Assembly: GCA_014695295.1 (NCBI GenBank)
Contig: JACJNY010000069.1
Span: 1-64,000, forward strand
Length of the DNA: 64,000 nt
Source: Microcoleus sp. FACHB-61
GTDB lineage: Bacteria; Cyanobacteriota; Cyanobacteriia; Cyanobacteriales; Microcoleaceae
Direction: 5' to 3'
Within the stretch, counting starts at the first letter, position 1. Every line of letters starts with the position of its first letter. This document shows positions 1 through 64,000 of the stretch, one piece after another. The notes under the pieces are model-generated. The model was not told where the DNA came from. It ran no database searches and was given only the letters and a program-made list of their open reading frames with translations. The translations under genes and the position numbers were made by a program.

Positions 1-106
1 GGTGATGCGATAATTGCACAGCTCTTTGGGTGTTTTTACTCACTATTATCTCGGATGATTCACTTTTACCCTCTCAATCCGCGTATGTGCCAGTTGGGGG
101 TGCGGA

Positions 107-355
107 ATGTGGGTTATACCGGGAACAAAAGCAATATTTCTGAGTTCGCTATTTTTTACGCTCCACCACATTTTTGTAATAGCAGCTTACAGCGACTGGC
201 AGGCTGTGCTCTTAGGCTCCTTAGCTGTCTTCGCCGCCGGGATAGTTTGGTCGCACTCTTATCTGACTTACCGTTCGCTTTGGTCTAGTTATATCAGCCA
301 CGCGATCGCCGATTTTGCCCTCGCAATTATTGGTTGGCAAGTCCTCTTTAACTAG
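107..355 (+). pseudogene. C-terminal remnant of a CPBP-family intramembrane protease
   Basis: The 82-residue frame is hydrophobic and carries two signatures of the C-terminal half of CPBP (Abi/CaaX-type) membrane proteases: an FTLHH segment near residue 18 and SHAIAD near residue 64, which would be the later metal-binding motifs. The EExxxR motif expected upstream is absent. This reading frame has stops at 11-13 and 56-58, and the other two frames do not supply a clean continuation, so the gene is broken or its first half is frameshifted beyond the window edge. Its stop overlaps by a few bases the end of the convergent histidine kinase gene. A short intact gene starting here is possible but would lack the catalytic core. 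Confidence 0.5.
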
Positions 356-2597
356 CTGCTTTTTCAGCGACTCTCGCCGGCAATTCTACAGTAAAAATTG
401 ACCCTTTTCCCAACTCGCTCTCCAAACCAATATCTCCACCCATCATCTGACAGAATTTCTTGGCGATTGCCAGTCCCAAACCCGTACCGCCGTACCTGCG
501 AGTAGTAGACTCGTCCGCTTGCGTAAAAGCGTGAAATACTCTCTCCATTTGCTCTGCACTCATTCCAATTCCAGTATCGCTGACTTTGAAACTAATCCAT
601 TCTTCACAAGCCGAAATAGCCGATTCTGATTCTTTCTTCCTTTTTTCTCCTTCCCGCTTCGCTTCTAAACTTAAAACATCAGATTTTACTTCCTCCTCTC
701 CCAGAAAACTAACTTTTTCTTCTTGCTTCCCCGTTCCCTCTCCTTTCTTCCTTCTAAAGCGCCTTACTTCTAAAGTAATTTTACCAGCTTCGGTAAATTT
801 GCTGGCATTGCTCAGCAGGTTTAACAAACACTGATAAATCTTAGTAATATCAGTATAAACCGTGCCGATATCTGGCGGACAATGGACGGTCAAAACATTG
901 CGATTTTTGTCAACCAAAGGTTTAATAGTAGTAGCGACATCGTTGATTAGTGTCGAAATTTCGCAGGTTTCTAAGTATAGTTCTATTCTGCCAGCTTCAA
1001 TTTTAGAAATATCCAAAATATCATTAATGAGAGATAACAAATGTTGGCCTGCATTATTAATTCTTTGCAAATCCGGCAGTAATTCTTCACAATTCAGATC
1101 GGAGGCTTCCTCTTCTAACATTTCGCTGTAGCCGATAATCGCATTCAGAGGCGTGCGTAGCTCGTGGCTCATATTTGCCATAAATAAGCTTTTTGCTTTG
1201 CTAGCTTTTTCAGCTTCGGTGCGAGCTTTGTCTGCTTCCTGATTTTTGGCTTCCAAGCTAGCAAATAACTTTTGCAACTGCACAGCCATGCGATTGAAAG
1301 CTTTGGCTAAAGTTCCCAATTCATCTTGGCGCTCGATATTTACTCTCTGATTCCAGTCGCCGCTAGAAAGCTGTCTTGCTGCAACTGTCAAGCGCCCGAT
1401 CGGCTGAACCAAACGGCTGGTTAATATCCACGCCAAACCGCCGACTCCCAAGACGGCAAGGGCGGCAATAGTAATTGCAAATTGCCAAAATAACTGTTCT
1501 TTTTCTAAGACTTCAGCTTCTTCCTGCAAGATAATTACGCCCCACCCACTGTCTAATTGATTCAGACATGAAAGCCATTTCACTCCCCGCTCATCGGCGA
1601 AGTAAAATGCACCACTTTTGCCTGCTAATAGGGTTTTCACTGGCGGATAGTTGCTGAGGTTTATTAGTTGCTTTCCCGCAAGTAATTTCGGGTCGGGATG
1701 AGCGATTAATTGACCTTTTTTGTCCACCAAAAAAGCGAAGCCTGTTTTGCCGATGCGGACTGTTCCGATCGAGCGAGCGAGGTCGCTCAATAATATACCT
1801 ATAATAGCTACTCCTTGAATCTTTCCCAGTTGGTCGGCCGATCGATCAGTTGAATTTAATTGATGTGTTTGAGGAAATTGTTGTTGAAAATTAGTTGCTA
1901 GTTCGAGAAGCTGCTTGGTTGTAAAATCGACGCTGCCACCGGCCTGCAAGCCTGAATATTTTTTTTGAAATTGAGCAACGGCGTCGGCGGTGGCGTTTCC
2001 GTAAATTCCCGTAATGTCGTTTTTGTAATAGCCGAGTTGTTTGAGTTGCTGCTGCAATTCGCTGACTGAATTTCCTCCATCGCCCAAACTTAAACTAGCA
2101 AATTCCCGAATGGGTGTTGAGAAAATAACTGCGGGTTTTCCAGTTAAGCGAGATATCAAAGCTTGGTGGGTAATTTCAGTTCCAGCAACTGCACTTTTAA
2201 ACCAATAGCGATCGCTGCGGTTGATGCGATCGGGCGGCGTGCCGCTGCCGCGGGCGACAACGTACCCTTCTAAATTGTAAGCTTCGGCAAGGTATATGTG
2301 GCTGTAACTGCGGTTGATGCCAACTAGCAGCGGCAACTGGGTGCTGGCATTCATGCTGATTATACTGGGATTTTGACTGATGCTGCGCAACACTCGAACG
2401 TTCATTTGTTCCCACCGCCAGATGCTTTCAGTTAAGACATCTGCTTTTAATTCTAGGTTTTGTTTCGCTTGCGATCGAATAATGTTAGCTGCGTGAAAAC
2501 TGGCAAACCATATCGCTGCAAGCATCGGCGGCACAACCCCCAAGAGTACACCGATTGTCATCCGGAATCGCAAACTTAGGAAAAATGATTCTTTCAT
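348..2597 (-). CDS. Membrane sensor histidine kinase (dCache with embedded peptidoglycan-binding-like domain, HAMP, HisKA, HATPase)
   Basis: A 749-residue sensor kinase. A first membrane helix lies near residues 12-34 and a second near 371-393, enclosing a dCache-like extracytoplasmic sensor. Inside that sensor, about residues 176-232, is a segment that looks like a PG_binding_1 domain ([28 protein letters not shown]). A HAMP linker (about 394-445) and coiled coil lead to the HisKA H-box SHELRTPLN (phospho-acceptor H478). The ATPase has its N box near 591-601, DTGIG at 674-678 and GGTGLGLA at 703-710. A charged low-complexity insert (about 612-664) separates N box and DTGIG. There is no receiver domain and no adjacent response regulator, so the partner is encoded elsewhere. 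The ligand is unknown; a cell-wall cue is an inference from the embedded domain only. Confidence 0.93.
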
Positions 2598-3701
2598 AAC
2601 ATGAATTTTTTTGTAAGCGAGGTTGTTTGATACATACCGCGAAGCTGCTGCTTAGGAGTCAAGGTTGGCACGATCTAAGCCGATCGGCCTAGAGTATTCC
2701 TTTTATCTTTACATGGTCATTTGATAATTTGCTGCTGAAGTCTTTTACGGTAATTACTTAGAGAGGACTTGGGCAGGGACGCTACATATACTCGCTCCAG
2801 AAGTGGCAATCGCTTTTGGGAACCCTTTCATTCGATCGCCTTTTATTAACGAATTTAAAACTCAGCCAGCTAATTAAATGTATAGCGGTGAAACTCTATG
2901 TTCTATAGCACAATTGGGAAATGTATTTTTTCAAACAGTCCTGGGCGCATCAAGCGGGTTTTTTCAGGGAAATACGACAAGTGAGGGCGAGGGATATCGG
3001 TTGAAAACCCGGTTTATTAACTCATTCGTGCGTTCAGGACGGTCATTCGCGCGATCGAGCCCCTGCAGGTATTTGAGAAAACCACCATCTCTGCATCCTC
3101 ACAAAAAACCATATTTTGTCAAGAATACCTACAGGACAGTTACAAAAAAAATCCAAGTCGCCCATCGGTGTTTTGATCTGTGGGAGCGATCTGGAAATCA
3201 ACATTTTCAAAGTAAGAGTTTCCTCTTTAATACAGTAAAAAATTTTGCCAACGGCGATGTCAATCTACTGAATAGTGTTACCAATGTTACCTTTAGCCCC
3301 CACAGTAAAAGTTGGGTGCTTTTCGGTTTCCCGTACATCCATTTCTGTAGCATAAGCAAGCTCTGTTATGTTAGACAGCAAATGTTGTTTAGCTTGGTGT
3401 TTGTCGCGAAAAAAGCTGTTGTTTGATAACGAATCTGTCTTTAGGAGGAACTTTCCGCCACAGAAAAATTATCCCTATAGTGGCTGTTTCGCGATCGCAT
3501 GAGTTGTTATTATCCATTCAATGACAGCGAATTTGTGGCAGATCAATACTGGGGTGTTGCGAATAGTCGCTAGGTTGGATTCTATGTACACACCAGGAAA
3601 GCGGTAATTAATTTTCACCCGCCCCTCTTTCCTTTCGATCTCTAACATCAGCGCTGGTAGCAGCGCCGTAAGCGACTCGGAGTCTTCAGCGGGATTTAAA
3701 A
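2598..3701. other. Long intergenic region between divergent genes, no supported gene
   Basis: About 1.1 kb separate the leftward kinase from the rightward glycosyltransferase. A 182-codon frame at 2878-3426 exists, but it has no recognisable motif, no convincing ribosome-binding site and unusual composition, so I treat it as chance. The region should hold promoters for both flanking genes; I could not assign -35/-10 boxes with confidence. Confidence 0.6.
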
Positions 3702-4859
3702 ATGAAAATCACCTTTGTTCTTCCTACTCTGTCTCTGACTGGTGGAATACGAGTAGTATCTATTTTCGCAGAACGTTTGAGAAAGCGAGGACACTCCGTG
3801 TTCGTCATCTCTGTACCCCACCCCCAACCGAGTATGCGCCAGCAAGTCAAGTCGCTGCTGCGCGGACGGGGTTGGATTTCCACACCTGAAAACGAACCCT
3901 CATTTTTTGATAACTTAGGTGTAGAACACAAAATTACCGATCACTACCGCCCGGTAGAGGACAAAGATGTACCTGATGCTGACGTAGTAGTGGCCACCTG
4001 GTGGGAAACCGCCGAGTGGGTAGCCAAACTCTCTCCCAGCAAAGGAGCAAAAGCTTATTTTATCCAGCACCACGAAGTTTTTGACTATCTACCTCAAGGT
4101 AGAGTAGAAGCAACCTGGATGCTGCCTATGCACAAAATTACGATCTCTCAGTGGTTAGTTGAGCTAGCTCGGACTAAATACGACGATAGCAAAGTTTCCT
4201 TAGCTCCTCCTACCGTGGACACCAAGCAATTTTACGCCTGTCCTCGCAACAAACAATCGGTTCCTACAGTTGGCCTAATGTACTCTACAATCTACTGGAA
4301 AGGAACCGACATTGCCCTCAAAGCTTTTTCCCTAGCTGCCGAAAAGATCCCCAACCTGCGTCTGGTTGCCTTCGGTACAGAGGCTCCATCCTCGGAATTG
4401 CCCCTACCGGCCAATGCCGAGTATGTAATTCAACCCGACCAAGACAAAATCAAAGATTATTACAGCAAATGCGATGCCTGGCTGCTGGCGAGCCGCTCAG
4501 AAGGCTTTGGCTTGCCCATTATCGAAGCGATGGCGTGCCGCACTCCCGTCATCAGTACCCCAGCAGGCGCTGCTCCTGAAATTTTGAGCGGCGGTACAGG
4601 CATACTTGTAAGACCAGAAGATCCCGAAGAAATGGCAAAAGCCATAGAGCGTATCTGTCAGATGCCAAATTCCAAGTGGCAAGCCCTGTCCGAAGCAGCC
4701 TATGCCAAGGTGAACAATTATACTTGGGATGATGCCACGGCTCATTTTGAAGCGGCATTGAAAGTTGCTGTAGACAAATCTAAGCAGCGCGAGGTTAACA
4801 TAGTTTCCTGTTCTCCCTACTACGATGTGGCTCAAGGAAAAATTCCAGTTGGATGCTAA
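3702..4859 (+). CDS. GT4-type (GT-B fold) glycosyltransferase, copy 1
   Basis: A 385-residue glycosyltransferase of the GT4/RfaB type. The N terminus has the Rossmann strand and glycine turn of a GT-B fold (KITFVLPTLSLTGGIRVVS). The C-terminal nucleotide-sugar site is clear: SRSEGFGLPIIEAMACRTPVI, in which the EGFGLPIIEAMA part carries the conserved EX7E pattern, followed by GAAPEIL. It should transfer a sugar from a nucleotide-activated donor in the cytoplasm during polysaccharide assembly. A closely similar gene follows about 440 bp downstream, and a polymerase-like membrane protein and a TagA-type transferase come next, which supports an exopolysaccharide role. Sugar and acceptor cannot be read from the sequence. 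Confidence 0.92.
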   Translation: MKITFVLPTLSLTGGIRVVSIFAERLRKRGHSVFVISVPHPQPSMRQQVKSLLRGRGWISTPENEPSFFDNLGVEHKITDHYRPVEDKDVPDADVVVATWWETAEWVAKLSPSKGAKAYFIQHHEVFDYLPQGRVEATWMLPMHKITISQWLVELARTKYDDSKVSLAPPTVDTKQFYACPRNKQSVPTVGLMYSTIYWKGTDIALKAFSLAAEKIPNLRLVAFGTEAPSSELPLPANAEYVIQPDQDKIKDYYSKCDAWLLASRSEGFGLPIIEAMACRTPVISTPAGAAPEILSGGTGILVRPEDPEEMAKAIERICQMPNSKWQALSEAAYAKVNNYTWDDATAHFEAALKVAVDKSKQREVNIVSCSPYYDVAQGKIPVGC

Positions 4860-5301
4860 CGCAACCATTTGAAATTATGCGCTAGCCGCTCGCTGTGGCG
4901 CGGGATGATCAGCAGAAACTCAATATCGTTTGGTGGGGTGCTTCTGCCAAAACTAAAATCGCCCATATCCTGTTTTCTACCCAGCAGTCTCGACACGTAC
5001 GCTGACCGCACCGACTAGCGAATACTGGTTATAAAGCGATCGTCGGCCAAAATCTGAACCCGAGTGCAACGGAGGTTTTAAGGCTGGCGCCGTTACAGGT
5101 TAAACTTGTGTAGTCATCAAACCTCTCCCGATTTGTAATTGGGGAAATTCCCTGACGACAAAGTAAGATCGGGTCGACTATCAAGTGACGATCGCCTCCA
5201 GCAGACACCCGCACCCTGCAGAAAAGCCAAAAAGAGGCTGGTAAGTGGGAACTTGCTGTTATGGAGGAGTTTTAACCAGTATCCATCTTCAGCATCTATT
5301 C
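4860..5301. other. Spacer between duplicated glycosyltransferases
   Basis: About 440 bp between the two paralogous glycosyltransferase genes. A stop-free run of roughly 35 codons near 4915-5020 has no identifiable homology, and frames over 5029-5333 look like chance. No terminator hairpin or RNA motif was recognised. It may be a remnant of the duplicated segment or carry its own promoter. Confidence 0.5.
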
Positions 5302-6426
5302 ATGAAAATTACTTTTGTCCTTCCTACCCTTAGTCTTACAGGTGGCATGAGGGTTTTATCTATCTACACAGAACTTCTCCAAAAGCGAGGACACAAAATA
5401 GTTATCGTCTCTACGCCCCCGGGGCAACCGACTTTGATGCAACAATTGCGATCGTTGCTCAGAGGTAGGGGTTGGCAGTCCGCTCCCAAGAAACAACCGT
5501 CTCACTTTGACAAGGTGGATGTCGAAACCCGAGTTCTCGAAACCTACCGTCCAATTACCGACCTGGACGTACCTGATGCCGATATTATCATGGCTACTTG
5601 GTGGGAAACTGCCGAGTGGGTGGCAAAACTCTCTCCGAGTAAAGGAACAAAAGTATATTTTCTTCAACACTACGAGGCTTTTGACTATGTACCAAAAGGT
5701 AGAGTAGAGGCAACTTGGCGGCTGCCGATGCACAAAATCGCTGTGGCCCAGTGGCTGGCCGACATAGCTCGGAATGAATACGGCGATTTGTCTGTATCTC
5801 TCGTCCCTCCTACGGTGGACACCAAACAGTTTTATGACCCCCAGTCGCGAGCGAAGCAGCCGCGAGGCAAGCAATTAGTTCCCACAGTCGGGATGTACTA
5901 TACTACAACTCCTTGGAAAGGCTGCGATCTTGCCCTGAAAGCTTTCTCTATAGCTGCTGAAAAAATTCCTAACCTTCGTTTAGTTGCCTTTGGTTGCGGC
6001 GGCGATACTCCTCCTTCCAATTTGCTGCCTAAGGGTACTGAGTATAAGAAAGCACCTACTCAAGACGAACTAAAAGAATTTTACAGCAAATGCGATGCTT
6101 GGCTGTTTTCCAGCAGATCCGAAGGCTTCGGCTTGCCAATTTTAGAAGCTATGGCTTGCGGCACTCCAGTCATCGGCACTCCTGCTGGTGCGGCTCCGGA
6201 ACTACTTGCTGGCGGGGGTGGCATACTTGTCAAGCCAGAAGACCCAGAGGATATGGCAAAAGCGATCGAGCAGATTTGTCAGTTGTCTGATGCCGAATGG
6301 CGGGCCATGTCCGAGACTGCTTTGGACACGGTGATAAATTATACCTGGGAGGATGCAACTAATCTCTTTGAGGCGGCACTTTACGCTGCTTTGGAACGTC
6401 AGGCACAATTAACGGAGAAGGCGTAA
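5302..6426 (+). CDS. GT4-type (GT-B fold) glycosyltransferase, copy 2
   Basis: A 374-residue paralogue of the gene at 3702-4859, similar along its whole length (same KITFVLPTLSLTGG start, same WWETAEWVAKLSPSKG block, same SRSEGFGLPI.EAMACGTPVI donor site). The open frame extends upstream to 5245, but alignment with copy 1 puts the start at the ATG at 5302. Copy 2 keeps the usual glycine in MACGTPVI, whereas copy 1 has arginine there. It has a small insertion near residues 174-180 (around 5845-5866, repeat-like sequence) relative to copy 1. The tandem pair points to local duplication and possibly different acceptor specificities. It probably acts with the neighbouring polysaccharide genes. Confidence 0.92.
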   Translation: MKITFVLPTLSLTGGMRVLSIYTELLQKRGHKIVIVSTPPGQPTLMQQLRSLLRGRGWQSAPKKQPSHFDKVDVETRVLETYRPITDLDVPDADIIMATWWETAEWVAKLSPSKGTKVYFLQHYEAFDYVPKGRVEATWRLPMHKIAVAQWLADIARNEYGDLSVSLVPPTVDTKQFYDPQSRAKQPRGKQLVPTVGMYYTTTPWKGCDLALKAFSIAAEKIPNLRLVAFGCGGDTPPSNLLPKGTEYKKAPTQDELKEFYSKCDAWLFSSRSEGFGLPILEAMACGTPVIGTPAGAAPELLAGGGGILVKPEDPEDMAKAIEQICQLSDAEWRAMSETALDTVINYTWEDATNLFEAALYAALERQAQLTEKA

Positions 6427-6531
6427 AATTGAGGTTGATTTAAAAAATTGGGGTTGGGCGATCGTTTAAGCGAGAATTTTTATCGGGCACATTGAGTTGT
6501 CTTTCTACAATTTTACTGCCAAAAAAGACCT

Positions 6532-7902
6532 ATGGTTGCATTAATCCCACTTGCTATGTTCGGCTTTATTCCAGTCGTTTTTTACCTGTTTGTGAGGTTT
6601 CCGGCTCAGCGGGCGGTAATTATAAGTTTTGTGGCAGCGTGGCTGTTTTTACCGCAAGCTTCTTATCCCATCCCCTCATTGCCACCGTATACCAAAATCT
6701 CTGCAGCTTGCTACGGCATTTTGCTGGGGACTCTTATCTACGATACTGCGCGCCTCACATCTTTTAAGCCCGGTTGGCTGGACGTGCCAATGGTAATTTA
6801 CTGTTTGTGTCCAATTTTTTCACAAGTTAGTAATGGCGGCAGCCCGATTTCTCCGACTGTCAACCAAATCGTTACTTGGGGTCTGCCTTATTTTTTAGGA
6901 CGCTTGTATGTGGGTAGTTTAGACGGGCTGCGACAATTGGCGATCGGGATTTTTGCAGGTGGGTTGGCCTACATTCCTTTTACTTTAATTGAAGGGGTTA
7001 GGGGCCCAATTCTGCACCAAATGATTTACGGCGTCAATGCCTTTGAGGACTGGGGTCAAGCAAGGCGTCTGGGGGGGTGGAGACCGGTAGTATTTATGCA
7101 GCACGGTTTGATGGTGGGCCTGTGGATGATGACAGCAGCCTTAATTGCTGTTTGGCTTTGGCAAACTGGGACGCTCAAAAAGTTTCAGGGTCGCAACATC
7201 AAGACTTTAGCAATTATATTAACTATCGCTTTTTTCCTGTGCCGTTCTACTGGCGCCTACAGTTTATTTGGAATGGCGTTGCTCGTATTATTCTCTGCCA
7301 AGTGGTTTCGCACCTCTTTGCCCCTGCTATTTATAATTGGATATATAGTGTTTTATCTGTACATAGCTGCATCGGGTCAATTTTCGAGCAAAGATGTGAT
7401 TGACTTCATCACTCAAATATTTGGCGAAGAACGAGCCGGCTCTCTGAAGTTTAGATTTGACAATGAAGAGATATTGGGCGAAAAAGCGCGGCAAAGATTT
7501 CTTTTTGGCTGGGGGGATTCCGGCGGAAACCGCGTGTACGACGGGTACGGTAATGATATCTCGGTCACCGACAGCTTATGGATTATTGCATTTGGCATCA
7601 ACGGTGCAGTCGGTTTAGTTAGTTTATTTTCTTCATTGTTACTTCCTGTTATCGTCTTTTGCGTGTCCAAGTATCCCGCCAGAACCTGGTCTAATCCCAA
7701 AGTAGCGCCCGCTGCCGCCCTGGGAGTAGCCTTAACTATGTACGTGTTTGACTGTGTTTTGAACGCTATGACTAACCCGATTTTTGCGCTGATTGCTGGA
7801 GGAATATCGGGTCTGGTCTTAAAAGCTCCAGAAAGTCTTAAGGCTAAGAAAACCACTTCGCTCCCCAGAAGACAGTCGCTGGTTCACCAAAAATCAGGAT
7901 AA
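6532..7902 (+). CDS. O-antigen polymerase/ligase-like polytopic membrane protein
   Basis: A 456-residue protein with about ten hydrophobic helices over most of its length and one larger hydrophilic stretch near residues 285-340. That topology and the context are characteristic of Wzy/WaaL-type proteins, which polymerise or ligate lipid-linked glycans on the outer face of the cytoplasmic membrane. I see WRPVVFMQHGLM near residues 183-194 and GWGDSGGNR in the hydrophilic stretch, but no signature that separates polymerase from ligase. It lies about 100 bp after two glycosyltransferases on the same strand and before a TagA-type transferase, so a role in exopolysaccharide assembly is likely. The C-terminal 20 residues are basic and repeat-like. 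Confidence 0.78.
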   Translation: MVALIPLAMFGFIPVVFYLFVRFPAQRAVIISFVAAWLFLPQASYPIPSLPPYTKISAACYGILLGTLIYDTARLTSFKPGWLDVPMVIYCLCPIFSQVSNGGSPISPTVNQIVTWGLPYFLGRLYVGSLDGLRQLAIGIFAGGLAYIPFTLIEGVRGPILHQMIYGVNAFEDWGQARRLGGWRPVVFMQHGLMVGLWMMTAALIAVWLWQTGTLKKFQGRNIKTLAIILTIAFFLCRSTGAYSLFGMALLVLFSAKWFRTSLPLLFIIGYIVFYLYIAASGQFSSKDVIDFITQIFGEERAGSLKFRFDNEEILGEKARQRFLFGWGDSGGNRVYDGYGNDISVTDSLWIIAFGINGAVGLVSLFSSLLLPVIVFCVSKYPARTWSNPKVAPAAALGVALTMYVFDCVLNAMTNPIFALIAGGISGLVLKAPESLKAKKTTSLPRRQSLVHQKSG

Positions 7903-8035
7903 TTTTCAGGAATGCGATCGCGGCTTCGCTCAAAGCTTGAAAATATCTTGCATTCGCTGGATACAAAAAATAAAAAATCTACCCTTTTTGCATACACTAA
8001 AGTTCGGAAGTTGCGATGTATTTCTCAATAGGATG

Positions 8036-8070
8036 AAATTAATTTCAAAAATTATTTTTGAAATTAATTT
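8036..8070. repeat. Perfect AT-rich inverted repeat, 16-bp arms
   Basis: The arms aaattaatttcaaaaa (8036-8051) and tttttgaaattaattt (8055-8070) are perfectly complementary with a 3-base loop. It lies about 130 bp downstream of the polymerase-like gene and 270 bp upstream of the TagA-type gene. The AT content makes it a poor intrinsic terminator; it could be a regulator-binding site or a cruciform-forming spacer. Confidence 0.8.
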
Positions 8071-8289
8071 GCAATGCTTGAACTATTAGCAGGGGATGGG
8101 TTTTTTATTAAAACAGTGTGGCGATTTGTAAACAACATTGCCCTTCATACACTTTTTGCTAAAACGAGCTGATTCTTTACACAATCTTTAAAAAACCTGA
8201 CTGGACAGGTAGGGTGTACGGGGATATACTTAAAAAATTATATTCACTGAAGCGCCCCAGTAGTGAAAACACGAGGCTGTATTGTGGGT

Positions 8290-8295
8290 TATAAT
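8290..8295 (+). promoter_or_regulatory. Candidate -10 box of the TagA-type gene
   Basis: A perfect TATAAT lies 44 bp before the start codon of the 8339 gene, which also has a GGTGGAAGGG ribosome-binding-like sequence just upstream. No good -35 hexamer was found at 17 bp, so this is tentative. Confidence 0.4.
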
Positions 8296-8338
8296 AGTTT
8301 GAGTTGTAGTTTAATATAAAGGTGGAAGGGAATAATAC

Positions 8339-9133
8339 ATGAAAACAGTTAATTTATTGAATGTCTCGATAGATAACTTGTCAATAACAGAGTTGTTTGA
8401 AAAACTCGACTCCGAAGGTGGTGTCGTATTTACGCCAAATGTAGACCACTTGATTAAGTTGCAGTATGACCGCGACTTCTATGAAGCTTACAATAAATCT
8501 AGTTATAGAGTCTGCGACAGCCAAATATTGATGTATGCCTCCAAGTTTTTGGGTACTCCTATCAAAGAAAAAATTTCAGGTTCTGACTTGTTTCCTGCAT
8601 TTTATATGTATCACAAAGATAACGAGAACATGAAAATATTTTTGCTGGGAGCTGCTGAAGGTATTGCTAAGAAAGCCCAGGAAAAAATTAACCAAAAACT
8701 TGGTAGAGAAATAGTGGTTGAAGCACATTCTCCTTCTTTTGGCTTTGAAAAGAATGAGGAAGAGTGTGAAAAAATAATTGACGCGATCAATAAATCAGGA
8801 GCTACAGTTCTCGCAATAGGGGTGGGAGCCCCCAAGCAAGAGAAGTGGCTGGTTAAATACAAGAGCAAATTAACACACGTCAAAATTTTCTTAGCAGTAG
8901 GTGCAACCATTGATTTTGAAGCTGGTTGCAAAGCAAGATCTCCCAAATGGATGAGCGAAGTCGGCATAGAATGGGCGTACCGACTGTTAAGTGAACCGAG
9001 AAGGTTGTGGAAAAGATATTTGATAGAAGGTCTGCCTTTTTTCCGATTAATCTTAGAACAAAAATTAGGGTTTTATAAAAAGCCTTTCCTTGAGGGCAAA
9101 ACCAGGAAGCTAGAATGGGAAGGCGGTTCCTAA
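8339..9133 (+). CDS. WecG/TagA/CpsF-family glycosyltransferase (GT26)
   Basis: A 264-residue protein with the family landmarks: VFTPNVDHLIKL near residue 30, a VCDSQILMY block near 60, GSDLFPAF near 80, LLGAAEGIA near 100, and the highly conserved AIGVGAPKQEKWL near 160 followed by GATIDFEAG and ARSPKWMSEVGIEWAYRL. The family transfers N-acetylmannosaminuronic acid or a similar sugar to a lipid-linked acceptor at the membrane. Family length is about 240-260, so the gene is complete. It is preceded by a good ribosome-binding site (around 8322-8332) and closes the polysaccharide block that starts at 3702. The specific donor sugar is not determinable. Confidence 0.95.
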   Translation: MKTVNLLNVSIDNLSITELFEKLDSEGGVVFTPNVDHLIKLQYDRDFYEAYNKSSYRVCDSQILMYASKFLGTPIKEKISGSDLFPAFYMYHKDNENMKIFLLGAAEGIAKKAQEKINQKLGREIVVEAHSPSFGFEKNEEECEKIIDAINKSGATVLAIGVGAPKQEKWLVKYKSKLTHVKIFLAVGATIDFEAGCKARSPKWMSEVGIEWAYRLLSEPRRLWKRYLIEGLPFFRLILEQKLGFYKKPFLEGKTRKLEWEGGS

Positions 9134-9318
9134 AAGCTGGATCGACAAATATCTAGCGTAAATTAAGCTGAGTATGAGAGAAAGTGCGCTTGACTTCAAG
9201 GTAAGGCGGATGCAAGCTGTGGATAGTCCGATCGCACATTCTCTCAAAATTATTCATTTTTGCTTTCAAGTCCAGGTAAAATCGGAATGAAACCTCTTGT
9301 GGAAATTCCTGATTAGGG

Positions 9319-9771
9319 ATGCAACCGATGAATCTGCCTTCTTTCTTGTGGTTGTGGAAAATAGCTGCTTGGTCAATGGGTGTCTCCCTGTTAGCTTACC
9401 TGTTGCTGGCCGTTACTGGAACTTGGATGTTTGGGGCCCGCACTACGAAACAGCCGCGACCCAAATGGCTGCGTCCCTTTCATTTAGCGACTGGTGCGGG
9501 GATGGCAACTTTGGTAATTTTACTAATGGGAATTGGCGTAGTCGGTACGCTGGGATACTACGGCAACTTAGGCCACTCGGCTCATTTACCGGCGGGGTTA
9601 ACTGTTGTGGCTTTGGTGTTGATTTCTGTTGCAAGCGGGCTGCAAATTGGCCCTAAACATCCTTGGGCGCGTCCCCTCCACATCGGCACTAATTTAGCTT
9701 TGTTTGGGGGATTTGTGACTGTGTTGCTCACGGGATGGACTATTGTACAAAAATATTTGCCGAAAGTCTAA
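9319..9771 (+). CDS. DUF4079 four-helix membrane protein
   Basis: A 150-residue protein of the DUF4079 type, found in cyanobacteria and plastids. Four hydrophobic helices are visible, and histidines near helix ends (RPFHLATGAG, GHSAHLPAG, ARPLHIGTNL) resemble the haem-binding pattern of cytochrome-b561/ferric-reductase-like proteins. A redox role in thylakoid or plasma membrane is therefore plausible but unproven. A second ATG three codons in (9328) is an equally good start. It stands alone, with no co-directional partner close by. Confidence 0.85.
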   Translation: MQPMNLPSFLWLWKIAAWSMGVSLLAYLLLAVTGTWMFGARTTKQPRPKWLRPFHLATGAGMATLVILLMGIGVVGTLGYYGNLGHSAHLPAGLTVVALVLISVASGLQIGPKHPWARPLHIGTNLALFGGFVTVLLTGWTIVQKYLPKV

Positions 9772-9780
9772 AAATTATGT

Positions 9781-9908
9781 ATTAGGTTTAACTTGACGCG
9801 CGAATTATAGGGGTAAGGTGCTCCGTGCGCACCCTACATAATTAAGTTTAGTTTGACGCGCGAATTATAGGGGTAAGGTGCTCCGTGTTCACCCTACATA
9901 ATTAGGTT
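9781..9908. repeat. Tandem duplication of a 60-bp unit carrying a GGTAAGGTG...CACCCTAC palindrome
   Basis: Units 9781-9840 and 9841-9900 are nearly identical, with a few mismatches (e.g. GTGCGC vs GTGTTC). A third copy starts at 9901 and breaks off. Each unit contains a hairpin of the dispersed family also seen at 13519, 21361, 21408, 50728 and 51912. Confidence 0.9.
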
Positions 9909-9919
9909 CAGAAGCAGTA

Positions 9920-10810
9920 TTATATATTAGCTGTGAAACCTAAAATATGTTGAGCGGTAATCTGCGGCTTTTCTAAGTGGGGAACGTGTCCGCAATCGGG
10001 TATCCAAATTAGTTGGGAATTTGCTATTGCCCTTGCAAACTTTTCCGCATCCGCCGTCCCCAAAATTCGGTCTTGTCTTCCCCACAAAATCAGCGTCTGC
10101 TGCTGAATTTGCGACAATTTTTCCCCAAAACCTCCGTAACCGCCGCTTTTGGTAAACGCAATTAAAGCTTCATTCCACTTGGGCATTTCCAGGTGCAAAG
10201 CGGCGCAAATTTGAGCGTCGCTTGAGGCTAGTTTTCTATCGAAATAAGCATTGACGCTAATTCGCTGGCGAATTTTGGGATTGCGTAAAAATGAAGTTGC
10301 CAGATATCCTAAAGGAGGAATTAAAAATTTTCCCTTATTAGAACTGATGGCAAAGCCTGCGCTATCTATTAACACTAATTTTTTAACAGCTTCGGGATAA
10401 TTGAGAGTGAAATCAATTGCTGCTGCACCTCCCATTGATGCGCCAACTAAGACTACAGGCTGCGAAATTAGCGTTTTCCAAAAATAGTAAAGGTGACTTT
10501 CAATTGCCCTCGCGCTGAAGGGCAAACCTGCAACTCTTTCTGTAAACCCAAAACCCAACAAATCAACCGCCCAAGTTTCATTTTCGGTGGCCAGCAGCGG
10601 CAATAGGCGGCGGAATTCAAACACGGAACTGTCGAAGCCGTGAATTAGCAAAATCGGCGTGTTGCCGCTGCCTTGGCGCACGTAGGTTGTGGCAATTGGC
10701 TCTGAATTTAGGGGAGTTGTAATTGCCTCCCGTTGAATGCTTTGGGCTAAGGCAATTGAGGTAGATTCTGTGAGTTGTGCAATCGATTTTGGCAGAAAAC
10801 TTGCTGACAT
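9920..10810 (-). CDS. Alpha/beta-fold hydrolase
   Basis: A 296-residue alpha/beta hydrolase. The oxyanion-hole strand LLIHGFDSS is at about 54-62, the nucleophile elbow VGASMGGAA puts the serine at 125, the acid is probably D247 (GRQDRILG) and the catalytic histidine is H275 (DCGHVPHLEKP). The triad is complete, so the enzyme should be active as an esterase, lipase-like or C-C hydrolase. Sequence alone does not give the substrate. The N-terminal 40 residues form a soluble extension without a signal peptide. The gene is convergent with the DUF4079 gene across the tandem repeat. Confidence 0.92.
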   Translation of the reverse strand: MSASFLPKSIAQLTESTSIALAQSIQREAITTPLNSEPIATTYVRQGSGNTPILLIHGFDSSVFEFRRLLPLLATENETWAVDLLGFGFTERVAGLPFSARAIESHLYYFWKTLISQPVVLVGASMGGAAAIDFTLNYPEAVKKLVLIDSAGFAISSNKGKFLIPPLGYLATSFLRNPKIRQRISVNAYFDRKLASSDAQICAALHLEMPKWNEALIAFTKSGGYGGFGEKLSQIQQQTLILWGRQDRILGTADAEKFARAIANSQLIWIPDCGHVPHLEKPQITAQHILGFTANI

Positions 10811-11077
10811 AATTCTTGATAAATTGTGAATCCGTAGGGGCGATGCCCCTGCGATCGCCCTGATAATTAAGTATATATGCTCGATTGCCCGCTATTTGAG
10901 GATTTAGGGCGATCGAGCTCCTTAAAATTGGAGGGGTACTTAGTATGCTTCTACACAAACCAAGGCTGAGTTTGTTAACATCCTGGTAAAATATTTGAGA
11001 ATTATTAATAATAATTCCTTTTTAATTTACTCTGCTTAAGAACAGTAAGCCTTCCTTCCTCGTGGTTACAGCGCAAA

Positions 11078-11311
11078 TTGGCATCTAACGCAAGAGATAT
11101 TCAAACTAGGAACCCCCAAAATACGTCTAATTTTTGGGTGCAGGGAATACCTGAGTCCGAAATATTAGAGGGTAACGAGCTCGCTAAAACGGGTAATTTT
11201 ACGGTTAATGCGATTGCTGGTACGATCGTATTAATAATAAATCTCTATTTTTTCGTACAAGCAAGCCGAAACAACTTGTTACTAAAACCGATGTACTGCC
11301 AAAACCAATGA
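11078..11311 (+). CDS. Small unidentified frame with one hydrophobic segment, possibly a gene remnant
   Basis: A 77-codon frame that begins at TTG and contains one hydrophobic stretch (VNAIAGTIVLIINLYFF). I do not recognise it. In another frame, from about 11340 to 11472, runs a stop-free stretch that includes FDGFTFYGETPEVS and ends inside the left inverted repeat of the following insertion element. The two pieces could be parts of one gene broken by mutation and by the insertion. Evidence for expression is weak: there is no clear ribosome-binding site and the start is non-ATG. Confidence 0.25.
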   Translation: MASNARDIQTRNPQNTSNFWVQGIPESEILEGNELAKTGNFTVNAIAGTIVLIINLYFFVQASRNNLLLKPMYCQNQ

Positions 11312-11456
11312 AAGAAAACACATAAAAATACGCCCAACAGAACCAAGAGTCAAGGCCCAGAAAGTTCGATGGTTTTACTTTTTATGGCGAGACACCTGAA
11401 GTTTCTCGAACCCAAGACAGCAGCACAGAAACTCAGCCAGACTTACCCCAAAATAA

Positions 11457-12315
11457 GGCGTTGCTGAATTAAGGTATCATTAGTTCAAAGAGAAATTTGC
11501 AAACAACAATTAACTAAAAATTATCGCCAATAGAATGTCTTGAATGTCAATCCAATCATGTCAATAAAAAGCGGCAGAAAAAAGGTAAACATAATTATTT
11601 TTGTGTTGAGTGTGATAGGCCATTTATAGACTGCTAACAACCCCATAAAGCTTACGCTCAACAAGTTAACCATGAATGCTAAAAATGTATGTCGCTGGTA
11701 TGGGTTTTCAAGCGATACAGAGAGTAAAAAGTGCTCATAATACGACAATAATTAATTGGGTAAAACAGGTTGGATAACTTCTACGCCTAGGCTTACGAAC
11801 TAGACACATTTCTCGATGTTAAAAAACTAGATTAATTAGAAACATTTATTATTATATCAAAAAAACCTTCCATTTGATTGTGGACAGCAGTAAGCCACTT
11901 CAAAACAGGTATTTTAGCATGGATTTTAGGAGACATATCACGCCAAAACATTTAAACCTTTATGGGATATCGTTGAAAAATGGAGATGCTATTTTTACGT
12001 AGCGAATGACCCAAAAGTTTATCCAATGTTTATTCCCGATGGCGACCAAATCATCTGTAAAACTTGTATGACAAGAGTTGAAGGTGAAACTACAAGACTC
12101 AGACATTATCTGGCTCGATTGAAGAGAAAAAGTATTTGTTATTTTAAATCATAAGAAATGCTCAAAAATTCAATTATTTACTAATTCACGTTTCTCAAAT
12201 TCGATGACGTTCCCATTCCATATTAAAGTAATTATTTAGATACCCTGGTTTAAACGCTATTCGACCTGCCTCCGTCAGCGGTGATAGCCAAATCATACCT
12301 CTATTCAGCAACGCC
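11457..12315 (+). mobile_element. Decayed IS1-like insertion element with terminal inverted repeats
   Basis: The ends are GGCGTTGCTGAAT at 11457-11469 and its exact complement at 12303-12315. Similarity continues inward (AGGTAT after a two-base mismatch). Between them lies an IS1-type transposase reading frame with several frameshifts and stops. No target-site duplication is obvious in the flanks. The element is about 860 bp and cannot move on its own. Confidence 0.85.
11524..12226 (+). pseudogene. IS1-family transposase, frameshifted
   Basis: Translation across frames recovers successive parts of an IS1-type transposase. An N-terminal zinc finger (ECLECQSNHV ... YFCVECDRPFID) lies near 11530-11630. 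A helix-turn-helix stretch (GMGFQAIQRVKSAHNTTII, then NWVKQVG) is near 11700-11775. The catalytic part (WTAVSHFKTGILAWILGD, then KTFKPLWDIVEKW) is near 11881-11980. The conserved end (VYPMFIPDGDQIICKT, MTRVEGE, RLRHYLARL, and finally KFDDVPIPY) runs to the stop at 12224. At least three frameshifts and several in-frame stops interrupt it, and part of the middle is missing. This is an old, inactive copy. Confidence 0.88.
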
Positions 12316-12830
12316 GAAAAACCAAGCCGATCGCCGGATTTGGTTTCGCAGGCAAATCGAAACGAAATTATCAAGCATGGACGGTTAAGGAATCGTGCTT
12401 TATGTTCACCAATTTCGACTCTTTACCGGACACTATCGCTGCCTCTAAGCAAGGGATGGGAATCGAGTAAATGTTCCGTAATTGTCAAACAAGAAGCGAT
12501 AATTTAGATGGAAAATGGTTAAGAGTAACAGACTAATTAAGATGAATTTATTTATAACAATCTCATCTATTTGCGACATAATTGAAAGCACTATCTTCCG
12601 AACAAAAATTACAAAAGTATGCTTCTGGCCCCAATGAACCTCAAATAACTTATCGCCGACACAGTACATTGGGGAGTGTTTGTGAAATTTGATAGTGATT
12701 GAGATTTCTTTTTTTTTCGGCAGAATTTGGCATTTCTTGCCTGGTATTCAGACAAAACCAGTAAACGCGATTGTGGCTAACCTGAGCAATTAGGGAGTCA
12801 AGGCAGCATGGACACTGTTTTTCCATCGGG
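12316..12830. other. Intergenic region right of the IS1-like element
   Basis: About 515 bp without a supported gene. A 74-codon frame on the minus strand (12445-12669) has no recognisable features. The sequence is AT-rich and may be further mobile-element debris, but I could not identify any family. Confidence 0.5.
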
Positions 12831-13157
12831 TTAAAGTTGAAAATTCATCAACCAAGCTGACTCGCTCATATCGGGGTCGGCTTCGCAGTCAATTAGTAAC
12901 AGATTCAGCGTAGTTTGTACTTTTAGACTGCGCGGGATGCCGGCGGGTACAAACACAAATACTCCCGGTTTTAAAGTGACTGTTCGATCGCACACCGTGA
13001 GAGTTCCCACTCCTTCTAAGACGGCGAGGGTTACATCTTTGGAGTTATCGAAATCAGGTATTTCAGAATTTTTACCCAAACTCATCAGTTTTTGGCTGTC
13101 GGCGGGTTGTCCGTCGCTGATTCGATCGGCTGACGCGGAAACTATTGCTGCTGTCAC
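12831..13157 (-). CDS. Small cupin-like protein
   Basis: A 108-residue protein with a single cupin-type beta-barrel pattern: VTLAVLEGVGTLTVCDRTVTLKPG, then VFVFVPAGIPRSLKV, then LLLIDCEAD. The usual metal-ligand histidines are not present: cupin motif 1 has no HxH, and the PAGIPHxL histidine of related proteins is an arginine here. It may thus be a non-metal, binding or regulatory cupin instead of an enzyme. It stands alone between repeat-rich regions. Cupin membership rests on pattern only. Confidence 0.65.
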   Translation of the reverse strand: MTAAIVSASADRISDGQPADSQKLMSLGKNSEIPDFDNSKDVTLAVLEGVGTLTVCDRTVTLKPGVFVFVPAGIPRSLKVQTTLNLLLIDCEADPDMSESAWLMNFQL

Positions 13158-13518
13158 GGTGATTGGCCTCCAGGTATTGTTAACTTCCGGCAGTTATTGC
13201 AATTAATATTCAATAAGCTACCATGCAAATTCGATAGATTGTCAAGAATCAAACATTAAGATTTGTTACCAAAAGCTGTCAAGCTAGGTCTAAGCTTAGC
13301 GAAAACAGCCCTCAATTCAGACAGGGCGGTAATTTCGGGCTGTAGGAGTGAGATCTCCGATGGCTTAAATTTAAAAATACTTGCTAATAATTTGCAGTTA
13401 GTTGTCGAAATTAGGTTTGTAGGGCGATCGCCAATATACCAATTCTCAATTGCCCGCAATACACAAAGGATACGGCGCCGTGCCATGTCCCTAGGGAATA
13501 TCTGTATTTCACCCAACA

Positions 13519-13550
13519 GGGTAAGGTGTACCGCTGCGTGCGCACCCTAC
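13519..13550. repeat. Dispersed palindrome of the GTAAGGTG/CACCCTAC family
   Basis: GGGTAAGGTG ... GCACCCTAC forms a hairpin related to those at 9811, 21361 and 51912. It lies in the 510-bp region 13158-13667 between the cupin and methyltransferase genes, where opposing frames of about 80-100 codons look like chance and no gene is supported. Confidence 0.75.
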
Positions 13551-13560
13551 AAAATACCAT

Positions 13561-13620
13561 AGAGGCGGGTTTTAGCCGGATTTGTCGATGCTCGCAAAAA
13601 TCCGTCTCAAACTCGCCTCT
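13561..13620. repeat. 60-bp imperfect inverted repeat
   Basis: AGAGGCGGGTTT at the left end pairs with AAACTCGCCTCT at the right end, with one mismatch, and inner CCGGATTT/AAATCCG pairing. It sits just downstream of the leftward methyltransferase gene and could act in transcript termination or be a small non-autonomous mobile palindrome. Confidence 0.7.
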
Positions 13621-13633
13621 AATGACAACAGTT

Positions 13634-13661
13634 AACAATCAACAATCAACAATCAACAATT
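13634..13661. repeat. Heptanucleotide tandem repeat (AACAATC x4)
   Basis: Three perfect and one near-perfect AACAATC units. Such short tandemly repeated heptamers are common in filamentous cyanobacteria. Confidence 0.9.
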
Positions 13662-13667
13662 AACCGA

Positions 13668-14513
13668 CTAATTCTTCGCCCCTACGCCAACATACATAAT
13701 CGACGTATCCTCATTAATTTTGATTTTAAACAAGCCAGACTTTTTGTAATCAACATAGTTAGCGATATTAGAAATTAGCACTTGAGAAACTTTTTGGAAA
13801 CTTTCCCCCGAAGGAAATAGCTGCTTTCCACTGGTAAAATTCCCCCAAAAACCGTGCATCAGGGCTAAAATAGCGCCCATTTCTCCAAACATATCAAAAC
13901 CTTTAATTTCAATCTTGCCGAAACCCGTATCGCGCATTACCACAGACAGTTCATCCGGGGTAACAAACTTTTCCCAATCGTGAACGCCCCGCTTAATTTC
14001 CTGCAATGTATTTTCCATCAGCCCAATCATTACAATTTGCGAGGAAAAAGTTCGGTTGATTGTATCAAAAAAGAACAGTCCCCCAGGCTTGAGAATCCTG
14101 TGAACCTCAGACACAACTTTTTTGTAATCGGCAACGTGTTCTAAAACATCCACGCAGATTACAGCATCAAATGTATTGTCAGCGTAGGGCATATTTTCGG
14201 CAAAACCCTGCCTGTAGTCAATCTCAAAACCGCTGGTAACTGCGTGATTATGAGCTGCTACAATACATTTGTTCGATCGATCTATTCCAGAAACAATAGC
14301 GCCTCTCTCGGCCATAAACTCGCAAGAAAAGCCGCCACCGCACCCGACATCTAAAGTTTTCAGCCCTTGCCAATTAGTCGCGTGTCTGTCGAAAAACTCA
14401 AATCTGGGTTTGTTTAGATGGTATAAGGCATAAATTTTAGCATTTTCGTCCCACCAATTATCGGCATTTTCCTCATAAAATTCTAAATCATTTTTTACTT
14501 CAGTTTTCTGCAC
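13668..14513 (-). CDS. Class I SAM-dependent methyltransferase, UbiG/Coq3-like
   Basis: The enzyme has the SAM-binding motif TLDVGCGGGFSCEF, the acidic loop SGIDRS and ICVDVLEHV with GGLFFFDTINR after it, and the FYEENADNWW start typical of UbiG-like O-methyltransferases. It would use S-adenosylmethionine on a small-molecule substrate; a quinone-type substrate is only a guess. The open frame reaches 14645, but its first 44 codons are unlike the family, and a GTG at 14513 gives a product starting at QKTEVKNDLEFYEE, so I prefer that start. It is divergent from the TIGR04283-like glycosyltransferase gene. Confidence 0.88.
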   Translation of the reverse strand: MQKTEVKNDLEFYEENADNWWDENAKIYALYHLNKPRFEFFDRHATNWQGLKTLDVGCGGGFSCEFMAERGAIVSGIDRSNKCIVAAHNHAVTSGFEIDYRQGFAENMPYADNTFDAVICVDVLEHVADYKKVVSEVHRILKPGGLFFFDTINRTFSSQIVMIGLMENTLQEIKRGVHDWEKFVTPDELSVVMRDTGFGKIEIKGFDMFGEMGAILALMHGFWGNFTSGKQLFPSGESFQKVSQVLISNIANYVDYKKSGLFKIKINEDTSIMYVGVGAKN

Positions 14514-14742
14514 GATTTTCTCAGTCCTGATTAGTGGAAAATATAGAGGGCGATTGCACTTTTGCCTGATTTTATAGGAATGACGCCAACAAACCCGGTT
14601 TCTGTGAAAAATCCGAGGTTTCGTTACGAGTTCGCAGGCAGACATCGGGTTTCTGCATCCGCGCGCGTAAGTTCTATTTTTTCGTTAGTTGTGAATCGCC
14701 ACAGTTTTTTATTATAATATCTCTGGCATAAATTTCAACCAG

Positions 14743-15474
14743 ATGAATCGCGTTTCTATTATCATCCCAGCCCTCAACGAAGCGACTTGTCTGGAACGCA
14801 CCCTCCGCCAACTCAGCATCCTCAATCCTCCCGCTTGGGAAGTGTTAGTGGTAGACGGGGGCAGTCAAGACGAAACAACGGCGATCGCACTTTCGGCTGC
14901 CACCCGCGTTATTTCTAGCAGTACAGCCGGACGTTCCTTGCAAATGAATTTAGGTGCCGAAGTCGCCACCGGCGAAATTCTGTGCTTTCTCCACGCCGAT
15001 ACTTTAGTTCCCGACGACATTGTAGCAGTTATCCAGAAAACATTGTCCGATGCCGAAATTTCCGGGGGCGGGTTTATCTCCCTGATGGCTGGCTCGCAGC
15101 AAACAAGATGGGGTTTTTCCCTCCACAACTACCTGAAAACTTATTACGCGCCGCTGTTATTTCGACCTCATTTATTTTTCAAAGGATTGCGCCTGCTGTT
15201 TGGCGACCAAGTTATTTTTTGCCGCCGTACCGATTTTTGGGAATGCGCTGGTTTCGATGCTGCGCTGCCAATTATGGAGGAAGCGGATTTGTGTTTGAAG
15301 TTAGTGCGGCGGGGGAAACTTAAGTTAGTCAATCGGGTAGTGGAAAGTAGCGATCGGCGAGTGGCAAATTGGGGCGAATTGAAAGCAATTGCCATCTATC
15401 TTTCGATTGGTTTTTTGTGGGGTTTTGGCGTTTCCCCGACGTATCTCAAGCAGTTTTATGAAGACATCCGTTGA
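14743..15474 (+). CDS. GT2 glycosyltransferase of the TIGR04283 type
   Basis: A 243-residue GT-A glycosyltransferase. It has SIIIPALNEA at the N terminus, VDGGSQDET (donor binding), FLHADT as the DxD-like metal site, then GGGFISLM and FGDQVIFCRR, and a C-terminal YLSIGFLWGFG segment. This arrangement matches the TIGR04283 family, whose members are often linked to arsenosugar or similar glycolipid biosynthesis. The arsenic link is not supported by any neighbour here, so I leave the substrate open. Length matches the family, and the ATG start gives the expected N terminus. It is convergent with the acyltransferase gene, 14 bp away. Confidence 0.88.
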   Translation: MNRVSIIIPALNEATCLERTLRQLSILNPPAWEVLVVDGGSQDETTAIALSAATRVISSSTAGRSLQMNLGAEVATGEILCFLHADTLVPDDIVAVIQKTLSDAEISGGGFISLMAGSQQTRWGFSLHNYLKTYYAPLLFRPHLFFKGLRLLFGDQVIFCRRTDFWECAGFDAALPIMEEADLCLKLVRRGKLKLVNRVVESSDRRVANWGELKAIAIYLSIGFLWGFGVSPTYLKQFYEDIR

Positions 15475-15488
15475 AACACAAAATTTGA

Positions 15489-16541
15489 TTAAATTCCCAG
15501 AATGTACTGGCTGTAATTTTTGGGCAAAACTTTCTGCAAGAGGTAAATAATCGCCCAACAAGCCAACAAAGTCCCGGTAACTAAAAAGCCGAGCTTCAGC
15601 AGCGGATGTACGGGGTCAATAAACTTATAAAACACTAACAACACATATTGCACTACTGTCGAATCCAGGAGATATATAGGGAATGAATAAGCAGCCAATA
15701 TTTTGACCATCCCAGATATTCTACTGGGAAGTGCGATACTCTTAGAAAATGCGAGGATGGACAATACGAAGAAAATTGCGTATCCTTGAGAAGATATTTT
15801 AAAAAACGAGCGGAGAAACCATCCCTCCGAATTAACTCCACTTATCAGGTAATATTCCCAAATGCTCGCTAGATAAAAGAGGATAGTTATCGCTAAAACT
15901 GGCATTTTTATGCCTTCGAGAATGGGTTGAATTCTGTTATACTTTCCGCCCAAAAATAGACCTGTTGAAAATGGCAAAATCCAACTAAAAATCCAGCGCT
16001 CCATCAAAGGTAGAGGTATTGATATGAATTTGATAGCGGTTAAGTAGAAGAATATTGTAAAAATTGTTTGAATTATTAAACCCAAGACCCAAACTTTTCT
16101 GGCTTCTAAAAAATTTAACTTCACGAGAAGCCACCACCAGCCGTAGCATTGAACAATCACAACAATGAAGTAATAGGGAGGCATCACCGAGCCTGTCAGG
16201 ATATCTCTGAATAATGATAGTAAATCAATTTTTTGGAGTTCCCCCAAATTATTTAAGATGTACAAAGCTACTGACCAGAACAGATAGGGGGGTAAAATTC
16301 TTGACAGTCTTTTTTTGACTACCAATGCGGGATTATTTTGATTTTCCAGTTTGTTGGTGAGAAAAAAACCGCTCAACAGTAAAAATGCAGGTACGCAAAA
16401 TAGTTGCAATGTATCGAGCGCGACAAATAGAATTCTGCGCTCGGGAAATGCCAAGAACCCAGCATGAGTAATCACAACACTGACGATCGCTAAAGCTCGG
16501 ATCAAATCAAATTCAGCGAACCGATTAGAAACTTTTTGCAT
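15489..16541 (-). CDS. Acyltransferase 3 family membrane protein
   Basis: A 350-residue polytopic protein with about ten hydrophobic helices and the acyltransferase-3 start: FDLIRALAIVSVVITHAGF, with the conserved histidine near residue 21, then LFCVPAFLLLSGFFL and a KKRLSRILPPYLFW loop. Family members acetylate or succinylate sugars of exopolysaccharides and lipids, taking the acyl group across the membrane. A glycosyltransferase is its convergent neighbour, but they are not an operon. The acyl donor and acceptor are unknown. Confidence 0.9.
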   Translation of the reverse strand: MQKVSNRFAEFDLIRALAIVSVVITHAGFLAFPERRILFVALDTLQLFCVPAFLLLSGFFLTNKLENQNNPALVVKKRLSRILPPYLFWSVALYILNNLGELQKIDLLSLFRDILTGSVMPPYYFIVVIVQCYGWWWLLVKLNFLEARKVWVLGLIIQTIFTIFFYLTAIKFISIPLPLMERWIFSWILPFSTGLFLGGKYNRIQPILEGIKMPVLAITILFYLASIWEYYLISGVNSEGWFLRSFFKISSQGYAIFFVLSILAFSKSIALPSRISGMVKILAAYSFPIYLLDSTVVQYVLLVFYKFIDPVHPLLKLGFLVTGTLLACWAIIYLLQKVLPKNYSQYILGI

Positions 16542-16592
16542 GGTAAAAATTTGATTGCAAAAATTTGATTTAAATGAGGAATTTTTTGTCTG

Positions 16593-16717
16593 ATACCAAA
16601 TCCGGGTTTGCTACCCCTTTTATCATTCGGCGGTTGAAACCGCTGCATAGAGTCAAACTTTCGTCCGAGCAAAGGGAAACTAAGAGATAAAGGGGGTCTT
16701 TAAGCCGGATTTGGTAT
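16593..16717. repeat. MITE-like element with 13-bp terminal inverted repeats
   Basis: ATACCAAATCCGG (16593-16605) and its exact complement (16705-16717) enclose about 100 bp with further imperfect inward pairing (TACCCCTTTTATC against GATAAAGGGGGTC). The same ATACCAAATCCGG end occurs at the right border of the palindromic element near 55152. It has no coding capacity. Confidence 0.75.
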
Positions 16718-16831
16718 GATGAGTAGAATAGCATAAAAGGTTATATTTGCTCCTATCTTCACAAAACTTATCTCGGCCAAAAATAAGTCACCGAGTGCTG
16801 GGATTGAGGAAAAAAGAGTATAAAGACTATC

Positions 16832-16866
16832 AAAAAAAAAAGTCTACCTAATTTAGGTAGACTTTT
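16832..16866 (-). terminator. Intrinsic terminator of the DivIVA-like gene
   Basis: Arms AAAAGTCTACCTA (16838-16850) and TAGGTAGACTTTT (16854-16866) with a 3-base loop. Read on the minus strand, the hairpin is followed by an unbroken T run, immediately downstream of the coding region that ends at 16898. Confidence 0.88.
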
Positions 16867-16897
16867 ATAAAGGTTGCAGCAATGAGCTAACTGTTGG

Positions 16898-17584
16898 CTA
16901 ACCGTTGGTGTGATGGATGTGCGACGCAGAAACACTATCCAACCGATCGCGCCCGTTGCGGATCACGCGCAGCATATCGCTCAGCTTGTGCTCGATATTA
17001 TCGAGCACTTGGTCGGCATAATCGTCGGCTCCGTTTTGAATTTCTTCGCATTCAGCCATCGCCCTCACTCTCATCTCTTCCAATTCTTCTTGAGCTTGGT
17101 AGCGAATTTGTTCGACTTCCGCCAGCGTCGCCTGCTGAATTGCCTCGCAGTCGAGCAAAACTTGCTGTCGCAACTGATCTGCTTCTATCTTCGCCTGCTG
17201 GAGCAGGCCCATATCGTTTAAAAGTTCTGCAGCTCGCTGTTCTGCTGCTTCTATCACTTCCTGAGCGTAAAGTTCCGCCTCTTGAAGCAAGTCATCCTTG
17301 TGCCGGATGATCGCCTCGGCTTCCTGAAAGGCGATCGGCAAATTTAACCTCACCAAGTCTAACTGATCGAGCAACTGTTCTTCATCCACCAGAGTGCGTC
17401 TGGTCATAGGAATTCGCGGGCTGTCGAGAACAATTTCCTCAAGCCTGTTTAATTCCCGCTGGATGTCTACTCCTGCGGTTCTGGTGGGGTCTCCGAAGGC
17501 GGCTGTGTTCTGAGGTGATTCGTTCTCAGTGCTGCGTCCGGTACTGTCGGGTTCGATGCGAGTTGGTTCCTGCTGGCGTAACAT
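16898..17584 (-). CDS. DivIVA-like coiled-coil protein
   Basis: A 228-residue, acidic, largely helical protein. Residues about 80-210 form a long coiled coil rich in Glu, Gln and Ala ([21 protein letters not shown], cut here for length, and similar heptads), which resembles DivIVA-type and ATP-synthase-b-like scaffolds. Cyanobacterial relatives often lie next to coaD, as here. The N-terminal 35 codons overlap the 3' end of coaD in another frame. A conserved block ([20 protein letters not shown]) starts at residue 40. The start could lie further inside, but no good alternative codon is present. It is probably a cell-pole or septum scaffold, by family analogy only. Confidence 0.78.
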
Positions 17585-18045
17585 TTGTAAATATCTAGGG
17601 CGACGTGTTTCGGAACAAGATGATCTACGGAGCCACCAAACTTGGCTATTTCTTTAACTACACTACTACTTAAAAAGCTGTACTCGTTAGAAGTTGCCAA
17701 AAAAACTGTTTCAATTTCACCCAGAAGGGTTTTATTGGTGTGGGCCATCTGGAGTTCCATTTCAAAATCTGTTAATACCCGGAGCCCCCGCAGCAGCACT
17801 TTGGCTTGTCGCATCTTAGCATAGTTTACTGTCAAACCCTCAAAACTGTCTACTTCTACGTTTGGCAAGTGTTGGGTAGAGCGCAGGATCTGCTCGATCC
17901 GTTCCTCTACGGTAAAGAGAGGGGTTTTGCTGGGGTTTCTGACTACCGTAACAATTACCAGATCAAATAGTTTAGATCCCCGCTCGATGAGATCTGCGTG
18001 ACCGAAGGTAATGGGGTCAAAGCTGCCTGGATAGATTGCAATCAC
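17467..18045 (-). CDS. coaD: Phosphopantetheine adenylyltransferase
   Basis: The enzyme of the penultimate step of coenzyme A synthesis, making dephospho-CoA from phosphopantetheine and ATP. The N terminus [20 protein letters not shown] carries the TxGH nucleotide-binding signature, and [18 protein letters not shown] has the second conserved site. CoaD is normally about 160 residues; here it is 192 because of a hydrophilic tail rich in Pro, Thr and Gln after residue 160. That tail overlaps the start of the following DivIVA-like gene by 118 bp. Start choice is clear. The two genes probably share a transcript that ends at the 16832 terminator. Confidence 0.96.
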
Positions 18046-18059
18046 GAGTTTGGCTCAAG

Positions 18060-18116
18060 GGAGTGGGAGGGGGGGAGTGGGAAAATGGGGGAGTGGGGGA
18101 GTGGGGGAGTGGGAGG
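18060..18116. repeat. G-rich simple repeat (GTGGGGGA units)
   Basis: Several degenerate units of GGGGGAGTGGGGGAGTG type just upstream of coaD. Runs of five or more G on the plus strand could form G-quadruplex structures in the coaD promoter region. Confidence 0.8.
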
Positions 18117-18150
18117 AAAATCTTCACGCTTGACTTAAGTCTCTCAACAT

Positions 18151-18197
18151 CTATCCGTTAAATCCCGTACATTGCTCGTTGCCGAACTTCCTTCTAC
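18151..18197. repeat. Dispersed repeat of the GTTCGGCAACG/TTTAACGGAT family
   Basis: In the minus orientation this reads GGAAGTTCGGCAACG ... GGGATTTAACGGAT. Related copies lie at 26497-26558, 41501-41540, 56961-57001 and 60241-60296. This copy overlaps the last codon of the carboxypeptidase gene. Confidence 0.75.
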
Positions 18198-19051
18198 TTT
18201 TTCATGGAATGAGCTTTATAGAAAGTTTCGAGGCTTTGCTTGTCGCCCACAAACCGCCAGTGCCAAGGCTCGTAACTGACGCCTTGGCGATTGTTTTTGG
18301 GGAAGGACATTTCAAAGCTGAAGGCGACGGCGTTGGCTTCTAACCACTTGAATGCTTCGGTATTTTCAAAACTGGGACTGAGGTTGTTTTCCGGGGCGCT
18401 GCCGTCGCCGATGTCGATCGCGTAACCGGTGTGGTGTTCGCTGTAACCTGGTGGGGCGCTGACTTCGGCTCGCTTGCTGGCGTTTTGCCTGCGTTCGGCT
18501 TTTACGTCAAAAAATACGTGCTGTTGGTCTTGCAGGGAGCGAAAGCCGGATATGGGAGCGAAGTAGATGCCTGATGCCGCTGCGGCGTTGGCCATTTCCT
18601 GATATTTTTCTGCTGCTGAGGTGCGCAGTTTGACGCTACCGTCGGGGGTGACGCTTACCAAGTCCTTGGCTGGTGCTTCTGGGTACGGCAAGTGTCCCAG
18701 CAGGTTGTCTGGGGTTGCGGCGGCGGTGGCTTTTGGGTTGGTAGCTGGACTCGCGACCGATGCAGACGGCGAACTCACCGGTGTTGGGTTTTGTTGAGTT
18801 TGCTCTGCCTGACTGGTGGCTGGGAACAAGTTAAAGTTGAGGTGCAGCCAGATGCTGACCCCACAGGCTAATGCGGCCAACCCTAGCAGTTTCCAAATCA
18901 GCCCTTTTTTCTTGGACTGACTCTGCCCTACTTCTAGGTATGGGTGGTCTCGCACTGCTTCTGGAATTTCGTCGGCGACAAGCTCCGAGGCTTGCGGGGG
19001 TTTTCTTGACAGACTAGCGTTATCCAAGCCAGCTCCACTCCTGCACTTCAA
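18194..19051 (-). CDS. D-alanyl-D-alanine carboxypeptidase, VanY/M15B family
   Basis: A membrane-anchored zinc peptidase that trims the terminal D-Ala of peptidoglycan stem peptides. One transmembrane helix is at about residues 50-72, preceded by a cytoplasmic segment and followed by a Pro/Ser/Thr/Ala-rich linker to about residue 115. The catalytic domain has SGFRSLQDQ, SEHHTGYAIDIGD (zinc His and Asp) and EPWHWRFVG (catalytic and zinc-binding residues). All key residues are present. The first eight codons before LDNASLSRKPP look unlike coding sequence, so a TTG start nine codons in is possible. Confidence 0.93.
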   Translation of the reverse strand: MKCRSGAGLDNASLSRKPPQASELVADEIPEAVRDHPYLEVGQSQSKKKGLIWKLLGLAALACGVSIWLHLNFNLFPATSQAEQTQQNPTPVSSPSASVASPATNPKATAAATPDNLLGHLPYPEAPAKDLVSVTPDGSVKLRTSAAEKYQEMANAAAASGIYFAPISGFRSLQDQQHVFFDVKAERRQNASKRAEVSAPPGYSEHHTGYAIDIGDGSAPENNLSPSFENTEAFKWLEANAVAFSFEMSFPKNNRQGVSYEPWHWRFVGDKQSLETFYKAHSMKK

Positions 19052-19252
19052 TAAGGCTCAACGTTAAAAATTGTAGACCGATATGGGCGATCGAACAGCT
19101 ACAATTGCCGCTGAGAATATATCATCTCTTTCTGACCTCGCCCCGTCCCATCCGCCAACTCTCGCATCTGTTGCTTGGGCCCACAGTCGATCGTCCCTGC
19201 GAGGTCGAACTGGTTGGCGCTGGTAGCGCTGGTCTATTTTAAGTGTAATTTG

Positions 19253-19441
19253 TTACTGTTCGACAAAATCCAACAATTCTTCGATCGACACATCAAACGT
19301 CCGCGCCAATTTTAGCAGAGCACCGATGTCAGCCATTGCCATACCGGGCGATCGGGCATAACTTTTAACTGTCTTGTAGGATACTCCAGAGCGATCGGCT
19401 ACTTGCTTTAGCGATCGGCCTTCTCTCGGTTGCGCTCCCAT
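19253..19441 (-). CDS. Small XRE-type helix-turn-helix regulator
   Basis: A 62-residue protein that is almost entirely one DNA-binding domain: SLKQVADRSGVSYKTVKSYARSP is the helix-turn-helix, followed by helices that close the Cro/CI-type fold (LLKLARTFDVSIEELLDF). It probably binds DNA as a dimer and regulates nearby or distant genes. It is divergent from typA, about 120 bp apart, so regulation of the shared intergenic region is possible but not shown. Several GCGATCGG-type sites lie in the gene itself. No toxin partner is adjacent. Confidence 0.85.
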   Translation of the reverse strand: MGAQPREGRSLKQVADRSGVSYKTVKSYARSPGMAMADIGALLKLARTFDVSIEELLDFVEQ

Positions 19442-19561
19442 AATCTGAATTTTAGCCGATCGGCAGTTTAATCCTACAGCCCGCCCGATCGCCCCTTGAC
19501 TCCATGCGCTACAATTATTAAGAAATCTTTAGTTAGATCCGTTTAACGTTCCAGACGCATT

Positions 19562-21352
19562 ATGAGTCTTCCCATTCGCAACGTCGCCATCATTGCTCAC
19601 GTCGATCACGGCAAAACCACCCTTGTGGACGCTCTCCTCAGACAGTCCGGGATCTTCCGCGAAGGGGAAGAAATCCCAGATTGCGTCATGGACTCCAACG
19701 ACATCGAGCGCGAGCGTGGCATTACCATCCTTTCCAAAAACACCGCCGTCAGGTACGGAGAAACCCTGATTAACATCGTCGATACCCCCGGACACGCGGA
19801 CTTCGGCGGAGAAGTCGAACGAGTTCTCGGGATGGTTGACGGCTGTCTGCTGATCGTAGACGCCAACGAAGGCCCGATGCCGCAAACCCGCTTCGTGCTC
19901 AAAAAAGCCCTAGAAAAAGGACTGCGCCCGATCGTCTTTGTGAATAAGATCGATCGCGATCGAGCCGACCCCCACAAAGCCGTCGATAAAGTTTTGGATC
20001 TGTTCCTCGAACTAGGTGCTGACGACGATCAGTGCGAATTTCCCTATCTCTTCGGTTCCGGCTTAAGCGGTTACGCCAAAAAACACCTCGAAGACGAAGG
20101 GGTAGATATGAAGCCCCTGTTTGAAGAAATCCTCGACCACGTACCACCCCCCGTAGGCGACCCCAACAAGCCACTACAACTGCAAGTAACCACCTTAGAT
20201 TACTCAGAATACGTCGGTCGCATTGTCATCGGCCGCATCCACAACGGCACGATTAGAATCGGCCAACAAGCAGTCTTAATCACAGAAAGCGGCGCGCTTG
20301 TCAAATCAAAAATTACCAAATTGATGGGCTTTGAAGGCCTGAAGCGGATTGATATCCCAGAATCTTCTGCTGGTAATCTTGTCGCCGTTGCTGGTTTTGC
20401 TGATGCGTATATTGGCGAGACAATTACCTGCCCCAACGACCCGCAAGCGCTGCCTTTAATCAAAGTAGACGAACCAACTTTGCAGATGACTTTCTCTGTG
20501 AACGATTCGCCGTTCTGCGGTCAAGAAGGTAGTTTGGTAACATCGCGACAAATTCGCGATCGGCTGATGCGCGAACTCCAAACCAACGTCGCCTTGCGCG
20601 TCGAAGAAACCGACTCTCCCGACAAATTCCTCGTATCCGGCCGTGGCGAACTCCACCTCGGAATCCTGATCGAAAATATGCGTCGCGAAGGATACGAATT
20701 TCAAGTATCCCAGCCCCAAGTAATCTTCCGCGAAGTCGGCGGTCGTCCCTGCGAACCCTTTGAATGTTTGGTGTTAGACGTACCCGAAGAAGCAGTCGGC
20801 GGCTGCATCGAACGCCTCGGTCAGCGGAAAGCTGAAATGCAAGATATGCACGTCAGCAGCACCGGTCGCACCCAAATCGAATTTTCAGTCCCCGCTCGCG
20901 GTTTGATTGGATTCCGAGGCGAGTTCATGCGGTTGACTCGCGGCGCTGGAATTATGAACCACAGCTTCCTCGACTATCGCCCCCTCGGTGGAGAAATTAT
21001 CGCCCGTCGCAACGGAGTATTGATTTCCTTTGAAGAAGGAGTTGCAACTACTTATTCACTGAAAAATGCTGAAGACCGCGGCGTATTTTTCATTACCCCC
21101 GGAACCAAGGTTTACAGAGGGATGATTATCGGAGAAAACAACCGAGATGAAGACATGGAGCTGAATATTTGCAAGTCGAAGCAGTTGACAAACCACCGCG
21201 CATCTGGCGGTGAAGAATTGGCGCAATTGCAAGCGCCAGTCGATATGAGTTTGGAGCGTGCTTTGGAGTACATCGGTCAGGATGAATTGGTGGAAGTAAC
21301 ACCGAAATCAATTCGCTTGCGGAAGGTTTCTAAGAAGTTGGTCAAACGCTAA
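19562..21352 (+). CDS. typA: Ribosome-associated GTPase TypA/BipA
   Basis: A complete 596-residue translational GTPase of the EF-G superfamily. G1 is AHVDHGKTT near residues 13-21, G2 lies in [13 protein letters not shown]3 is [11 protein letters not shown] near 73-83, and G4 is [10 protein letters not shown] near 127-136. Domains II, III and V and the C-terminal domain specific to BipA follow ([18 protein letters not shown]). BipA acts in 50S assembly and in stress and low-temperature growth. The ATG start gives the canonical [20 protein letters not shown]. The last codons and stop are duplicated in a tandem repeat immediately downstream. Confidence 0.98.
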
Positions 21353-21432
21353 AAAAACTTGTAGGGTGCGCATTGCGCACCTTACTGGTGAAACGCTAAA
21401 AAAGCTTGTAGGGTGCGCATTGCGCACCTTAC
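21339..21432. repeat. 47-bp tandem duplication covering the typA stop codon and a palindrome
   Basis: Unit 1 (21339-21385) begins in the last typA codons (TGGTCAAACGCTAA). Unit 2 (21386-21432) repeats it with few mismatches (TGGTGAAACGCTAA). Each contains the perfect hairpin GTAGGGTGCG..CGCACCTTAC at 21361-21385 and 21408-21432. They may double as terminator-like structures after typA. Confidence 0.92.
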
Positions 21433-21532
21433 GTTTTATCTGCCGTAAAAACCTGTCAGAACTTAAAAAGTTATATATTATCCAATTGTGCTTTGGTTAT
21501 TTTACTTACAGCGTCTTCCAGGTTGATGAAGT

Positions 21533-21561
21533 GTAGGGACACGGCCATGCCCTGTCCCTAC
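21533..21561. repeat. Palindrome of the GTAGGGACA/TGTCCCTAC family, in a 0.6-kb region without genes
   Basis: GTAGGGACACGG ... CCTGTCCCTAC hairpin, related to 42768, 42811, 55048 and 57293. The 21433-21958 stretch around it has no supported gene; the frame reaching back to 21857 belongs to an over-extended start of the ParA gene. Confidence 0.8.
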
Positions 21562-21958
21562 GGGGATAGAACGATAGGCGGGGTACTTCATAAACGTGGA
21601 ATCTGCTGTAATTATCCACTTAGAAACTGATATTTATCAGTAGATGTTTCCCCCAAAGCGTTTAAACAATGCAAATAAGGTTCTCTGAGAAGCACAAGTA
21701 TTCGGATTAGATAAAACATTTTCAACATTAAGTCGATCGAGAATACGGCCGCCGTGTTCTTTTTCATTAAATACAGAATATATGTGTTTTAGTTTATCTT
21801 TGGGATGCCTAATAGTTTGATTTTATTATTGATTTCTATATCATAGTCTGCCTTTAATGTCAATCGACACATCGGGCTTCTCATCGGGATCGCGCGATCG
21901 ACTAACCGCCACAATATGTTTTAATTTATATTTGAGCAAAATCCAAACAAAGCCAGCC

Positions 21959-22831
21959 ATGAGTCCTAAATCAATAGCCGTAATCAACTTCAAAGGCGGT
22001 GTCGGAAAGACCACCGTCACTTGGAGTCTGGGAAATATTATATCCCAAGGAACCGACTTAGAAGTCTTGATGTTAGACTTAGACCCGCAAATGTCGCTCA
22101 CAGAGGCGATCGGACTTAACGAAAATACAGGTCATTTAGATGACAAGTTTGGTAAGTGGTACGAACAATCTCTCAAGCACAGACTCACAATTTACGACGC
22201 TCTAGAAGTCTTTAAAAAAGCCGGACAGAATTTTAAATTTCCCGTTGGTTTCGACACCATTTATCAGATTGACGAACAGTTGCATTTTGTCCCTTCAGTT
22301 GAAGAATTGTATTGGTTGGATATTGATGGATTTGAGGGAAAAAGTGTTAAAGACTTCATCCGCAGATTTATAGGCAAAATCGCCAACTCTACCAATCTCC
22401 CCAAATACGATTTGATGCTTTTTGACTGTTCGCCTTCCTTCAGCCTCCTCACCTACAGCGTACTCTCTTGCTGCGACTTAATATTAATTCCCGTCAATCC
22501 CGATTATTTTGGTTCTAGGGGATTGAGTTTAGTTTTAAACTCGCTCCAGAAACGGATTGAGCCTTATCCGTTTCCCAAGATTGCAGTATTTATGAATAAA
22601 GCTAAAACCTATGGAGGATTGCTGACAAATGAAGTTCAGTTTTACATGAGAGAAGTAAAGAGACTTTGCGCTGAGATATCAAAAGATAATAACATAGAAG
22701 TTAGATTTTTAGAATCGACGATTCGGGAAAGCGTCGGGCTAAAACGGGCGATTAATGAGGGAGAACTGCCGCGAGAATTAGTTAGAGAATTTGAACAACT
22801 ATGGCGCGAGTGTGAGGAGTATCTGAAATGA
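21959..22831 (+). CDS. ParA/MinD-like P-loop ATPase
   Basis: A 290-residue ParA-family ATPase. The deviant Walker A motif FKGGVGKTTVTW, with its signature lysine, lies at about residues 11-22. DLDPQMSLTEAIG is the A' motif and MLFDCSPSFSLLTYSVL the Walker B region. Such proteins form ATP-dependent dimers on nucleoid DNA and position plasmids, chromosomes or protein complexes. The frame extends to 21857, but the ATG at 21959 gives the standard MSPKSIAVINFKGG start. It overlaps the next gene by 4 bp (ATGA), so the two are translationally coupled. There is no ParB homologue; the 22828 product is the likely partner. Confidence 0.92.
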   Translation: MSPKSIAVINFKGGVGKTTVTWSLGNIISQGTDLEVLMLDLDPQMSLTEAIGLNENTGHLDDKFGKWYEQSLKHRLTIYDALEVFKKAGQNFKFPVGFDTIYQIDEQLHFVPSVEELYWLDIDGFEGKSVKDFIRRFIGKIANSTNLPKYDLMLFDCSPSFSLLTYSVLSCCDLILIPVNPDYFGSRGLSLVLNSLQKRIEPYPFPKIAVFMNKAKTYGGLLTNEVQFYMREVKRLCAEISKDNNIEVRFLESTIRESVGLKRAINEGELPRELVREFEQLWRECEEYLK

Positions 22832-23274
22832 GTAAAAAAGAAATTTTGGCTGCTTCCGAACAAGAAAGCGGGGGGTTAGTTGAGGAAATTGGTGAACTTA
22901 AGGAAATCTTGCGGGACGTTGCTCGAAAATTAACCCGGCTTGAGACTCAAGTCAAGCGGGGAGTGATTTCTGCTGGCTCAAAAACTTCGGATATTCCCAC
23001 GGGTGCTGATGTTAATAAACCTGCTAATTTATCGGCTGGAAATGTTCTAGAAGTTTATGAAGAACTGCGTTTACAAGCTAAAAATGGTAATGAAGAAGAG
23101 GTGAGGCAAAAATTGTTGGCAATGAGTGCAACTGACTTGAACTTGATGTGTTGCGAGTTAGGGATGCCGCCCAGCAGCAAGAATCCGTCCCGCAAAAAAA
23201 TGTTCGAGCTAATTATTGGCAGAATTAAACAGAGTTTGAGGCTGTCGCGGCATATAGACCGACAAACACTTTAA
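22828..23274 (+). CDS. Unidentified ParA-coupled protein with coiled coil and SAP-like C terminus
   Basis: A 148-residue protein I do not recognise by family. Residues 15-45 form a short coiled coil (LVEEIGELKEILRDVARKLT). A flexible Gly/Ser/Asn-rich linker follows. The C-terminal 60 residues (VRQKLLAMSATDLNLMC, GMPPSSKNPSRKKMFELI) resemble a SAP/LEM-like helix-extended-loop-helix, a fold often used to bind nucleic acid. The 4-bp overlap with the ParA gene strongly suggests a functional pair, as in ParA systems with small non-ParB adaptors. The adaptor role is inference. Confidence 0.75.
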   Translation: MSKKEILAASEQESGGLVEEIGELKEILRDVARKLTRLETQVKRGVISAGSKTSDIPTGADVNKPANLSAGNVLEVYEELRLQAKNGNEEEVRQKLLAMSATDLNLMCCELGMPPSSKNPSRKKMFELIIGRIKQSLRLSRHIDRQTL

Positions 23275-23297
23275 AAATTAGGAGAGAAATCGATAAA

Positions 23298-24710
23298 ATG
23301 GGTTTTAACTTGCATTTCCCCCTGGGATATGGAACAGCCAAGAGGCCCGTTCCACAAAAGCCTGTTCCACAAGAGTTGAAGTTGAGTGCGGGGTGGGCAT
23401 CTTGGTCGCCCCTGAAAAGCTTGTTGCAAATTCTGCAACTTTTCAGCTTCAATAAATTATGGCCGATAAGTGCGATCGGCATATTTTCACTAACACTCTT
23501 AATCAGCTTGTTTTTGAGCCTTCACAGCCCTCCCCCAACCGCAGCCCAAAAACCAAGAATACTAGCGTTTACCGCCCTCCAGATGCGTGGCAGCGAGAAC
23601 AGATCCCCTTTATTTGCGGTCAATGCTACCAGTTCCGCTCGCCGCGAACTTACACCTAATATAGATGTTATCGCTCCCCTAGTGTGGTCGCCCAACGGCC
23701 AGCGACTGGCTTTCGTTGGCGGATACAGCGACATCTATACAGTCAATGCTGACGGTTCTCGACTAACTAAACAGTTTGCTGAGGCTGGTTGCAAAGCACC
23801 TCATTTTGAAATAGCTTGGTTTTCCAACAGCCAGAAACTTGTTTTTGCCCGTTCTTGCGACGGTTTTACCTCTGATGCTCCCGGCACCCAATCACTTTAT
23901 ACAAGCAACACTTCTGGCATTAAAGGAACTAAATTAGTTCGGGAGTTGGCAGTAGGAGGAGAGCCGCCTAAAACGGAAATTTCATCAAATTTTTACCTTT
24001 CGCCGGACGGCCAGCAGGTAGCATTTGTCAAGGATAAAAATATCTACAAAATGAATGCCGACGGTTCGGGAATGACCAAACTAACTAAAAGTTCCGGCGA
24101 ATATATATCCGGCGGAAGTCAACTTGTTTGGTCGCCCGATCGCACAAAAATTGCTTTCTTGTTCGGCGCTTATCCCAAACAGCAAATTTACACAATTAAT
24201 GCCGATGGAACCAACCTCAAAAATTTGACAAACAACCCGCAAAATGAGGTTTACAACGTCAAACTATTTTGGTCGCCCGACAACAGTCGCCTTGCTTACT
24301 ATTACAATAAACCGGGCGATTCATCAGGCGAACAGCAAGATATCTACCTGCTCGACATTAACCGGGGGACAGCCAAGAACCTTACCCAAAAACCCAGAAA
24401 CTACGGTGAACTTTCGTGGTCGCCGGATGGCAAATTTATTGCCTTCGTCGCCGGAGAGTTCGACAATCAAAAACTCTACACAATCAATGCTGACGGGAAC
24501 CAGCTAAATCAACTAGCTCCTCGGTTAGAACCGTCGGAAATTTCTCAATTAGCTTGGTCTTCTGACAGCCAGCAAATTGCTTTTATATATAATGAAACCG
24601 AAGGCGACAAAAGCAACTTGTATGTAATTAATCGGGACGGTTCGGGATTGGCTAAATTGACAAACGACAAAGATTTGTATGCTGGCAATCCGGTTTGGCA
24701 ACCGCAGTAA
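23298..24710 (+). CDS. TolB-like PD40 beta-propeller protein with one membrane helix
   Basis: A 470-residue protein. A transmembrane helix near residues 54-75 is followed by an extracytoplasmic beta-propeller built of at least six PD40/TolB-type blades, each with W-SPDG--IAF ... IY-INADG--L--LT (e.g. LSWSPDGKFIAFVAGE, IYTINADGTNLKNLT). The role is unknown; such propellers bind proteins or ligands in the periplasm. The first 40 codons read through a dispersed palindromic repeat (23331-23412), so the true start may be further inside. It follows the ParA pair by 23 bp on the same strand and may share its transcript. Confidence 0.85.
   Translation: MGFNLHFPLGYGTAKRPVPQKPVPQELKLSAGWASWSPLKSLLQILQLFSFNKLWPISAIGIFSLTLLISLFLSLHSPPPTAAQKPRILAFTALQMRGSENRSPLFAVNATSSARRELTPNIDVIAPLVWSPNGQRLAFVGGYSDIYTVNADGSRLTKQFAEAGCKAPHFEIAWFSNSQKLVFARSCDGFTSDAPGTQSLYTSNTSGIKGTKLVRELAVGGEPPKTEISSNFYLSPDGQQVAFVKDKNIYKMNADGSGMTKLTKSSGEYISGGSQLVWSPDRTKIAFLFGAYPKQQIYTINADGTNLKNLTNNPQNEVYNVKLFWSPDNSRLAYYYNKPGDSSGEQQDIYLLDINRGTAKNLTQKPRNYGELSWSPDGKFIAFVAGEFDNQKLYTINADGNQLNQLAPRLEPSEISQLAWSSDSQQIAFIYNETEGDKSNLYVINRDGSGLAKLTNDKDLYAGNPVWQPQ
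23331..23412. repeat. Dispersed GGAACAGGC/GCCTGTTCC-type repeat inside a coding N terminus
   Basis: Contains GGAACAG, CCCGTTCCACAAAAG, CCTGTTCCACAAGAG and GGGGTGGGCATCTTG, closely matching the intergenic copy at 48491-48555. Here it is read through in frame by the TolB-like gene. Confidence 0.7.
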
Positions 24711-24822
24711 AGTTACGGGTTAATTAATACAGGACTTACGGAACAAGTGGTTGAATGTGCTGCTTATAGCGGTAAGGTGCGCCCTGCAAACCTGCAAGAT
24801 AGAGGTTCTGCGTCCAAGACCG

Positions 24823-26487
24823 TCAAATTGGCGCAGATGCAATAATTTTTTTCTCCTTTAATTGCTGGTGAACTTGCAAATCATTTGACTCAAGTTCTTG
24901 GGGTTTTTCATCCTGCACCTGTTTGTCAATTTTGGGCAACTTTAAAATCGCCCCAGCTAAAACCCAATAATACACGGACACTGGATCTACATCCAGCGGA
25001 TAGTATTGAGTATTGATGGTAATAAATGCAACAAACACCCAAAAACTAGCTCCGTAACTCCGCAAACTTTTGTCTTTCACAGAACGGTAAGCTCTAAAAG
25101 TTAGAAAAGCCAAGTGTAAAACCATGATTTGAAAAGCAATCATTCCGGGATAACCGAGTTCGTAGATTAACTTAGGTTGGAAAGTTTCAATTAGCTGCGT
25201 AACACCAAATATTCGCGTTGAATTAGTTGCTCGTCCCACACCTCTACCGAGAGGTCTGTCAATGATAAAATTGTGGCTCTGCTGGAACTGATTAAAAAGA
25301 AACTGCTGGGGTGGTGCAGCATTCCAACGGCTAACAAAACTCTCCCACCGCTGCTCGATAATTACCGGGTTAATTGCTGCACCGACAAACAGCAGAATCG
25401 CCAGTCCTGCACCGATGGGAATAAATCGTTTTAAATTAACTAATTGACCCGTGAGAACTAGCAGGATTGCTGTAGCAAGGGGAACCATAACTAAAGCAGC
25501 TCTTTGACCGGAAATAACTGCATTGGCAAATACTAATGCCATGCCCAATAAACCGATAACTCGCCACCAGAATGAAGGATCGCAAAAGGCAGAGGCAAAG
25601 GTTAAAAAAGCATTAGAAATTAAAAACCACGCCCACTGCCAAGGCGCGACAAAAGTTCCCGGCAAGCGGACCATCTTGACTTCTGGACTGAACACCAAAG
25701 AACCGCCGACAAAACATCTAGCTTCCAGCGTTGCTTTATATAATTCGGCTCCGGTCATTCCTCTGGTTCCTGCACACTTTCCACTTTGCAGCAACAGGTA
25801 CTGAATCAAACCGAGAAGGCAGCAAACGATCGCCAAAACGATGTGCATTCGACTAAAAAATACCAAATCCTTCTTAGTGCGGAGCAGATAATAGGTACAA
25901 GCAATCAGCGGTATGTAACCTATCAATACTTTTAATCCGAGAATTCCTTGCAGAATTGGTTTGTCGCCCGCCCTAGGGTTGAGCTGCATTTCCCCGTTGA
26001 CAAAAATTAAAGTCAGCATTGCCATCATCAACAGGATGCTAAAGGTAGAAAGCATTTGTTTGGGAATGAACAGGGGCAACTGTTTCTTTTTGCAGCTTTG
26101 AACTAGGGCGATGAGAGCTGGTATGTAGAAAGCATCTTTGGCTACTTGAAATGCAGCATTCCCGCCGCCAATTGTGTAAGTAATTGTACCGCTGAAAGGC
26201 AGGTACATTAGAAAAGCCCACAAAGCTTGACGGGGGTATTTGTAGGAAAGCAGCAAGATGGCTGCAGCTGCGCCTCCTGCAATAGCAATCTTAGGGCGGG
26301 CTACGAACAACAGGGGGATGCTCAAAGCAACGCTGACTAAGCAGCTTATGGCGATCGCCTGCACCAATTCATTGCGCTTTTTTGAAGTTTTGCGTTTTTG
26401 TGCTGCTACTTCTTTTTTGCTTAGCGCTGTTGTTTTTTCACTATGCTTGTGTTTGGATTTCTTGGCTTTGCGCTTGGTTTTCAACAT
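24823..26487 (-). CDS. hpsL: HpsL-like polysaccharide biosynthesis membrane protein (O-antigen ligase family)
   Basis: A 554-residue membrane protein with a 40-residue Lys-rich cytoplasmic N terminus, about ten helices and a hydrophilic C-terminal tail. Blocks such as YPRQALWAFLMYLPFSGT, ILGLKVLIGYIPLI, RLPGTFVAPWQWAWFL and ISGQRAALVMVP match what I recall of HpsL, the O-antigen-ligase-like component of the hormogonium polysaccharide system of filamentous cyanobacteria. It would polymerise or release an exopolysaccharide needed for gliding motility. No other hps gene or pilin is adjacent. A dispersed repeat lies in its 5' leader. The family assignment is from memory of sequence blocks. Confidence 0.8.
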   Translation of the reverse strand: MLKTKRKAKKSKHKHSEKTTALSKKEVAAQKRKTSKKRNELVQAIAISCLVSVALSIPLLFVARPKIAIAGGAAAAILLLSYKYPRQALWAFLMYLPFSGTITYTIGGGNAAFQVAKDAFYIPALIALVQSCKKKQLPLFIPKQMLSTFSILLMMAMLTLIFVNGEMQLNPRAGDKPILQGILGLKVLIGYIPLIACTYYLLRTKKDLVFFSRMHIVLAIVCCLLGLIQYLLLQSGKCAGTRGMTGAELYKATLEARCFVGGSLVFSPEVKMVRLPGTFVAPWQWAWFLISNAFLTFASAFCDPSFWWRVIGLLGMALVFANAVISGQRAALVMVPLATAILLVLTGQLVNLKRFIPIGAGLAILLFVGAAINPVIIEQRWESFVSRWNAAPPQQFLFNQFQQSHNFIIDRPLGRGVGRATNSTRIFGVTQLIETFQPKLIYELGYPGMIAFQIMVLHLAFLTFRAYRSVKDKSLRSYGASFWVFVAFITINTQYYPLDVDPVSVYYWVLAGAILKLPKIDKQVQDEKPQELESNDLQVHQQLKEKKIIASAPI

Positions 26488-27037
26488 ATAGCAGCAGGAA
26501 TTTCGGCAACGGATTCGCTTTTTTCAGATGTAACAAATGTAACGGATGTAACGGATGTCAGGAAGAAACTTTTATTTATATAGGACCTAAGAAAGAAGCA
26601 ATTGACGGCTGATGTTTCAGAAATTAAGAACTTCCTAACCGTCAGGGCGGTTGCGATAACTTTTAGAAGGCATTTTGATTTAAAAGGCTGAAGGCACTTT
26701 GACTTAGAAGGCACTTATGTAGAAGGTAGAAGGGAGAATGAATAGAATAAAAAATATTTCTGTATGTGTGGTTACTTATTCTTAAAGTCGAGAGCGACCA
26801 AAAATCTCGGTTGAGATTGTGGGTGTGACGGGGGTACAACTTATACCATTTTAGATTTAAGATTTAAGAATTGAAGAATGGGGAATGACCAATGAAGCTC
26901 GCGGTTGAGATCGCGCGCGTACAGTTGCATTTTTTTCGGTAACTGGGATTACCCTTGTGACCTGGTAGAATATAACTGCTGCATCTATAATATACAAACC
27001 TCGAAAAAATAATTTTAATCCAGCGGTGAACGTGAAA
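26488..27037. other. Intergenic region with a dispersed GTTCGGCAACG/AACGGATG repeat
   Basis: The 26497-26558 part reads TTTCGGCAACGGATT and then three AATGTAACGGATG-like units, a member of the same dispersed family as 18151 and 56961. The rest is AT-rich and carries promoters for the divergent hpsL-like and DUF1400 genes; no gene or RNA motif was recognised. Confidence 0.65.
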
Positions 27038-27739
27038 ATGAAATTAACAAAATTTGTATCGATCGGCATTGCCCTACTTTTAGGAGCAAGCGCGAGCATA
27101 TTATCTAGCAGCAGTAGAGCATTAGGGGCCGAAAAAGTTGTCCTCACATTTGGCCCGATCAGACAAGCCATCAATGTCAGCGACTTAGAAGACTTTGCTA
27201 AAGAGGGCACGACCACCCCAACCCTCCAACAAATTATCCGGTTCTCCAAAATGGACGCGCAAGTACTGCGGGGGTTCATGGGTCTAGAAATTGGTTTAAA
27301 GCCTGCTAATCTCGCCCGGGTAGTTTACAGCACCCCGGGAGAAAAAATCACTGACCAAATCGGTCAAGCAATTCGCACTCACCGCCGCACAGAAAGCGGC
27401 AAAGCTCTGCGGGCGGCGATGATCCTGGCAGCCGGGGACGACGGTAAGGTATCGCTGCTAGAAATCCTGAAAAAGTATCCTCTGGCCGAGGTTTACGTAG
27501 ATGTTGCCAGCATTAGCGGCACTGTTGGGAAAGTTCAGAGTTTAGCCGGAACTGTGCAAAGCCTGCTTCAAGATGTGATGCGATCGACAACTCGCACAAC
27601 TGAAACAACTCGCACCGAAAGCCCCATCGAACCTCGCCGCAGCGTGCAGCCCACAACTCCGCCTCCAGCGCCGCGCCGCGCCGCCCCCTTGCCAGCACCC
27701 GCACCGCAGCCTGTGACGCCTGTCAGAGGACTGTGGTAA
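27038..27739 (+). CDS. Exported DUF1400-domain protein
   Basis: A protein of about 233 residues with a typical signal peptide (MKLTKFVSIGIALLLGASAS, then a small-residue cleavage region before AEKVVLTFG). The DUF1400 domain that follows (VVLTFGPIRQAINVSDLEDFAKEG and similar) is, in cyanobacteria, often found at the N terminus of alpha/beta hydrolases; here the hydrolase part is absent. The C-terminal 60 residues are a low-complexity Arg/Thr/Pro tail. A GTG at 27026 could add four residues, but the ATG at 27038 gives a standard signal peptide. The product is periplasmic or surface-associated, function unknown. Confidence 0.82.
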   Translation: MKLTKFVSIGIALLLGASASILSSSSRALGAEKVVLTFGPIRQAINVSDLEDFAKEGTTTPTLQQIIRFSKMDAQVLRGFMGLEIGLKPANLARVVYSTPGEKITDQIGQAIRTHRRTESGKALRAAMILAAGDDGKVSLLEILKKYPLAEVYVDVASISGTVGKVQSLAGTVQSLLQDVMRSTTRTTETTRTESPIEPRRSVQPTTPPPAPRRAAPLPAPAPQPVTPVRGLW

Positions 27740-27757
27740 AAAAATCATAAATGTGTC

Positions 27758-27829
27758 GTAGGGGCGGGTTTAGCCTGCAGTTGTGGCATTCTGCAGACAA
27801 TTTTGACAAAAAACCCGTCCCCGCCCTAC
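27758..27829. repeat. Inverted repeat GTAGGGGCGGGTTT ... AAACCCGTCCCCGCCCTAC
   Basis: Long hairpin with arms near 27758-27772 and 27810-27829 in the short gap between the convergent DUF1400 gene and the SucD-like gene. It can serve as a bidirectional terminator-like structure and belongs to the palindromic-repeat landscape of this genome. Confidence 0.75.
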
Positions 27830-27882
27830 CCCTATCCCAACCGCCAAGAGGGTTAGGACAATTGTGAAAACTCCCAAAGCAA

Positions 27883-28779
27883 TCAATTTTTCTTTAGCAA
27901 TTTTTTGAGCAACTTAGGAACCTCCGAAGGCCGAGCCGCCACAGGTATGTCCGCCTCTTCAAAGGCAGCCATTTTGTTTGGGGCTGTAACTCCAAAGGCT
28001 TTCTGGGCAGCAGCCCGAGAACTGATCAGGATGCCGGCGTGGCCCAAAGACGGCCCCTTGGGAGCGTAGCGGCCGGCCAGATAAGCAACTACCGGTTTAT
28101 CGATCGCCGAGGCAATGTAAGAAGCAGCAGCTTGTTCGCTCCACCCGCCAAATTCCCCCACCAAAACCATCGCTTCCGTACTGTCGTCTTCGTCCAAAAT
28201 TTGCAGCCACTGCATAAAAGAAGAACCGACAATCGCGTCGCAGCCAATACAAACCGCCATCGACTGCCCCAACCCCGCCTCAGTCAGTTCGAGGGCAATT
28301 TCGTAAGTCAAAGTGCTGCTGCGGCTGATCACGCCCACCGGGCCGGGAGTGTAGAATTCCGTAGGGTGAGTTCCCAGCAGCAGTTTGTCGGGCACAATAA
28401 TCCCCGGACTGTTGGGCCCGATTACCAAAGTTTCGGTGGCTTCTGCTTTTCTGACTAAGCGCACCATATCCAGAGGAGGCACTCCCCCAGTGACGATCGC
28501 GATTTGCCGAATTCCTCCCGCGATCGCTTCTAGAGCCGCATCCAGCACCGAGTAAGGGTCTACCAAAATTACCGCAGTGTCAACGTGACCCACTGCCGCC
28601 ACTGCTTGTTCTACCAAATCAAAAACCGGAATTCCCTCCACTTCCAGCCCCCCCCGACCGGGACTGACACCGGCGACTACATTCGTGCCGTATGCTTTCA
28701 TCATCAGGGCTGTGCGGGTTGACGCGGGAGATTCTGTAATGCCCTGTACTAGGACTTTGCTTTCAGGAGTTAAATTCAT
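27883..28779 (-). CDS. Succinate-CoA ligase alpha-subunit-like CoA-binding protein
   Basis: A 298-residue SucD-like protein. The CoA-binding Rossmann start is KVLVQGITESPASTRTALMM; GIRQIAIVTGGVPPLDM, IGPNSPGIIVP and the phospho-histidine loop SLGHAGILISS follow in the order known for SucD. The catalytic histidine in GHAG is present. Some canonical positions differ (Ser for Cys in GPNSPG, Ser for Gly in ISRSSTLTYE). With the SucC-like gene upstream on the same strand it should form an acyl-CoA ligase making succinyl-CoA or a related thioester. A TnpB element separates the two genes. Confidence 0.88.
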   Translation of the reverse strand: MNLTPESKVLVQGITESPASTRTALMMKAYGTNVVAGVSPGRGGLEVEGIPVFDLVEQAVAAVGHVDTAVILVDPYSVLDAALEAIAGGIRQIAIVTGGVPPLDMVRLVRKAEATETLVIGPNSPGIIVPDKLLLGTHPTEFYTPGPVGVISRSSTLTYEIALELTEAGLGQSMAVCIGCDAIVGSSFMQWLQILDEDDSTEAMVLVGEFGGWSEQAAASYIASAIDKPVVAYLAGRYAPKGPSLGHAGILISSRAAAQKAFGVTAPNKMAAFEEADIPVAARPSEVPKLLKKLLKKN

Positions 28780-28945
28780 TTTTTCCCACTTGACACTCGA
28801 TCTTTAAAAAGCAGAAGGCCTTCGTCTGTGCATAACTGCTTTGTGAAACTTACCTAAACTTGCCTAAAATCATCTTTAGACACAATCCGAGTTCACTTCC
28901 TACGCTGTTGGGTAGACGACTAATCCCAAGATAAGTAGGCTATCC

Positions 28946-28960
28946 CCCTCAAGCCGAGGG
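28946..28960 (-). ncRNA. TnpB right-end hairpin, likely part of the guide (omega/re) RNA scaffold
   Basis: On the minus strand CCCTC GGCTT GAGGG forms a hairpin that spans the tnpB stop codon. In IS200/IS605-type elements the guide RNA scaffold overlaps the 3' end of tnpB and ends at the element border, with the guide taken from flanking DNA. The exact end was not located. Confidence 0.5.
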
Positions 28961-30040
28961 TTCCCAGTTTAAAATATTCAAACTGGCATTCAAATCACGA
29001 TCTAAAGATATGCCACAAACAGGACAGTCAAAAGTCCTAATACTTAGTGGCATATCTTTTTTAGTGCCACAATTAGAACAGGTTTTAGAACTAGGGAACC
29101 ATTGATCGACTAGCACTAAAGTTGCTCCATACATTTTGCACTTGTAATCAAGTTGGCGCTTGAATTCGTAAAATCCTATATCGGATATTGCCCCAGCCAG
29201 TTTGTGATTCGCCATCATGCCTTTAACGTTTAAGTCTTCAATCTTGATTAGCTTGAAACTTTTAGCTAAATAAGTTGTTAACTTGTGAAGAAAATCTGAG
29301 CGAATGCAAGCTATCGGCGCGTGGATTCGAGTGATCTTATTATAGGTTTTGCATTGGTTTTGGGAACCTTTTACCTGTTTTGATGCTTGGCGCTGCCAAG
29401 TAGCAAGTTTGGTTTTCGCTTGCTTCAACGGTTTTGGTGCATCAAAAACCTGTTGGTTTGACAGCGTGGCCGCATATTTGATACCTACGTCAATTCCTAC
29501 AGAGCTTTCAGGCTGTCGAACTGGTAAACGTTCTGCATCAATGCAAAAGGAAACAAACCAGCGACTTCCTTTTTTTGAAATAGTAAAAGTTTGAGAGACG
29601 AAGCCGCATTCTAGGGCTTCGTAGAGTCGAAAAGTTCCCAATGTAGGAATTTTAATGGTGTTGCCAGCGCTTAGCAGAACTTTCCCGTTAGATGAGTCAA
29701 CCGTAAAAGACTGACCGTTTCGGCGACTAGCGAATGTCGGATGACCTGCTTTTCCAGAGCGATACCGACTAAAAGCATCTTTTAAGTCAATCAAAGCATT
29801 TTGATAAACTCGACTAGACAACTGGTTCATCCAACCGAATTCAGGCTGTTTCTTGACGTGGTTGGTAAGAACTTTTTTGACTTCGTTGAGTACCTTCGAG
29901 TCTGAAAGATTTCCCTCGCTATACATTTGAGTCCGCAGGCTTAATCCAAAATTAAATACTACGCGCCGAAATCCTGCGTGTTTTGCCATCAAAGTCGCTT
30001 CGTTGTTATTTAATTTTAGCGCTCGTTTAATGGCAAACAT
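28949..30040 (-). CDS. tnpB: TnpB RNA-guided nuclease of an IS200/IS605-type element
   Basis: A compact 363-residue TnpB. The RuvC-like catalytic residues are visible: D184 in VGIDVGIKYA, E268 in IKIEDLNVKGM and the acidic DRDLNASLNI near 347-349. The zinc finger is intact, with C321/C324 (CSNCG) and C339/C342 (CPVCG). No frameshift is seen, so the protein may be active. No tnpA accompanies it, so it is an IS1341-like solitary element mobilised in trans. It lies between the SucC-like and SucD-like genes on the same strand, about 100 bp from the former. Confidence 0.93.
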   Translation of the reverse strand: MFAIKRALKLNNNEATLMAKHAGFRRVVFNFGLSLRTQMYSEGNLSDSKVLNEVKKVLTNHVKKQPEFGWMNQLSSRVYQNALIDLKDAFSRYRSGKAGHPTFASRRNGQSFTVDSSNGKVLLSAGNTIKIPTLGTFRLYEALECGFVSQTFTISKKGSRWFVSFCIDAERLPVRQPESSVGIDVGIKYAATLSNQQVFDAPKPLKQAKTKLATWQRQASKQVKGSQNQCKTYNKITRIHAPIACIRSDFLHKLTTYLAKSFKLIKIEDLNVKGMMANHKLAGAISDIGFYEFKRQLDYKCKMYGATLVLVDQWFPSSKTCSNCGTKKDMPLSIRTFDCPVCGISLDRDLNASLNILNWEPSA

Positions 30041-30140
30041 AAAACTTCCTCAAGGGCGATCAACTATGGAGAATTTTAGTAACTATTTGGCACTTAAGTC
30101 TTGCTCTCGTCTTTTGCCGATCGACCGACTGCCGCTGCCG

Positions 30141-31376
30141 CTACTTGGCGGAGGATACAGAGGTGGCCGCAGCCTCATCCAAAGTGCTAGCTAGCTGCAC
30201 CGGCAACTGTCCCAAACGCTTTTTAACAGCATCAGCATCGATCTCTACCAGGCGCAGCACAACTTGGATGTGGCGGTTGGCGCGAGCTTTCCGTTCCAAA
30301 TACCCGGCTACTGCAGCCGTGATTTCCTCGCTCTTGGAGGCGCTGCCCAAAATATTTACCAGTATCACCTTAACGTTTTTATCCTGAGCGACTAACTCCA
30401 GACCCAACTCCGCGCGATCGCGCAGGGCATTTGCTGCATCGTAGCGGTCTAGGGAACCAATATTCACAAAATTAGCTGGTTTTCCTCCTTGGTGGGTTAC
30501 AGCATCCAGAGTTGCCATTGTCAGGCCCACTCCGTTGCACAAAATCCCGATATTCCCGTCTAGTTCGATTAATTGCAGGGATTCGGAATTCGAGATTGGG
30601 GATTGAGATTTGGGGTCAAACTCCGGCGGTGGCGAGTGCTGCACCTTCGAGTTGAAATTAAGGCGATCGCCGGGGGCATGGGGACTTCTCCTTTCCCGTG
30701 CCCACCCGCTGCTTTGCCTATTCCCCGAGAGTGCGGCCAAATCTGGATGCCGCCCCAAGGCCTCGTCGTTGGCGGTGACTTTACCGTCTAAAGCCATTAC
30801 CTCTCCCGTTGGGCTGATGCCGAGAGGATTGATTTCTACTAAATCTAAATCTTTTTCGACAAACAGCCGGTACATTTTCTCGACAATGGTGCTCACGGAT
30901 TGAATCAAGTCTCCCTGCAATCCCATTTTCAGCGTGAGACGCCTCGCGTAGAATGGGGAAAATTCCTGGTCTACGGCAACTTGCTGCATTTGCTCGATCG
31001 ACCCTTCGACATCCATACCTCCTTGGCTCGAACCCAGAAGAACCGGGCGTCGCGCTACCGGGTCTAGGAGTACCGCTAAGTACAATTCTTGGTCGGCGTT
31101 GTACTTTGCTTCTGCCAGCAGGACTTGGGGATATTCACTCTCGATGGGCAAATTAAAAATTGTTTGGGCGGCAGCTACTGCATCGATCGTATTTTCCACA
31201 AACTTGATACCGCCCGCCCGGCCCCTTCCCCCAGCCCGCACTTGCGATTTGAGTACAACCGGGTAGGGAATTTTAAGTCCTTTGAGGTCGGCGGGATTGT
31301 CAATCCGCTGCGACGGCAAAATCGGAATTGCCATCTGGCGAAATAAAGATTTAGCTTGGTACTCTAACAAATCCAT
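30141..31376 (-). CDS. Succinate-CoA ligase beta-subunit-like ATP-grasp protein
   Basis: A 411-residue SucC-like protein. The ATP-grasp start (MDLLEYQAKSLFRQMAIP, VVLKSQVRAGGRGRAGGIKF) and the metal-site LVEINPLGI are clear. The C-terminal CoA-ligase domain begins at IGILCNGVGLTMATLD and includes FVNIGSLDRYDAAN and VILVNILGS. Residues about 218-266 form a repeat-like, Pro/Ser/Arg-rich insert between the two domains that is absent from typical SucC. The enzyme would use ATP or GTP with the SucD-like subunit to interconvert succinyl-CoA and succinate in the open cyanobacterial TCA cycle, or use a related acid. Confidence 0.88.
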   Translation of the reverse strand: MDLLEYQAKSLFRQMAIPILPSQRIDNPADLKGLKIPYPVVLKSQVRAGGRGRAGGIKFVENTIDAVAAAQTIFNLPIESEYPQVLLAEAKYNADQELYLAVLLDPVARRPVLLGSSQGGMDVEGSIEQMQQVAVDQEFSPFYARRLTLKMGLQGDLIQSVSTIVEKMYRLFVEKDLDLVEINPLGISPTGEVMALDGKVTANDEALGRHPDLAALSGNRQSSGWARERRSPHAPGDRLNFNSKVQHSPPPEFDPKSQSPISNSESLQLIELDGNIGILCNGVGLTMATLDAVTHQGGKPANFVNIGSLDRYDAANALRDRAELGLELVAQDKNVKVILVNILGSASKSEEITAAVAGYLERKARANRHIQVVLRLVEIDADAVKKRLGQLPVQLASTLDEAAATSVSSAK

Positions 31377-31712
31377 TTATTAATTACGGGTGACGGGTAG
31401 TTGGCAACAAGCAATTCGTCCTAATTGGCAATTCATAATTAATAGATAGTAATTGGTTTTTTGTCAAGTTAAAAGTTAAAGTTTTTCGCTTTTATCTTTT
31501 AATTTTAGACTTTTGTATTGCCGATTACTTATTCGCTATTACCCCTCGCCTATTACCTATTACCTAAGGTGTTTCAAAGTGTTTTTTGCGAGAATTGCCA
31601 AATTTTACTGGCTGCTCTGGTGAGGACATATTTGGCGAGCGTTGGTGTTTTTTTGTCTCCGAAAATCTTCGGACTTTGGGCAGTAATGTGCCGAGATATT
31701 TCTGCTAATTGT
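31377..31712. other. Intergenic region with short degenerate repeats
   Basis: About 335 bp with CTATTACC-like short repeats (31535-31565) and AATTGGCAATT-like patches, upstream of the SucC-like gene and downstream of the glycosyltransferase. No gene, terminator or RNA motif was recognised. Confidence 0.55.
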
Positions 31713-33230
31713 TTACTTTATGCTACTACCAGCGCCTTGATGGACGGTTTTAACCCATTTCAGCCGCTTGGGCCGTACCGCAATCCGAGCCGTCACAGTC
31801 CCTACCAGCAGCCAGTGGAACATATAAACAGTACCCCGCAGCGTTTGCAGCAAGGTGGCAAAAACTCTTTTAACGTCAAATTTGGTCTCTTTGCGAGTGC
31901 GGCGCAAACCGACAAACATTCCCACCAGGGACAAAGTAAGGGTCATAAAAGTTAGGGGACTGGCGATCGGCATCCGGCGCAGCACAATTGACATCAAAAA
32001 GTCGGGTAGCGCTACTGTGGGCAAGAAATATTGAGATACCCAAAATCCAAATAAATCCCAAGTTTTCCCAGTTCCCATCCGGTTCCGCAAAATTAGCCGC
32101 CAATAGTCAAGATAACGCTGATAGCCGCCTTCTGCCCAGCGATTGCGCTGGTGCCACAGAGCCCGAGCGTTAGTGACTCCTTCTTCTGACACGGCTGGGA
32201 AAGGGAGAAATTCAATGTCCCATCGGTCTAGGTGCAGCCTCACCGTCAAATCCAGGTCGTCGGTAATCGTTTCCTCGTTCCAGCCGCCGCACCGTTCCAA
32301 GGCGTTGCGACGCATGAATTGGCCGTTACCGCGCAATTCTCCAATGCCGCCGATCGCAATCCGCTGCTGTTGGAAAAAACTGTCGAGAGCCATTTCTGCT
32401 TCTTGGCCGCGAGTCCAAAAATTCACCTGAGCATTGGCGATTGCTTTTCTGACTTGCACAGCCCCTACCTGTTGTTTCTCGAACACCGGCAGCACCCTGC
32501 GCAACAAATCCGGCGTTACCGTTGCGTCGGCGTCAAATACTCCCACAAATTCCCCGCGAGTCAGCGGCAACACTTGATTCAGGGCTCCCGACTTGCCGCC
32601 GCTGGCATTTGCTCCTCTGCTAAATACTTTGAGCTGTGGGTACTGTTTGGTTAGCTTTTCCAATACTAGCGGCGTGTCGTCGCTGCTGTGATCGTCGATC
32701 GCCCAAACTTCGTAGCGGTCGATCGGATAGTCTAAATTGCAGATTGATTCTACGAATCGGGCAATCACCGCTTCCTCGTTTTTCGCAGCCACCAGCAGCG
32801 ACACGTAGGGCCAATCCTCTCGACTTTCATCGGCAAGAGGCGGCAGTGCTGGCTTGGGCGAAGCGAACAAAACTCGAAATGCTTGCATCCACAGCAGTCC
32901 CGTCAGCCCCCACACTACCCACGCACCCCAAGAAATCAAATGCAGGGCGATCGTGCCGCCCCAAATCGCAGTCAGCACTGCGGCGGCTTTTCCCCGGCGT
33001 CCCCGGTACAGATTTTGAGGAAAAGAGGGAGCTCCGGGCACAGACACCGCAACCGGGAGCTTTGCTTTTGTTTCCGCGTCAAACACCCTGTCGCCAATGT
33101 CTGGTATGGCAAATACTTTGCCGACCTTCGAGTTCGAGGTCAAACTCTTGAGCTCTTCTTGAGCTAAATCAGAGATGTCCAAGTTAAGCTCGCTGCGAGC
33201 GTCGTTTTCTGGCCAAGAACTCTCCTGCAT
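31713..33230 (-). CDS. Cellulose-synthase-like processive GT2 glycosyltransferase
   Basis: A 505-residue membrane glycosyltransferase with the D,D,D,QxxRW set: DD at 179-180, DAD at 233-235 in VFDADATV, TDDLD at 323-327, and QRNRW at 361-365. Two helices (about 82-122) precede the catalytic domain and at least two follow it (from about 400). This architecture builds and threads beta-linked polysaccharides across the membrane. The first 75 residues are a hydrophilic extension. It may form a surface glucan or another polymer. A PilZ domain is not visible. It is on the same strand as the SucC-like gene but 337 bp away. Confidence 0.92.
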   Translation of the reverse strand: MQESSWPENDARSELNLDISDLAQEELKSLTSNSKVGKVFAIPDIGDRVFDAETKAKLPVAVSVPGAPSFPQNLYRGRRGKAAAVLTAIWGGTIALHLISWGAWVVWGLTGLLWMQAFRVLFASPKPALPPLADESREDWPYVSLLVAAKNEEAVIARFVESICNLDYPIDRYEVWAIDDHSSDDTPLVLEKLTKQYPQLKVFSRGANASGGKSGALNQVLPLTRGEFVGVFDADATVTPDLLRRVLPVFEKQQVGAVQVRKAIANAQVNFWTRGQEAEMALDSFFQQQRIAIGGIGELRGNGQFMRRNALERCGGWNEETITDDLDLTVRLHLDRWDIEFLPFPAVSEEGVTNARALWHQRNRWAEGGYQRYLDYWRLILRNRMGTGKTWDLFGFWVSQYFLPTVALPDFLMSIVLRRMPIASPLTFMTLTLSLVGMFVGLRRTRKETKFDVKRVFATLLQTLRGTVYMFHWLLVGTVTARIAVRPKRLKWVKTVHQGAGSSIK

Positions 33231-33476
33231 AGGTTACTTGATTCAACCACCAATAGTTTTTGATTTTAGAGATAAGTATTTACTGTACCAGTTTCTGGCC
33301 TTGTGTCGAAAGCAGACGGGAGGACAAGCAGTGGCCTCGCTGCTTGTACGACGCGGGTAAACGGGCATTGCATAGATTATTTGGGATGGCTTTTGCTTGC
33401 GATCGACCAGGAATATCTGCTAGTTTTTTCTGGGGATCTCAACTATCTGTTAGTAATAATTGTCTGAGGTGGAAAT

Positions 33477-33851
33477 ATGTCTATTCCTCAACTCAAGCCA
33501 GCCGACGACAAAGAAGTGAAAGTCTACGCGCCTTTCTGTCAAGAGCCCAGGCGCAAGTTTTTGCCACACGCGATTGCGCTCTACAAGCTCAAAAGCTTGG
33601 AGGGGGCAAGAAAAATTGACGGCGGCGACGATGTGCCGTTTGTCGCTAGTTGGAATATCTCGTCGCTGCCGATCGACTTAACCCGCTGTCGGGTGTTGTT
33701 TGACGGCAATGCTGAACTCAGTTACGAAGTGACTATGCAAAGCTCTGAGTTTGTCAGTTGCTTAATTGAGGTACTCCTGACTTTTCAGCGGACTCGTACC
33801 GTCGATTTTTCTAAAACGTTTTACCGCAAGCTGATGCGCATGGATGAGTAA
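33477..33851 (+). CDS. Small conserved-looking soluble protein, unidentified
   Basis: A 124-residue protein with no motif I recognise. It is soluble and mixed alpha/beta, with VKVYAPFCQEPRRKF near residue 14, VASWNISSLPIDLTRC near 56 and a C-terminal basic helix (FSKTFYRKLMRMDE). A strong ribosome-binding site (GAGGTGG about 7 bp before the ATG) supports expression. It is divergent from the cellulose-synthase-like gene and has no close co-directional partner. It is probably a cyanobacterium-specific gene, though I cannot name the family. Confidence 0.7.
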   Translation: MSIPQLKPADDKEVKVYAPFCQEPRRKFLPHAIALYKLKSLEGARKIDGGDDVPFVASWNISSLPIDLTRCRVLFDGNAELSYEVTMQSSEFVSCLIEVLLTFQRTRTVDFSKTFYRKLMRMDE

Positions 33852-33995
33852 TTTTCACCGCACCCGCGCTGCCGAAAGTCCGCAATTGACCAAAAGCAAT
33901 TTGGTCAATTGCCCCCAGATTCATTCGTGGAGCGAGAAAAAAGCTCCGAATCCCGATCGCCAGCCCCCGGATTTATCAGTGGGGTCGCTTTCTTC

Positions 33996-34027
33996 AATCT
34001 AAAATCTAAAATCTAAAATCTAAAATC
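33996..34027. repeat. Heptamer tandem repeat (TCTAAAA)
   Basis: Four units of TCTAAAA in a row followed by a partial copy. This is the same class of short tandem heptamers as at 13634 and 41422. Confidence 0.92.
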
Positions 34028-34044
34028 GAGTGACGGGCGCTATA

Positions 34045-34105
34045 ACTGGCGCACCAATAGTGTAACGCCACGGGGACGGCGACATTAAATGATTGGTGCG
34101 CCAGT
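34045..34105. repeat. Stem-loop with perfect 14-bp arms
   Basis: ACTGGCGCACCAAT (34045-34058) and ATTGGTGCGCCAGT (34092-34105) are exact complements 33 bp apart. The spacer has its own short GCC/GGC stem. It could be a small mobile palindrome or a structured RNA; neighbouring genes are far away. Confidence 0.8.
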
Positions 34106-35088
34106 CCTATTTGAAAAGCGCAATAGTAACTGAGTTCTTGCATTATTCTCAGGAATCCCTTTGGGCGCGAGCACTTATTCCCACTGCTTGCAGCAAATCT
34201 ACAGCAGTTTGCTGTTGAGCGCGATACAGATTTAGCGGACTCACACAAAGCCTGAGTCCCTACCTGTATTTCATCCAGAAAACTGCTGTATTTGTTGTGG
34301 AACAAGCTCAAAAGTCTATTTCGGACATGGGTGCCAGCGAGTGCGATCGCGCCATCCGATTTCGTTCAACTTTTGCGGTTCGGTAGCTGAGAGGAAAACG
34401 CAGTAGGCGGGGCCAACGAAACTCAATCTACTGCCCTTGAACTCCGATCGGGCATCTGTCGCAATCAGCCTTTGGGCGAGCAAAATGCCAGCCGACGCCA
34501 CCAGACAATTTATGTGTTTAGAAGCTATAATTTCGACACTAAACAGCTTATTAAACGCACTTACAAATATCATCTGTAACGCGGGCTAACGTAATAATAA
34601 TTAATAGCTAGTAAGCCATTTTTATTTTACACAATAGGCAAAATAATTAGAAAAAAATCGTAGGATACCCTAAATAATTACTGTTTTTTACTAATACAAA
34701 CATCCTCCTCCATACAACGAAGCTTTTTGTAAAATAAAAATATCTATGTGTGTCATGTTATCTGTATTTTCTAATAATCGGTAGAAGAGCTAAATTACGC
34801 ACTAATCGTGTCTGAAAATTCTTACCATAAAAAACGGCTATTAAGGCTATCACGCTCAATAAATAATTATCAAAAGCGGCGACTCAAAAAATCACTAAAA
34901 AACTGCTTTCCCAAAATCCTGTAAAAAAAATGCGAAGAAAAAGGTTGCGAACAGGTGAATAAAGTTTTTCCGTAAAAAAAGAATCTGCGCAAAAACGACA
35001 AAATCGAGTATAATCGTATTGCAAAATTGAGTCGCAGTTCAGAAATACTGTAGAAAAAACTAAATTTATTGAAATAGACAGGTGCAAA

Positions 35089-36186
35089 TTGAGGATTGAA
35101 GGCGTACCCAAATTGACTAAATATTTGCTGATCGGTTCCACAAAAGCTTACAGCGGCAAGTCTGCCATCGCCCTGGGGATGGCACTCGGACTCCGGGCAA
35201 AAGGACTGGCCGTCGGCTACGGCAAACCTCTGGGAACCTGTTTCAGCTCCGAGGGAGCTGGGATCGAGGACGAAGACGTGCGGTTGGCGGTAGAGACACT
35301 GAATCTCTCAGAAAGTCAGATGCCGTCAACATTGCTGTATTTGGACGAAGAGACGGTTCACAAGCGTTTGCGGGGAGAAGACAAGACAGATTACCGCCAG
35401 TCTGTAGCGCAATATTTGCAAGCTTCCAGCGGAGACTTGGTGCTGTTAGAAGGCCCAGCTAATTTGGAGGAAGGCAGTCTGTTTGACTTGTCTTTGGCTC
35501 AAGTCGCTGAGGAAATTGATGCCTCTGTGCTTTTGGTAGCCCGCCCGATCGCTCTGTATGTAGACGATTTGCTGTCGGCTAAGCGGCGTTTGGGTTCGCG
35601 GTTGCTGGGCGTCGTGATTAACGACGTTCCCTCGGACAAACTCGAATCCGTAACGGCGACTGTGCGGCCATTTCTGGAGGCTGCTGGTATTCCAGTTTTG
35701 GGAATGCTGCCGAGAAGCGCTTTGCTGCGCAGTGTCAGCGTCAAAGAATTAGTGCACCAATTGAAAGCTGACGTGCTCTGCCGTAAAGACCGTTTGGACT
35801 TGATGGTGGAAACCTTGACAATTGGCGCAATGAATGTAAGTTCTGCTCTGAAGTATTTCCGCAAAGCGAGAAATATGGCGGTGGTGACCGGGGGCGATCG
35901 CACGGACATTCAGCTAGCGGCTCTGGAAAGCTCGACTCAGTGCTTAATTTTGACAGGACACTTGCCTCCTTCTCCTCTGGTGATCGGCAGGGCAGAAGAA
36001 ATGGAAATTCCAGTTTTGTCTGTTGATTTGGATACCTTAACCACGGTAGAAATTATCGACAGCACCTTTGGCAACGTGCGCCTGCACGAACCGATCAAGG
36101 TAGAATGCGTTACTCAGCTAATGGCAGAACATTTTGACCTTGAGGCTCTGATCGCATCCGTGGGCCTGGGCGATCGAGTCCATTAA
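35089..36186 (+). CDS. Phosphotransacetylase-family protein (BioD-like N-terminal P-loop plus DRTGG domain)
   Basis: A 365-residue two-domain protein. The N-terminal 215 residues form a BioD/dethiobiotin-synthetase-like P-loop domain (IGSTKAYSGKSAIALG, LVLLEGPANLEEG, VVINDVP). The C-terminal part is a DRTGG domain like the regulatory domain of long phosphotransacetylases (MAVVTGGDRTDIQLAAL, CLILTGHLPP), but the catalytic PTA domain is absent. Its job is probably regulatory or nucleotide-dependent ligase-like; not proven. No ATG fits: the frame begins at TTG 35089, and another TTG at 35113 (TKYLLIGSTKAYSG) matches the family start better. Confidence 0.85.
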   Translation: MRIEGVPKLTKYLLIGSTKAYSGKSAIALGMALGLRAKGLAVGYGKPLGTCFSSEGAGIEDEDVRLAVETLNLSESQMPSTLLYLDEETVHKRLRGEDKTDYRQSVAQYLQASSGDLVLLEGPANLEEGSLFDLSLAQVAEEIDASVLLVARPIALYVDDLLSAKRRLGSRLLGVVINDVPSDKLESVTATVRPFLEAAGIPVLGMLPRSALLRSVSVKELVHQLKADVLCRKDRLDLMVETLTIGAMNVSSALKYFRKARNMAVVTGGDRTDIQLAALESSTQCLILTGHLPPSPLVIGRAEEMEIPVLSVDLDTLTTVEIIDSTFGNVRLHEPIKVECVTQLMAEHFDLEALIASVGLGDRVH

Positions 36187-36444
36187 GAAGGCAGCCGGAG
36201 CTAAAGATATTCGGCAGCCGCAGCTAAGGGAAGAAGGTATTCGGCATTGGGCATTCGGCAAAGAGAATTTTTTGTTTAAATAAATAAAAAGCCAAAATTC
36301 TTAAATTCTCAATTTTTCTTGAATTCTAGCTTGAGCTCCGGCTGCCGAATGCCTTCAGACATTCTGCCTTCTGGCTTCCTCAAATCTCGCCATCCTCTCG
36401 CCAAATCTCGGAAATCAGCAATTCTTAACTTCTTTTTGGCGGCA

Positions 36445-37005
36445 ATGGCTAGTGAGTCTGCTAAAATCCACAACGTAGTTTTATTTAATTTAATAAATTC
36501 TTTGAGTCAATCAATTGAGCTACCCAGAGTAGATGATTTTTTACAAGAACTTGCGGCGATCCAGCAAACCGGCTCCAAGCGGATTGCTCTTTTGGGTTCT
36601 CGCCACGTTCCTATTACCCACCAGCAGCTAATTGAGATGCTGAGCTACGCCATAGTTCTGGGAGGCAATCAGCTCATCACTTCTGGCGCTACAGGCACCA
36701 ATTCAGCCGCGATTCGGGGGGCAATGCGAGCAGATCCCAATCTGCTGACGGTGATTTTGCCGCAAAGCATGAGCCGCCAGCCTCGGGAGTCTCGCGACCA
36801 ACTCGAACAAGTGATACATTTGGTAGAAAATCCCAAAAATGACAGTTTGTCTCTCCCGGAAGCAAGCGCCATGTGCAATCAGGAGATTATTTCTCGGTGT
36901 CAGCAACTGATCTGTTTTGCTTTTCACGAAAGCCACACTTTGCTGAAAACTTGCCAGGATGCTGAGGAACAGCGCAAGGTGGTTACTCTGTTCTATTTTG
37001 ATTGA
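36445..37005 (+). CDS. DNA recombination-mediator protein A-like (DprA/LOG-type Rossmann) protein
   Basis: A 186-residue protein with a DprA/LOG-like Rossmann core: IALLGSRHVPITHQQLIEML, then LGGNQLITSGATGTNSAAIRG, which resembles the DprA nucleotide or ssDNA loop. It lacks the C-terminal winged helix and the SAM domain of full DprA (about 370 aa). Cyanobacterial proteins of this size are annotated as recombination-mediator protein A, but a ligand-sensing SLOG role is also possible. The frame extends upstream to 36319 through unlikely residues; the ATG at 36445 is the natural start. It is 12 bp before the MAPEG gene, so the two form an operon. Confidence 0.82.
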   Translation: MASESAKIHNVVLFNLINSLSQSIELPRVDDFLQELAAIQQTGSKRIALLGSRHVPITHQQLIEMLSYAIVLGGNQLITSGATGTNSAAIRGAMRADPNLLTVILPQSMSRQPRESRDQLEQVIHLVENPKNDSLSLPEASAMCNQEIISRCQQLICFAFHESHTLLKTCQDAEEQRKVVTLFYFD

Positions 37006-37017
37006 ACTGCGAGGCGG

Positions 37018-37437
37018 ATGATGCTCTTGGGATTGCCTGTGTCGGTTATTCTGCTTGATTGTATTGCTGCTGCTGCGGCGCTGGTTTACGCACCGTTTTT
37101 GGTGGTTGCGTTCGCCCGCTTGCAGCTAGGCTACGACCAAGCAGCCCCCCGCGCTATGTTTGAGAGGTTGCCTGCTTACGCTCAGCGGGCAACTTGGGCT
37201 CACCAAAATTCGTTTGAGACGTTTATGCTGTTTTCAGCGGCGGCTTTGATGGCTTTTGTGACGGGGGTAGATTCCGAAGCGGCGGGTTGGGCTGCGATCG
37301 CTTTTACGATCGCCCGGTTGTTGTTTTCGGTTTTCTATATTCTGAATGTGCCGCTGGGGCGATCGCTCATGTTTGCGATTAGTTCTTCTTGCACTGTTTC
37401 TTTATTCTATTTCAGTTTGATAGCTGTTAATGGCTAA
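37018..37437 (+). CDS. MAPEG-family membrane protein
   Basis: A 139-residue, four-helix membrane protein of the MAPEG type (membrane-associated proteins in eicosanoid and glutathione metabolism). Characteristic features are the N-terminal helix, the ERLPAYAQRATWAHQNSFE loop with a basic residue and HQNSFE, and a C-terminal LLFSVFYILNVPLGRSLMF block. Bacterial members are glutathione-dependent or of unknown function. A GAGGCGG sequence precedes the ATG, so initiation is well supported. It follows the DprA-like gene within 12 bp. Confidence 0.9.
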   Translation: MMLLGLPVSVILLDCIAAAAALVYAPFLVVAFARLQLGYDQAAPRAMFERLPAYAQRATWAHQNSFETFMLFSAAALMAFVTGVDSEAAGWAAIAFTIARLLFSVFYILNVPLGRSLMFAISSSCTVSLFYFSLIAVNG

Positions 37438-37443
37438 TTGTTA

Positions 37444-37566
37444 TTAGTCACTGGTCATTAGTCATTAGTCATTAGTTAAGAGACGCTTAATTAATGACTA
37501 ATTACCCATTGCCAACTACCAATTACCCATTACCAACTACCAATTACCCATTACCAATTACTAATT
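37444..37566. repeat. Short tandem repeats (GTCATTA and ACCAATTACCCATT types)
   Basis: TTAGTCATTAGTCATTAG-type units at 37444-37475 and then CCATTACCAACTACCAATTA-type units to 37566, filling the gap between the MAPEG and YajQ genes. Low-complexity and typical of this genome. Confidence 0.85.
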
Positions 37567-37567
37567 T

Positions 37568-38059
37568 ATGGCTGCTAGTTATTCATTTGATATTGTCAGC
37601 GAGTTCGATCGGCAAGAATTAGTTAATGCTGTTGACCAAACTGTGCGGGAAATTCAAAGCCGGTACGACTTGAAAGATACCAAAACAACCGTGGAATTGG
37701 GCGCAGAATCCATTAGTGTCAATACGGACAGCGAATTTACTCTCGATGCGATTCACAGTGTTTTGCAAACTAAAGCCGCCAAGCGCAATTTATCTTTGAA
37801 AATTTTTGATTACGGCAAAGCTGAACCTGCTAGCGGCAGTCGGGTGCGTCAAGAAATCAAACTTAAAAAAGGTATCAGTCAGGAAATCGCGAAACAGATT
37901 ACTAAATTGATTCGCGATGAATTTAAGAAGATTCAAGGTTCTATTCAAGGAGATGCAGTGCGGGTGTCTGCTAAGGATAAGGATGATTTGCAGTTGGTGA
38001 TTCAACGCTTGAAGCAAGAAGATTATCCGGTGGCTTTGCAGTTTACAAATTACCGCTAG
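37568..38059 (+). CDS. YajQ-family nucleotide-binding protein
   Basis: A 163-residue YajQ protein with the conserved start [20 protein letters not shown], the central [17 protein letters not shown] and the C-terminal [19 protein letters not shown]. The fold is two ferredoxin-like domains. YajQ proteins have been reported to bind c-di-GMP or nucleotides and to act in regulation and phage-related functions; which applies here is not known. The gene is complete and its start unambiguous. It is monocistronic by position. Confidence 0.96.
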
Positions 38060-38149
38060 ATTTGATAGTTTATCGGGACTTCAGTCCTCATAGCTGTGGC
38101 GAATAAGGACTAAAGTCCTGATTAAAAACAACTTTTTACCTACTTAATA

Positions 38150-39799
38150 TTAAATATCTAAACCCGTGAGCGTTAACTCGGGAGGATGTTCGACAACAAA
38201 CTGGTAATATAACTCTTGCTTTGCTTGCGGTGGCAGAGACATTATCCATTCTAGCAATCCCATTTCACCTGCTACTATCTTGGGATTAGTGAGAGTCAAC
38301 CGCACTTTTATTTGCTCGTTGCGGCTGACTGGCAATTGCTCTTTTAGTGTCAAGTGTACCTGCACCTGCTGCAAGTTAGTCACACTTAAGCGATAAGCGT
38401 AACTCATGCGCCGCTGCTGGCCTATCAGTTTTTTATCTACTTGTCTTTCCACTAATTCCCGTTCTATTTTCAACCCTTCATCTATTCCTAAATTCAGTTT
38501 ATATTCTTGCCCGGGGGAAACATTTTCTAACTGCACACTGCCGACAAAAGTGTTGTCGCGAAAGATATTTGCTTTACCGGGAAGCAGAGTTGCGCCTGTC
38601 AGCGGATTCACAACAACTGCTTGCAAATAGGCAAAACTGACTAATCGCGGAACGGCTATATATTCAGGTTTAAACGGATAATTTTCGCTGAAAATAGTGA
38701 CTTTGTGCGGCGTACCGTCGCTGGGAATGTTGGTATTTCCGCCTACTTGAAATGAGACAGTGCCGCCTTCTCTGGATACTTTGGCTGTGGCTGTTTCAGC
38801 TTCTATGGGTGCGAGTGGTATGTCGGGTGTAGCGCCTGCAACGCCTTCAAAGAACATATCGTTTACGTCTACATCATAGTCTGATGAAACGCTACGAGGT
38901 TGCTCTAATTCGGTTTTTTGGGATCTGCCTCTAGAGCGTCTAGGGTATAAACCATCGATGTACCAAGGTTCTAGTTTTGGTGGCAAAGTCCCCAATCCGG
39001 GTTTGGCTGTAGATAAAGTCAGCGCTACTCCCGTCCAATCTTCGCCTGTATTTTGATTGACTTCGGCTAGGTAATTGAGATTAATTTGGTTTTTGGTAGT
39101 GTTTATTCGCAAGTCGTAAAGGGGAGTCCAACGGGCTCGCATGACTACATAGGAAACTTCTAGTTCAAAATTGCCGCTGCCGCTGGGTTCAATGGCAACA
39201 ATGATGTTAAAACTTTGCTGGGAATGGGGAGTTTGTACTTGCCGCAACTGCTGCTGCAAAGCTTTTATTTGCTTGTCTATTTCGCGCTGCTGTCTTTCGG
39301 ATTGAGCGATCGCACTTACGTATTTTAGGTAATTGGTTCCTACAAAGTTGAGCAATTCGCCAGTTTCGTTTAAGCCTACCTGCTGTTTGGCGATGCTGCT
39401 GGAAAAGAAACCGACGCTTTTTTCGCTTAAATTTTCCACAAATTTGAGCTGAATTTTTCGGGCGGTTATTTTGTCGTTAACGGCCAGTTTTTGGGTTTCT
39501 AATTCTTGGATTTGTTGGGTTAATTCGGCAGTACGATCGCCCACTGGTTCGCTGCTAAACACCGTTTCGCTTCGCACTCCCAAAAGTCGTACAGCAACTG
39601 TACCCGCACCCGTAGCCCTGACTGACTCTGTTTCGAGGGTTGCGGGGAGAGAGGCGATCGCCAATTCTCGCTCGTTTCCCGTCAAAGCCACTGTGCCGCG
39701 GCGCGTCACCAAAGCGCGATCGGTGTAAACTGTAACTTCACAGATGCGAGTATCGAGTGTTTTAATGCTATCTAAATTAGGCGTTTCTGAGTCAGTCAC
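38150..39799 (-). CDS. Mucoidy-inhibitor MuiA family protein (DUF4139/DUF4140)
   Basis: A 549-residue protein with the MuiA layout. The N-terminal DUF4140 part begins with ICEVTVYTDRALVTRRGTVAL, a coiled coil spans about residues 85-200 (many Gln and Lys heptads), and the DUF4139 part contains LEVSYVVMRARWTPLYDLRI and GEDWTGVALTLSTAKPGLG. There is no signal peptide. MuiA was named for suppression of mucoid growth, but its biochemical role is unknown. The ATG at 39799 gives the expected start. It is on the opposite strand from YajQ. Confidence 0.93.
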   Translation of the reverse strand: MTDSETPNLDSIKTLDTRICEVTVYTDRALVTRRGTVALTGNERELAIASLPATLETESVRATGAGTVAVRLLGVRSETVFSSEPVGDRTAELTQQIQELETQKLAVNDKITARKIQLKFVENLSEKSVGFFSSSIAKQQVGLNETGELLNFVGTNYLKYVSAIAQSERQQREIDKQIKALQQQLRQVQTPHSQQSFNIIVAIEPSGSGNFELEVSYVVMRARWTPLYDLRINTTKNQINLNYLAEVNQNTGEDWTGVALTLSTAKPGLGTLPPKLEPWYIDGLYPRRSRGRSQKTELEQPRSVSSDYDVDVNDMFFEGVAGATPDIPLAPIEAETATAKVSREGGTVSFQVGGNTNIPSDGTPHKVTIFSENYPFKPEYIAVPRLVSFAYLQAVVVNPLTGATLLPGKANIFRDNTFVGSVQLENVSPGQEYKLNLGIDEGLKIERELVERQVDKKLIGQQRRMSYAYRLSVTNLQQVQVHLTLKEQLPVSRNEQIKVRLTLTNPKIVAGEMGLLEWIMSLPPQAKQELYYQFVVEHPPELTLTGLDI

Positions 39800-39874
39800 T
39801 GCCAGTTTCTCCTATGTAATCACCGTTTTAATCACCCTGCAAGCGATCGAGCTATTTCAAAAGTAGTTTATTGG

Positions 39875-40222
39875 TCAATTTTCCCGATCGCCCCTTCCTC
39901 TAGTAAACTCCTCAAGCGCATCCAAAGGCGAAGCAAACAAAATGCAGCGTTTGAGCAAAGACAAGTCTAACTCAGGCAGTATTTCACTGCTAGCAATGCG
40001 ATCGTAACCTTGTTCTCGCAGAGCATAAACCTCAAGCGTGCCGCCTTCCCAAAACCAAACTTCCGGCACACCCATCTCTCTGTATTTCTGAAGTTTAATC
40101 GGACTACCGCTACTAATCACCACCTCAATACACAGAATCCGGAATATCTTTTTTAGTTCCGAAACAATAAGATAAATCTGCTTGATACTAGACTCGCTCC
40201 TCAACAATCTGGCTCTAAGCAC
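39875..40222 (-). pseudogene. Truncated Uma2-family (PD-(D/E)XK-like) protein
   Basis: The C-terminal 60-70 residues match Uma2/DUF820 proteins of the type with IEVVISSGSPIKLQKYREMGVPEVWFW and LPELDLSLL. The family is about 180-220 residues, and the N-terminal half with the first catalytic residues is missing here. The sequence upstream (40223-40330, read on the minus strand) has stops in this frame. A non-ATG start would give only a 115-residue fragment. It is most likely the decayed remnant of one of the many Uma2 genes of filamentous cyanobacteria. Confidence 0.7.
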
Positions 40223-40519
40223 TGCTGGGAAAAATTTGTATTCTTCTGAATTGAAAAAAAATCACCGATAGCCCTACTATCAGACATCTTGTTTCCTCAT
40301 GAAGTTTACTAATCTCCACAACTTATAACACTCCCTCACAGTAAAATAAGCGCACCCCAGGCAGATTTTCCAAGCTGGATTTAATGATCTTGAATTAATG
40401 CCGTGTTCAGGCGTACACAATAAAATGCTGCTCATCGGTTGCCGGGGAAACTGTGGGATTGCCTATAGCTTGAACTATGACTGTCCTCTTGATTTCAAAA
40501 TCCTAGGAATAATTCAATT

Positions 40520-41410
40520 TTAGCTCAGCGGCTCGATTCCCGCCAAATCCAAAATTTGAGGGATCAAATCTTCTCGTTTGACGGCCATCATGTGCACTCC
40601 TTGACACAAATTTCGCGCTAGCTTGACTTGTTCTGCCGCTATTCTTATGCCTTCCTGCAAGGGCTCTGGAGCTTTAGCCAAACGGTCGATCGTCTCTTGC
40701 GGTATGTGAACTCCAGGCACATTTTTTTTAATAAATTCAGCATTTTTAGCTGATTTAAACAGAAAGATTCCTGCTAAAATTGGCTTGTTGCAGCCAGCAG
40801 CGATGTGGTGCATAAACTTATCAAAAACTTCAAAATCTGTAATTAATTGACTCTGGAAAAATTGTGCTCCAGCCTCTACTTTTTTCTCAAATCGGCTTTG
40901 CAAACCCGACCAACTGGGGGATTGCGGATCGACGGCAGCACCCACAAATAAATCAATAACTCCGTCTGTTAAAGGTTTGTCATTCCAGTCTTGGCCACCG
41001 TTCATTTTTTGAATGACTTGCAACAGCCGCACGGATTCTAAATCGAATACACTTTTGGCTTTAGGATGGTCGCCCGCTTTGACGGGATCGCCTGTAAGTG
41101 CCAAGATATTATGAATGCCTAAAGCGTGGGCTCCCATGAGATCCGCTTGCAGGCCAATTTGATTGCGATCGCGACAAGCAACTTGACAAATTGGCTCAAT
41201 TCCGTGCTGCACTAAAATCGCCGAAACTGCTAGCGGGCACATTCGCATGACTGCGCGACTTCCGTCTGTGATATTAATTGCGTGAACTCTGTTTTTGAGG
41301 CGTTCAGCCATTTGAACTGTGTGAGTTATATCGCCGCCTTTTGGCGGGGCAACTTCGGCGGTAATTATAAATTCTCCGGGGGTGGTGCAGGCTGTGCGAA
41401 AACGGTTCAT
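40520..41410 (-). CDS. metF: Methylenetetrahydrofolate reductase family protein
   Basis: A 296-residue TIM-barrel flavoprotein. EVAPPKGGDITHTVQMAERL contains the family start; HAINITDGSRAVMRMCPLA, CQVACRDRNQIGLQADL, ILALTGDPVKAGDHPKAKSVFDLES and the C-terminal GVHMMAVKREDL are conserved MTHFR segments. It would reduce 5,10-methylenetetrahydrofolate to 5-methyl-THF for methionine synthesis, using FAD. Bacterial MetF proteins are about 290-300 residues, so it is complete. A GGAAGAA heptamer array begins just 11 bp upstream of the start codon and may affect its promoter. Confidence 0.92.
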   Translation of the reverse strand: MNRFRTACTTPGEFIITAEVAPPKGGDITHTVQMAERLKNRVHAINITDGSRAVMRMCPLAVSAILVQHGIEPICQVACRDRNQIGLQADLMGAHALGIHNILALTGDPVKAGDHPKAKSVFDLESVRLLQVIQKMNGGQDWNDKPLTDGVIDLFVGAAVDPQSPSWSGLQSRFEKKVEAGAQFFQSQLITDFEVFDKFMHHIAAGCNKPILAGIFLFKSAKNAEFIKKNVPGVHIPQETIDRLAKAPEPLQEGIRIAAEQVKLARNLCQGVHMMAVKREDLIPQILDLAGIEPLS

Positions 41411-41421
41411 AGTTATTTCAA

Positions 41422-41513
41422 GGAAGAAGGAAGAAGGAAGAAGGAAGAAGGAAGAAGGAAGAAGGAAGAAGGAAGAAGGAAGAAGGAAGAGGGAAGAAGG
41501 AAGAGGGAAGAAG
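41422..41513. repeat. GGAAGAA heptanucleotide tandem array, about 13 units
   Basis: Starts 11 bp before the metF-like start codon and runs about 92 bp with a few GAGGGAA variants near the end. Length is probably variable between strains because of slippage. Confidence 0.95.
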
Positions 41514-41540
41514 GCAACGGATCGATATAACGGATGTAAA
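41501..41540. repeat. Partial copy of the dispersed GGCAACGGAT/AACGGATG family
   Basis: AAGAAGGCAACGGATCGATA and then TAACGGATGTAAAAGA resemble the copies at 26497-26558 and 56961-57001. It abuts the heptamer array. Confidence 0.6.
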
Positions 41541-41623
41541 AGATTTAAAGGATGGAAGGAAGAAGGAACAATTCATTACTCATTAGTAATTCTGTAAGAT
41601 TGTCAATTACCAATTACCAATGA

Positions 41624-42634
41624 TTAAACAGGTAAAGAATAACCGAAAGCGGTCTTAACCTTAGTTAGAGTTTGATTAGCAATAGCTTCTGCTTGTTCTC
41701 TTCCGCGACGCAGTACAGACTCTAAATATCCCGGATCGTCCATTATTTGCTTATATTTATCCTGAATTGGTTTGAGGGCATTAATTGTCGTCTCTGTCAG
41801 CAAGGGTTTAAATTCTCCCCAACCCATGTTTTCACACTCCGCTGCTACTTCTTCCTTAGATTTGCCGGAAAGCAGGAGATAAAGTGTCAGCAAATTTCTA
41901 GCTTCGGGGCGATCGGGGTCGTCAAAAGTCAAACCCCGCACGGCATCTGTTTTGCAGCGCTTGATTTTTTTGGCTATCGTATCTGGCGAATCCAATAAAT
42001 TAATTCGGCTTTGTTCGGAAGGGTCAGATTTCGACATTTTGCGCGTGCCGTCAGTCAGACTCATCACCCTCGCACCGTCAGTCCGAATTAACGGTTCGGG
42101 AAGTTTCAAGACTGGCTTTTCGGGTGTGCCGAATTGGTGATTTAATCTGATGACAATATCGCGGGTGAGTTCCAAATGCTGTTTTTGGTCTTCTCCCACG
42201 GGCACTTTGTCGGCATCGTAAAGCAAAATGTCTGCTGCCATTAACACGGGATAATTTAGCAAGCCTGCGTTGACATTTTCGCCTTGTTTAACTGCTTTTT
42301 CTTTAAACTGAATCATATCTTCGAGCCAGTTAATCGGCGTAATACAGTTGAGCAGCCATGCTAGTTCTGTGTGCGCCGAGACGTGGGATTGCACGAAAAT
42401 AGTAGAATATTCTAAGTCGATGCCGCAAGCTAAATAAAGTGCGGCGATCGTGTAAGTGTCGGAGGCTAGAGTTGCTGGATTGTGCGGTGCGGTAATTGCG
42501 TGCAAATCGACTACGCAGAAGTAATTTTCGTACTGACTTTGACCTTCTACCCAGTTGCGAATGGCACCGAGATAATTGCCGAGGTGAAGATTGCCTGTTG
42601 GCTGAACTCCAGAAAGAACGCGCTGTTTGCCCAT
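41624..42634 (-). CDS. trpS: Tryptophanyl-tRNA synthetase
   Basis: A 336-residue class I aminoacyl-tRNA synthetase. The HIGH-type motif is in SGVQPTGNLHLGNYLGA, where HLGN replaces HIGH as in other TrpRS, and the KMSKS loop is exact in TRKMSKSDPSEQSRI. GEDQKQHLELTRDI in the middle is the typical TrpRS tRNA/Trp binding block. The length fits bacterial TrpRS. The gene should be essential unless a second copy exists. The start is the ATG at 42634 (MGKQRVLSG). Confidence 0.97.
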   Translation of the reverse strand: MGKQRVLSGVQPTGNLHLGNYLGAIRNWVEGQSQYENYFCVVDLHAITAPHNPATLASDTYTIAALYLACGIDLEYSTIFVQSHVSAHTELAWLLNCITPINWLEDMIQFKEKAVKQGENVNAGLLNYPVLMAADILLYDADKVPVGEDQKQHLELTRDIVIRLNHQFGTPEKPVLKLPEPLIRTDGARVMSLTDGTRKMSKSDPSEQSRINLLDSPDTIAKKIKRCKTDAVRGLTFDDPDRPEARNLLTLYLLLSGKSKEEVAAECENMGWGEFKPLLTETTINALKPIQDKYKQIMDDPGYLESVLRRGREQAEAIANQTLTKVKTAFGYSLPV

Positions 42635-42767
42635 GAGGAAAGAATAGAATTGAACTCACATTTCTATATTGACACGTTATTTTGATTTAAGATACTCTTG
42701 GTTGAAATTCACATCTTGCACCGTTGTCAGCAACGGCGTCGAAGCCGGTTCGACTTTTAAGACATCT

Positions 42768-42839
42768 GTAGGGACAGGGCAGTGCCGCGTCCTTACCTTT
42801 GTAAACATCTGTAGGGACAGAGGATTGCCCTGTCCTTAG
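42768..42839. repeat. Two adjacent GTAGGGACA palindromes
   Basis: Copies at 42768-42796 and 42811-42839: GTAGGGACAGG ... CGTCCTTAC and GTAGGGACAGA ... CTGTCCTTAG. The same family as at 21533, 55048 and 57293. They lie between trpS and the leftward hlyD gene. Confidence 0.85.
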
Positions 42840-42871
42840 CCGCAGCATTTAAGAAATCGGCTTGAAAGCAA

Positions 42872-43987
42872 TTACCAATCTGTCAGCAACCTTGCTTTGC
42901 GCAACACAAATTTCAGAACAGTTTCTTGGCCGGTAATAATATCGGCTCGGCCCTCCATTCCCGATTGAATGGGATACTGGCGGGGGACGTTGGCTTGGGG
43001 GGCTTTCAAGAATTGGCCGCTGGCAGATTCGAGTTTTGTTAAATAAGTTTGTTCGGGCTTAATTGCTACTTCGTAATAAGCTGTACCTAAATTATTAGTG
43101 GGATTTTGAGTGGCGATCGCATCTGGGGCGATTTCGCTGACGGTTCCTTTTAATGTGCCGTAGTCGGGGAAAGGCAAAGCCGAAATCCTGATCTGTACGG
43201 GTTGGCCGATTTGGATGCGAGCGATATCTTGGGATGTCACCTTGGCTTTGACTACCAGGGGTACGTCGCTGGGGACGATTTGGGCGATCGCGCTGCCGGC
43301 TTGTACGGTTTGACCAGTATTTCGTACTTCCAACCTGAGAATTGTACCATCAGCGGGCGCGCGGATCACGCTATTTTCGAGTTTTAACTCAAGTTGATTT
43401 AGTTCTTTTTTAGCTTGAATGAATTGTTGTTGAAGAGACGATCGCTTGACGAGCAAAACCCGCCGACTTCTGCCCAGCCTTTCGGCGACATCTGGCAGCG
43501 ATGTGGCAAATTTTACTAAAGCGGATTCGATTAATTCCTGTTGGGCGGAAGTTTCACTTTGGATGCTTTTAAATTGGGCGCTGGCCAAAATTTGATTTTC
43601 TAAGTCGCGCAGTTGCTGCTTGATTTGCTGTCCTGCTGTTTGAGACTGATTAATTATTTCTTGTAACTGCTTTTTTTGAGCGCCCAAACGCGAAGCGTCT
43701 ACAACTGCGATCGCATCTCCTTCTTTTACTGTCTGATTCTCGCTGACAGCAATGCTTTCGACGGTTCCTTCGGTGGCTGCTTGCACGACGCGCACTTCTC
43801 CCGCCGGACGGACGATCGCCTCTGCTTTGACTGTAGCGCTGTATTTGGTGACGCTAGCGAGGGCGATCGCCCCGCCAAAGGTCGCCACCATCAAAATGCC
43901 CCCCAAAGTCGTCCAGCGGCTGACAGGGGGCAAAAACTGGTCGTTATCAAAAATTTCAGCGGGTATGGGTTCGGGAGTGAGAGACAT
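42872..43987 (-). CDS. HlyD-family membrane fusion protein of the bacteriocin-type export locus
   Basis: A 371-residue HlyD/MFP adaptor. One transmembrane helix is at about residues 27-49. A biotinyl-lipoyl-like half-domain (VVQAATEGTVESIAVSENQTVKEGDAIAVV) is followed by a coiled-coil hairpin over about residues 105-200 and then the second half-lipoyl IRAPADGTILRLEVRNTGQTV. The C-terminal beta-barrel region continues to the end. It would bridge the inner-membrane transporter to an outer-membrane channel. It is divergent from two double-glycine precursor genes and a C39-ABC transporter, so it probably serves them. A TolC-like gene is not adjacent. Confidence 0.93.
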   Translation of the reverse strand: MSLTPEPIPAEIFDNDQFLPPVSRWTTLGGILMVATFGGAIALASVTKYSATVKAEAIVRPAGEVRVVQAATEGTVESIAVSENQTVKEGDAIAVVDASRLGAQKKQLQEIINQSQTAGQQIKQQLRDLENQILASAQFKSIQSETSAQQELIESALVKFATSLPDVAERLGRSRRVLLVKRSSLQQQFIQAKKELNQLELKLENSVIRAPADGTILRLEVRNTGQTVQAGSAIAQIVPSDVPLVVKAKVTSQDIARIQIGQPVQIRISALPFPDYGTLKGTVSEIAPDAIATQNPTNNLGTAYYEVAIKPEQTYLTKLESASGQFLKAPQANVPRQYPIQSGMEGRADIITGQETVLKFVLRKARLLTDW

Positions 43988-44333
43988 GGCGACTGCTGGG
44001 GGAGAGGGGAATAGTTTTGATTTGAGTTTTGAGTTTTGAGTTGGGGGAGAGGGAGAGATCGATCGCTTATTTCTTTTGTCACCTTTACGATCGGCTTTCC
44101 GGAAACCAAGAATAGGTTTAGAAGTCTAAATCAAAATTCACAGGGTAAATGTAAAAATCCGCACAGCTTTGCCGTTACCACCCGCAAACTTCGCCAAACA
44201 TCAAGAGGAGTGAAGTCAGCGGGCAACACTTATAAAAATATGGCGTTTCAGCAATGAGTTTTGGCGCTGTTACCGGGTTTTTCATGTATGCGTAGGTAGT
44301 AAGTAAGTACATAGGTATTAATAGGAGCTCTTT
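43988..44333. promoter_or_regulatory. Divergent promoter region of the bacteriocin-type locus
   Basis: 346 bp between the hlyD gene and the first precursor gene, the likely site of divergent promoters. A clear ribosome-binding site, AGGAG at 44323-44327, lies 6 bp before the ATG at 44334. A short repeat GTAGGTAGTAAGTAAGTA lies just before it (44292-44309). No operator or -35/-10 pair was assigned. Confidence 0.5.
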
Positions 44334-44561
44334 ATGTCAGAAAATCAACAAGATTCACTCTTCACCGAACTAACCGATCGAGAATCTGCTACTGTCAGCG
44401 GTGGCAGCATTACCAGCAGTGTCAGCGGCGCTAACAGCAACAGCGAGACCGATAACAGCAGCAGCTATGGCATCAATCTGCTGTTTTTCTTGCCGCCGCC
44501 TAGCCAGCTTTATCTGTACGATCCGAGCCGCCATCGCCCTTACAAAACCCTAGTGGTTTAG
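44334..44561 (+). CDS. Double-glycine-leader peptide, putative bacteriocin precursor 1
   Basis: A 75-residue small protein. The leader (residues 1-24) ends in SLFTELTDRESATVSGG: hydrophobic residues spaced before a double glycine, the pattern cut by C39 peptidases. The predicted core (25-75) is Ser/Asn-rich at first (SITSSVSGANSNSETDNSSS) and then hydrophobic and Pro/Tyr-rich (YGINLLFFLPPPSQLYLYD, ending RHRPYKTLVV). It has no Cys, so it cannot be a lanthipeptide or disulfide-linked. The ribosome-binding site is strong. The C39-ABC transporter gene is 478 bp downstream and hlyD is divergent. The leader matches that of the 57-aa gene at 44731. The function of the core is unknown; an antimicrobial or signalling peptide is plausible. 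Confidence 0.85.
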   Translation: MSENQQDSLFTELTDRESATVSGGSITSSVSGANSNSETDNSSSYGINLLFFLPPPSQLYLYDPSRHRPYKTLVV

Positions 44562-44668
44562 ATCGCTGAGTCAGGTTGTGCGATCGGGTAAATTTTGAAA
44601 ATTTATCCGTAATATTCCGGAGGTCGCCGAGGACTACAAGAAGTATTTGTCAGTATTTACACGAGGCT

Positions 44669-44692
44669 CTAGAAATTAGATAAGATTTCTAG
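44669..44692. repeat. 8-bp inverted repeat between the two precursor genes
   Basis: CTAGAAAT (44669-44676) and ATTTCTAG (44685-44692), exact complements with an 8-base spacer, 39 bp before the second precursor start. A possible operator or small RNA stem. Confidence 0.55.
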
Positions 44693-44730
44693 TTTGCCTT
44701 CAATTTTATTAAGTTAAACCGAGTCAAATT

Positions 44731-44904
44731 ATGAAAGAAACAAAGGACAATTCACTGTTTGCTGAACTCACCGCTGAAGAATCAGCTAGCGTCAACGGCG
44801 GTCACTATTATTCTAATCGATACAACTGTTACCGTCCGAGGCGTCACGTCGTGTACCGCCGGGATTTCGACGGCTCCTTAAGAGTAGTGTACCGCTACTG
44901 GTAA
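44731..44904 (+). CDS. Double-glycine-leader peptide, putative bacteriocin precursor 2 (57 aa)
   Basis: A 57-codon gene. The leader (residues 1-24) contains SLFAELTAEESASVNGG, nearly the same as that of the 44334 gene (SLF.ELT..ESA.V.GG). The predicted 33-residue core after GG is very unusual: rich in Tyr and Arg (HYYSNRYNCYRPRRHVVYRR, ending in RVVYRYW), with one Cys. The core would be strongly cationic and aromatic, a profile common in membrane-active peptides. The stop is followed by an intrinsic-terminator-like hairpin (44946-44973), which marks the end of a precursor transcript. No strong ribosome-binding site precedes the ATG. The shared leader is the main evidence that it is real. Confidence 0.85.
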   Translation: MKETKDNSLFAELTAEESASVNGGHYYSNRYNCYRPRRHVVYRRDFDGSLRVVYRYW

Positions 44905-44945
44905 GTTTTAGTGCTGTCAATTGAGCTCGCTCGATACGAATAAAT

Positions 44946-44973
44946 AAAGCACCCATAAGTTTATGGGTGCTTT
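44946..44973 (+). terminator. Terminator-like hairpin after the precursor genes
   Basis: AAAGCACCCATAA (44946-44958) and TTATGGGTGCTTT (44961-44973) pair exactly. It lies 41 bp after the second precursor stop and 66 bp before the transporter start, so partial readthrough could set the peptide-to-transporter ratio. The T run after it is short (TTT then G). Confidence 0.75.
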
Positions 44974-45038
44974 GTTCTGATGGGGTAGTCGGTGAGGGGT
45001 AATGTTCATTAGGCTCTACTCATTATTCATTGTGCCAA

Positions 45039-47249
45039 ATGTTAAAGAACATTCCTTCTATCCGAGAAATGCCTTTCTTCGGACAAGTAAACAGGTTGAT
45101 GAAATATCAGGTTGTTCTCCAGCAGAGCGAAGAAGATTGCGGTGCGGCTTGTCTGGCTTCGATCGCCAAATTTTACGGACAGAACTTTACAATTAGCCGC
45201 TTGCGAGAATTTGTCGGCACTGGCCAACAAGGAACGACTTTACTGGGCTTGAAACAAGGAGCTGAGGCGATCGGCTTTAATGCTCGTTCCGTGCGAGCAG
45301 CGGCTGCTATTTTAGACCAAATTGAGGAAGCGCCTTTACCGGCAATTATTCACTGGAACGGCTATCACTGGGTTGTTTTGTACGGGAAACAGGGCAACAA
45401 ATATGCGATCGGCGATCCGGCCGTCGGTATACGCTATGTTTCTAAAGCAGAATTAGCAGCAGCTTGGACAGATTGGCTGTGCTTGCTAGTAGAACCCGAT
45501 GCGGAGCGGTTTTTTGCGGCAGCAGAGGGTCAACCGCCTGCCAATTCCTCACAAAAATGGATGCGCAGGATTGGGATTTACCGCCCGATTTTAATGGAAG
45601 CATTTTTGCTGAATGTGGTGTTGGGTTTGCTGTCGATTTCTTCACCTTTTCTAGTTCAACTTCTCACCGACGACATCCTGGTGCGGGGCGACAGACAACT
45701 CCTGGCGAGTGTGGCGATCGCAGTTATAGTCATGAACCTTTTTAGCAGCAGTTTAGGATTGGTACAGTCGAACTTAATTGCTCAATTTTCCCAGCGTTTA
45801 GAGTTGGGATTAGTGATGGAGTTCGCCCGGAAATTCCTGCGATTGCCTTTGAATTTTTACGAAACCAGACGAAGTGGCGAAATCGTCAGTAGATTACAAG
45901 ATATCCAAGAAATCAATAAATTAGTTTCTCAAGTCGCTATCAGCTTGCCCAGTCAATTTTTTATAGCTGTAGTTTCTTTTATTTTTATGCTATTTTACAG
46001 CAAGGAACTGACGCTGGCAGCTACAGCTATAGCTCTGTTAATGACTGCCTCTACAGTGGTATTTCTGCCCGTATTGCAGCACAAAACGCGCAGTTTATTG
46101 GTGCTGGAAGCAGAAACTCAAGGCGTTTTAGTAGAAACTTTTAAAGGCGCGCTGACTGTCAAAACTACTAGCAGCGGTCAGCAACTTTGGGAAGAATTTC
46201 AAAGCCGCTTTGGCCGATTAGCAACTCTCACTTTCCGCACGACACAAATTGGCATTCTCAACAATATATTTTCTGGTTTTGTTGCCTCGGCGGGTAGCAT
46301 TACTCTGCTGTGGTTGGGTAGCGGTTTAGTGATTGACAAGGTATTGAGTATAGGTCAGTTGCTAGCTTTTATCAGCATGAATCAAAACGTTACTACTTGG
46401 GTAAATTCCCTAGTAGGATTTACTGATGAGATGACTCGCGTTCAGACAGCAACTCAACGGCTGTCGGAAGTCATCGACGCTGAACCGGAAACTAAAGACG
46501 ATATGAATAAACCTTTCGTAAAAATTCAGAATCCCGACAATATTATTTGTAAGGCAGTGAATTTTCATTATCCGGGCAGACTTGATTTGCTGGAAAATTT
46601 TTCTGTCACGTTTCCCGGCGGTCAAGCAATTGCTTTGATCGGCTATTCCGGCTGCGGAAAAAGTACGCTAGCAAAAGTAATTGCTGGTCTGTATCCGGTG
46701 CAATCTGGTAATATTAGAATTGGCGGTTACAACTTGCAGGATTTGTCTCTAGACAGTCTCAGACAGCAGGTGGTTTTGGTTCCCCAAGAAGCGCATTTTT
46801 GGAGTCGTTCGATTCTCGAAAATTTTCGTTTGGGCAGTCCCGATATCAGCTTTGAACAGATTGTGAAAGCGTGTAAAATTGCGGGGGCGGATGAATTTAT
46901 TAGCCAATTGCCTGATAAATATCAAACAATTTTAGGGGAGTTTGGAGCGAATATTTCTGGCGGACAAAGACAGAGATTGGCGATCGCCCGCGCCATTCTC
47001 AACAACCCGCCCGTATTGATTCTAGACGAATCTACCGCAGGGCTTGACCCCGCAAGCGAAGCGGAAGTTTTAGAACGATTGTTGATGTACCGGCACGGGA
47101 AAACGACGATTTTTATCAGTCACAGGCCGCGAGTGATCGATCGCGCCGATTGGATTATCATGTTAGAACGCGGCAGGTTGAAATTGCAAGGGTCTGCTGC
47201 AAAATTGCGATCGATTCCAGGAGACCATTTAGAGTTTTTGCATCCTTGA
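45039..47249 (+). CDS. Peptidase-containing ABC transporter (C39 peptidase, TMD, NBD) for double-glycine peptides
   Basis: A PCAT of 736 residues. The N-terminal C39 peptidase has the catalytic Cys in EEDCGAACL (C34), His in GYHWVV (H110) and Asp in IGDP (D126), so it should cleave leaders after GG. The ABC transmembrane domain (about 165-460) contains six helices. The nucleotide-binding domain has Walker A GYSGCGKST (about 534-542), the ABC signature ISGGQRQR (about 638), Walker B VLILDEST and the H-loop ISHRP (about 692). The frame can start at TTG 45030, but the ATG at 45039 (MLKNIPSIREMPFF) is better. Its only likely clients nearby are the two double-glycine peptides just upstream. Confidence 0.95.
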   Translation: MLKNIPSIREMPFFGQVNRLMKYQVVLQQSEEDCGAACLASIAKFYGQNFTISRLREFVGTGQQGTTLLGLKQGAEAIGFNARSVRAAAAILDQIEEAPLPAIIHWNGYHWVVLYGKQGNKYAIGDPAVGIRYVSKAELAAAWTDWLCLLVEPDAERFFAAAEGQPPANSSQKWMRRIGIYRPILMEAFLLNVVLGLLSISSPFLVQLLTDDILVRGDRQLLASVAIAVIVMNLFSSSLGLVQSNLIAQFSQRLELGLVMEFARKFLRLPLNFYETRRSGEIVSRLQDIQEINKLVSQVAISLPSQFFIAVVSFIFMLFYSKELTLAATAIALLMTASTVVFLPVLQHKTRSLLVLEAETQGVLVETFKGALTVKTTSSGQQLWEEFQSRFGRLATLTFRTTQIGILNNIFSGFVASAGSITLLWLGSGLVIDKVLSIGQLLAFISMNQNVTTWVNSLVGFTDEMTRVQTATQRLSEVIDAEPETKDDMNKPFVKIQNPDNIICKAVNFHYPGRLDLLENFSVTFPGGQAIALIGYSGCGKSTLAKVIAGLYPVQSGNIRIGGYNLQDLSLDSLRQQVVLVPQEAHFWSRSILENFRLGSPDISFEQIVKACKIAGADEFISQLPDKYQTILGEFGANISGGQRQRLAIARAILNNPPVLILDESTAGLDPASEAEVLERLLMYRHGKTTIFISHRPRVIDRADWIIMLERGRLKLQGSAAKLRSIPGDHLEFLHP

Positions 47250-47378
47250 ACAAATTTGTAAATTTGTACGGTGCGTTATTCAAGAACCTACCTTACAAAT
47301 TTACTAAAAATTGTTTTGATAGCATTTAAGCGTAGTTTTAATATTAATCTAGCGGTTTAATCTAGCGCTCGCCTTTTA

Positions 47379-48422
47379 TCATTCCTCCTCAATTTCAATT
47401 TCTACTGCCTCTAACTCAGCTTCCAACTGCTCAACAGTCGGCAAACTTCCCTGTAACTGCTCCGGCAAAGCCTCCCGCAATTGATAAGTCGAAACGCCGA
47501 TCGGTTTATTCATATCCCGCAAAGCATATTCGACAATCTTCTGCTTTTTATTTTTACATAAAATCATCCCAATAGTCGGCAGATCATCCCGGTGTTTCAG
47601 CAAATCATCTACCGCCGAAACGTAAAAACTCATCTTTCCAGAAAACTCTGGCTTAAACACTTCCACCTTCAAATCTATTACCACAAAACACCGTAAACGT
47701 AAATGATAAAACAATAAATCAATATAAAAATCTTCCCCTTCAACTTCCAGATGATACTGACTGCCCACAAAAGCAAACCCCACCCCCAACTCTAGCAAAA
47801 AATCGCGGATGCGATCTATTAAAGCCTTCTCTAATTCTCTCTCTTGTGCTTCCTTGCCTAAACTGATAAAATCAAAATTATAAGGGTCTTTCAACAACTG
47901 CTGCGCCAGTTCAGATTGCGGGTTGGGGAGAGTGCGAGAGAAGTTCGTATCAGCTTTCCCTTGTCGCCGATACAGCCCGCTTTCTATCTGATGAACTAAC
48001 ACATTTCGACTCCATCCTTGCTCGATAGTTTGTCGTGCATACCACAGGCGTTCCTCTGACGATTTCAGCTTTTCCATTAAGGCGATATTGTGATACCAAG
48101 GAATTTGTGCAAGCACCTCTTGCACAAATTGTTCATCCGGGTAAGTTTCCGCAAAACTTCTCATATACTTGAGATTGCGAGGTGAAAAACCCTTCATCTC
48201 AGGAAAAGCTTTTTGCAAGTCAGCAGCTAAATTGTCTATAATTTTTGCTCCCCATCCTCGCTGCTGTTGTCGGTTTAAAATATCCCGTCCAATTTGCCAG
48301 TAAAGCAACACTAATTCGCGGTTAACAGAAATTACAGCCCGCACTTGAGCTTGCAAAATACGTCCCTTAAGTTCCTGGAGAAAATCATGATAATCTTCTG
48401 GCATTGATAAGTTATTCGCCAT
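47379..48422 (-). CDS. YhcG/DUF1016-type PD-(D/E)XK nuclease-domain protein
   Basis: A 347-residue protein with the two YhcG parts. The N-terminal DUF1016-like domain is helical (VISVNRELVLLYWQIGRDIL, MKGFSPRNLKYMRSFAETYP). The C-terminal nuclease domain has FYIDLLFYHLRLRCFVVIDLKV, where the PD-(D/E)XK acidic residues appear as ID and DLK, and FKPEFSGKMSFYVSAVDD. Family members often have ELK at this position; DLK here should still bind metal. YhcG proteins occur near mobile and restriction genes and have a proposed role in DNA recombination or defence. It is convergent with the C39 transporter gene. Confidence 0.9.
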   Translation of the reverse strand: MANNLSMPEDYHDFLQELKGRILQAQVRAVISVNRELVLLYWQIGRDILNRQQQRGWGAKIIDNLAADLQKAFPEMKGFSPRNLKYMRSFAETYPDEQFVQEVLAQIPWYHNIALMEKLKSSEERLWYARQTIEQGWSRNVLVHQIESGLYRRQGKADTNFSRTLPNPQSELAQQLLKDPYNFDFISLGKEAQERELEKALIDRIRDFLLELGVGFAFVGSQYHLEVEGEDFYIDLLFYHLRLRCFVVIDLKVEVFKPEFSGKMSFYVSAVDDLLKHRDDLPTIGMILCKNKKQKIVEYALRDMNKPIGVSTYQLREALPEQLQGSLPTVEQLEAELEAVEIEIEEE

Positions 48423-48490
48423 AAACTAACTCCCGCATATTTTCCAGAACGAGCCCCTCTATTTCATCTCACATTTTGCACCATTCTCAA

Positions 48491-48555
48491 GAACAGGCAA
48501 GATGCCTGTTCCACAAAGAGTGATTTTTCTTGTGGGGTGGGCATCCTGCCCGCCC
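48491..48555. repeat. Dispersed GAACAGGC/GCCTGTTC palindrome
   Basis: GAACAGGCAAGATGCCTGTTC hairpin-like segment followed by CACAAAGAG and GTGGGGTGGGCATCCTGCCC, in the gap between the YhcG-type and cimA genes. Related to the copy read through by the gene at 23298. Confidence 0.8.
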
Positions 48556-48582
48556 GGTTTTTTTTTGTTATTTTCTACTCGA

Positions 48583-50196
48583 TCAATGTACCCTGCAAAC
48601 TAGGGCGATCGCCTCTTGATTTCCTAGCACCAAACCGTACTCCAAACCTTCCACAACTGCCTGACAAGAAGCATCCAAAATATTACCAGAAACCCCAACA
48701 GTTGTCCAGCGGTCTTGACCGTTACTAAACTCAGCCAAAACGCGAGTTTTAGCCGAAGTTCCCGCACCGGAGTCGAGAATTCGCACCTTGTAATCTGTCA
48801 GGTAAAAATGCGCAATCGCCGGATAAAAATTCACCAAAGCTTTCCGCAAAGCCGCATCCAAAGCCGAAACCGGGCCGTTTCCTTCGGCAGCTTCCAAAAT
48901 ATTTGTATCGTTTACTGACAATTTCACCGTTGCCAAAGCCGTACAATCTTCGCCAACCTTATCGCAGTGGACTTGAAATCCCTTAATTTCAAACCACGGC
49001 GGCCGTTGTTCCAAGGCTTCCCGCATTAACAATTCAAAAGACGCCTCAGCACCCTCAAATTGATATCCCTGACTTTCCAAATCTTTCAATTTTTCCAGAA
49101 TTTGGCGGCAAGCAGGATTTTTGCGATCGAGCTCAATGCCAAAACTGCGAGCCTTCGACAAAACATTGCTCAAACCCGCTTGATCCGAAATCACAATTCG
49201 CCGCCTGTTGCCGATTTTTTCGGGTTCCAAATGTTCGTAAGTTAACGGATTTTTCTCAACAGCCGATACGTGAATTCCGCCCTTGTGAGCAAAAGCCGAA
49301 AGGCCCACAAAAGGAGCGCGGTCATCGGGAGCAAGGTTGGCAATTTCGCTGATCGATCGGCTGACTTGAGTTAATCTAACTAATTGCTCGTCTTGAATGC
49401 AATCATAACCCAACTTTACCTGAAAATTTGGAATCAAAGAACATAAATCGGCATTGCCGCAGCGTTCGCCGTAACCGTTAATAGTTCCCTGTACCATCGT
49501 CACTCCTTCCCGCACCGCAGCCAAAGCATTAGCAACCGCAACTCCAGAGTCGTTGTGAGTGTGAATTCCTAACTGTAAAGGTTTTTCGCGGTTGGTTCCT
49601 AAAGATTCTAAAACATCGCGAACAACTTGACTAATTTCGTGAGGCAAAGTACCGCCGTTAGTATCGCAAAGTACCAGCCATTCTGCACCGGCATCCGCCG
49701 CCACTTCTAAAGTTTTAATAGCATAATCTCGATTGTGCTTGTAGCCGTCAAACCAGTGTTCGGCATCATAAATAACGTGCCTTCCCTGACTGCGCAAATA
49801 TTCAATCGTATCTCGAATCATCGCCAGATTTTCTTCTAGCGTCGTCTTCAAACTTTCAATAACGTGCAAATCCCACGACTTGCCAAACAGCGTCACCCAG
49901 CGAGTACCTGCGGACAAAATAGCCTGCAACATTTCATCATTAGCTGCCGTAGTTCCCGGCCGCCTAGTCGAACAAAAAGCGACAACTTCTGCTTGAGTTA
50001 GGGGCTGTTCTTTGAGCCGCCAAAAAAATTGTACGTCTTTAGGATTCGCCCCCGGCCAACCGCCTTCAATAAAGGGAATTCCTAAACTGTCTAACTGCCG
50101 AGCAATTCGCAGTTTATCTTCGAGAGATAAGCAGAGTCCTTCGCACTGAGCACCGTCTCGCAGCGTGGTATCGTAGATCCAGAGCCGATTTGTCAT
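48583..50196 (-). CDS. cimA: (R)-Citramalate synthase
   Basis: A 537-residue enzyme of the alpha-isopropylmalate/homocitrate synthase family. The TIM barrel starts with LWIYDTTLRDGAQCEGLCLS; GIHTHNDSGVAVANALAAVREG and INGYGERCGNADLCSLIPN are the HxH metal-site region and the family signature. The C-terminal LeuA regulatory domain is present to the end. Length and the long C-terminal domain fit citramalate synthase (CimA), which makes citramalate from pyruvate and acetyl-CoA for isoleucine, better than LeuA. The frame extends upstream to 50271, but the ATG at 50196 (MTNRLWIYDTT) is the standard start. A homocitrate-synthase-like assignment is the alternative. Confidence 0.92.
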   Translation of the reverse strand: MTNRLWIYDTTLRDGAQCEGLCLSLEDKLRIARQLDSLGIPFIEGGWPGANPKDVQFFWRLKEQPLTQAEVVAFCSTRRPGTTAANDEMLQAILSAGTRWVTLFGKSWDLHVIESLKTTLEENLAMIRDTIEYLRSQGRHVIYDAEHWFDGYKHNRDYAIKTLEVAADAGAEWLVLCDTNGGTLPHEISQVVRDVLESLGTNREKPLQLGIHTHNDSGVAVANALAAVREGVTMVQGTINGYGERCGNADLCSLIPNFQVKLGYDCIQDEQLVRLTQVSRSISEIANLAPDDRAPFVGLSAFAHKGGIHVSAVEKNPLTYEHLEPEKIGNRRRIVISDQAGLSNVLSKARSFGIELDRKNPACRQILEKLKDLESQGYQFEGAEASFELLMREALEQRPPWFEIKGFQVHCDKVGEDCTALATVKLSVNDTNILEAAEGNGPVSALDAALRKALVNFYPAIAHFYLTDYKVRILDSGAGTSAKTRVLAEFSNGQDRWTTVGVSGNILDASCQAVVEGLEYGLVLGNQEAIALVCRVH

Positions 50197-50313
50197 GGGA
50201 AATTGCGATCGATAAATTGGTAATATATCACTTACTATATTAGATGAATTTATGTGAAATAAATGCGACAATATATAGGAAAATTAACATAAATCTAACA
50301 GGGGTAAATTACT

Positions 50314-50652
50314 GTGGTCAAAGTACAAGCGCAAGGAAAAACATTTGAGTGCGATCGCGGAGCCAATCTCCGTGAAGTTTTGCTCAAAAACGGCATCGAT
50401 CTCTACAACGGCAACGCCAAAGTCATCAACTGCCACGGCCTCGGCACTTGCGGCACCTGCGCCGTCACCGTCGAGGGCGAAGTTTCCGAGTCCCAGTGGC
50501 GCGAAAAAGCTCGACTTTCGGTTCCTCCCCATTCTTCCGCATCCAACCGCCGTTTGTCTTGCCAAACCAAGGTTTTAGGGGATATTAAGGTGACAAAATA
50601 TGACGGTTTCTGGGGTCAAGGCTCTGAAAGTGTCTGGAAACCACAAGCATAG
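50314..50652 (+). CDS. 2Fe-2S ferredoxin
   Basis: A 112-residue plant-type [2Fe-2S] ferredoxin. The cluster ligands are C40, C46, C49 (INCHGLGTCGTCAVTV) and C83 (LSCQTKV). It starts at GTG (50314), preceded by a weak GGGG sequence. Compared with the canonical photosynthetic ferredoxin it has a divergent acidic surface and an extended C terminus after residue 90 (KYDGFWGQGSESVW), so it is a paralogue of PetF with a probably different reduction partner. It is divergent from cimA and not in an operon. Confidence 0.93.
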   Translation: MVKVQAQGKTFECDRGANLREVLLKNGIDLYNGNAKVINCHGLGTCGTCAVTVEGEVSESQWREKARLSVPPHSSASNRRLSCQTKVLGDIKVTKYDGFWGQGSESVWKPQA

Positions 50653-50727
50653 ATTTTTTGTTAAGGAAGGCAGATAGGACGATCGCCTTGCAAGATAATA
50701 TCTAAGACTTGCGCAATAATTCTAACT

Positions 50728-50752
50728 GTAAGGTGCACGCGGGGCACCTTAC
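50728..50752. repeat. GTAAGGTGC palindrome
   Basis: GTAAGGTGCACG ... GGCACCTTAC hairpin between the ferredoxin and thiO genes, a member of the family at 21361 and 51912. Confidence 0.8.
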
Positions 50753-50803
50753 CATAAAGAAAGCCGAGAGGTCAAAAAACCCAGAAAGCCCATAGAAAAG
50801 TTA

Positions 50804-51901
50804 ATGAATTCATCTAAAGATATTCTGATTATTGGTGGCGGAATAATCGGTCTTTCGCTAGCAGTTGAACTGAAATTGCGAGGGGCATCTGTCGCCGTTC
50901 TCACCGCCGATTCTAAACAACCGACCGCCCGGGCTGCCGCCGGAATGCTTGCCCCACAAGCCGAACGAATTCCCCCCAGTCCGATGCTGGATTTGTGCTT
51001 GCAAAGTCGCGCCCTGTATCCCGCCTGGGTGGAACGGCTAGAAGATATTACAGGATTGAAAACGGGATATTGGCGATCGGGAATTCTCGCGCCAGTGTGT
51101 CAAAATGAGCCTCACGAAAAGCCGCTTTTGTCAAACCTTAATTCTGAATGGTTGGACAAAGATGCTGTTCGTCAACATCAATTGGGATTGGGTCAAGAAG
51201 TAATTGGCGGTTGGTGGTATCCTGACGATGCTCAAGTTGACAACCGCGCTTTATTTCGGACGCTTCAAGCTGCAAGTAAAGAATTAAAAATTGATATTAT
51301 TCAAGGCACGGCAGAAGAAATTAATCGGCAGGACAACCGAGTTCTTGGAGTTGAAACAACGGCAGGAAAATTACAAGCTGACCGTTATGTTTTGGCGGCG
51401 GGTCCTTGGTCTTATCAGTTATTGGATCTTCCTGTTTTTCCGAGAAAGGGGCAAATGCTGTCAGTATGCGTACCAGAAGATTGTGGCGTTATGCAGCCGT
51501 TGCAAACAGTTTTATTCGGGACAGGCATTTATATTGTGCCGCGTCAAGATGGCAGAATTATTATTGGCGCAACTAGCGAAAATGTGGATTTTACGCCTGG
51601 AAATACCCCTGCGGGAATGCAAAGTTTGCTAGCAGGAGCGATTAAGTTATATCCCGAATTACAAAATTATCCGATACTGGAGTTTTGGTGGGGATTTCGG
51701 CCTGCTACTCCTGATGAGTTGCCGATTTTAGGTGCTAGTGTTTGGGAGAATTTGACGCTGGCTGCGGGGCATTATCGCAATGGCATTTTGTTGGCTCCGG
51801 TGACGGCTAAATTGTTGGCTGATTTGATTTGGAATCAGAAATCAGATCCGTTATTGGCTGCTTTTCATTATTCGAGGTTTGGAGCTTCAGCACTTACTTG
51901 A
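50804..51901 (+). CDS. thiO: Glycine oxidase ThiO
   Basis: A 365-residue FAD-dependent amine oxidase. The dinucleotide fold is IIGGGIIGLSLAVELKLRG (GxGxxG) at the N terminus. RAAAGMLAPQAERI is the ThiO-type block following it, and later FPRKGQMLSV, GTGIYIVPRQDGRIIIGATSE and FWWGFRPATPDELPILG are typical. It converts glycine to iminoacetate for the thiazole half of thiamine. ThiO is expected in aerobic organisms, as in most cyanobacteria. No thiG is adjacent here. The start is ATG with no strong ribosome-binding site. Confidence 0.93.
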   Translation: MNSSKDILIIGGGIIGLSLAVELKLRGASVAVLTADSKQPTARAAAGMLAPQAERIPPSPMLDLCLQSRALYPAWVERLEDITGLKTGYWRSGILAPVCQNEPHEKPLLSNLNSEWLDKDAVRQHQLGLGQEVIGGWWYPDDAQVDNRALFRTLQAASKELKIDIIQGTAEEINRQDNRVLGVETTAGKLQADRYVLAAGPWSYQLLDLPVFPRKGQMLSVCVPEDCGVMQPLQTVLFGTGIYIVPRQDGRIIIGATSENVDFTPGNTPAGMQSLLAGAIKLYPELQNYPILEFWWGFRPATPDELPILGASVWENLTLAAGHYRNGILLAPVTAKLLADLIWNQKSDPLLAAFHYSRFGASALT

Positions 51902-51911
51902 ACCTCTATAC

Positions 51912-51936
51912 GTAGGGTGCGCAGTGCGCACCTTAC
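51912..51936. repeat. GTAGGGTGCGCAGTGCGCACCTTAC-type palindrome
   Basis: A near-perfect hairpin immediately after thiO, the same family as the two copies after typA. It may serve as a bidirectional terminator between thiO and the convergent gene at 51981. Confidence 0.85.
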
Positions 51937-51980
51937 CGCTGTAAGTAGCGCGTCAAACCATTTTTTTGCCTGAGTCCTGA

Positions 51981-52448
51981 TTAGTTCGCATCCTGTTTTT
52001 TGGGTTGGTTCAATTCCCTGCATTTAGCGGAAGCCAAATCGTAAGCATTTTGGTAATCGCTACCGCCTAACATCAAATCACCGTAATATTCATAAGGTTG
52101 ATTGCCATAAACTGGCAGCGGGTCGTCTTCAGGATAATCTTCTTTTGACTCATCTAGGATTGCTTTGAGTTTCTTCACGCTGAAGCGCTGTACTGGGAAG
52201 TAATGAATGTCTTGAGCGATGAGACCGAGATGGGGAAAGGTTGGGTCAACAATTCGCTCGTCGAGTTCAATCCAGCTATACTCGATGGGTTTATACGGCG
52301 CTCCCGGCACAGCTAAAAAGCCTTGGACGTAGATTGCGCCCTCGGTAGCCAATGCTGCTTTACAAGCGTTGTCAAAGCAGTTTTTACGGTTGCTTTTGAT
52401 GCGAGCCGCTATTTCAATAGAAAGCGTCTCATCTAATAGTTCGGTCAT
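51981..52448 (-). CDS. Unidentified protein with a C..W..DPT pattern
   Basis: A 155-residue soluble protein. A block KNCFDNACKAALATEGAIYV, then IEYSWIELDERIVDPTFPHL, follows the Cys/Trp/DPT pattern of small papain- or transglutaminase-like proteins. However, the usual histidine of a HAW motif is Ser here (YSW), so catalytic activity is doubtful. I cannot name the family with certainty. The C-terminal third contains a Tyr/Glu/Asp-rich stretch and ends with KKQDAN. It is convergent with thiO. Confidence 0.6.
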   Translation of the reverse strand: MTELLDETLSIEIAARIKSNRKNCFDNACKAALATEGAIYVQGFLAVPGAPYKPIEYSWIELDERIVDPTFPHLGLIAQDIHYFPVQRFSVKKLKAILDESKEDYPEDDPLPVYGNQPYEYYGDLMLGGSDYQNAYDLASAKCRELNQPKKQDAN

Positions 52449-52928
52449 AATCCATTTCTAGTCGCGTGTGCGATTAGATTGTAGCAAGTTAGAGCTGCGA
52501 GCACAAAGAACGATCGCAAGCAAGTGCGATTATTTCTCCAATTCCCGTCTTCAGGAGTAGATACAGAATCAAGCAAAAAGTTGTGGATGTTGTGTCAAAT
52601 TTGGCTTCCGGGGCGGGCGGTTTGCCCACCTACGCCGGCGGAGTGATACAGGCAGTTTGTCGATCGCCCCTATAGCCCGCCAATAAAAAGTTTTCGCGAG
52701 TAGCCCAACTTTTGAACCTGCGATCGAGTTGGGGGTAGAACCCGCAACGGTAAAGTGTGCCACAGACGATGCAAGCAAAAATAGCGGCATACATCACTCA
52801 ACGCCGATCGTGCAACCAACCAATCATATTAATGCCTTCCGGCGCAGCGATTTGTTCGGCTGTTGACAGGCTTCACAGTTTTTTCTGAAAACAAAGCAGA
52901 GTTGTGATAACCTCATAAATGTGCAAAA
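52449..52928. other. Intergenic region upstream of the riboswitch
   Basis: About 480 bp with no supported gene. A 73-codon minus frame (52569-52790) shows no domain. Contains GGGGCGGGCGGTTTGCCCACC-like palindromic patches near 52610-52630. The promoter for the riboswitch RNA should lie near its right end. Confidence 0.5.
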
Positions 52929-53044
52929 ATCGGTTCCAACGAAAAAAAAACCGTTGGAAGAAACAGGGAAAGTCCGGCGTAAATCGGCCCTGTCCCGCAA
53001 ATGTGATGAGATTATACAGTCTCTTAGTCAGAATGCCCGCCGAT
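52929..53044 (+). promoter_or_regulatory. Cobalamin riboswitch aptamer
   Basis: The conserved elements occur in order on the plus strand: AUCGG for P1 at 52929-52933, GGTTCC just inside it, the GGGAA block near 52966, CCGGCGTAAATCGG near 52974-52986, the TGTCCCGCAAATGTGA block near 52991-53006 (class consensus GCCCCCGCAACUGUAA) and the B12-box-like AGTCAGAATGCCCGCC near 53026-53041, closing with CCGAT at 53040-53044. This matches the cobalamin-riboswitch core, with a short peripheral arm. It would sense adenosylcobalamin or another corrinoid and reduce expression downstream. No obvious cobalamin gene follows; the next gene is a desaturase about 0.8 kb away. Confidence 0.82.
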
Positions 53045-53851
53045 ATCCCAAACCTGTTCTTTTTCGTCTAAGAGGCATAGATGATGGTTAATTCAGCCTT
53101 CTCAAAATTAATGTATTATGGCGATCGGTCTATTGACTTAGAACGATATTGATTAGATTTCACTTGTTCCTGATAGATTTTTAGTCAACTAATAGTTTAT
53201 TCATGTTTATGAATACTAGGCTATCGTCCACCAATTGCTAAGCTAATCAGCCTTTAAATTGCACATCAACAAATAATTAAACCATGAGTATGCCATTGCC
53301 CCCACGCCTCCCCAAATATGCAATTTAAATGTGCAATATCTGAATTATTTCACTGTAGTTTTGCGGTACTATTTGCAAATAATACCCTGTAAGGGTCTCA
53401 ACTCAGTCTCAGTATATTTTCGCTGTCAATACGGTTCCGCATCACTTGCAATTCTTAACTGAATTATCGCTAACAGATTATCTGTAACGGCCGTCAAGAG
53501 AGCCATCCGCTATCTCAATTTTGCTTCAAATCATTGCGACATACAAACCCACCCCATAAATTATTATTCTGCAAATAGCTCACGGTTAAATGGAAATCGA
53601 TTAGCTGCAAGGATGAGCAATTACTCTTGCCGTTTGTTATGAGCAAATACGTCAATGCTGGGATGAATTTCAGCTTTGCGAAACAACCCAAAGGAGGATC
53701 TAATGAACTAAATATTATCAGCCGGTTTGTAAAGCATAGGCGGAATTTCAACCGCAATTCACTCAATTACCTGCAACAAAACAATGCCAAAAATAGCCAC
53801 CATATCCTGATGCTAAGCTAAGCACTTATCCACACACCATAGATATACTAA
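53045..53851. other. 0.8-kb region between the riboswitch and the desaturase
   Basis: No cobalamin-related gene is visible. A tiny frame of 23 codons starts at 53080 (MMVNSAFSKLMYYGDRSIDL, ...) and stops early; it could be a leader peptide or a decayed gene start. Short frames at 53515-53821 look like chance. It may contain the expression platform, a leader transcript into the desaturase, or the scar of a lost gene. Confidence 0.5.
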
Positions 53852-54967
53852 ATGAAAAGCGCGATCAAAAAGTCCGATTTTGTGCTAGCTCCTTATATGA
53901 AGAGTAACAATTTGAAAGCTACTTGCCAAATACTCAATACAGTGATTCCTTATACATTTTTATGGTTTTTAGCATTTAAAGCGGCTGCCATTTCTGTATT
54001 CCTTCTTCCGCCGATAATGGTGTTGATGACACTTTTTTCAGGACGTTGTTTCTCTTTGATGCACGATTGCGGACACTATTCTCTTTTTAGTTCCAAAAAA
54101 GTCAATCGCATTATGGGTTTTATCCTAGGTATCATCAATGCGATTCCTCAGTACCCCTGGTCGAGGGGGCACGCTTATCACCACAAACATAATGGTAATT
54201 GGGATATGTACCGAGGCCCTTCGGCGTTGATATCCACCGAAAAATTTGCGGCGCTAACTCCATTTAGTCAAAAGATGTATCAGTTACTCAGACACCCATT
54301 GATGCTGTTTCCCGGTGGTTTTTTCTATCTAATTATTAAGCCAAGACTCGCGCTGATATTGGGAACTACGGGTTTTATCCGACATATTTTTGCTTGTCTC
54401 AATCAAGATTTGGGCATGGGTTTATCTGCAATCATTGCTTCTTATAAATCCAAACATTGGTATACGAGGGCTGAGTTTTGGGATTTATTGTTCAACAATA
54501 TTTGTGTTGTTGGTAGCTGGATTTATCTGAGCAACTTACTGGGGTTTGGCTTTTTCTGGAGTGTTTACTCAATTGTCATGACCTGTTCAGCAGCGATATT
54601 TATCTGTATTTTCTTTGTTCAGCATAATTTTGACGGTTCCTACGCTCATAAAGCTGAAGGTTGGGACTATCTTCTTGGCGCAATTGAAGGCAGTAGTTAC
54701 CTAAAATTACCAACTATTCTCAATTGGTTTTCGGCTGATATTGCTTACCACAATATTCATCATCTCTCTGAGCGGATACCTAACTATAATCTTCAAGCTT
54801 GTCACAATGCTAATATTCACCTGCTTGCTAATTCAAAATCACTGACAATTCGCGATATTCCTGACTGCTTCCAATTCATTCTTTGGGATGCTGCTTCAGA
54901 TAGTCTGCAATCGATTAAATTATTTCAACAACAAGCAGAAACTCCCTTCAGTAAGGTAGCTAATTAA
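53852..54967 (+). CDS. Fatty acid desaturase
   Basis: A 371-residue membrane di-iron desaturase. The three histidine boxes are present: HDCGH (71-75), HAYHH (107-111) and HNIHH (near residue 300). Four membrane helices are spread between the boxes. Length and box spacing fit the acyl-lipid (DesA-type) family that inserts double bonds into membrane lipids. Carotenoid or other lipid substrates cannot be ruled out. The start ATG (53852) gives a short cytoplasmic N terminus. It is the first gene downstream of the cobalamin riboswitch on the same strand. Confidence 0.93.
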   Translation: MKSAIKKSDFVLAPYMKSNNLKATCQILNTVIPYTFLWFLAFKAAAISVFLLPPIMVLMTLFSGRCFSLMHDCGHYSLFSSKKVNRIMGFILGIINAIPQYPWSRGHAYHHKHNGNWDMYRGPSALISTEKFAALTPFSQKMYQLLRHPLMLFPGGFFYLIIKPRLALILGTTGFIRHIFACLNQDLGMGLSAIIASYKSKHWYTRAEFWDLLFNNICVVGSWIYLSNLLGFGFFWSVYSIVMTCSAAIFICIFFVQHNFDGSYAHKAEGWDYLLGAIEGSSYLKLPTILNWFSADIAYHNIHHLSERIPNYNLQACHNANIHLLANSKSLTIRDIPDCFQFILWDAASDSLQSIKLFQQQAETPFSKVAN

Positions 54968-55021
54968 AATCGGGGGGCAATAAATTTGGTTGCTTCTTGC
55001 TCCCCAAAATCCTATGATATC

Positions 55022-55152
55022 GTTTCCGGTTGCACCGGAATTATATAGAGGACACGGCAGTGCCGTGTCCCTACCCGGATTAATTGTAGGGACACGGGAC
55101 ACTCGCGGTGTCGAAAGCTGTGGGTAATATTAATTCCGATGCTACCGGATTT
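55022..55152. repeat. Palindromic MITE-like element with GTAGGGACA inner repeats
   Basis: Outer imperfect inverted repeats (TCCGGTTGCACCGGAATTA on the left, and TAATTCCGATGCTACCGGA on the right, two mismatches) enclose two hairpins: GAGGACACGGCAGTGCCGTG near 55048, and GTAGGGACACGGG near 55087. The right end continues into ATTTGGTAT, as in the element at 16593-16717. It is a small non-autonomous element between the convergent desaturase and ABC genes. Confidence 0.7.
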
Positions 55153-55178
55153 GGTATAACTCAAAGTATCGTCACTTG

Positions 55179-56927
55179 TCAATGCAGCAATTCCTCTAAT
55201 TTTTGCTGGTTCCACAAATACTGATAAAGCCCTGTTTGGCCTACTAATTCAAGGTGAGTGCCACTCTGAACTATTTCTCCTCTCTCCATCACAAAAATGC
55301 GATCGGCACTAGCCGCCGCCGACATTTGATGCGAGATAAAAATTACCGTTTTGCGATCGGTTCCCGTTGCCAAGTTTCGCAAAATGTCGGTAGCAGTTTG
55401 ATTGTCAACGCTGGAAAGAGCGTCATCCAAAATTAACACCGGGGCGTCAACTAACAAAGCGCGAGCAAGTGCTGTCCGCTGCCGCTGTCCGCCTGATAAA
55501 GTAATGCCGCGCTCGCCGACAACTGTTTTGTACTGCTGCGGAAAGTTGAGAATTTCGGCGTGAATTTGCGCTTGTTTTGCCGCGGCTTCAATCTCCGGCT
55601 GTTCCGCTAAAGGGTTTCCGTAGCGGATGTTATTCTTGATGGTAGTGCCGAACAGAAAACTTTCTTGGGGAACGTAGGCGATCGCCCCGCGCAATTGGGT
55701 CAATTTCACCTCGGTAATATCCTGTCCGTCTACAAATAACTGACCCGGATCGATATCGAGCAAGCGTGGCAGCGCATTAGCTAAAGTTGATTTTCCCGAG
55801 CCGATCGCCCCAACAATTGCGACAGTTTCTCCCGGTTTTATGGTAAAATCAACATTTTTAAGCGCGGGTGTCTTAGCGCCGGGATACGTATAATTTAGAT
55901 GGCGGGCCGCAATTTCGCCTTTGACTGGAGTTGCCAGTTCAACTGCATCGGGAGCATCCTTAATTTGCGGTTCCACAGTCAGAATTGATTCGATGCGATC
56001 GACACTCACTTCTCCCCGCTGGTAAGCCGTAATCGTGAAACCCAACAGCGCCGTCGGAAATACCAAACGCTCGACATAAATCAGCAACGCCACAAAATCG
56101 CCAATGCTAATTTGACCATTAGCAATTGCCCCGCCACCAGCAGAAAGCAGCACCAACAAACTGATACTTGCCAAACCGCCCAGCAGCGGAAAAATAAAGT
56201 TTCTAGTTTTTGCTAATTCCAAATTTGCTGATAGCAACTGCGCGTTGCAATTGCGAAAAGCTCGGCGTTCGTTCTCTTCTTGAGCGTAGATTTTAATTAC
56301 GGAAATCCCGCTCATATCCTCCTGAATCAAATCGCTCATAGCCGACAGTTCCTCTTGCACGGCTAACTGTTGGATGCGAAGTTTGTCGCTAAATAACTGC
56401 ACCAAAACTAACATTAAAGGATAAACTGCGATCGCAAACAGTGTCAACCTTACATTAATCCCCAGCATCACTGGCAAAGTCAAAGCATAAGCAAAAGCTG
56501 TATTCGCCAAACTGAGCACCGCAAACCCAACCAAGCGCCGAATATTGTCCAAATCGGAAGTAGCGCGGTTAATTAAATCCCCTACAGTATTGGCGGCAAA
56601 ATAAGACGGTTCTAATGTTAATAAATGGTTAAAAATTTGCTGTTTGAGGTCAAATTCTACTTGACGCCCCACGCCAAACAGCAGAATCCGCGACACCATC
56701 CGAATTACCCACATAATTGAGGCGAGGATCAGAATTAGTGCCACGAAGTTGAAAACTCGGTCAAATTTAGTCGCAAATTGGAGAGTGTCAACTGCATTCC
56801 GAATCAGCAGGGGAATGTAAACGCCCACAGCATTGACAATTAACAGCGAAAAAATGCCCCAGAATGTTGGTTTCCAGTGCGGGCGCATATAAGAGGCGAG
56901 TTTTTGCAGTCGAGAATAACGAGCCAT
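55179..56927 (-). CDS. ABC exporter with fused transmembrane and ATP-binding domains
   Basis: A 582-residue half-transporter of the MsbA/LmrA type. The TMD (residues 1-320) has six helices beginning YMRPHWKPTFWGIFSLLIVN. The NBD follows with Walker A GAIGSGKST, signature LSGGQRQR, Walker B VLILDDALSSVD and H-loop ISHQM. It would form a homodimer or pair with another half-transporter to export lipids, drugs or peptides. It has no C39 peptidase and so is not an alternative to the transporter at 45039. The start is ATG at 56927. Confidence 0.93.
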   Translation of the reverse strand: MARYSRLQKLASYMRPHWKPTFWGIFSLLIVNAVGVYIPLLIRNAVDTLQFATKFDRVFNFVALILILASIMWVIRMVSRILLFGVGRQVEFDLKQQIFNHLLTLEPSYFAANTVGDLINRATSDLDNIRRLVGFAVLSLANTAFAYALTLPVMLGINVRLTLFAIAVYPLMLVLVQLFSDKLRIQQLAVQEELSAMSDLIQEDMSGISVIKIYAQEENERRAFRNCNAQLLSANLELAKTRNFIFPLLGGLASISLLVLLSAGGGAIANGQISIGDFVALLIYVERLVFPTALLGFTITAYQRGEVSVDRIESILTVEPQIKDAPDAVELATPVKGEIAARHLNYTYPGAKTPALKNVDFTIKPGETVAIVGAIGSGKSTLANALPRLLDIDPGQLFVDGQDITEVKLTQLRGAIAYVPQESFLFGTTIKNNIRYGNPLAEQPEIEAAAKQAQIHAEILNFPQQYKTVVGERGITLSGGQRQRTALARALLVDAPVLILDDALSSVDNQTATDILRNLATGTDRKTVIFISHQMSAAASADRIFVMERGEIVQSGTHLELVGQTGLYQYLWNQQKLEELLH

Positions 56928-56960
56928 GTGTTAGCGGGTAATTTGAGATTGATTGAGGAA

Positions 56961-57001
56961 AGGAAGGAGGAAGTTCGGCAACGGATTTTGTAACGGATGC
57001 A
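56961..57001. repeat. Dispersed repeat GGAAGTTCGGCAACGGATT/AACGGATGC
   Basis: A member of the family seen at 18151, 26497, 41501 and 60241. It lies in the 536-bp region between the divergent ABC gene and groEL, which also carries a GTGGGGACACGGCA palindrome near 57293 and the CIRCE operator; no further gene is supported there. Confidence 0.75.
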
Positions 57002-57406
57002 AGCAACAAAGTACAAGGAAGAATGAAGGAGTCCGAGGGAAGGCGCAATCTTCAGCTCATGTTTCAGCAATTAAGAACGTCATCATCGTCGGGCGTGGTT
57101 GCTATAGAAGGTCGAAAAAAAGAATAGAAGCTCTATCGAAAGGTAGATGACCGAAAACACAAGTTAAGAAGTTTTTAATAAAAATTCTGCCTTGAAATGA
57201 CGGGTCATAAAAATTGGGTTTGGGCCTGAACCAAAACCTGATTATATCGATATGTAACAAACCACATTATATCTGTGGCGACACGAGATATGTGGGGACA
57301 CGGCACTGCGGTGTCCTTACCTACTCGCAACGATCGCCCAAATCTCCAATCCGCCCCCGCAATCCCCCCCAGCATTGGGGCGCGCTACAATCAAAAATCG
57401 ATCGGC

Positions 57407-57433
57407 TTAGCACTCAGACTCAGAGAGTGCTAA
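57407..57433 (+). promoter_or_regulatory. CIRCE operator upstream of groEL
   Basis: TTAGCACTC (57407-57415), nine-base spacer, GAGTGCTAA (57425-57433): a perfect CIRCE element. The HrcA repressor binds it and releases on heat shock. It ends 30 bp before the groEL start codon, as expected for HrcA control. Confidence 0.97.
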
Positions 57434-57463
57434 ATTTGCTAATGTAAGCGACAGGAGACAAAC

Positions 57464-59158
<1,695 letters not shown>

Positions 59159-59196
59159 TCTTCCGCCATTAGTCAGCAGCCATTAGTCTGTAGTCT

Positions 59197-59217
59197 GTAG
59201 GGTGCGCCCTAAGCACC
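59197..59217. repeat. GTAGGGTGCGCCCTAAGCACC palindrome fragment
   Basis: A degenerate member of the GTAGGGTGC family immediately downstream of groEL. Confidence 0.6.
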
Positions 59218-59277
59218 ATTGGTGTCAACGAGCGCATCTTATGTAGTACCCGTCTGTTTGACGATTAGGGCAGCTTA

Positions 59278-59310
59278 TCCCCCCGGCGCCCCCCTGATAG
59301 TCCGGGGGGA
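59278..59310. repeat. Stem-loop TCCCCCCGG ... CCGGGGGGA
   Basis: Perfect 9-bp arms (59278-59286 and 59302-59310) followed on the plus strand by AGTCCCCCTTCTTAAGGGAG. This is 120 bp after the groEL stop; no T run follows, so a termination role is uncertain. Confidence 0.7.
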
Positions 59311-59489
59311 CTTGAAGCTATCAAAGTCCCCCTTCTTAAGGGAGATGCAATGGCGATCGGGACTCTCGCTTCTAGCGAGAGTTCTGATGGATTTTAAGCT
59401 TAAGTTGACACCTATGCAGTGCGCACTTAACCCGATCGATCGACTAAGATTTTTCCAAGAAACCCTGTCTCCCCCTCTTTCGTTGTCCT

Positions 59490-59750
59490 TTAAGACGAAG
59501 GAGTTACATTGTTGCTGTGCAAGTCTTGAGGAGATTGAAACAGAGTTTCGAGATAAACTCTGGCAGCTTGGCGATAGCTGCGCGAAGCTTCAGGCGTACC
59601 GCTATCGGCATTCTGCAACAAAAACAGCGACAGGGCCGCGCAAAATACTCGGTCTAGATCCCATTCGGGATGGGTTTCCAGGTAAGTTTTGAGAGAATCG
59701 TGCAGCGTTTCGGGAATTTCGGCAAAAATACTGACTGTTGGGTTCATCAT
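59490..59750 (-). CDS. DUF2811 domain protein
   Basis: An 86-residue protein with the cyanobacterial DUF2811 pattern: TVSIFAEIPETLHDSLKTYL, HPEWDLDRVFCAALSLFLLQ and, at the end of the domain, ARVYLETLF. It is a small soluble helical protein of unknown function. The frame starts with two ATGs (59750 and 59747). A longer plus-strand frame (59219-59692) overlaps it antisense and is a shadow. It stands alone between groEL and the DnaA-box cluster. Confidence 0.85.
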   Translation of the reverse strand: MMNPTVSIFAEIPETLHDSLKTYLETHPEWDLDRVFCAALSLFLLQNADSGTPEASRSYRQAARVYLETLFQSPQDLHSNNVTPSS

Positions 59751-60058
59751 TTTTTTTAGTCTCGCTAATAAATTGAAAACAGAACCCCCCTTCGGCTGGA
59801 TACAGGTGCAGGCACAGCCGAAATCAGAGCGCTTTTTTTTAGGTCGGTCGCATCATTGTGCGCTATCAGGGGGTGGGTTTGTCAATGTTGCGAAATATTA
59901 CAAAGTCGTTTATATCAAAAAAAGGTTTACCAAATAATAAGCTTTTCAGGGCATTTTTTGTTACATATCTTTATGTTTTGCGGGTTTTATGAAAGATTGG
60001 GCAGCAGGTTAACGAAATCCCCAATTCCGCAGCAAGATGCTACCGTGCCGTTAATTTC
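59751..60058. other. AT-rich region left of the DnaA-box cluster
   Basis: About 300 bp with no supported gene. The 59880-59990 part is AT-rich (TTTATATC, CAAATAATAAGC, TTTTTTGTTACATATC), as expected for a DNA-unwinding element next to DnaA boxes, but no defined motif is seen. Confidence 0.45.
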
Positions 60059-60121
60059 TGTGGAAAACTTTGTCGAATCTGTGGAAAACCTCAGACTTGC
60101 CTGTGGAAACGCTGTGGAATG
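60059..60121 (+). promoter_or_regulatory. Cluster of four phased DnaA-box-like sites
   Basis: TGTGGAAAA at 60059-60067 and 60080-60088, TGTGGAAAC at 60102-60110 and TGTGGAATG at 60113-60121, all in the same orientation, 21, 22 and 11 bp apart, i.e. on one face of the helix. TTTTCCACA (the complement of TGTGGAAAA) is the DnaA-box form described for cyanobacteria. A replication origin, a DnaA-titration site or a DnaA-regulated promoter are the options. No dnaA or dnaN gene is in the window. Confidence 0.6.
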
Positions 60122-60240
60122 TTTCGGGAAAAGTCAGGGAAAAAATAAGAATTGCAAAGCGGAGTCATTGGTAATGGGTCATAGGTAATGGGTGATGGGT
60201 AATTGGTGTTTTCTTCCCGAATGCCTTCTTCCCTCAACGT

Positions 60241-60296
60241 CCATCCGTAAAATCCGTTAAATCCCGATCGCCTGCTTCGTTGCCGAACTTCCCTCA
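60241..60296. repeat. Dispersed repeat, minus orientation GGAAGTTCGGCAACG ... TTTAACGGAT
   Basis: A copy of the family at 18151 and 56961. It lies inside a minus-strand frame (60091-60390), which argues that the frame is not a real gene. Confidence 0.7.
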
Positions 60297-60439
60297 CCAG
60301 TGACTCTGCCGCTTTTTGGCGGATGGTTGCCAATTCTGCAGGCGGCATTTTGTCGAGATTGGCTAAGATCAAGCTCATGCGACCGATCAACTAAAGTTTG
60401 TCCCGGTGGCGCGCTAGGAAATCCCAGTAGGAAAGATTT

Positions 60440-60511
60440 ATCATCTGTGCGGTTGAAAGCAGCTTGGTTCTGCCAAAGTCGATCGCCTAATATCCAAACG
60501 CCAACAGTCAT
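60440..60511 (-). pseudogene. Possible N-terminal remnant of a photolyase/cryptochrome-like gene
   Basis: The first residues of a minus-strand frame, MTVGVWILGDRLWQNQAAFN, resemble the start of cryptochrome/photolyase-like proteins (the DPRP superfamily). The similarity ends after about 20 residues, and the rest of a gene of about 500 codons is absent; repeats and other debris follow. This is a weak, short match. Confidence 0.3.
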
Positions 60512-60607
60512 TTTAGTTGTTTCACCATAAAAGTTATCTTTTACTTTTCATGAGGGCTGGTTGTCTATTCAGAAAACTTAATTGGCTGAAAAATCACAAC
60601 TCTAAAC

Positions 60608-61267
60608 TCATGATTTCTCCGCTTCTGGCGAGAACGTACTCGAGCATAACATTGATTTCCAAAGATAGGGACACCGACCCGCAAATTTAAATTTTATGTC
60701 GGTGTATCCTTCAGATTTTAATAATTTTGTCAGCGTCTCTACTGAGAAAAATTTAATGTGACCGTTATCCCAAAGAACGGTAAAATGTTTATCTAGCTTG
60801 CCAGAAACAGCTAAAGCTAGGTTTTTAAAATAGCCGTGATAGGGTGTAGAAATAATTAGCCTTCCTCCCGGCTTGAGGCATTTTTTTGCAGCTTTTGCTA
60901 GTTCTTTAGGATAAAGCAAGTGTTCGATTACTTCAATGGCTAAGACAACATCAAACGAGTGCAGCATATGGGTATCGGGGAGGTCGTAAAGATCTGCTTC
61001 GATAAACTGACACTCGGGGAAACTTTGACGGGAGATGGCAATTCCGGGTGCAGAAGTGTCAACGCCGACAACTTCGCAGCCGTGCTCTGCAATGACGTGA
61101 CTGAGGCTGCCATTGCCGCAGCCGAGATCCAAAACTCGGAGTTTTGTCTTGCTAGCCTCCTGAAGTGTCCCCAGCAATTCTAAAAGGGGAGATACCAAAT
61201 AAGAGTGATGAAATCTGGGACGGTTGTTTGTGTAATAATACGTATAATTGCTAAAGTTTTTTTTCAT
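60608..61267 (-). CDS. Class I SAM-dependent methyltransferase
   Basis: A 219-residue methyltransferase. The SAM-binding loop is VLDLGCGNGSLSHVIAEHG, the acidic residue follows in VVGVDTSAPG, and IEVIEHLLYPKELAKAAKKC with PGGRLIISTPYHG are further typical parts. The C-terminal region (KHFTVLWDNGHIKFFSVETL) resembles methyltransferases acting on glycans or lipids, such as those near polysaccharide genes. The substrate is unknown. The ATG at 61267 gives a short N-terminal extension. No operon partner is visible. Confidence 0.9.
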   Translation of the reverse strand: MKKNFSNYTYYYTNNRPRFHHSYLVSPLLELLGTLQEASKTKLRVLDLGCGNGSLSHVIAEHGCEVVGVDTSAPGIAISRQSFPECQFIEADLYDLPDTHMLHSFDVVLAIEVIEHLLYPKELAKAAKKCLKPGGRLIISTPYHGYFKNLALAVSGKLDKHFTVLWDNGHIKFFSVETLTKLLKSEGYTDIKFKFAGRCPYLWKSMLCSSTFSPEAEKS

Positions 61268-61938
61268 CGATTAAGCTATGGAGATTATTGCCGAGACCGC
61301 AAATATACGGAGCGTGGGTGCACTTTTTGGGCCAGTGTTCGCCACCTGAGGGTTGTCTAGAGTCGATCGGCAGCTCTATCGTCTCATTCTTTTTTTTTGA
61401 CAGGCGAATTGTTGTCACCGAATCAATCGGATGTCAAAAGAAATCTTTCACAGGGTAAAAAATCTCGAATCGCCCATTCCATCGCCCCTCTCAAAGAAGG
61501 CATTCGGAAAGAAAAAGTCCGATAGAGCAAGAATTCTCTCCGTACACTAGCCGGATACTGAACTTTTTGCCTCTTCACTTCGGCCCAAGAGTGCATCCAT
61601 GCGATTGTAGCTTCAAGCAACTGCGGTATGTCCACCCGAGGCTTTTTTGCAGCCGGAAAAATTGACCCCTGGGCGATCGGGTGCAAGTCGAGCCGAGAAT
61701 GGAGAATGGAAGTGTGACGGAAATCACAGGCAGGTGCCACACAAATTGCTGAGTATCTTTAAGTCCACACAGTTAGAATCGAGATTACTACAGTGGCTTC
61801 TATAATTGTGTTTAAATGTTGTTCGGAAGCTGTGTTGTCCCGTCAGCAGAGCACCCTAGACAGATTCGCGCTTTCGGTCTGGTTTATTTCACTTTAATGG
61901 TCGCTGTTGGGTGTCGCACCTTAATTTAGATATGTCCT
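61268..61938. other. Intergenic region upstream of the kinase gene
   Basis: About 670 bp. A minus-strand 105-codon frame (61423-61740, with LLEATIAWMHSWAEVKRQKV) has a protein-like composition, but I recognise no family and see no ribosome-binding site, so I do not call it. The right part should contain the promoter of the 61939 gene. Confidence 0.5.
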
Positions 61939-63987
61939 ATGGTTAAGTTAGGTCAATCCTCCTTTCGCCGTATTTTACTGTCGCGGATTTTGTTGCTCAG
62001 CGTACCTGTTCTACTGGTGGGGGAGTATGTTACCTATCGCAAGGCACGCTCGACGCTTCTGGAAACTGCTCGTCAAAACTTGACAGAAAGTGCAGTCAGA
62101 AAAGCAGAAACTATTGAACAGTGGGCGAAATCGCTGAAGTCGAATTTGATCGGCGCTTCGGAAAGCTCGATGTTGCAGTCTGTAAATCCGAAGGATTATC
62201 AAAAGTTTATCGCGCAATTAGGGCAGCGGTTGCCAGCGCAGGTTGATTGCTTGCAATTGACTAATTTAAAGACAAATCAAGTGATAGCAAGCACTTGCGG
62301 GCAGCAGCCGATTCAGTCGCTGCCGGCAAAATTTTGGCCGCCAGTACAGCAGCAGCAAACGCTGCTGGACGACAAGAGCGTTTACATCAGTCTGTCCTTA
62401 CCTCAGCAGCTACAGGGGAAAGCAAACGACCAGAAGGTGGCTTTGGGTGATGAGGATTTTCCAGATGCGGGTAAAGAAGGCCGCGATAGCCAAGTGAGTT
62501 TGGTGTTGAGCGCTCCTGTTTACATTCGTCGGGGCAATAGCCTGCAGTTGAGTTATGCTTTGAGTTTGCAGTCGGCCCTGCCTGTGCAAACCAGCGCTCC
62601 CAAGGGTTCTCTAGCCGGCTATACGGTGGCGATCGACCAAGATGGGACGATTTTGGCGCACCCGAATATCAACCGCGTGGGTCGCAATATCGCCCAAGAG
62701 GCAGATGCCGATCGACTAAAAAGTATTGTCAGAAGGGCGATCGCCGGCGGACAAGCAGCTTTTCTGCACCTATTTTCCTTTGAAAGGAATGGTGTAGAGT
62801 TGCTAGCAGGATATGCCGCTATCCCGAGTCCTTCAACTAAACAGGAGAACAGCAAGTGGATTATTTTAGCTGTCTCTCGTTTAGATTACGCTCTGTCAGG
62901 TTTGGAAGAAATTCAGCAAGTTTTATTTAATTTAATTGTAGGTTTGGTTGCTGCTAGTATCATTGCGACTTTATATCTGTCTCGCGACTTGGCGCGTCCT
63001 GTGGAAAAACTGAGAGACTACGCGCTGAAAGTAGATACGGAAGCGCCGCAGGCAGTGCCGCAAAATTTCCAAATTAGGGAATTCAATCAACTATCAGAAG
63101 CACTCAACAGCATGGTGCAGCGGCTCAGATCCTGGGCAAGAGAATTGGAAGTCGCAACCCAGGAAGCGCAAGTTGCCAATCAGTTAAAAAATGAATTTTT
63201 GGGCAATATTTCTCACGAATTGAGAACGCCGCTCAACGGGATTATTGGTTTTATTCAAATTGTGCGGGACGGCTACTGCGATGACCGAGACGAAGAAATG
63301 GAATTTTTGCAGCGCGCCCACGACTCGTCAATGCAATTGCTAAATATTATTAATGATATTTTGGATATTGCTAAAATAGAAGCCGGCACGTTCTCCATGA
63401 TGTTAGAAGTAGTTGATATCACCCAGGTACTTGAAGACGCGATTGATTTGCAAGCACCTCAAATTGAGGAAAAAGGTTTGAAATTAAGTTTGCCAGAACC
63501 TCACGCTCCGATTATTGTTCATGCCGATCCGGAGAAGCTAAAACAGGTGTTTTTGAACGTTTTGAGCAATGCCGTTAAGTTTACAGAGTCGGGGAGCATT
63601 AGTATATCTGTGCGGCTAGAATCGAGGAAGAATTCTGGTAGTTTTAACGGCAGTGCGGAAAGTACGACGGGTCCCAGCGGTCAAAGCGATTGGGTAGTGG
63701 TGGCAATTAAAGATACGGGAATTGGTATCGATCCCGAGCACCAGCAGAAATTGTTTCAACCTTTTGTGATGGCTGATGGTTCTACAACTCGCAGGTTTGG
63801 CGGTAACGGTTTGGGCTTGGCTATCTCCCGAAGGATAATGGAATCTATGATCGGAAGCATTACCCTGCACAGCGCGGGTGTGAATCAAGGTACTACGGTG
63901 ATGATTTCTTTGCCTGTCAATCAGCAGTCAAGTTTTTATTTTCACAGCCAGGACTTAGTAACGGAAAAGGGAAATTTGAAAAGTTGA
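61939..63987 (+). CDS. Membrane sensor histidine kinase (Cache, HAMP, HisKA, HATPase)
   Basis: A 682-residue sensor kinase. Helix 1 lies at about 12-32 and helix 2 at about 325-347, enclosing a dCache-like extracytoplasmic sensor (YTVAIDQDGTILAHPNINR is the membrane-proximal Cache signature). A HAMP linker follows at 348-400, and a coiled coil leads to the H-box [16 protein letters not shown] (H426). The ATPase has N540-N544, DTGIG at 592-596 and GNGLGLA at 622-628. It ends with a short tail and no receiver domain. There is no peptidoglycan-binding-like insert, in contrast to the kinase at 348-2597. The partner regulator is encoded elsewhere. Confidence 0.94.
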   Translation: MVKLGQSSFRRILLSRILLLSVPVLLVGEYVTYRKARSTLLETARQNLTESAVRKAETIEQWAKSLKSNLIGASESSMLQSVNPKDYQKFIAQLGQRLPAQVDCLQLTNLKTNQVIASTCGQQPIQSLPAKFWPPVQQQQTLLDDKSVYISLSLPQQLQGKANDQKVALGDEDFPDAGKEGRDSQVSLVLSAPVYIRRGNSLQLSYALSLQSALPVQTSAPKGSLAGYTVAIDQDGTILAHPNINRVGRNIAQEADADRLKSIVRRAIAGGQAAFLHLFSFERNGVELLAGYAAIPSPSTKQENSKWIILAVSRLDYALSGLEEIQQVLFNLIVGLVAASIIATLYLSRDLARPVEKLRDYALKVDTEAPQAVPQNFQIREFNQLSEALNSMVQRLRSWARELEVATQEAQVANQLKNEFLGNISHELRTPLNGIIGFIQIVRDGYCDDRDEEMEFLQRAHDSSMQLLNIINDILDIAKIEAGTFSMMLEVVDITQVLEDAIDLQAPQIEEKGLKLSLPEPHAPIIVHADPEKLKQVFLNVLSNAVKFTESGSISISVRLESRKNSGSFNGSAESTTGPSGQSDWVVVAIKDTGIGIDPEHQQKLFQPFVMADGSTTRRFGGNGLGLAISRRIMESMIGSITLHSAGVNQGTTVMISLPVNQQSSFYFHSQDLVTEKGNLKS

Positions 63988-64000
63988 TGAGTGATTTCCC

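Follow-up and report, generated by a model that had tools for sequence, protein, structure and literature searches.

Cyanobacterial loci in which hlyD, a gene for a short-type C39-ABC exporter (PCAT) and several double-glycine precursor genes lie within a few kb form group III of the survey of Wang, Fewer & Sivonen 2011 (PMC3140520), which stresses diverse and little-conserved cores and lists one group III cluster in S. elongatus. We infer that PteB is the S. elongatus member of this group. In Synechococcus elongatus PCC 7942, the C39 peptidase transporter PteB exports the small GG-leader proteins EbfG1-4, which are required for biofilm formation; EbfG1-3 form amyloid, and EbfG4 is located both on the cell surface and within the matrix (PMC4997328, PMC9981879). 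The mature EbfG1-4 proteins were reported to have no homology to other cyanobacterial proteins (PMC4997328). This is the only cyanobacterial system of such architecture with a tested function that we found, and a search of the literature for cyanobacterial GG proteins that are rich in tyrosine or belong to the sheath returned nothing relevant besides the EbfG paper. Many cyanobacterial loci built in the same way are classed as bacteriocin clusters although their products are uncharacterized, and the role shown by experiment for EbfG is biofilm formation.

Two further exporters are useful for comparison. PCAT1 of Clostridium thermocellum (PDB 4ry2, 8vp3) is homologous over its full length to the exporter described here (377 bits) and has the same domain order and C39 triad, but is a Gram-positive exporter without an HlyD partner. 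HetC, a PCAT from the filamentous cyanobacterium Nostoc (PMC10986499), likewise combines a C39 peptidase with an ABC exporter, but has an extra N-terminal cyclic-nucleotide-binding domain and neither a GG precursor nor a membrane-fusion protein is encoded nearby.

The locus described here lies in a 64,000-nucleotide stretch of DNA from Microcoleus sp. FACHB-61 (the window). Loci of this kind are already known; what is added is two unnamed precursor families conserved throughout a genus, and the association of one exporter clade with Tyr-rich cores.

Organization of the locus

All four genes of the original prediction, which had placed an HlyD adaptor gene divergent from two small genes followed by a C39 transporter, were located from the list of open reading frames and the sequence (Table 1). 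The hlyD product matched Pfam HlyD_3 with E 1e-21 and scored 159 bits against TIGR01843, under the cut-off of 208.65. A ribosome-binding-like AGGAG is present 5' of pepA. In relatives hlyD adjoins trpS, and the order metF-trpS-hlyD-pepA-pepB-PCAT-cimA is common to most of the genus, which indicates vertical inheritance. There is no extra ABC transporter, LanM, SurA or S8 protease, and its architecture places the locus in group III of the 2011 survey. It also shares with the EbfG1-4/PteB system the combination of several small GG-leader proteins and a C39 exporter. This likeness is one of architecture; in S. elongatus the leader is cleaved and the cores are outside the cell, as would be expected of the Microcoleus products too.

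Table 1. Positions of the genes and of the inverted repeat in the window
Feature	Position	Strand	Description
hlyD	42872-43987	-	Membrane-fusion adaptor of the HlyD family (371 aa), transcribed away from the precursor genes
pepA	44334-44561	+	Precursor, 75 aa; leader 1-24 = MSENQQDSLFTELTDRESATVSGG; core 51 aa
pepB	44731-44904	+	Precursor, 57 aa; leader 1-24 = MKETKDNSLFAELTAEESASVNGG; core 33 aa
hairpin	44944-44975	.	Perfect arms AAAGCACCCATA-AGTT-TATGGGTGCTTT in the pepB-PCAT gap
PCAT	45030-47249	+	Short-type C39-ABC exporter: C39 domain, transmembrane region, ATPase

The hairpin between pepB and PCAT is the only one of its kind in the window and is present in 18 of 22 loci of the genus, where its spacing from PCAT is almost constant. 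Its region folds far better than shuffled sequences (z -3.8), the T-tail is weak on the + strand, and no Rfam family matched within the window. The hairpin is probably a terminator or attenuator that holds the precursor transcript above the transporter transcript.

In agreement with the original prediction, no modifying enzyme lies next to the locus in the window. A LanM/LanC-like cyclase was not found genome-wide (domain PF05147), and none of some 20 relatives carries a conserved enzyme beside the locus. These results weigh against the idea that the products are modified RiPPs, with an unlinked enzyme acting on the Tyr/Arg/Cys-rich cores ahead of export; these three residues are frequent modification targets and distant maturases are known for the prochlorosins (Wang et al., PMC3140520), but on balance we regard such modification as improbable.

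Two conserved precursor genes

Every open reading frame of at least 25 aa between hlyD and PCAT was compared mechanically with 21 relatives. Leaving aside the termini of the neighboring genes, the survivors were pepA, intact in all 21 relatives, and pepB, intact in 20 of them; no third conserved frame was found in this interval or just downstream of it. Since pepA and pepB are the only frames to stay intact in relatives, and since their dN/dS ratios are well below 1, they exceed what chance would leave and are genuine genes. For pepA the ratio is 0.255 in the leader and 0.354 (CI 0.23–0.51) in the core, and for pepB it is 0.269 in the leader and 0.321 (CI 0.21–0.48) in the core, so that purifying selection on the cores is almost as strong as on the leaders. 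The value for PCAT is 0.095. PCAT and pepA each occur in 29 of 30 genomes of the genus, as does pepB with one copy a pseudogene, and the single genome without pepA and pepB is only 74% complete. The pseudogene, in M. vaginatus HSN003, has two stops and DG in place of GG while hlyD, pepA and PCAT are intact, and pepB is therefore dispensable there.

The leaders of both precursors follow the pattern SLFxELTxxESAxVxGG. That they belong together, as first noticed by eye, was borne out by a model built from pepB relatives, which recovered pepA from the same genome with E 2.6e-5 and gave E above 0.2 for everything else; in this genome-wide search the leader is borne by two precursors only. The next-best leader-like match lies inside an acetolactate-synthase-like gene and was judged to be due to chance. 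Neither precursor matched a family above cut-off in Pfam, NCBIfam or PHROGs. Among 16 pepA-type precursors there is a weak leader resemblance to the NCBIfam CTB family bacteriocin, NF038167 (best E 2e-4); the window pepA scores 16.6 bits where the cut-off is 32, and the window pepB gives no match.

These results bear on the label "bacteriocin-type" of the original prediction, which found no support as a statement of function. If it applied, the cores would be unmodified class II-type (microcin-like) bacteriocins that singly or jointly inhibit competitors, with core B a cationic β-hairpin peptide active on membranes. Double-glycine leaders together with a C39-PCAT and HlyD are the classic bacteriocin export route (PMC3140520), and the pepA leader resemblance, the charge of core B and its predicted fold (see below) point the same way. 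However, the bacteriocin name for cyanobacterial families is founded on architecture, and EbfG, the one tested set, turned out to act in biofilm formation (PMC4997328). A cognate immunity gene at the locus would appear as a third conserved frame between hlyD and PCAT or just downstream, where the scan returned none. The presence of both genes in nearly every genome of the genus, and the purifying selection acting on their cores, also argue against a bacteriocin role. Weapons used within a species usually vary. The conservation of both Microcoleus cores throughout the genus likewise differs from the picture of the 2011 survey. An antimicrobial pair is the main rival to a structural role of the cores, though in our judgement an unlikely one, with signalling and modified RiPPs less likely still.

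Properties of the two cores

Core A is variable and Ser/Asn-rich at its start and finishes with the conserved sequence LLFFLPxPSQLYLYDPxRxRPYKTLVV. The AlphaFold model of the pepA product is unstructured and of low confidence (pLDDT 53). Core B is rich in Tyr (21%) and Arg (24%) and has a charge of about +6. In the AlphaFold model of the pepB product, the N-terminal part is unstructured and is followed by a C-terminal β-hairpin with strands at residues 39–44 and 50–56, this block having a pLDDT of 80–89. Comparison with the PDB, by sequence and by fold, gave chance matches only. The predicted Tyr/Arg/Trp hairpin is cationic and amphipathic and would also fit a membrane-active antimicrobial peptide. 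A conserved disulfide in core B was considered and rejected, as the number of Cys residues ranges from 1 to 3. In relatives core B is tandem-duplicated up to three times with some drift, and in one case two copies are identical.

The original prediction of two unrelated cores was upheld in part. Profile comparison of core A with core B gave no match, and a link between the two is not detectable. On the other hand, the C-terminal 20 residues of core A gave a 20-column local match to cores of the Kamptonema type from a sister genus (P 4e-6). As both profiles are short and low in diversity, this match is no more than suggestive, and there may be a distant relation. The corresponding comparison of core B with the Kamptonema-type cores aligned 5 columns and gave nothing.

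The exporter

The longest PCAT frame begins with TTG at 45030, and ATG at 45039 is an alternative start. The Pfam domains occur in the order Peptidase_C39, ABC_membrane and ABC_tran, an N-terminal C39 domain being fused to the ABC membrane and ATPase domains. Alignment with the solved transporter PCAT1 shows that the Cys-His-Asp triad is intact, and C34, H110 and D126, the residues originally proposed, are its members when the protein is numbered from ATG 45039. The protein is 95% identical to its counterpart in M. vaginatus HSN003. The locus had also been proposed to encode a complete processing and export system; this is supported for the inner-membrane unit, made up of the C39-PCAT, HlyD and the two GG precursors, and an outer-membrane factor, a TolC-like protein, is encoded elsewhere in the genome.

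Related exporters and precursors outside the genus

In the rest of the family, the leader LFTELTxEESAxxNGG/GA is found before other Tyr/Arg/Gly-rich cores beside orthologous exporters, and a search of the whole class found the same leader with Tyr/Arg/Gly-rich cores in other orders, for example GYGYGYGYRPVSYYRPYYRSYYRPVAYYY. The Tyr content of such cores reaches up to 43%, and in other genera there are low-complexity cores of the GYGYGR type. A tree of the exporters contains one fully supported clade of 35 sequences, 34 of which are linked to Tyr-rich cores, the one exception being the HSN003 locus with its broken pepB. Mapping the Tyr-rich-core label onto the tree requires 6 changes against 31.6 for shuffled labels, a clustering that in part reflects plain relatedness. 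Because the leader pattern behind the precursor search was tuned to this family, exporters scored as having no precursor may be mere misses. In the Nostocales the neighbors of the exporters carry other cores, several of them Gly-rich.

The leader and the exporter are stable; the cores are conserved inside each genus, and other cores take their place from one genus to the next. The expectation attached to the original prediction, a constant leader with varying cores, failed inside the genus, where the cores are conserved; it held between genera, where the cores differ while remaining mostly Tyr-rich across one exporter clade.

The same data are relevant to the possibility that the exported cores are signal peptides sensed by filaments of the same species. 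C39-PCATs also export pheromones, the ComA class aligns with the window PCAT, and HetC is needed for heterocyst differentiation in Nostoc (PMC10986499); short conserved cores would fit such a role. Against it, the locus has no conserved gene for a receptor or regulator, core A runs to 51 aa, core B is multiplied with some drift, and the low-complexity GY-repeat cores of other genera are unlike signals. We consider signalling to have only a slight chance of being correct.

Proposed mechanism and function

Given the domain identities, the intactness of the triad and what is known of how PCATs work, the pepA and pepB precursors would dock by their common leader on the cytosolic C39 domain of PCAT and be cut after GG by its cysteine protease, so that the mature cores would start at Ser25 (pepA) and His25 (pepB). 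The ATPase would then drive both cores (51 aa and 33 aa) through PCAT and HlyD, with the TolC-like outer-membrane protein completing the channel. This course of docking, cleavage and export is very likely. The conserved hairpin between pepB and PCAT would keep the precursor mRNA in excess.

Outside the cell, the cores may serve as conserved structural or adhesive components of the surface or matrix, in the manner of EbfG1-4, rather than as variable killing peptides. Evolution, composition and analogy lead us to put the chances of this role at about even. It is favored because of the purifying selection across the genus, the absence of an immunity gene, the multiplied copies and the drift to GY repeats in relatives. 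Some observations point the other way: the EbfG parallel is one of architecture, core A lacks a predicted fold (pLDDT 53) and pepB is a pseudogene in HSN003. With the chances evenly balanced, the whole locus may be read as a dedicated small-protein secretion system with one exporter and two substrates, the cores being proteins of the cell surface, sheath or biofilm matrix.

More tentatively, the leader and core data beyond the genus could reflect a previously unrecorded cyanobacterial family of Tyr-rich PCAT-exported microproteins, in which a near-constant LFxELTxEESAxxNGG leader precedes Tyr/Arg/Gly-rich cores. In filamentous cyanobacteria these cores would serve as building material, glue or cross-linker of the sheath or mat matrix. 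If this is true, a large share of the clusters now annotated as cyanobacterial "bacteriocin" loci would serve the secretion of matrix proteins. The compact Microcoleus locus, with a single exporter and two substrates genome-wide, is conserved in a genus known from soil crusts and mats and offers a clean genetic test of the role.

Other C39 proteins in the genome

Three C39 matches were found in the genome, and among them the window PCAT alone is a short C39-ABC exporter. A second match is to a membrane protein with a stand-alone C39 domain. The third is a long exporter of the CAP_ED type, which on direct reading has DSPLAC where PCATs have DCGAAC; its catalytic Cys appears to have been lost, with Ser in its place.

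Variation at the locus and in other genomes

The hairpin in the gap between pepB and the C39 exporter gene (PCAT) is strongly conserved, and its sequence is near-constant across the genus. In Microcoleus vaginatus HSN003 (loci L035 / L074), pepB survives only as a pseudogene: it carries two stops, and DG stands in place of the leader GG, whereas the neighbouring hlyD, pepA and PCAT are intact. On the other side of PCAT the window carries a YhcG/DUF1016 PDDEXK nuclease gene adjoining the locus; it is found at this site in only a few relatives, and the site is a variable insertion point.

Two precursors adjoin a PCAT at locus L189, with leaders similar to the pepA/pepB type and strongly cationic cores rich in Cys, Arg and Trp, which are better antimicrobial candidates than the pepA and pepB cores of the window. 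In one relative (locus L198), a stretch of about 15 kb between the pepB copies and PCAT, on the opposite strand, has the look of a cyanobactin cluster, the names of its genes having been read from sequence: a PatA-like S8 protease, a PatD-like YcaO protein, two PatF-like proteins and a PatG-like protease.

Other features of the window and its genome

Elsewhere in the window's genome (L002), a membrane protein contains a C39 peptidase domain alone, without the ABC part, and no linkage of this protein to any precursor was seen. The TnpB-type gene in the window, assigned by domain matches (OrfB_IS605, Cas12f1-like TNB domain), sits between two genes that look like a succinyl-CoA ligase pair, and a short tandem repeat of the GAAGGAAGAAG type lies immediately upstream of the metF-like gene.

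Positions of the features described
Feature	Location	Strand
TnpB-type gene	window 28949-30040	-
Flanking genes	window 27883-28779, 30141-31376	
Tandem repeat	window 41418-41530	
Hairpin	window 44944-44975	
YhcG/DUF1016 nuclease	window 47379-48422	-
L189 precursors	G253:C1, 8273-8729	
L198 cyanobactin-like stretch	G013:C1:4306800-4326000, ~1.4-15.7 kb	
Stand-alone C39 protein	G000:C31, ~49.1-50.1 kb
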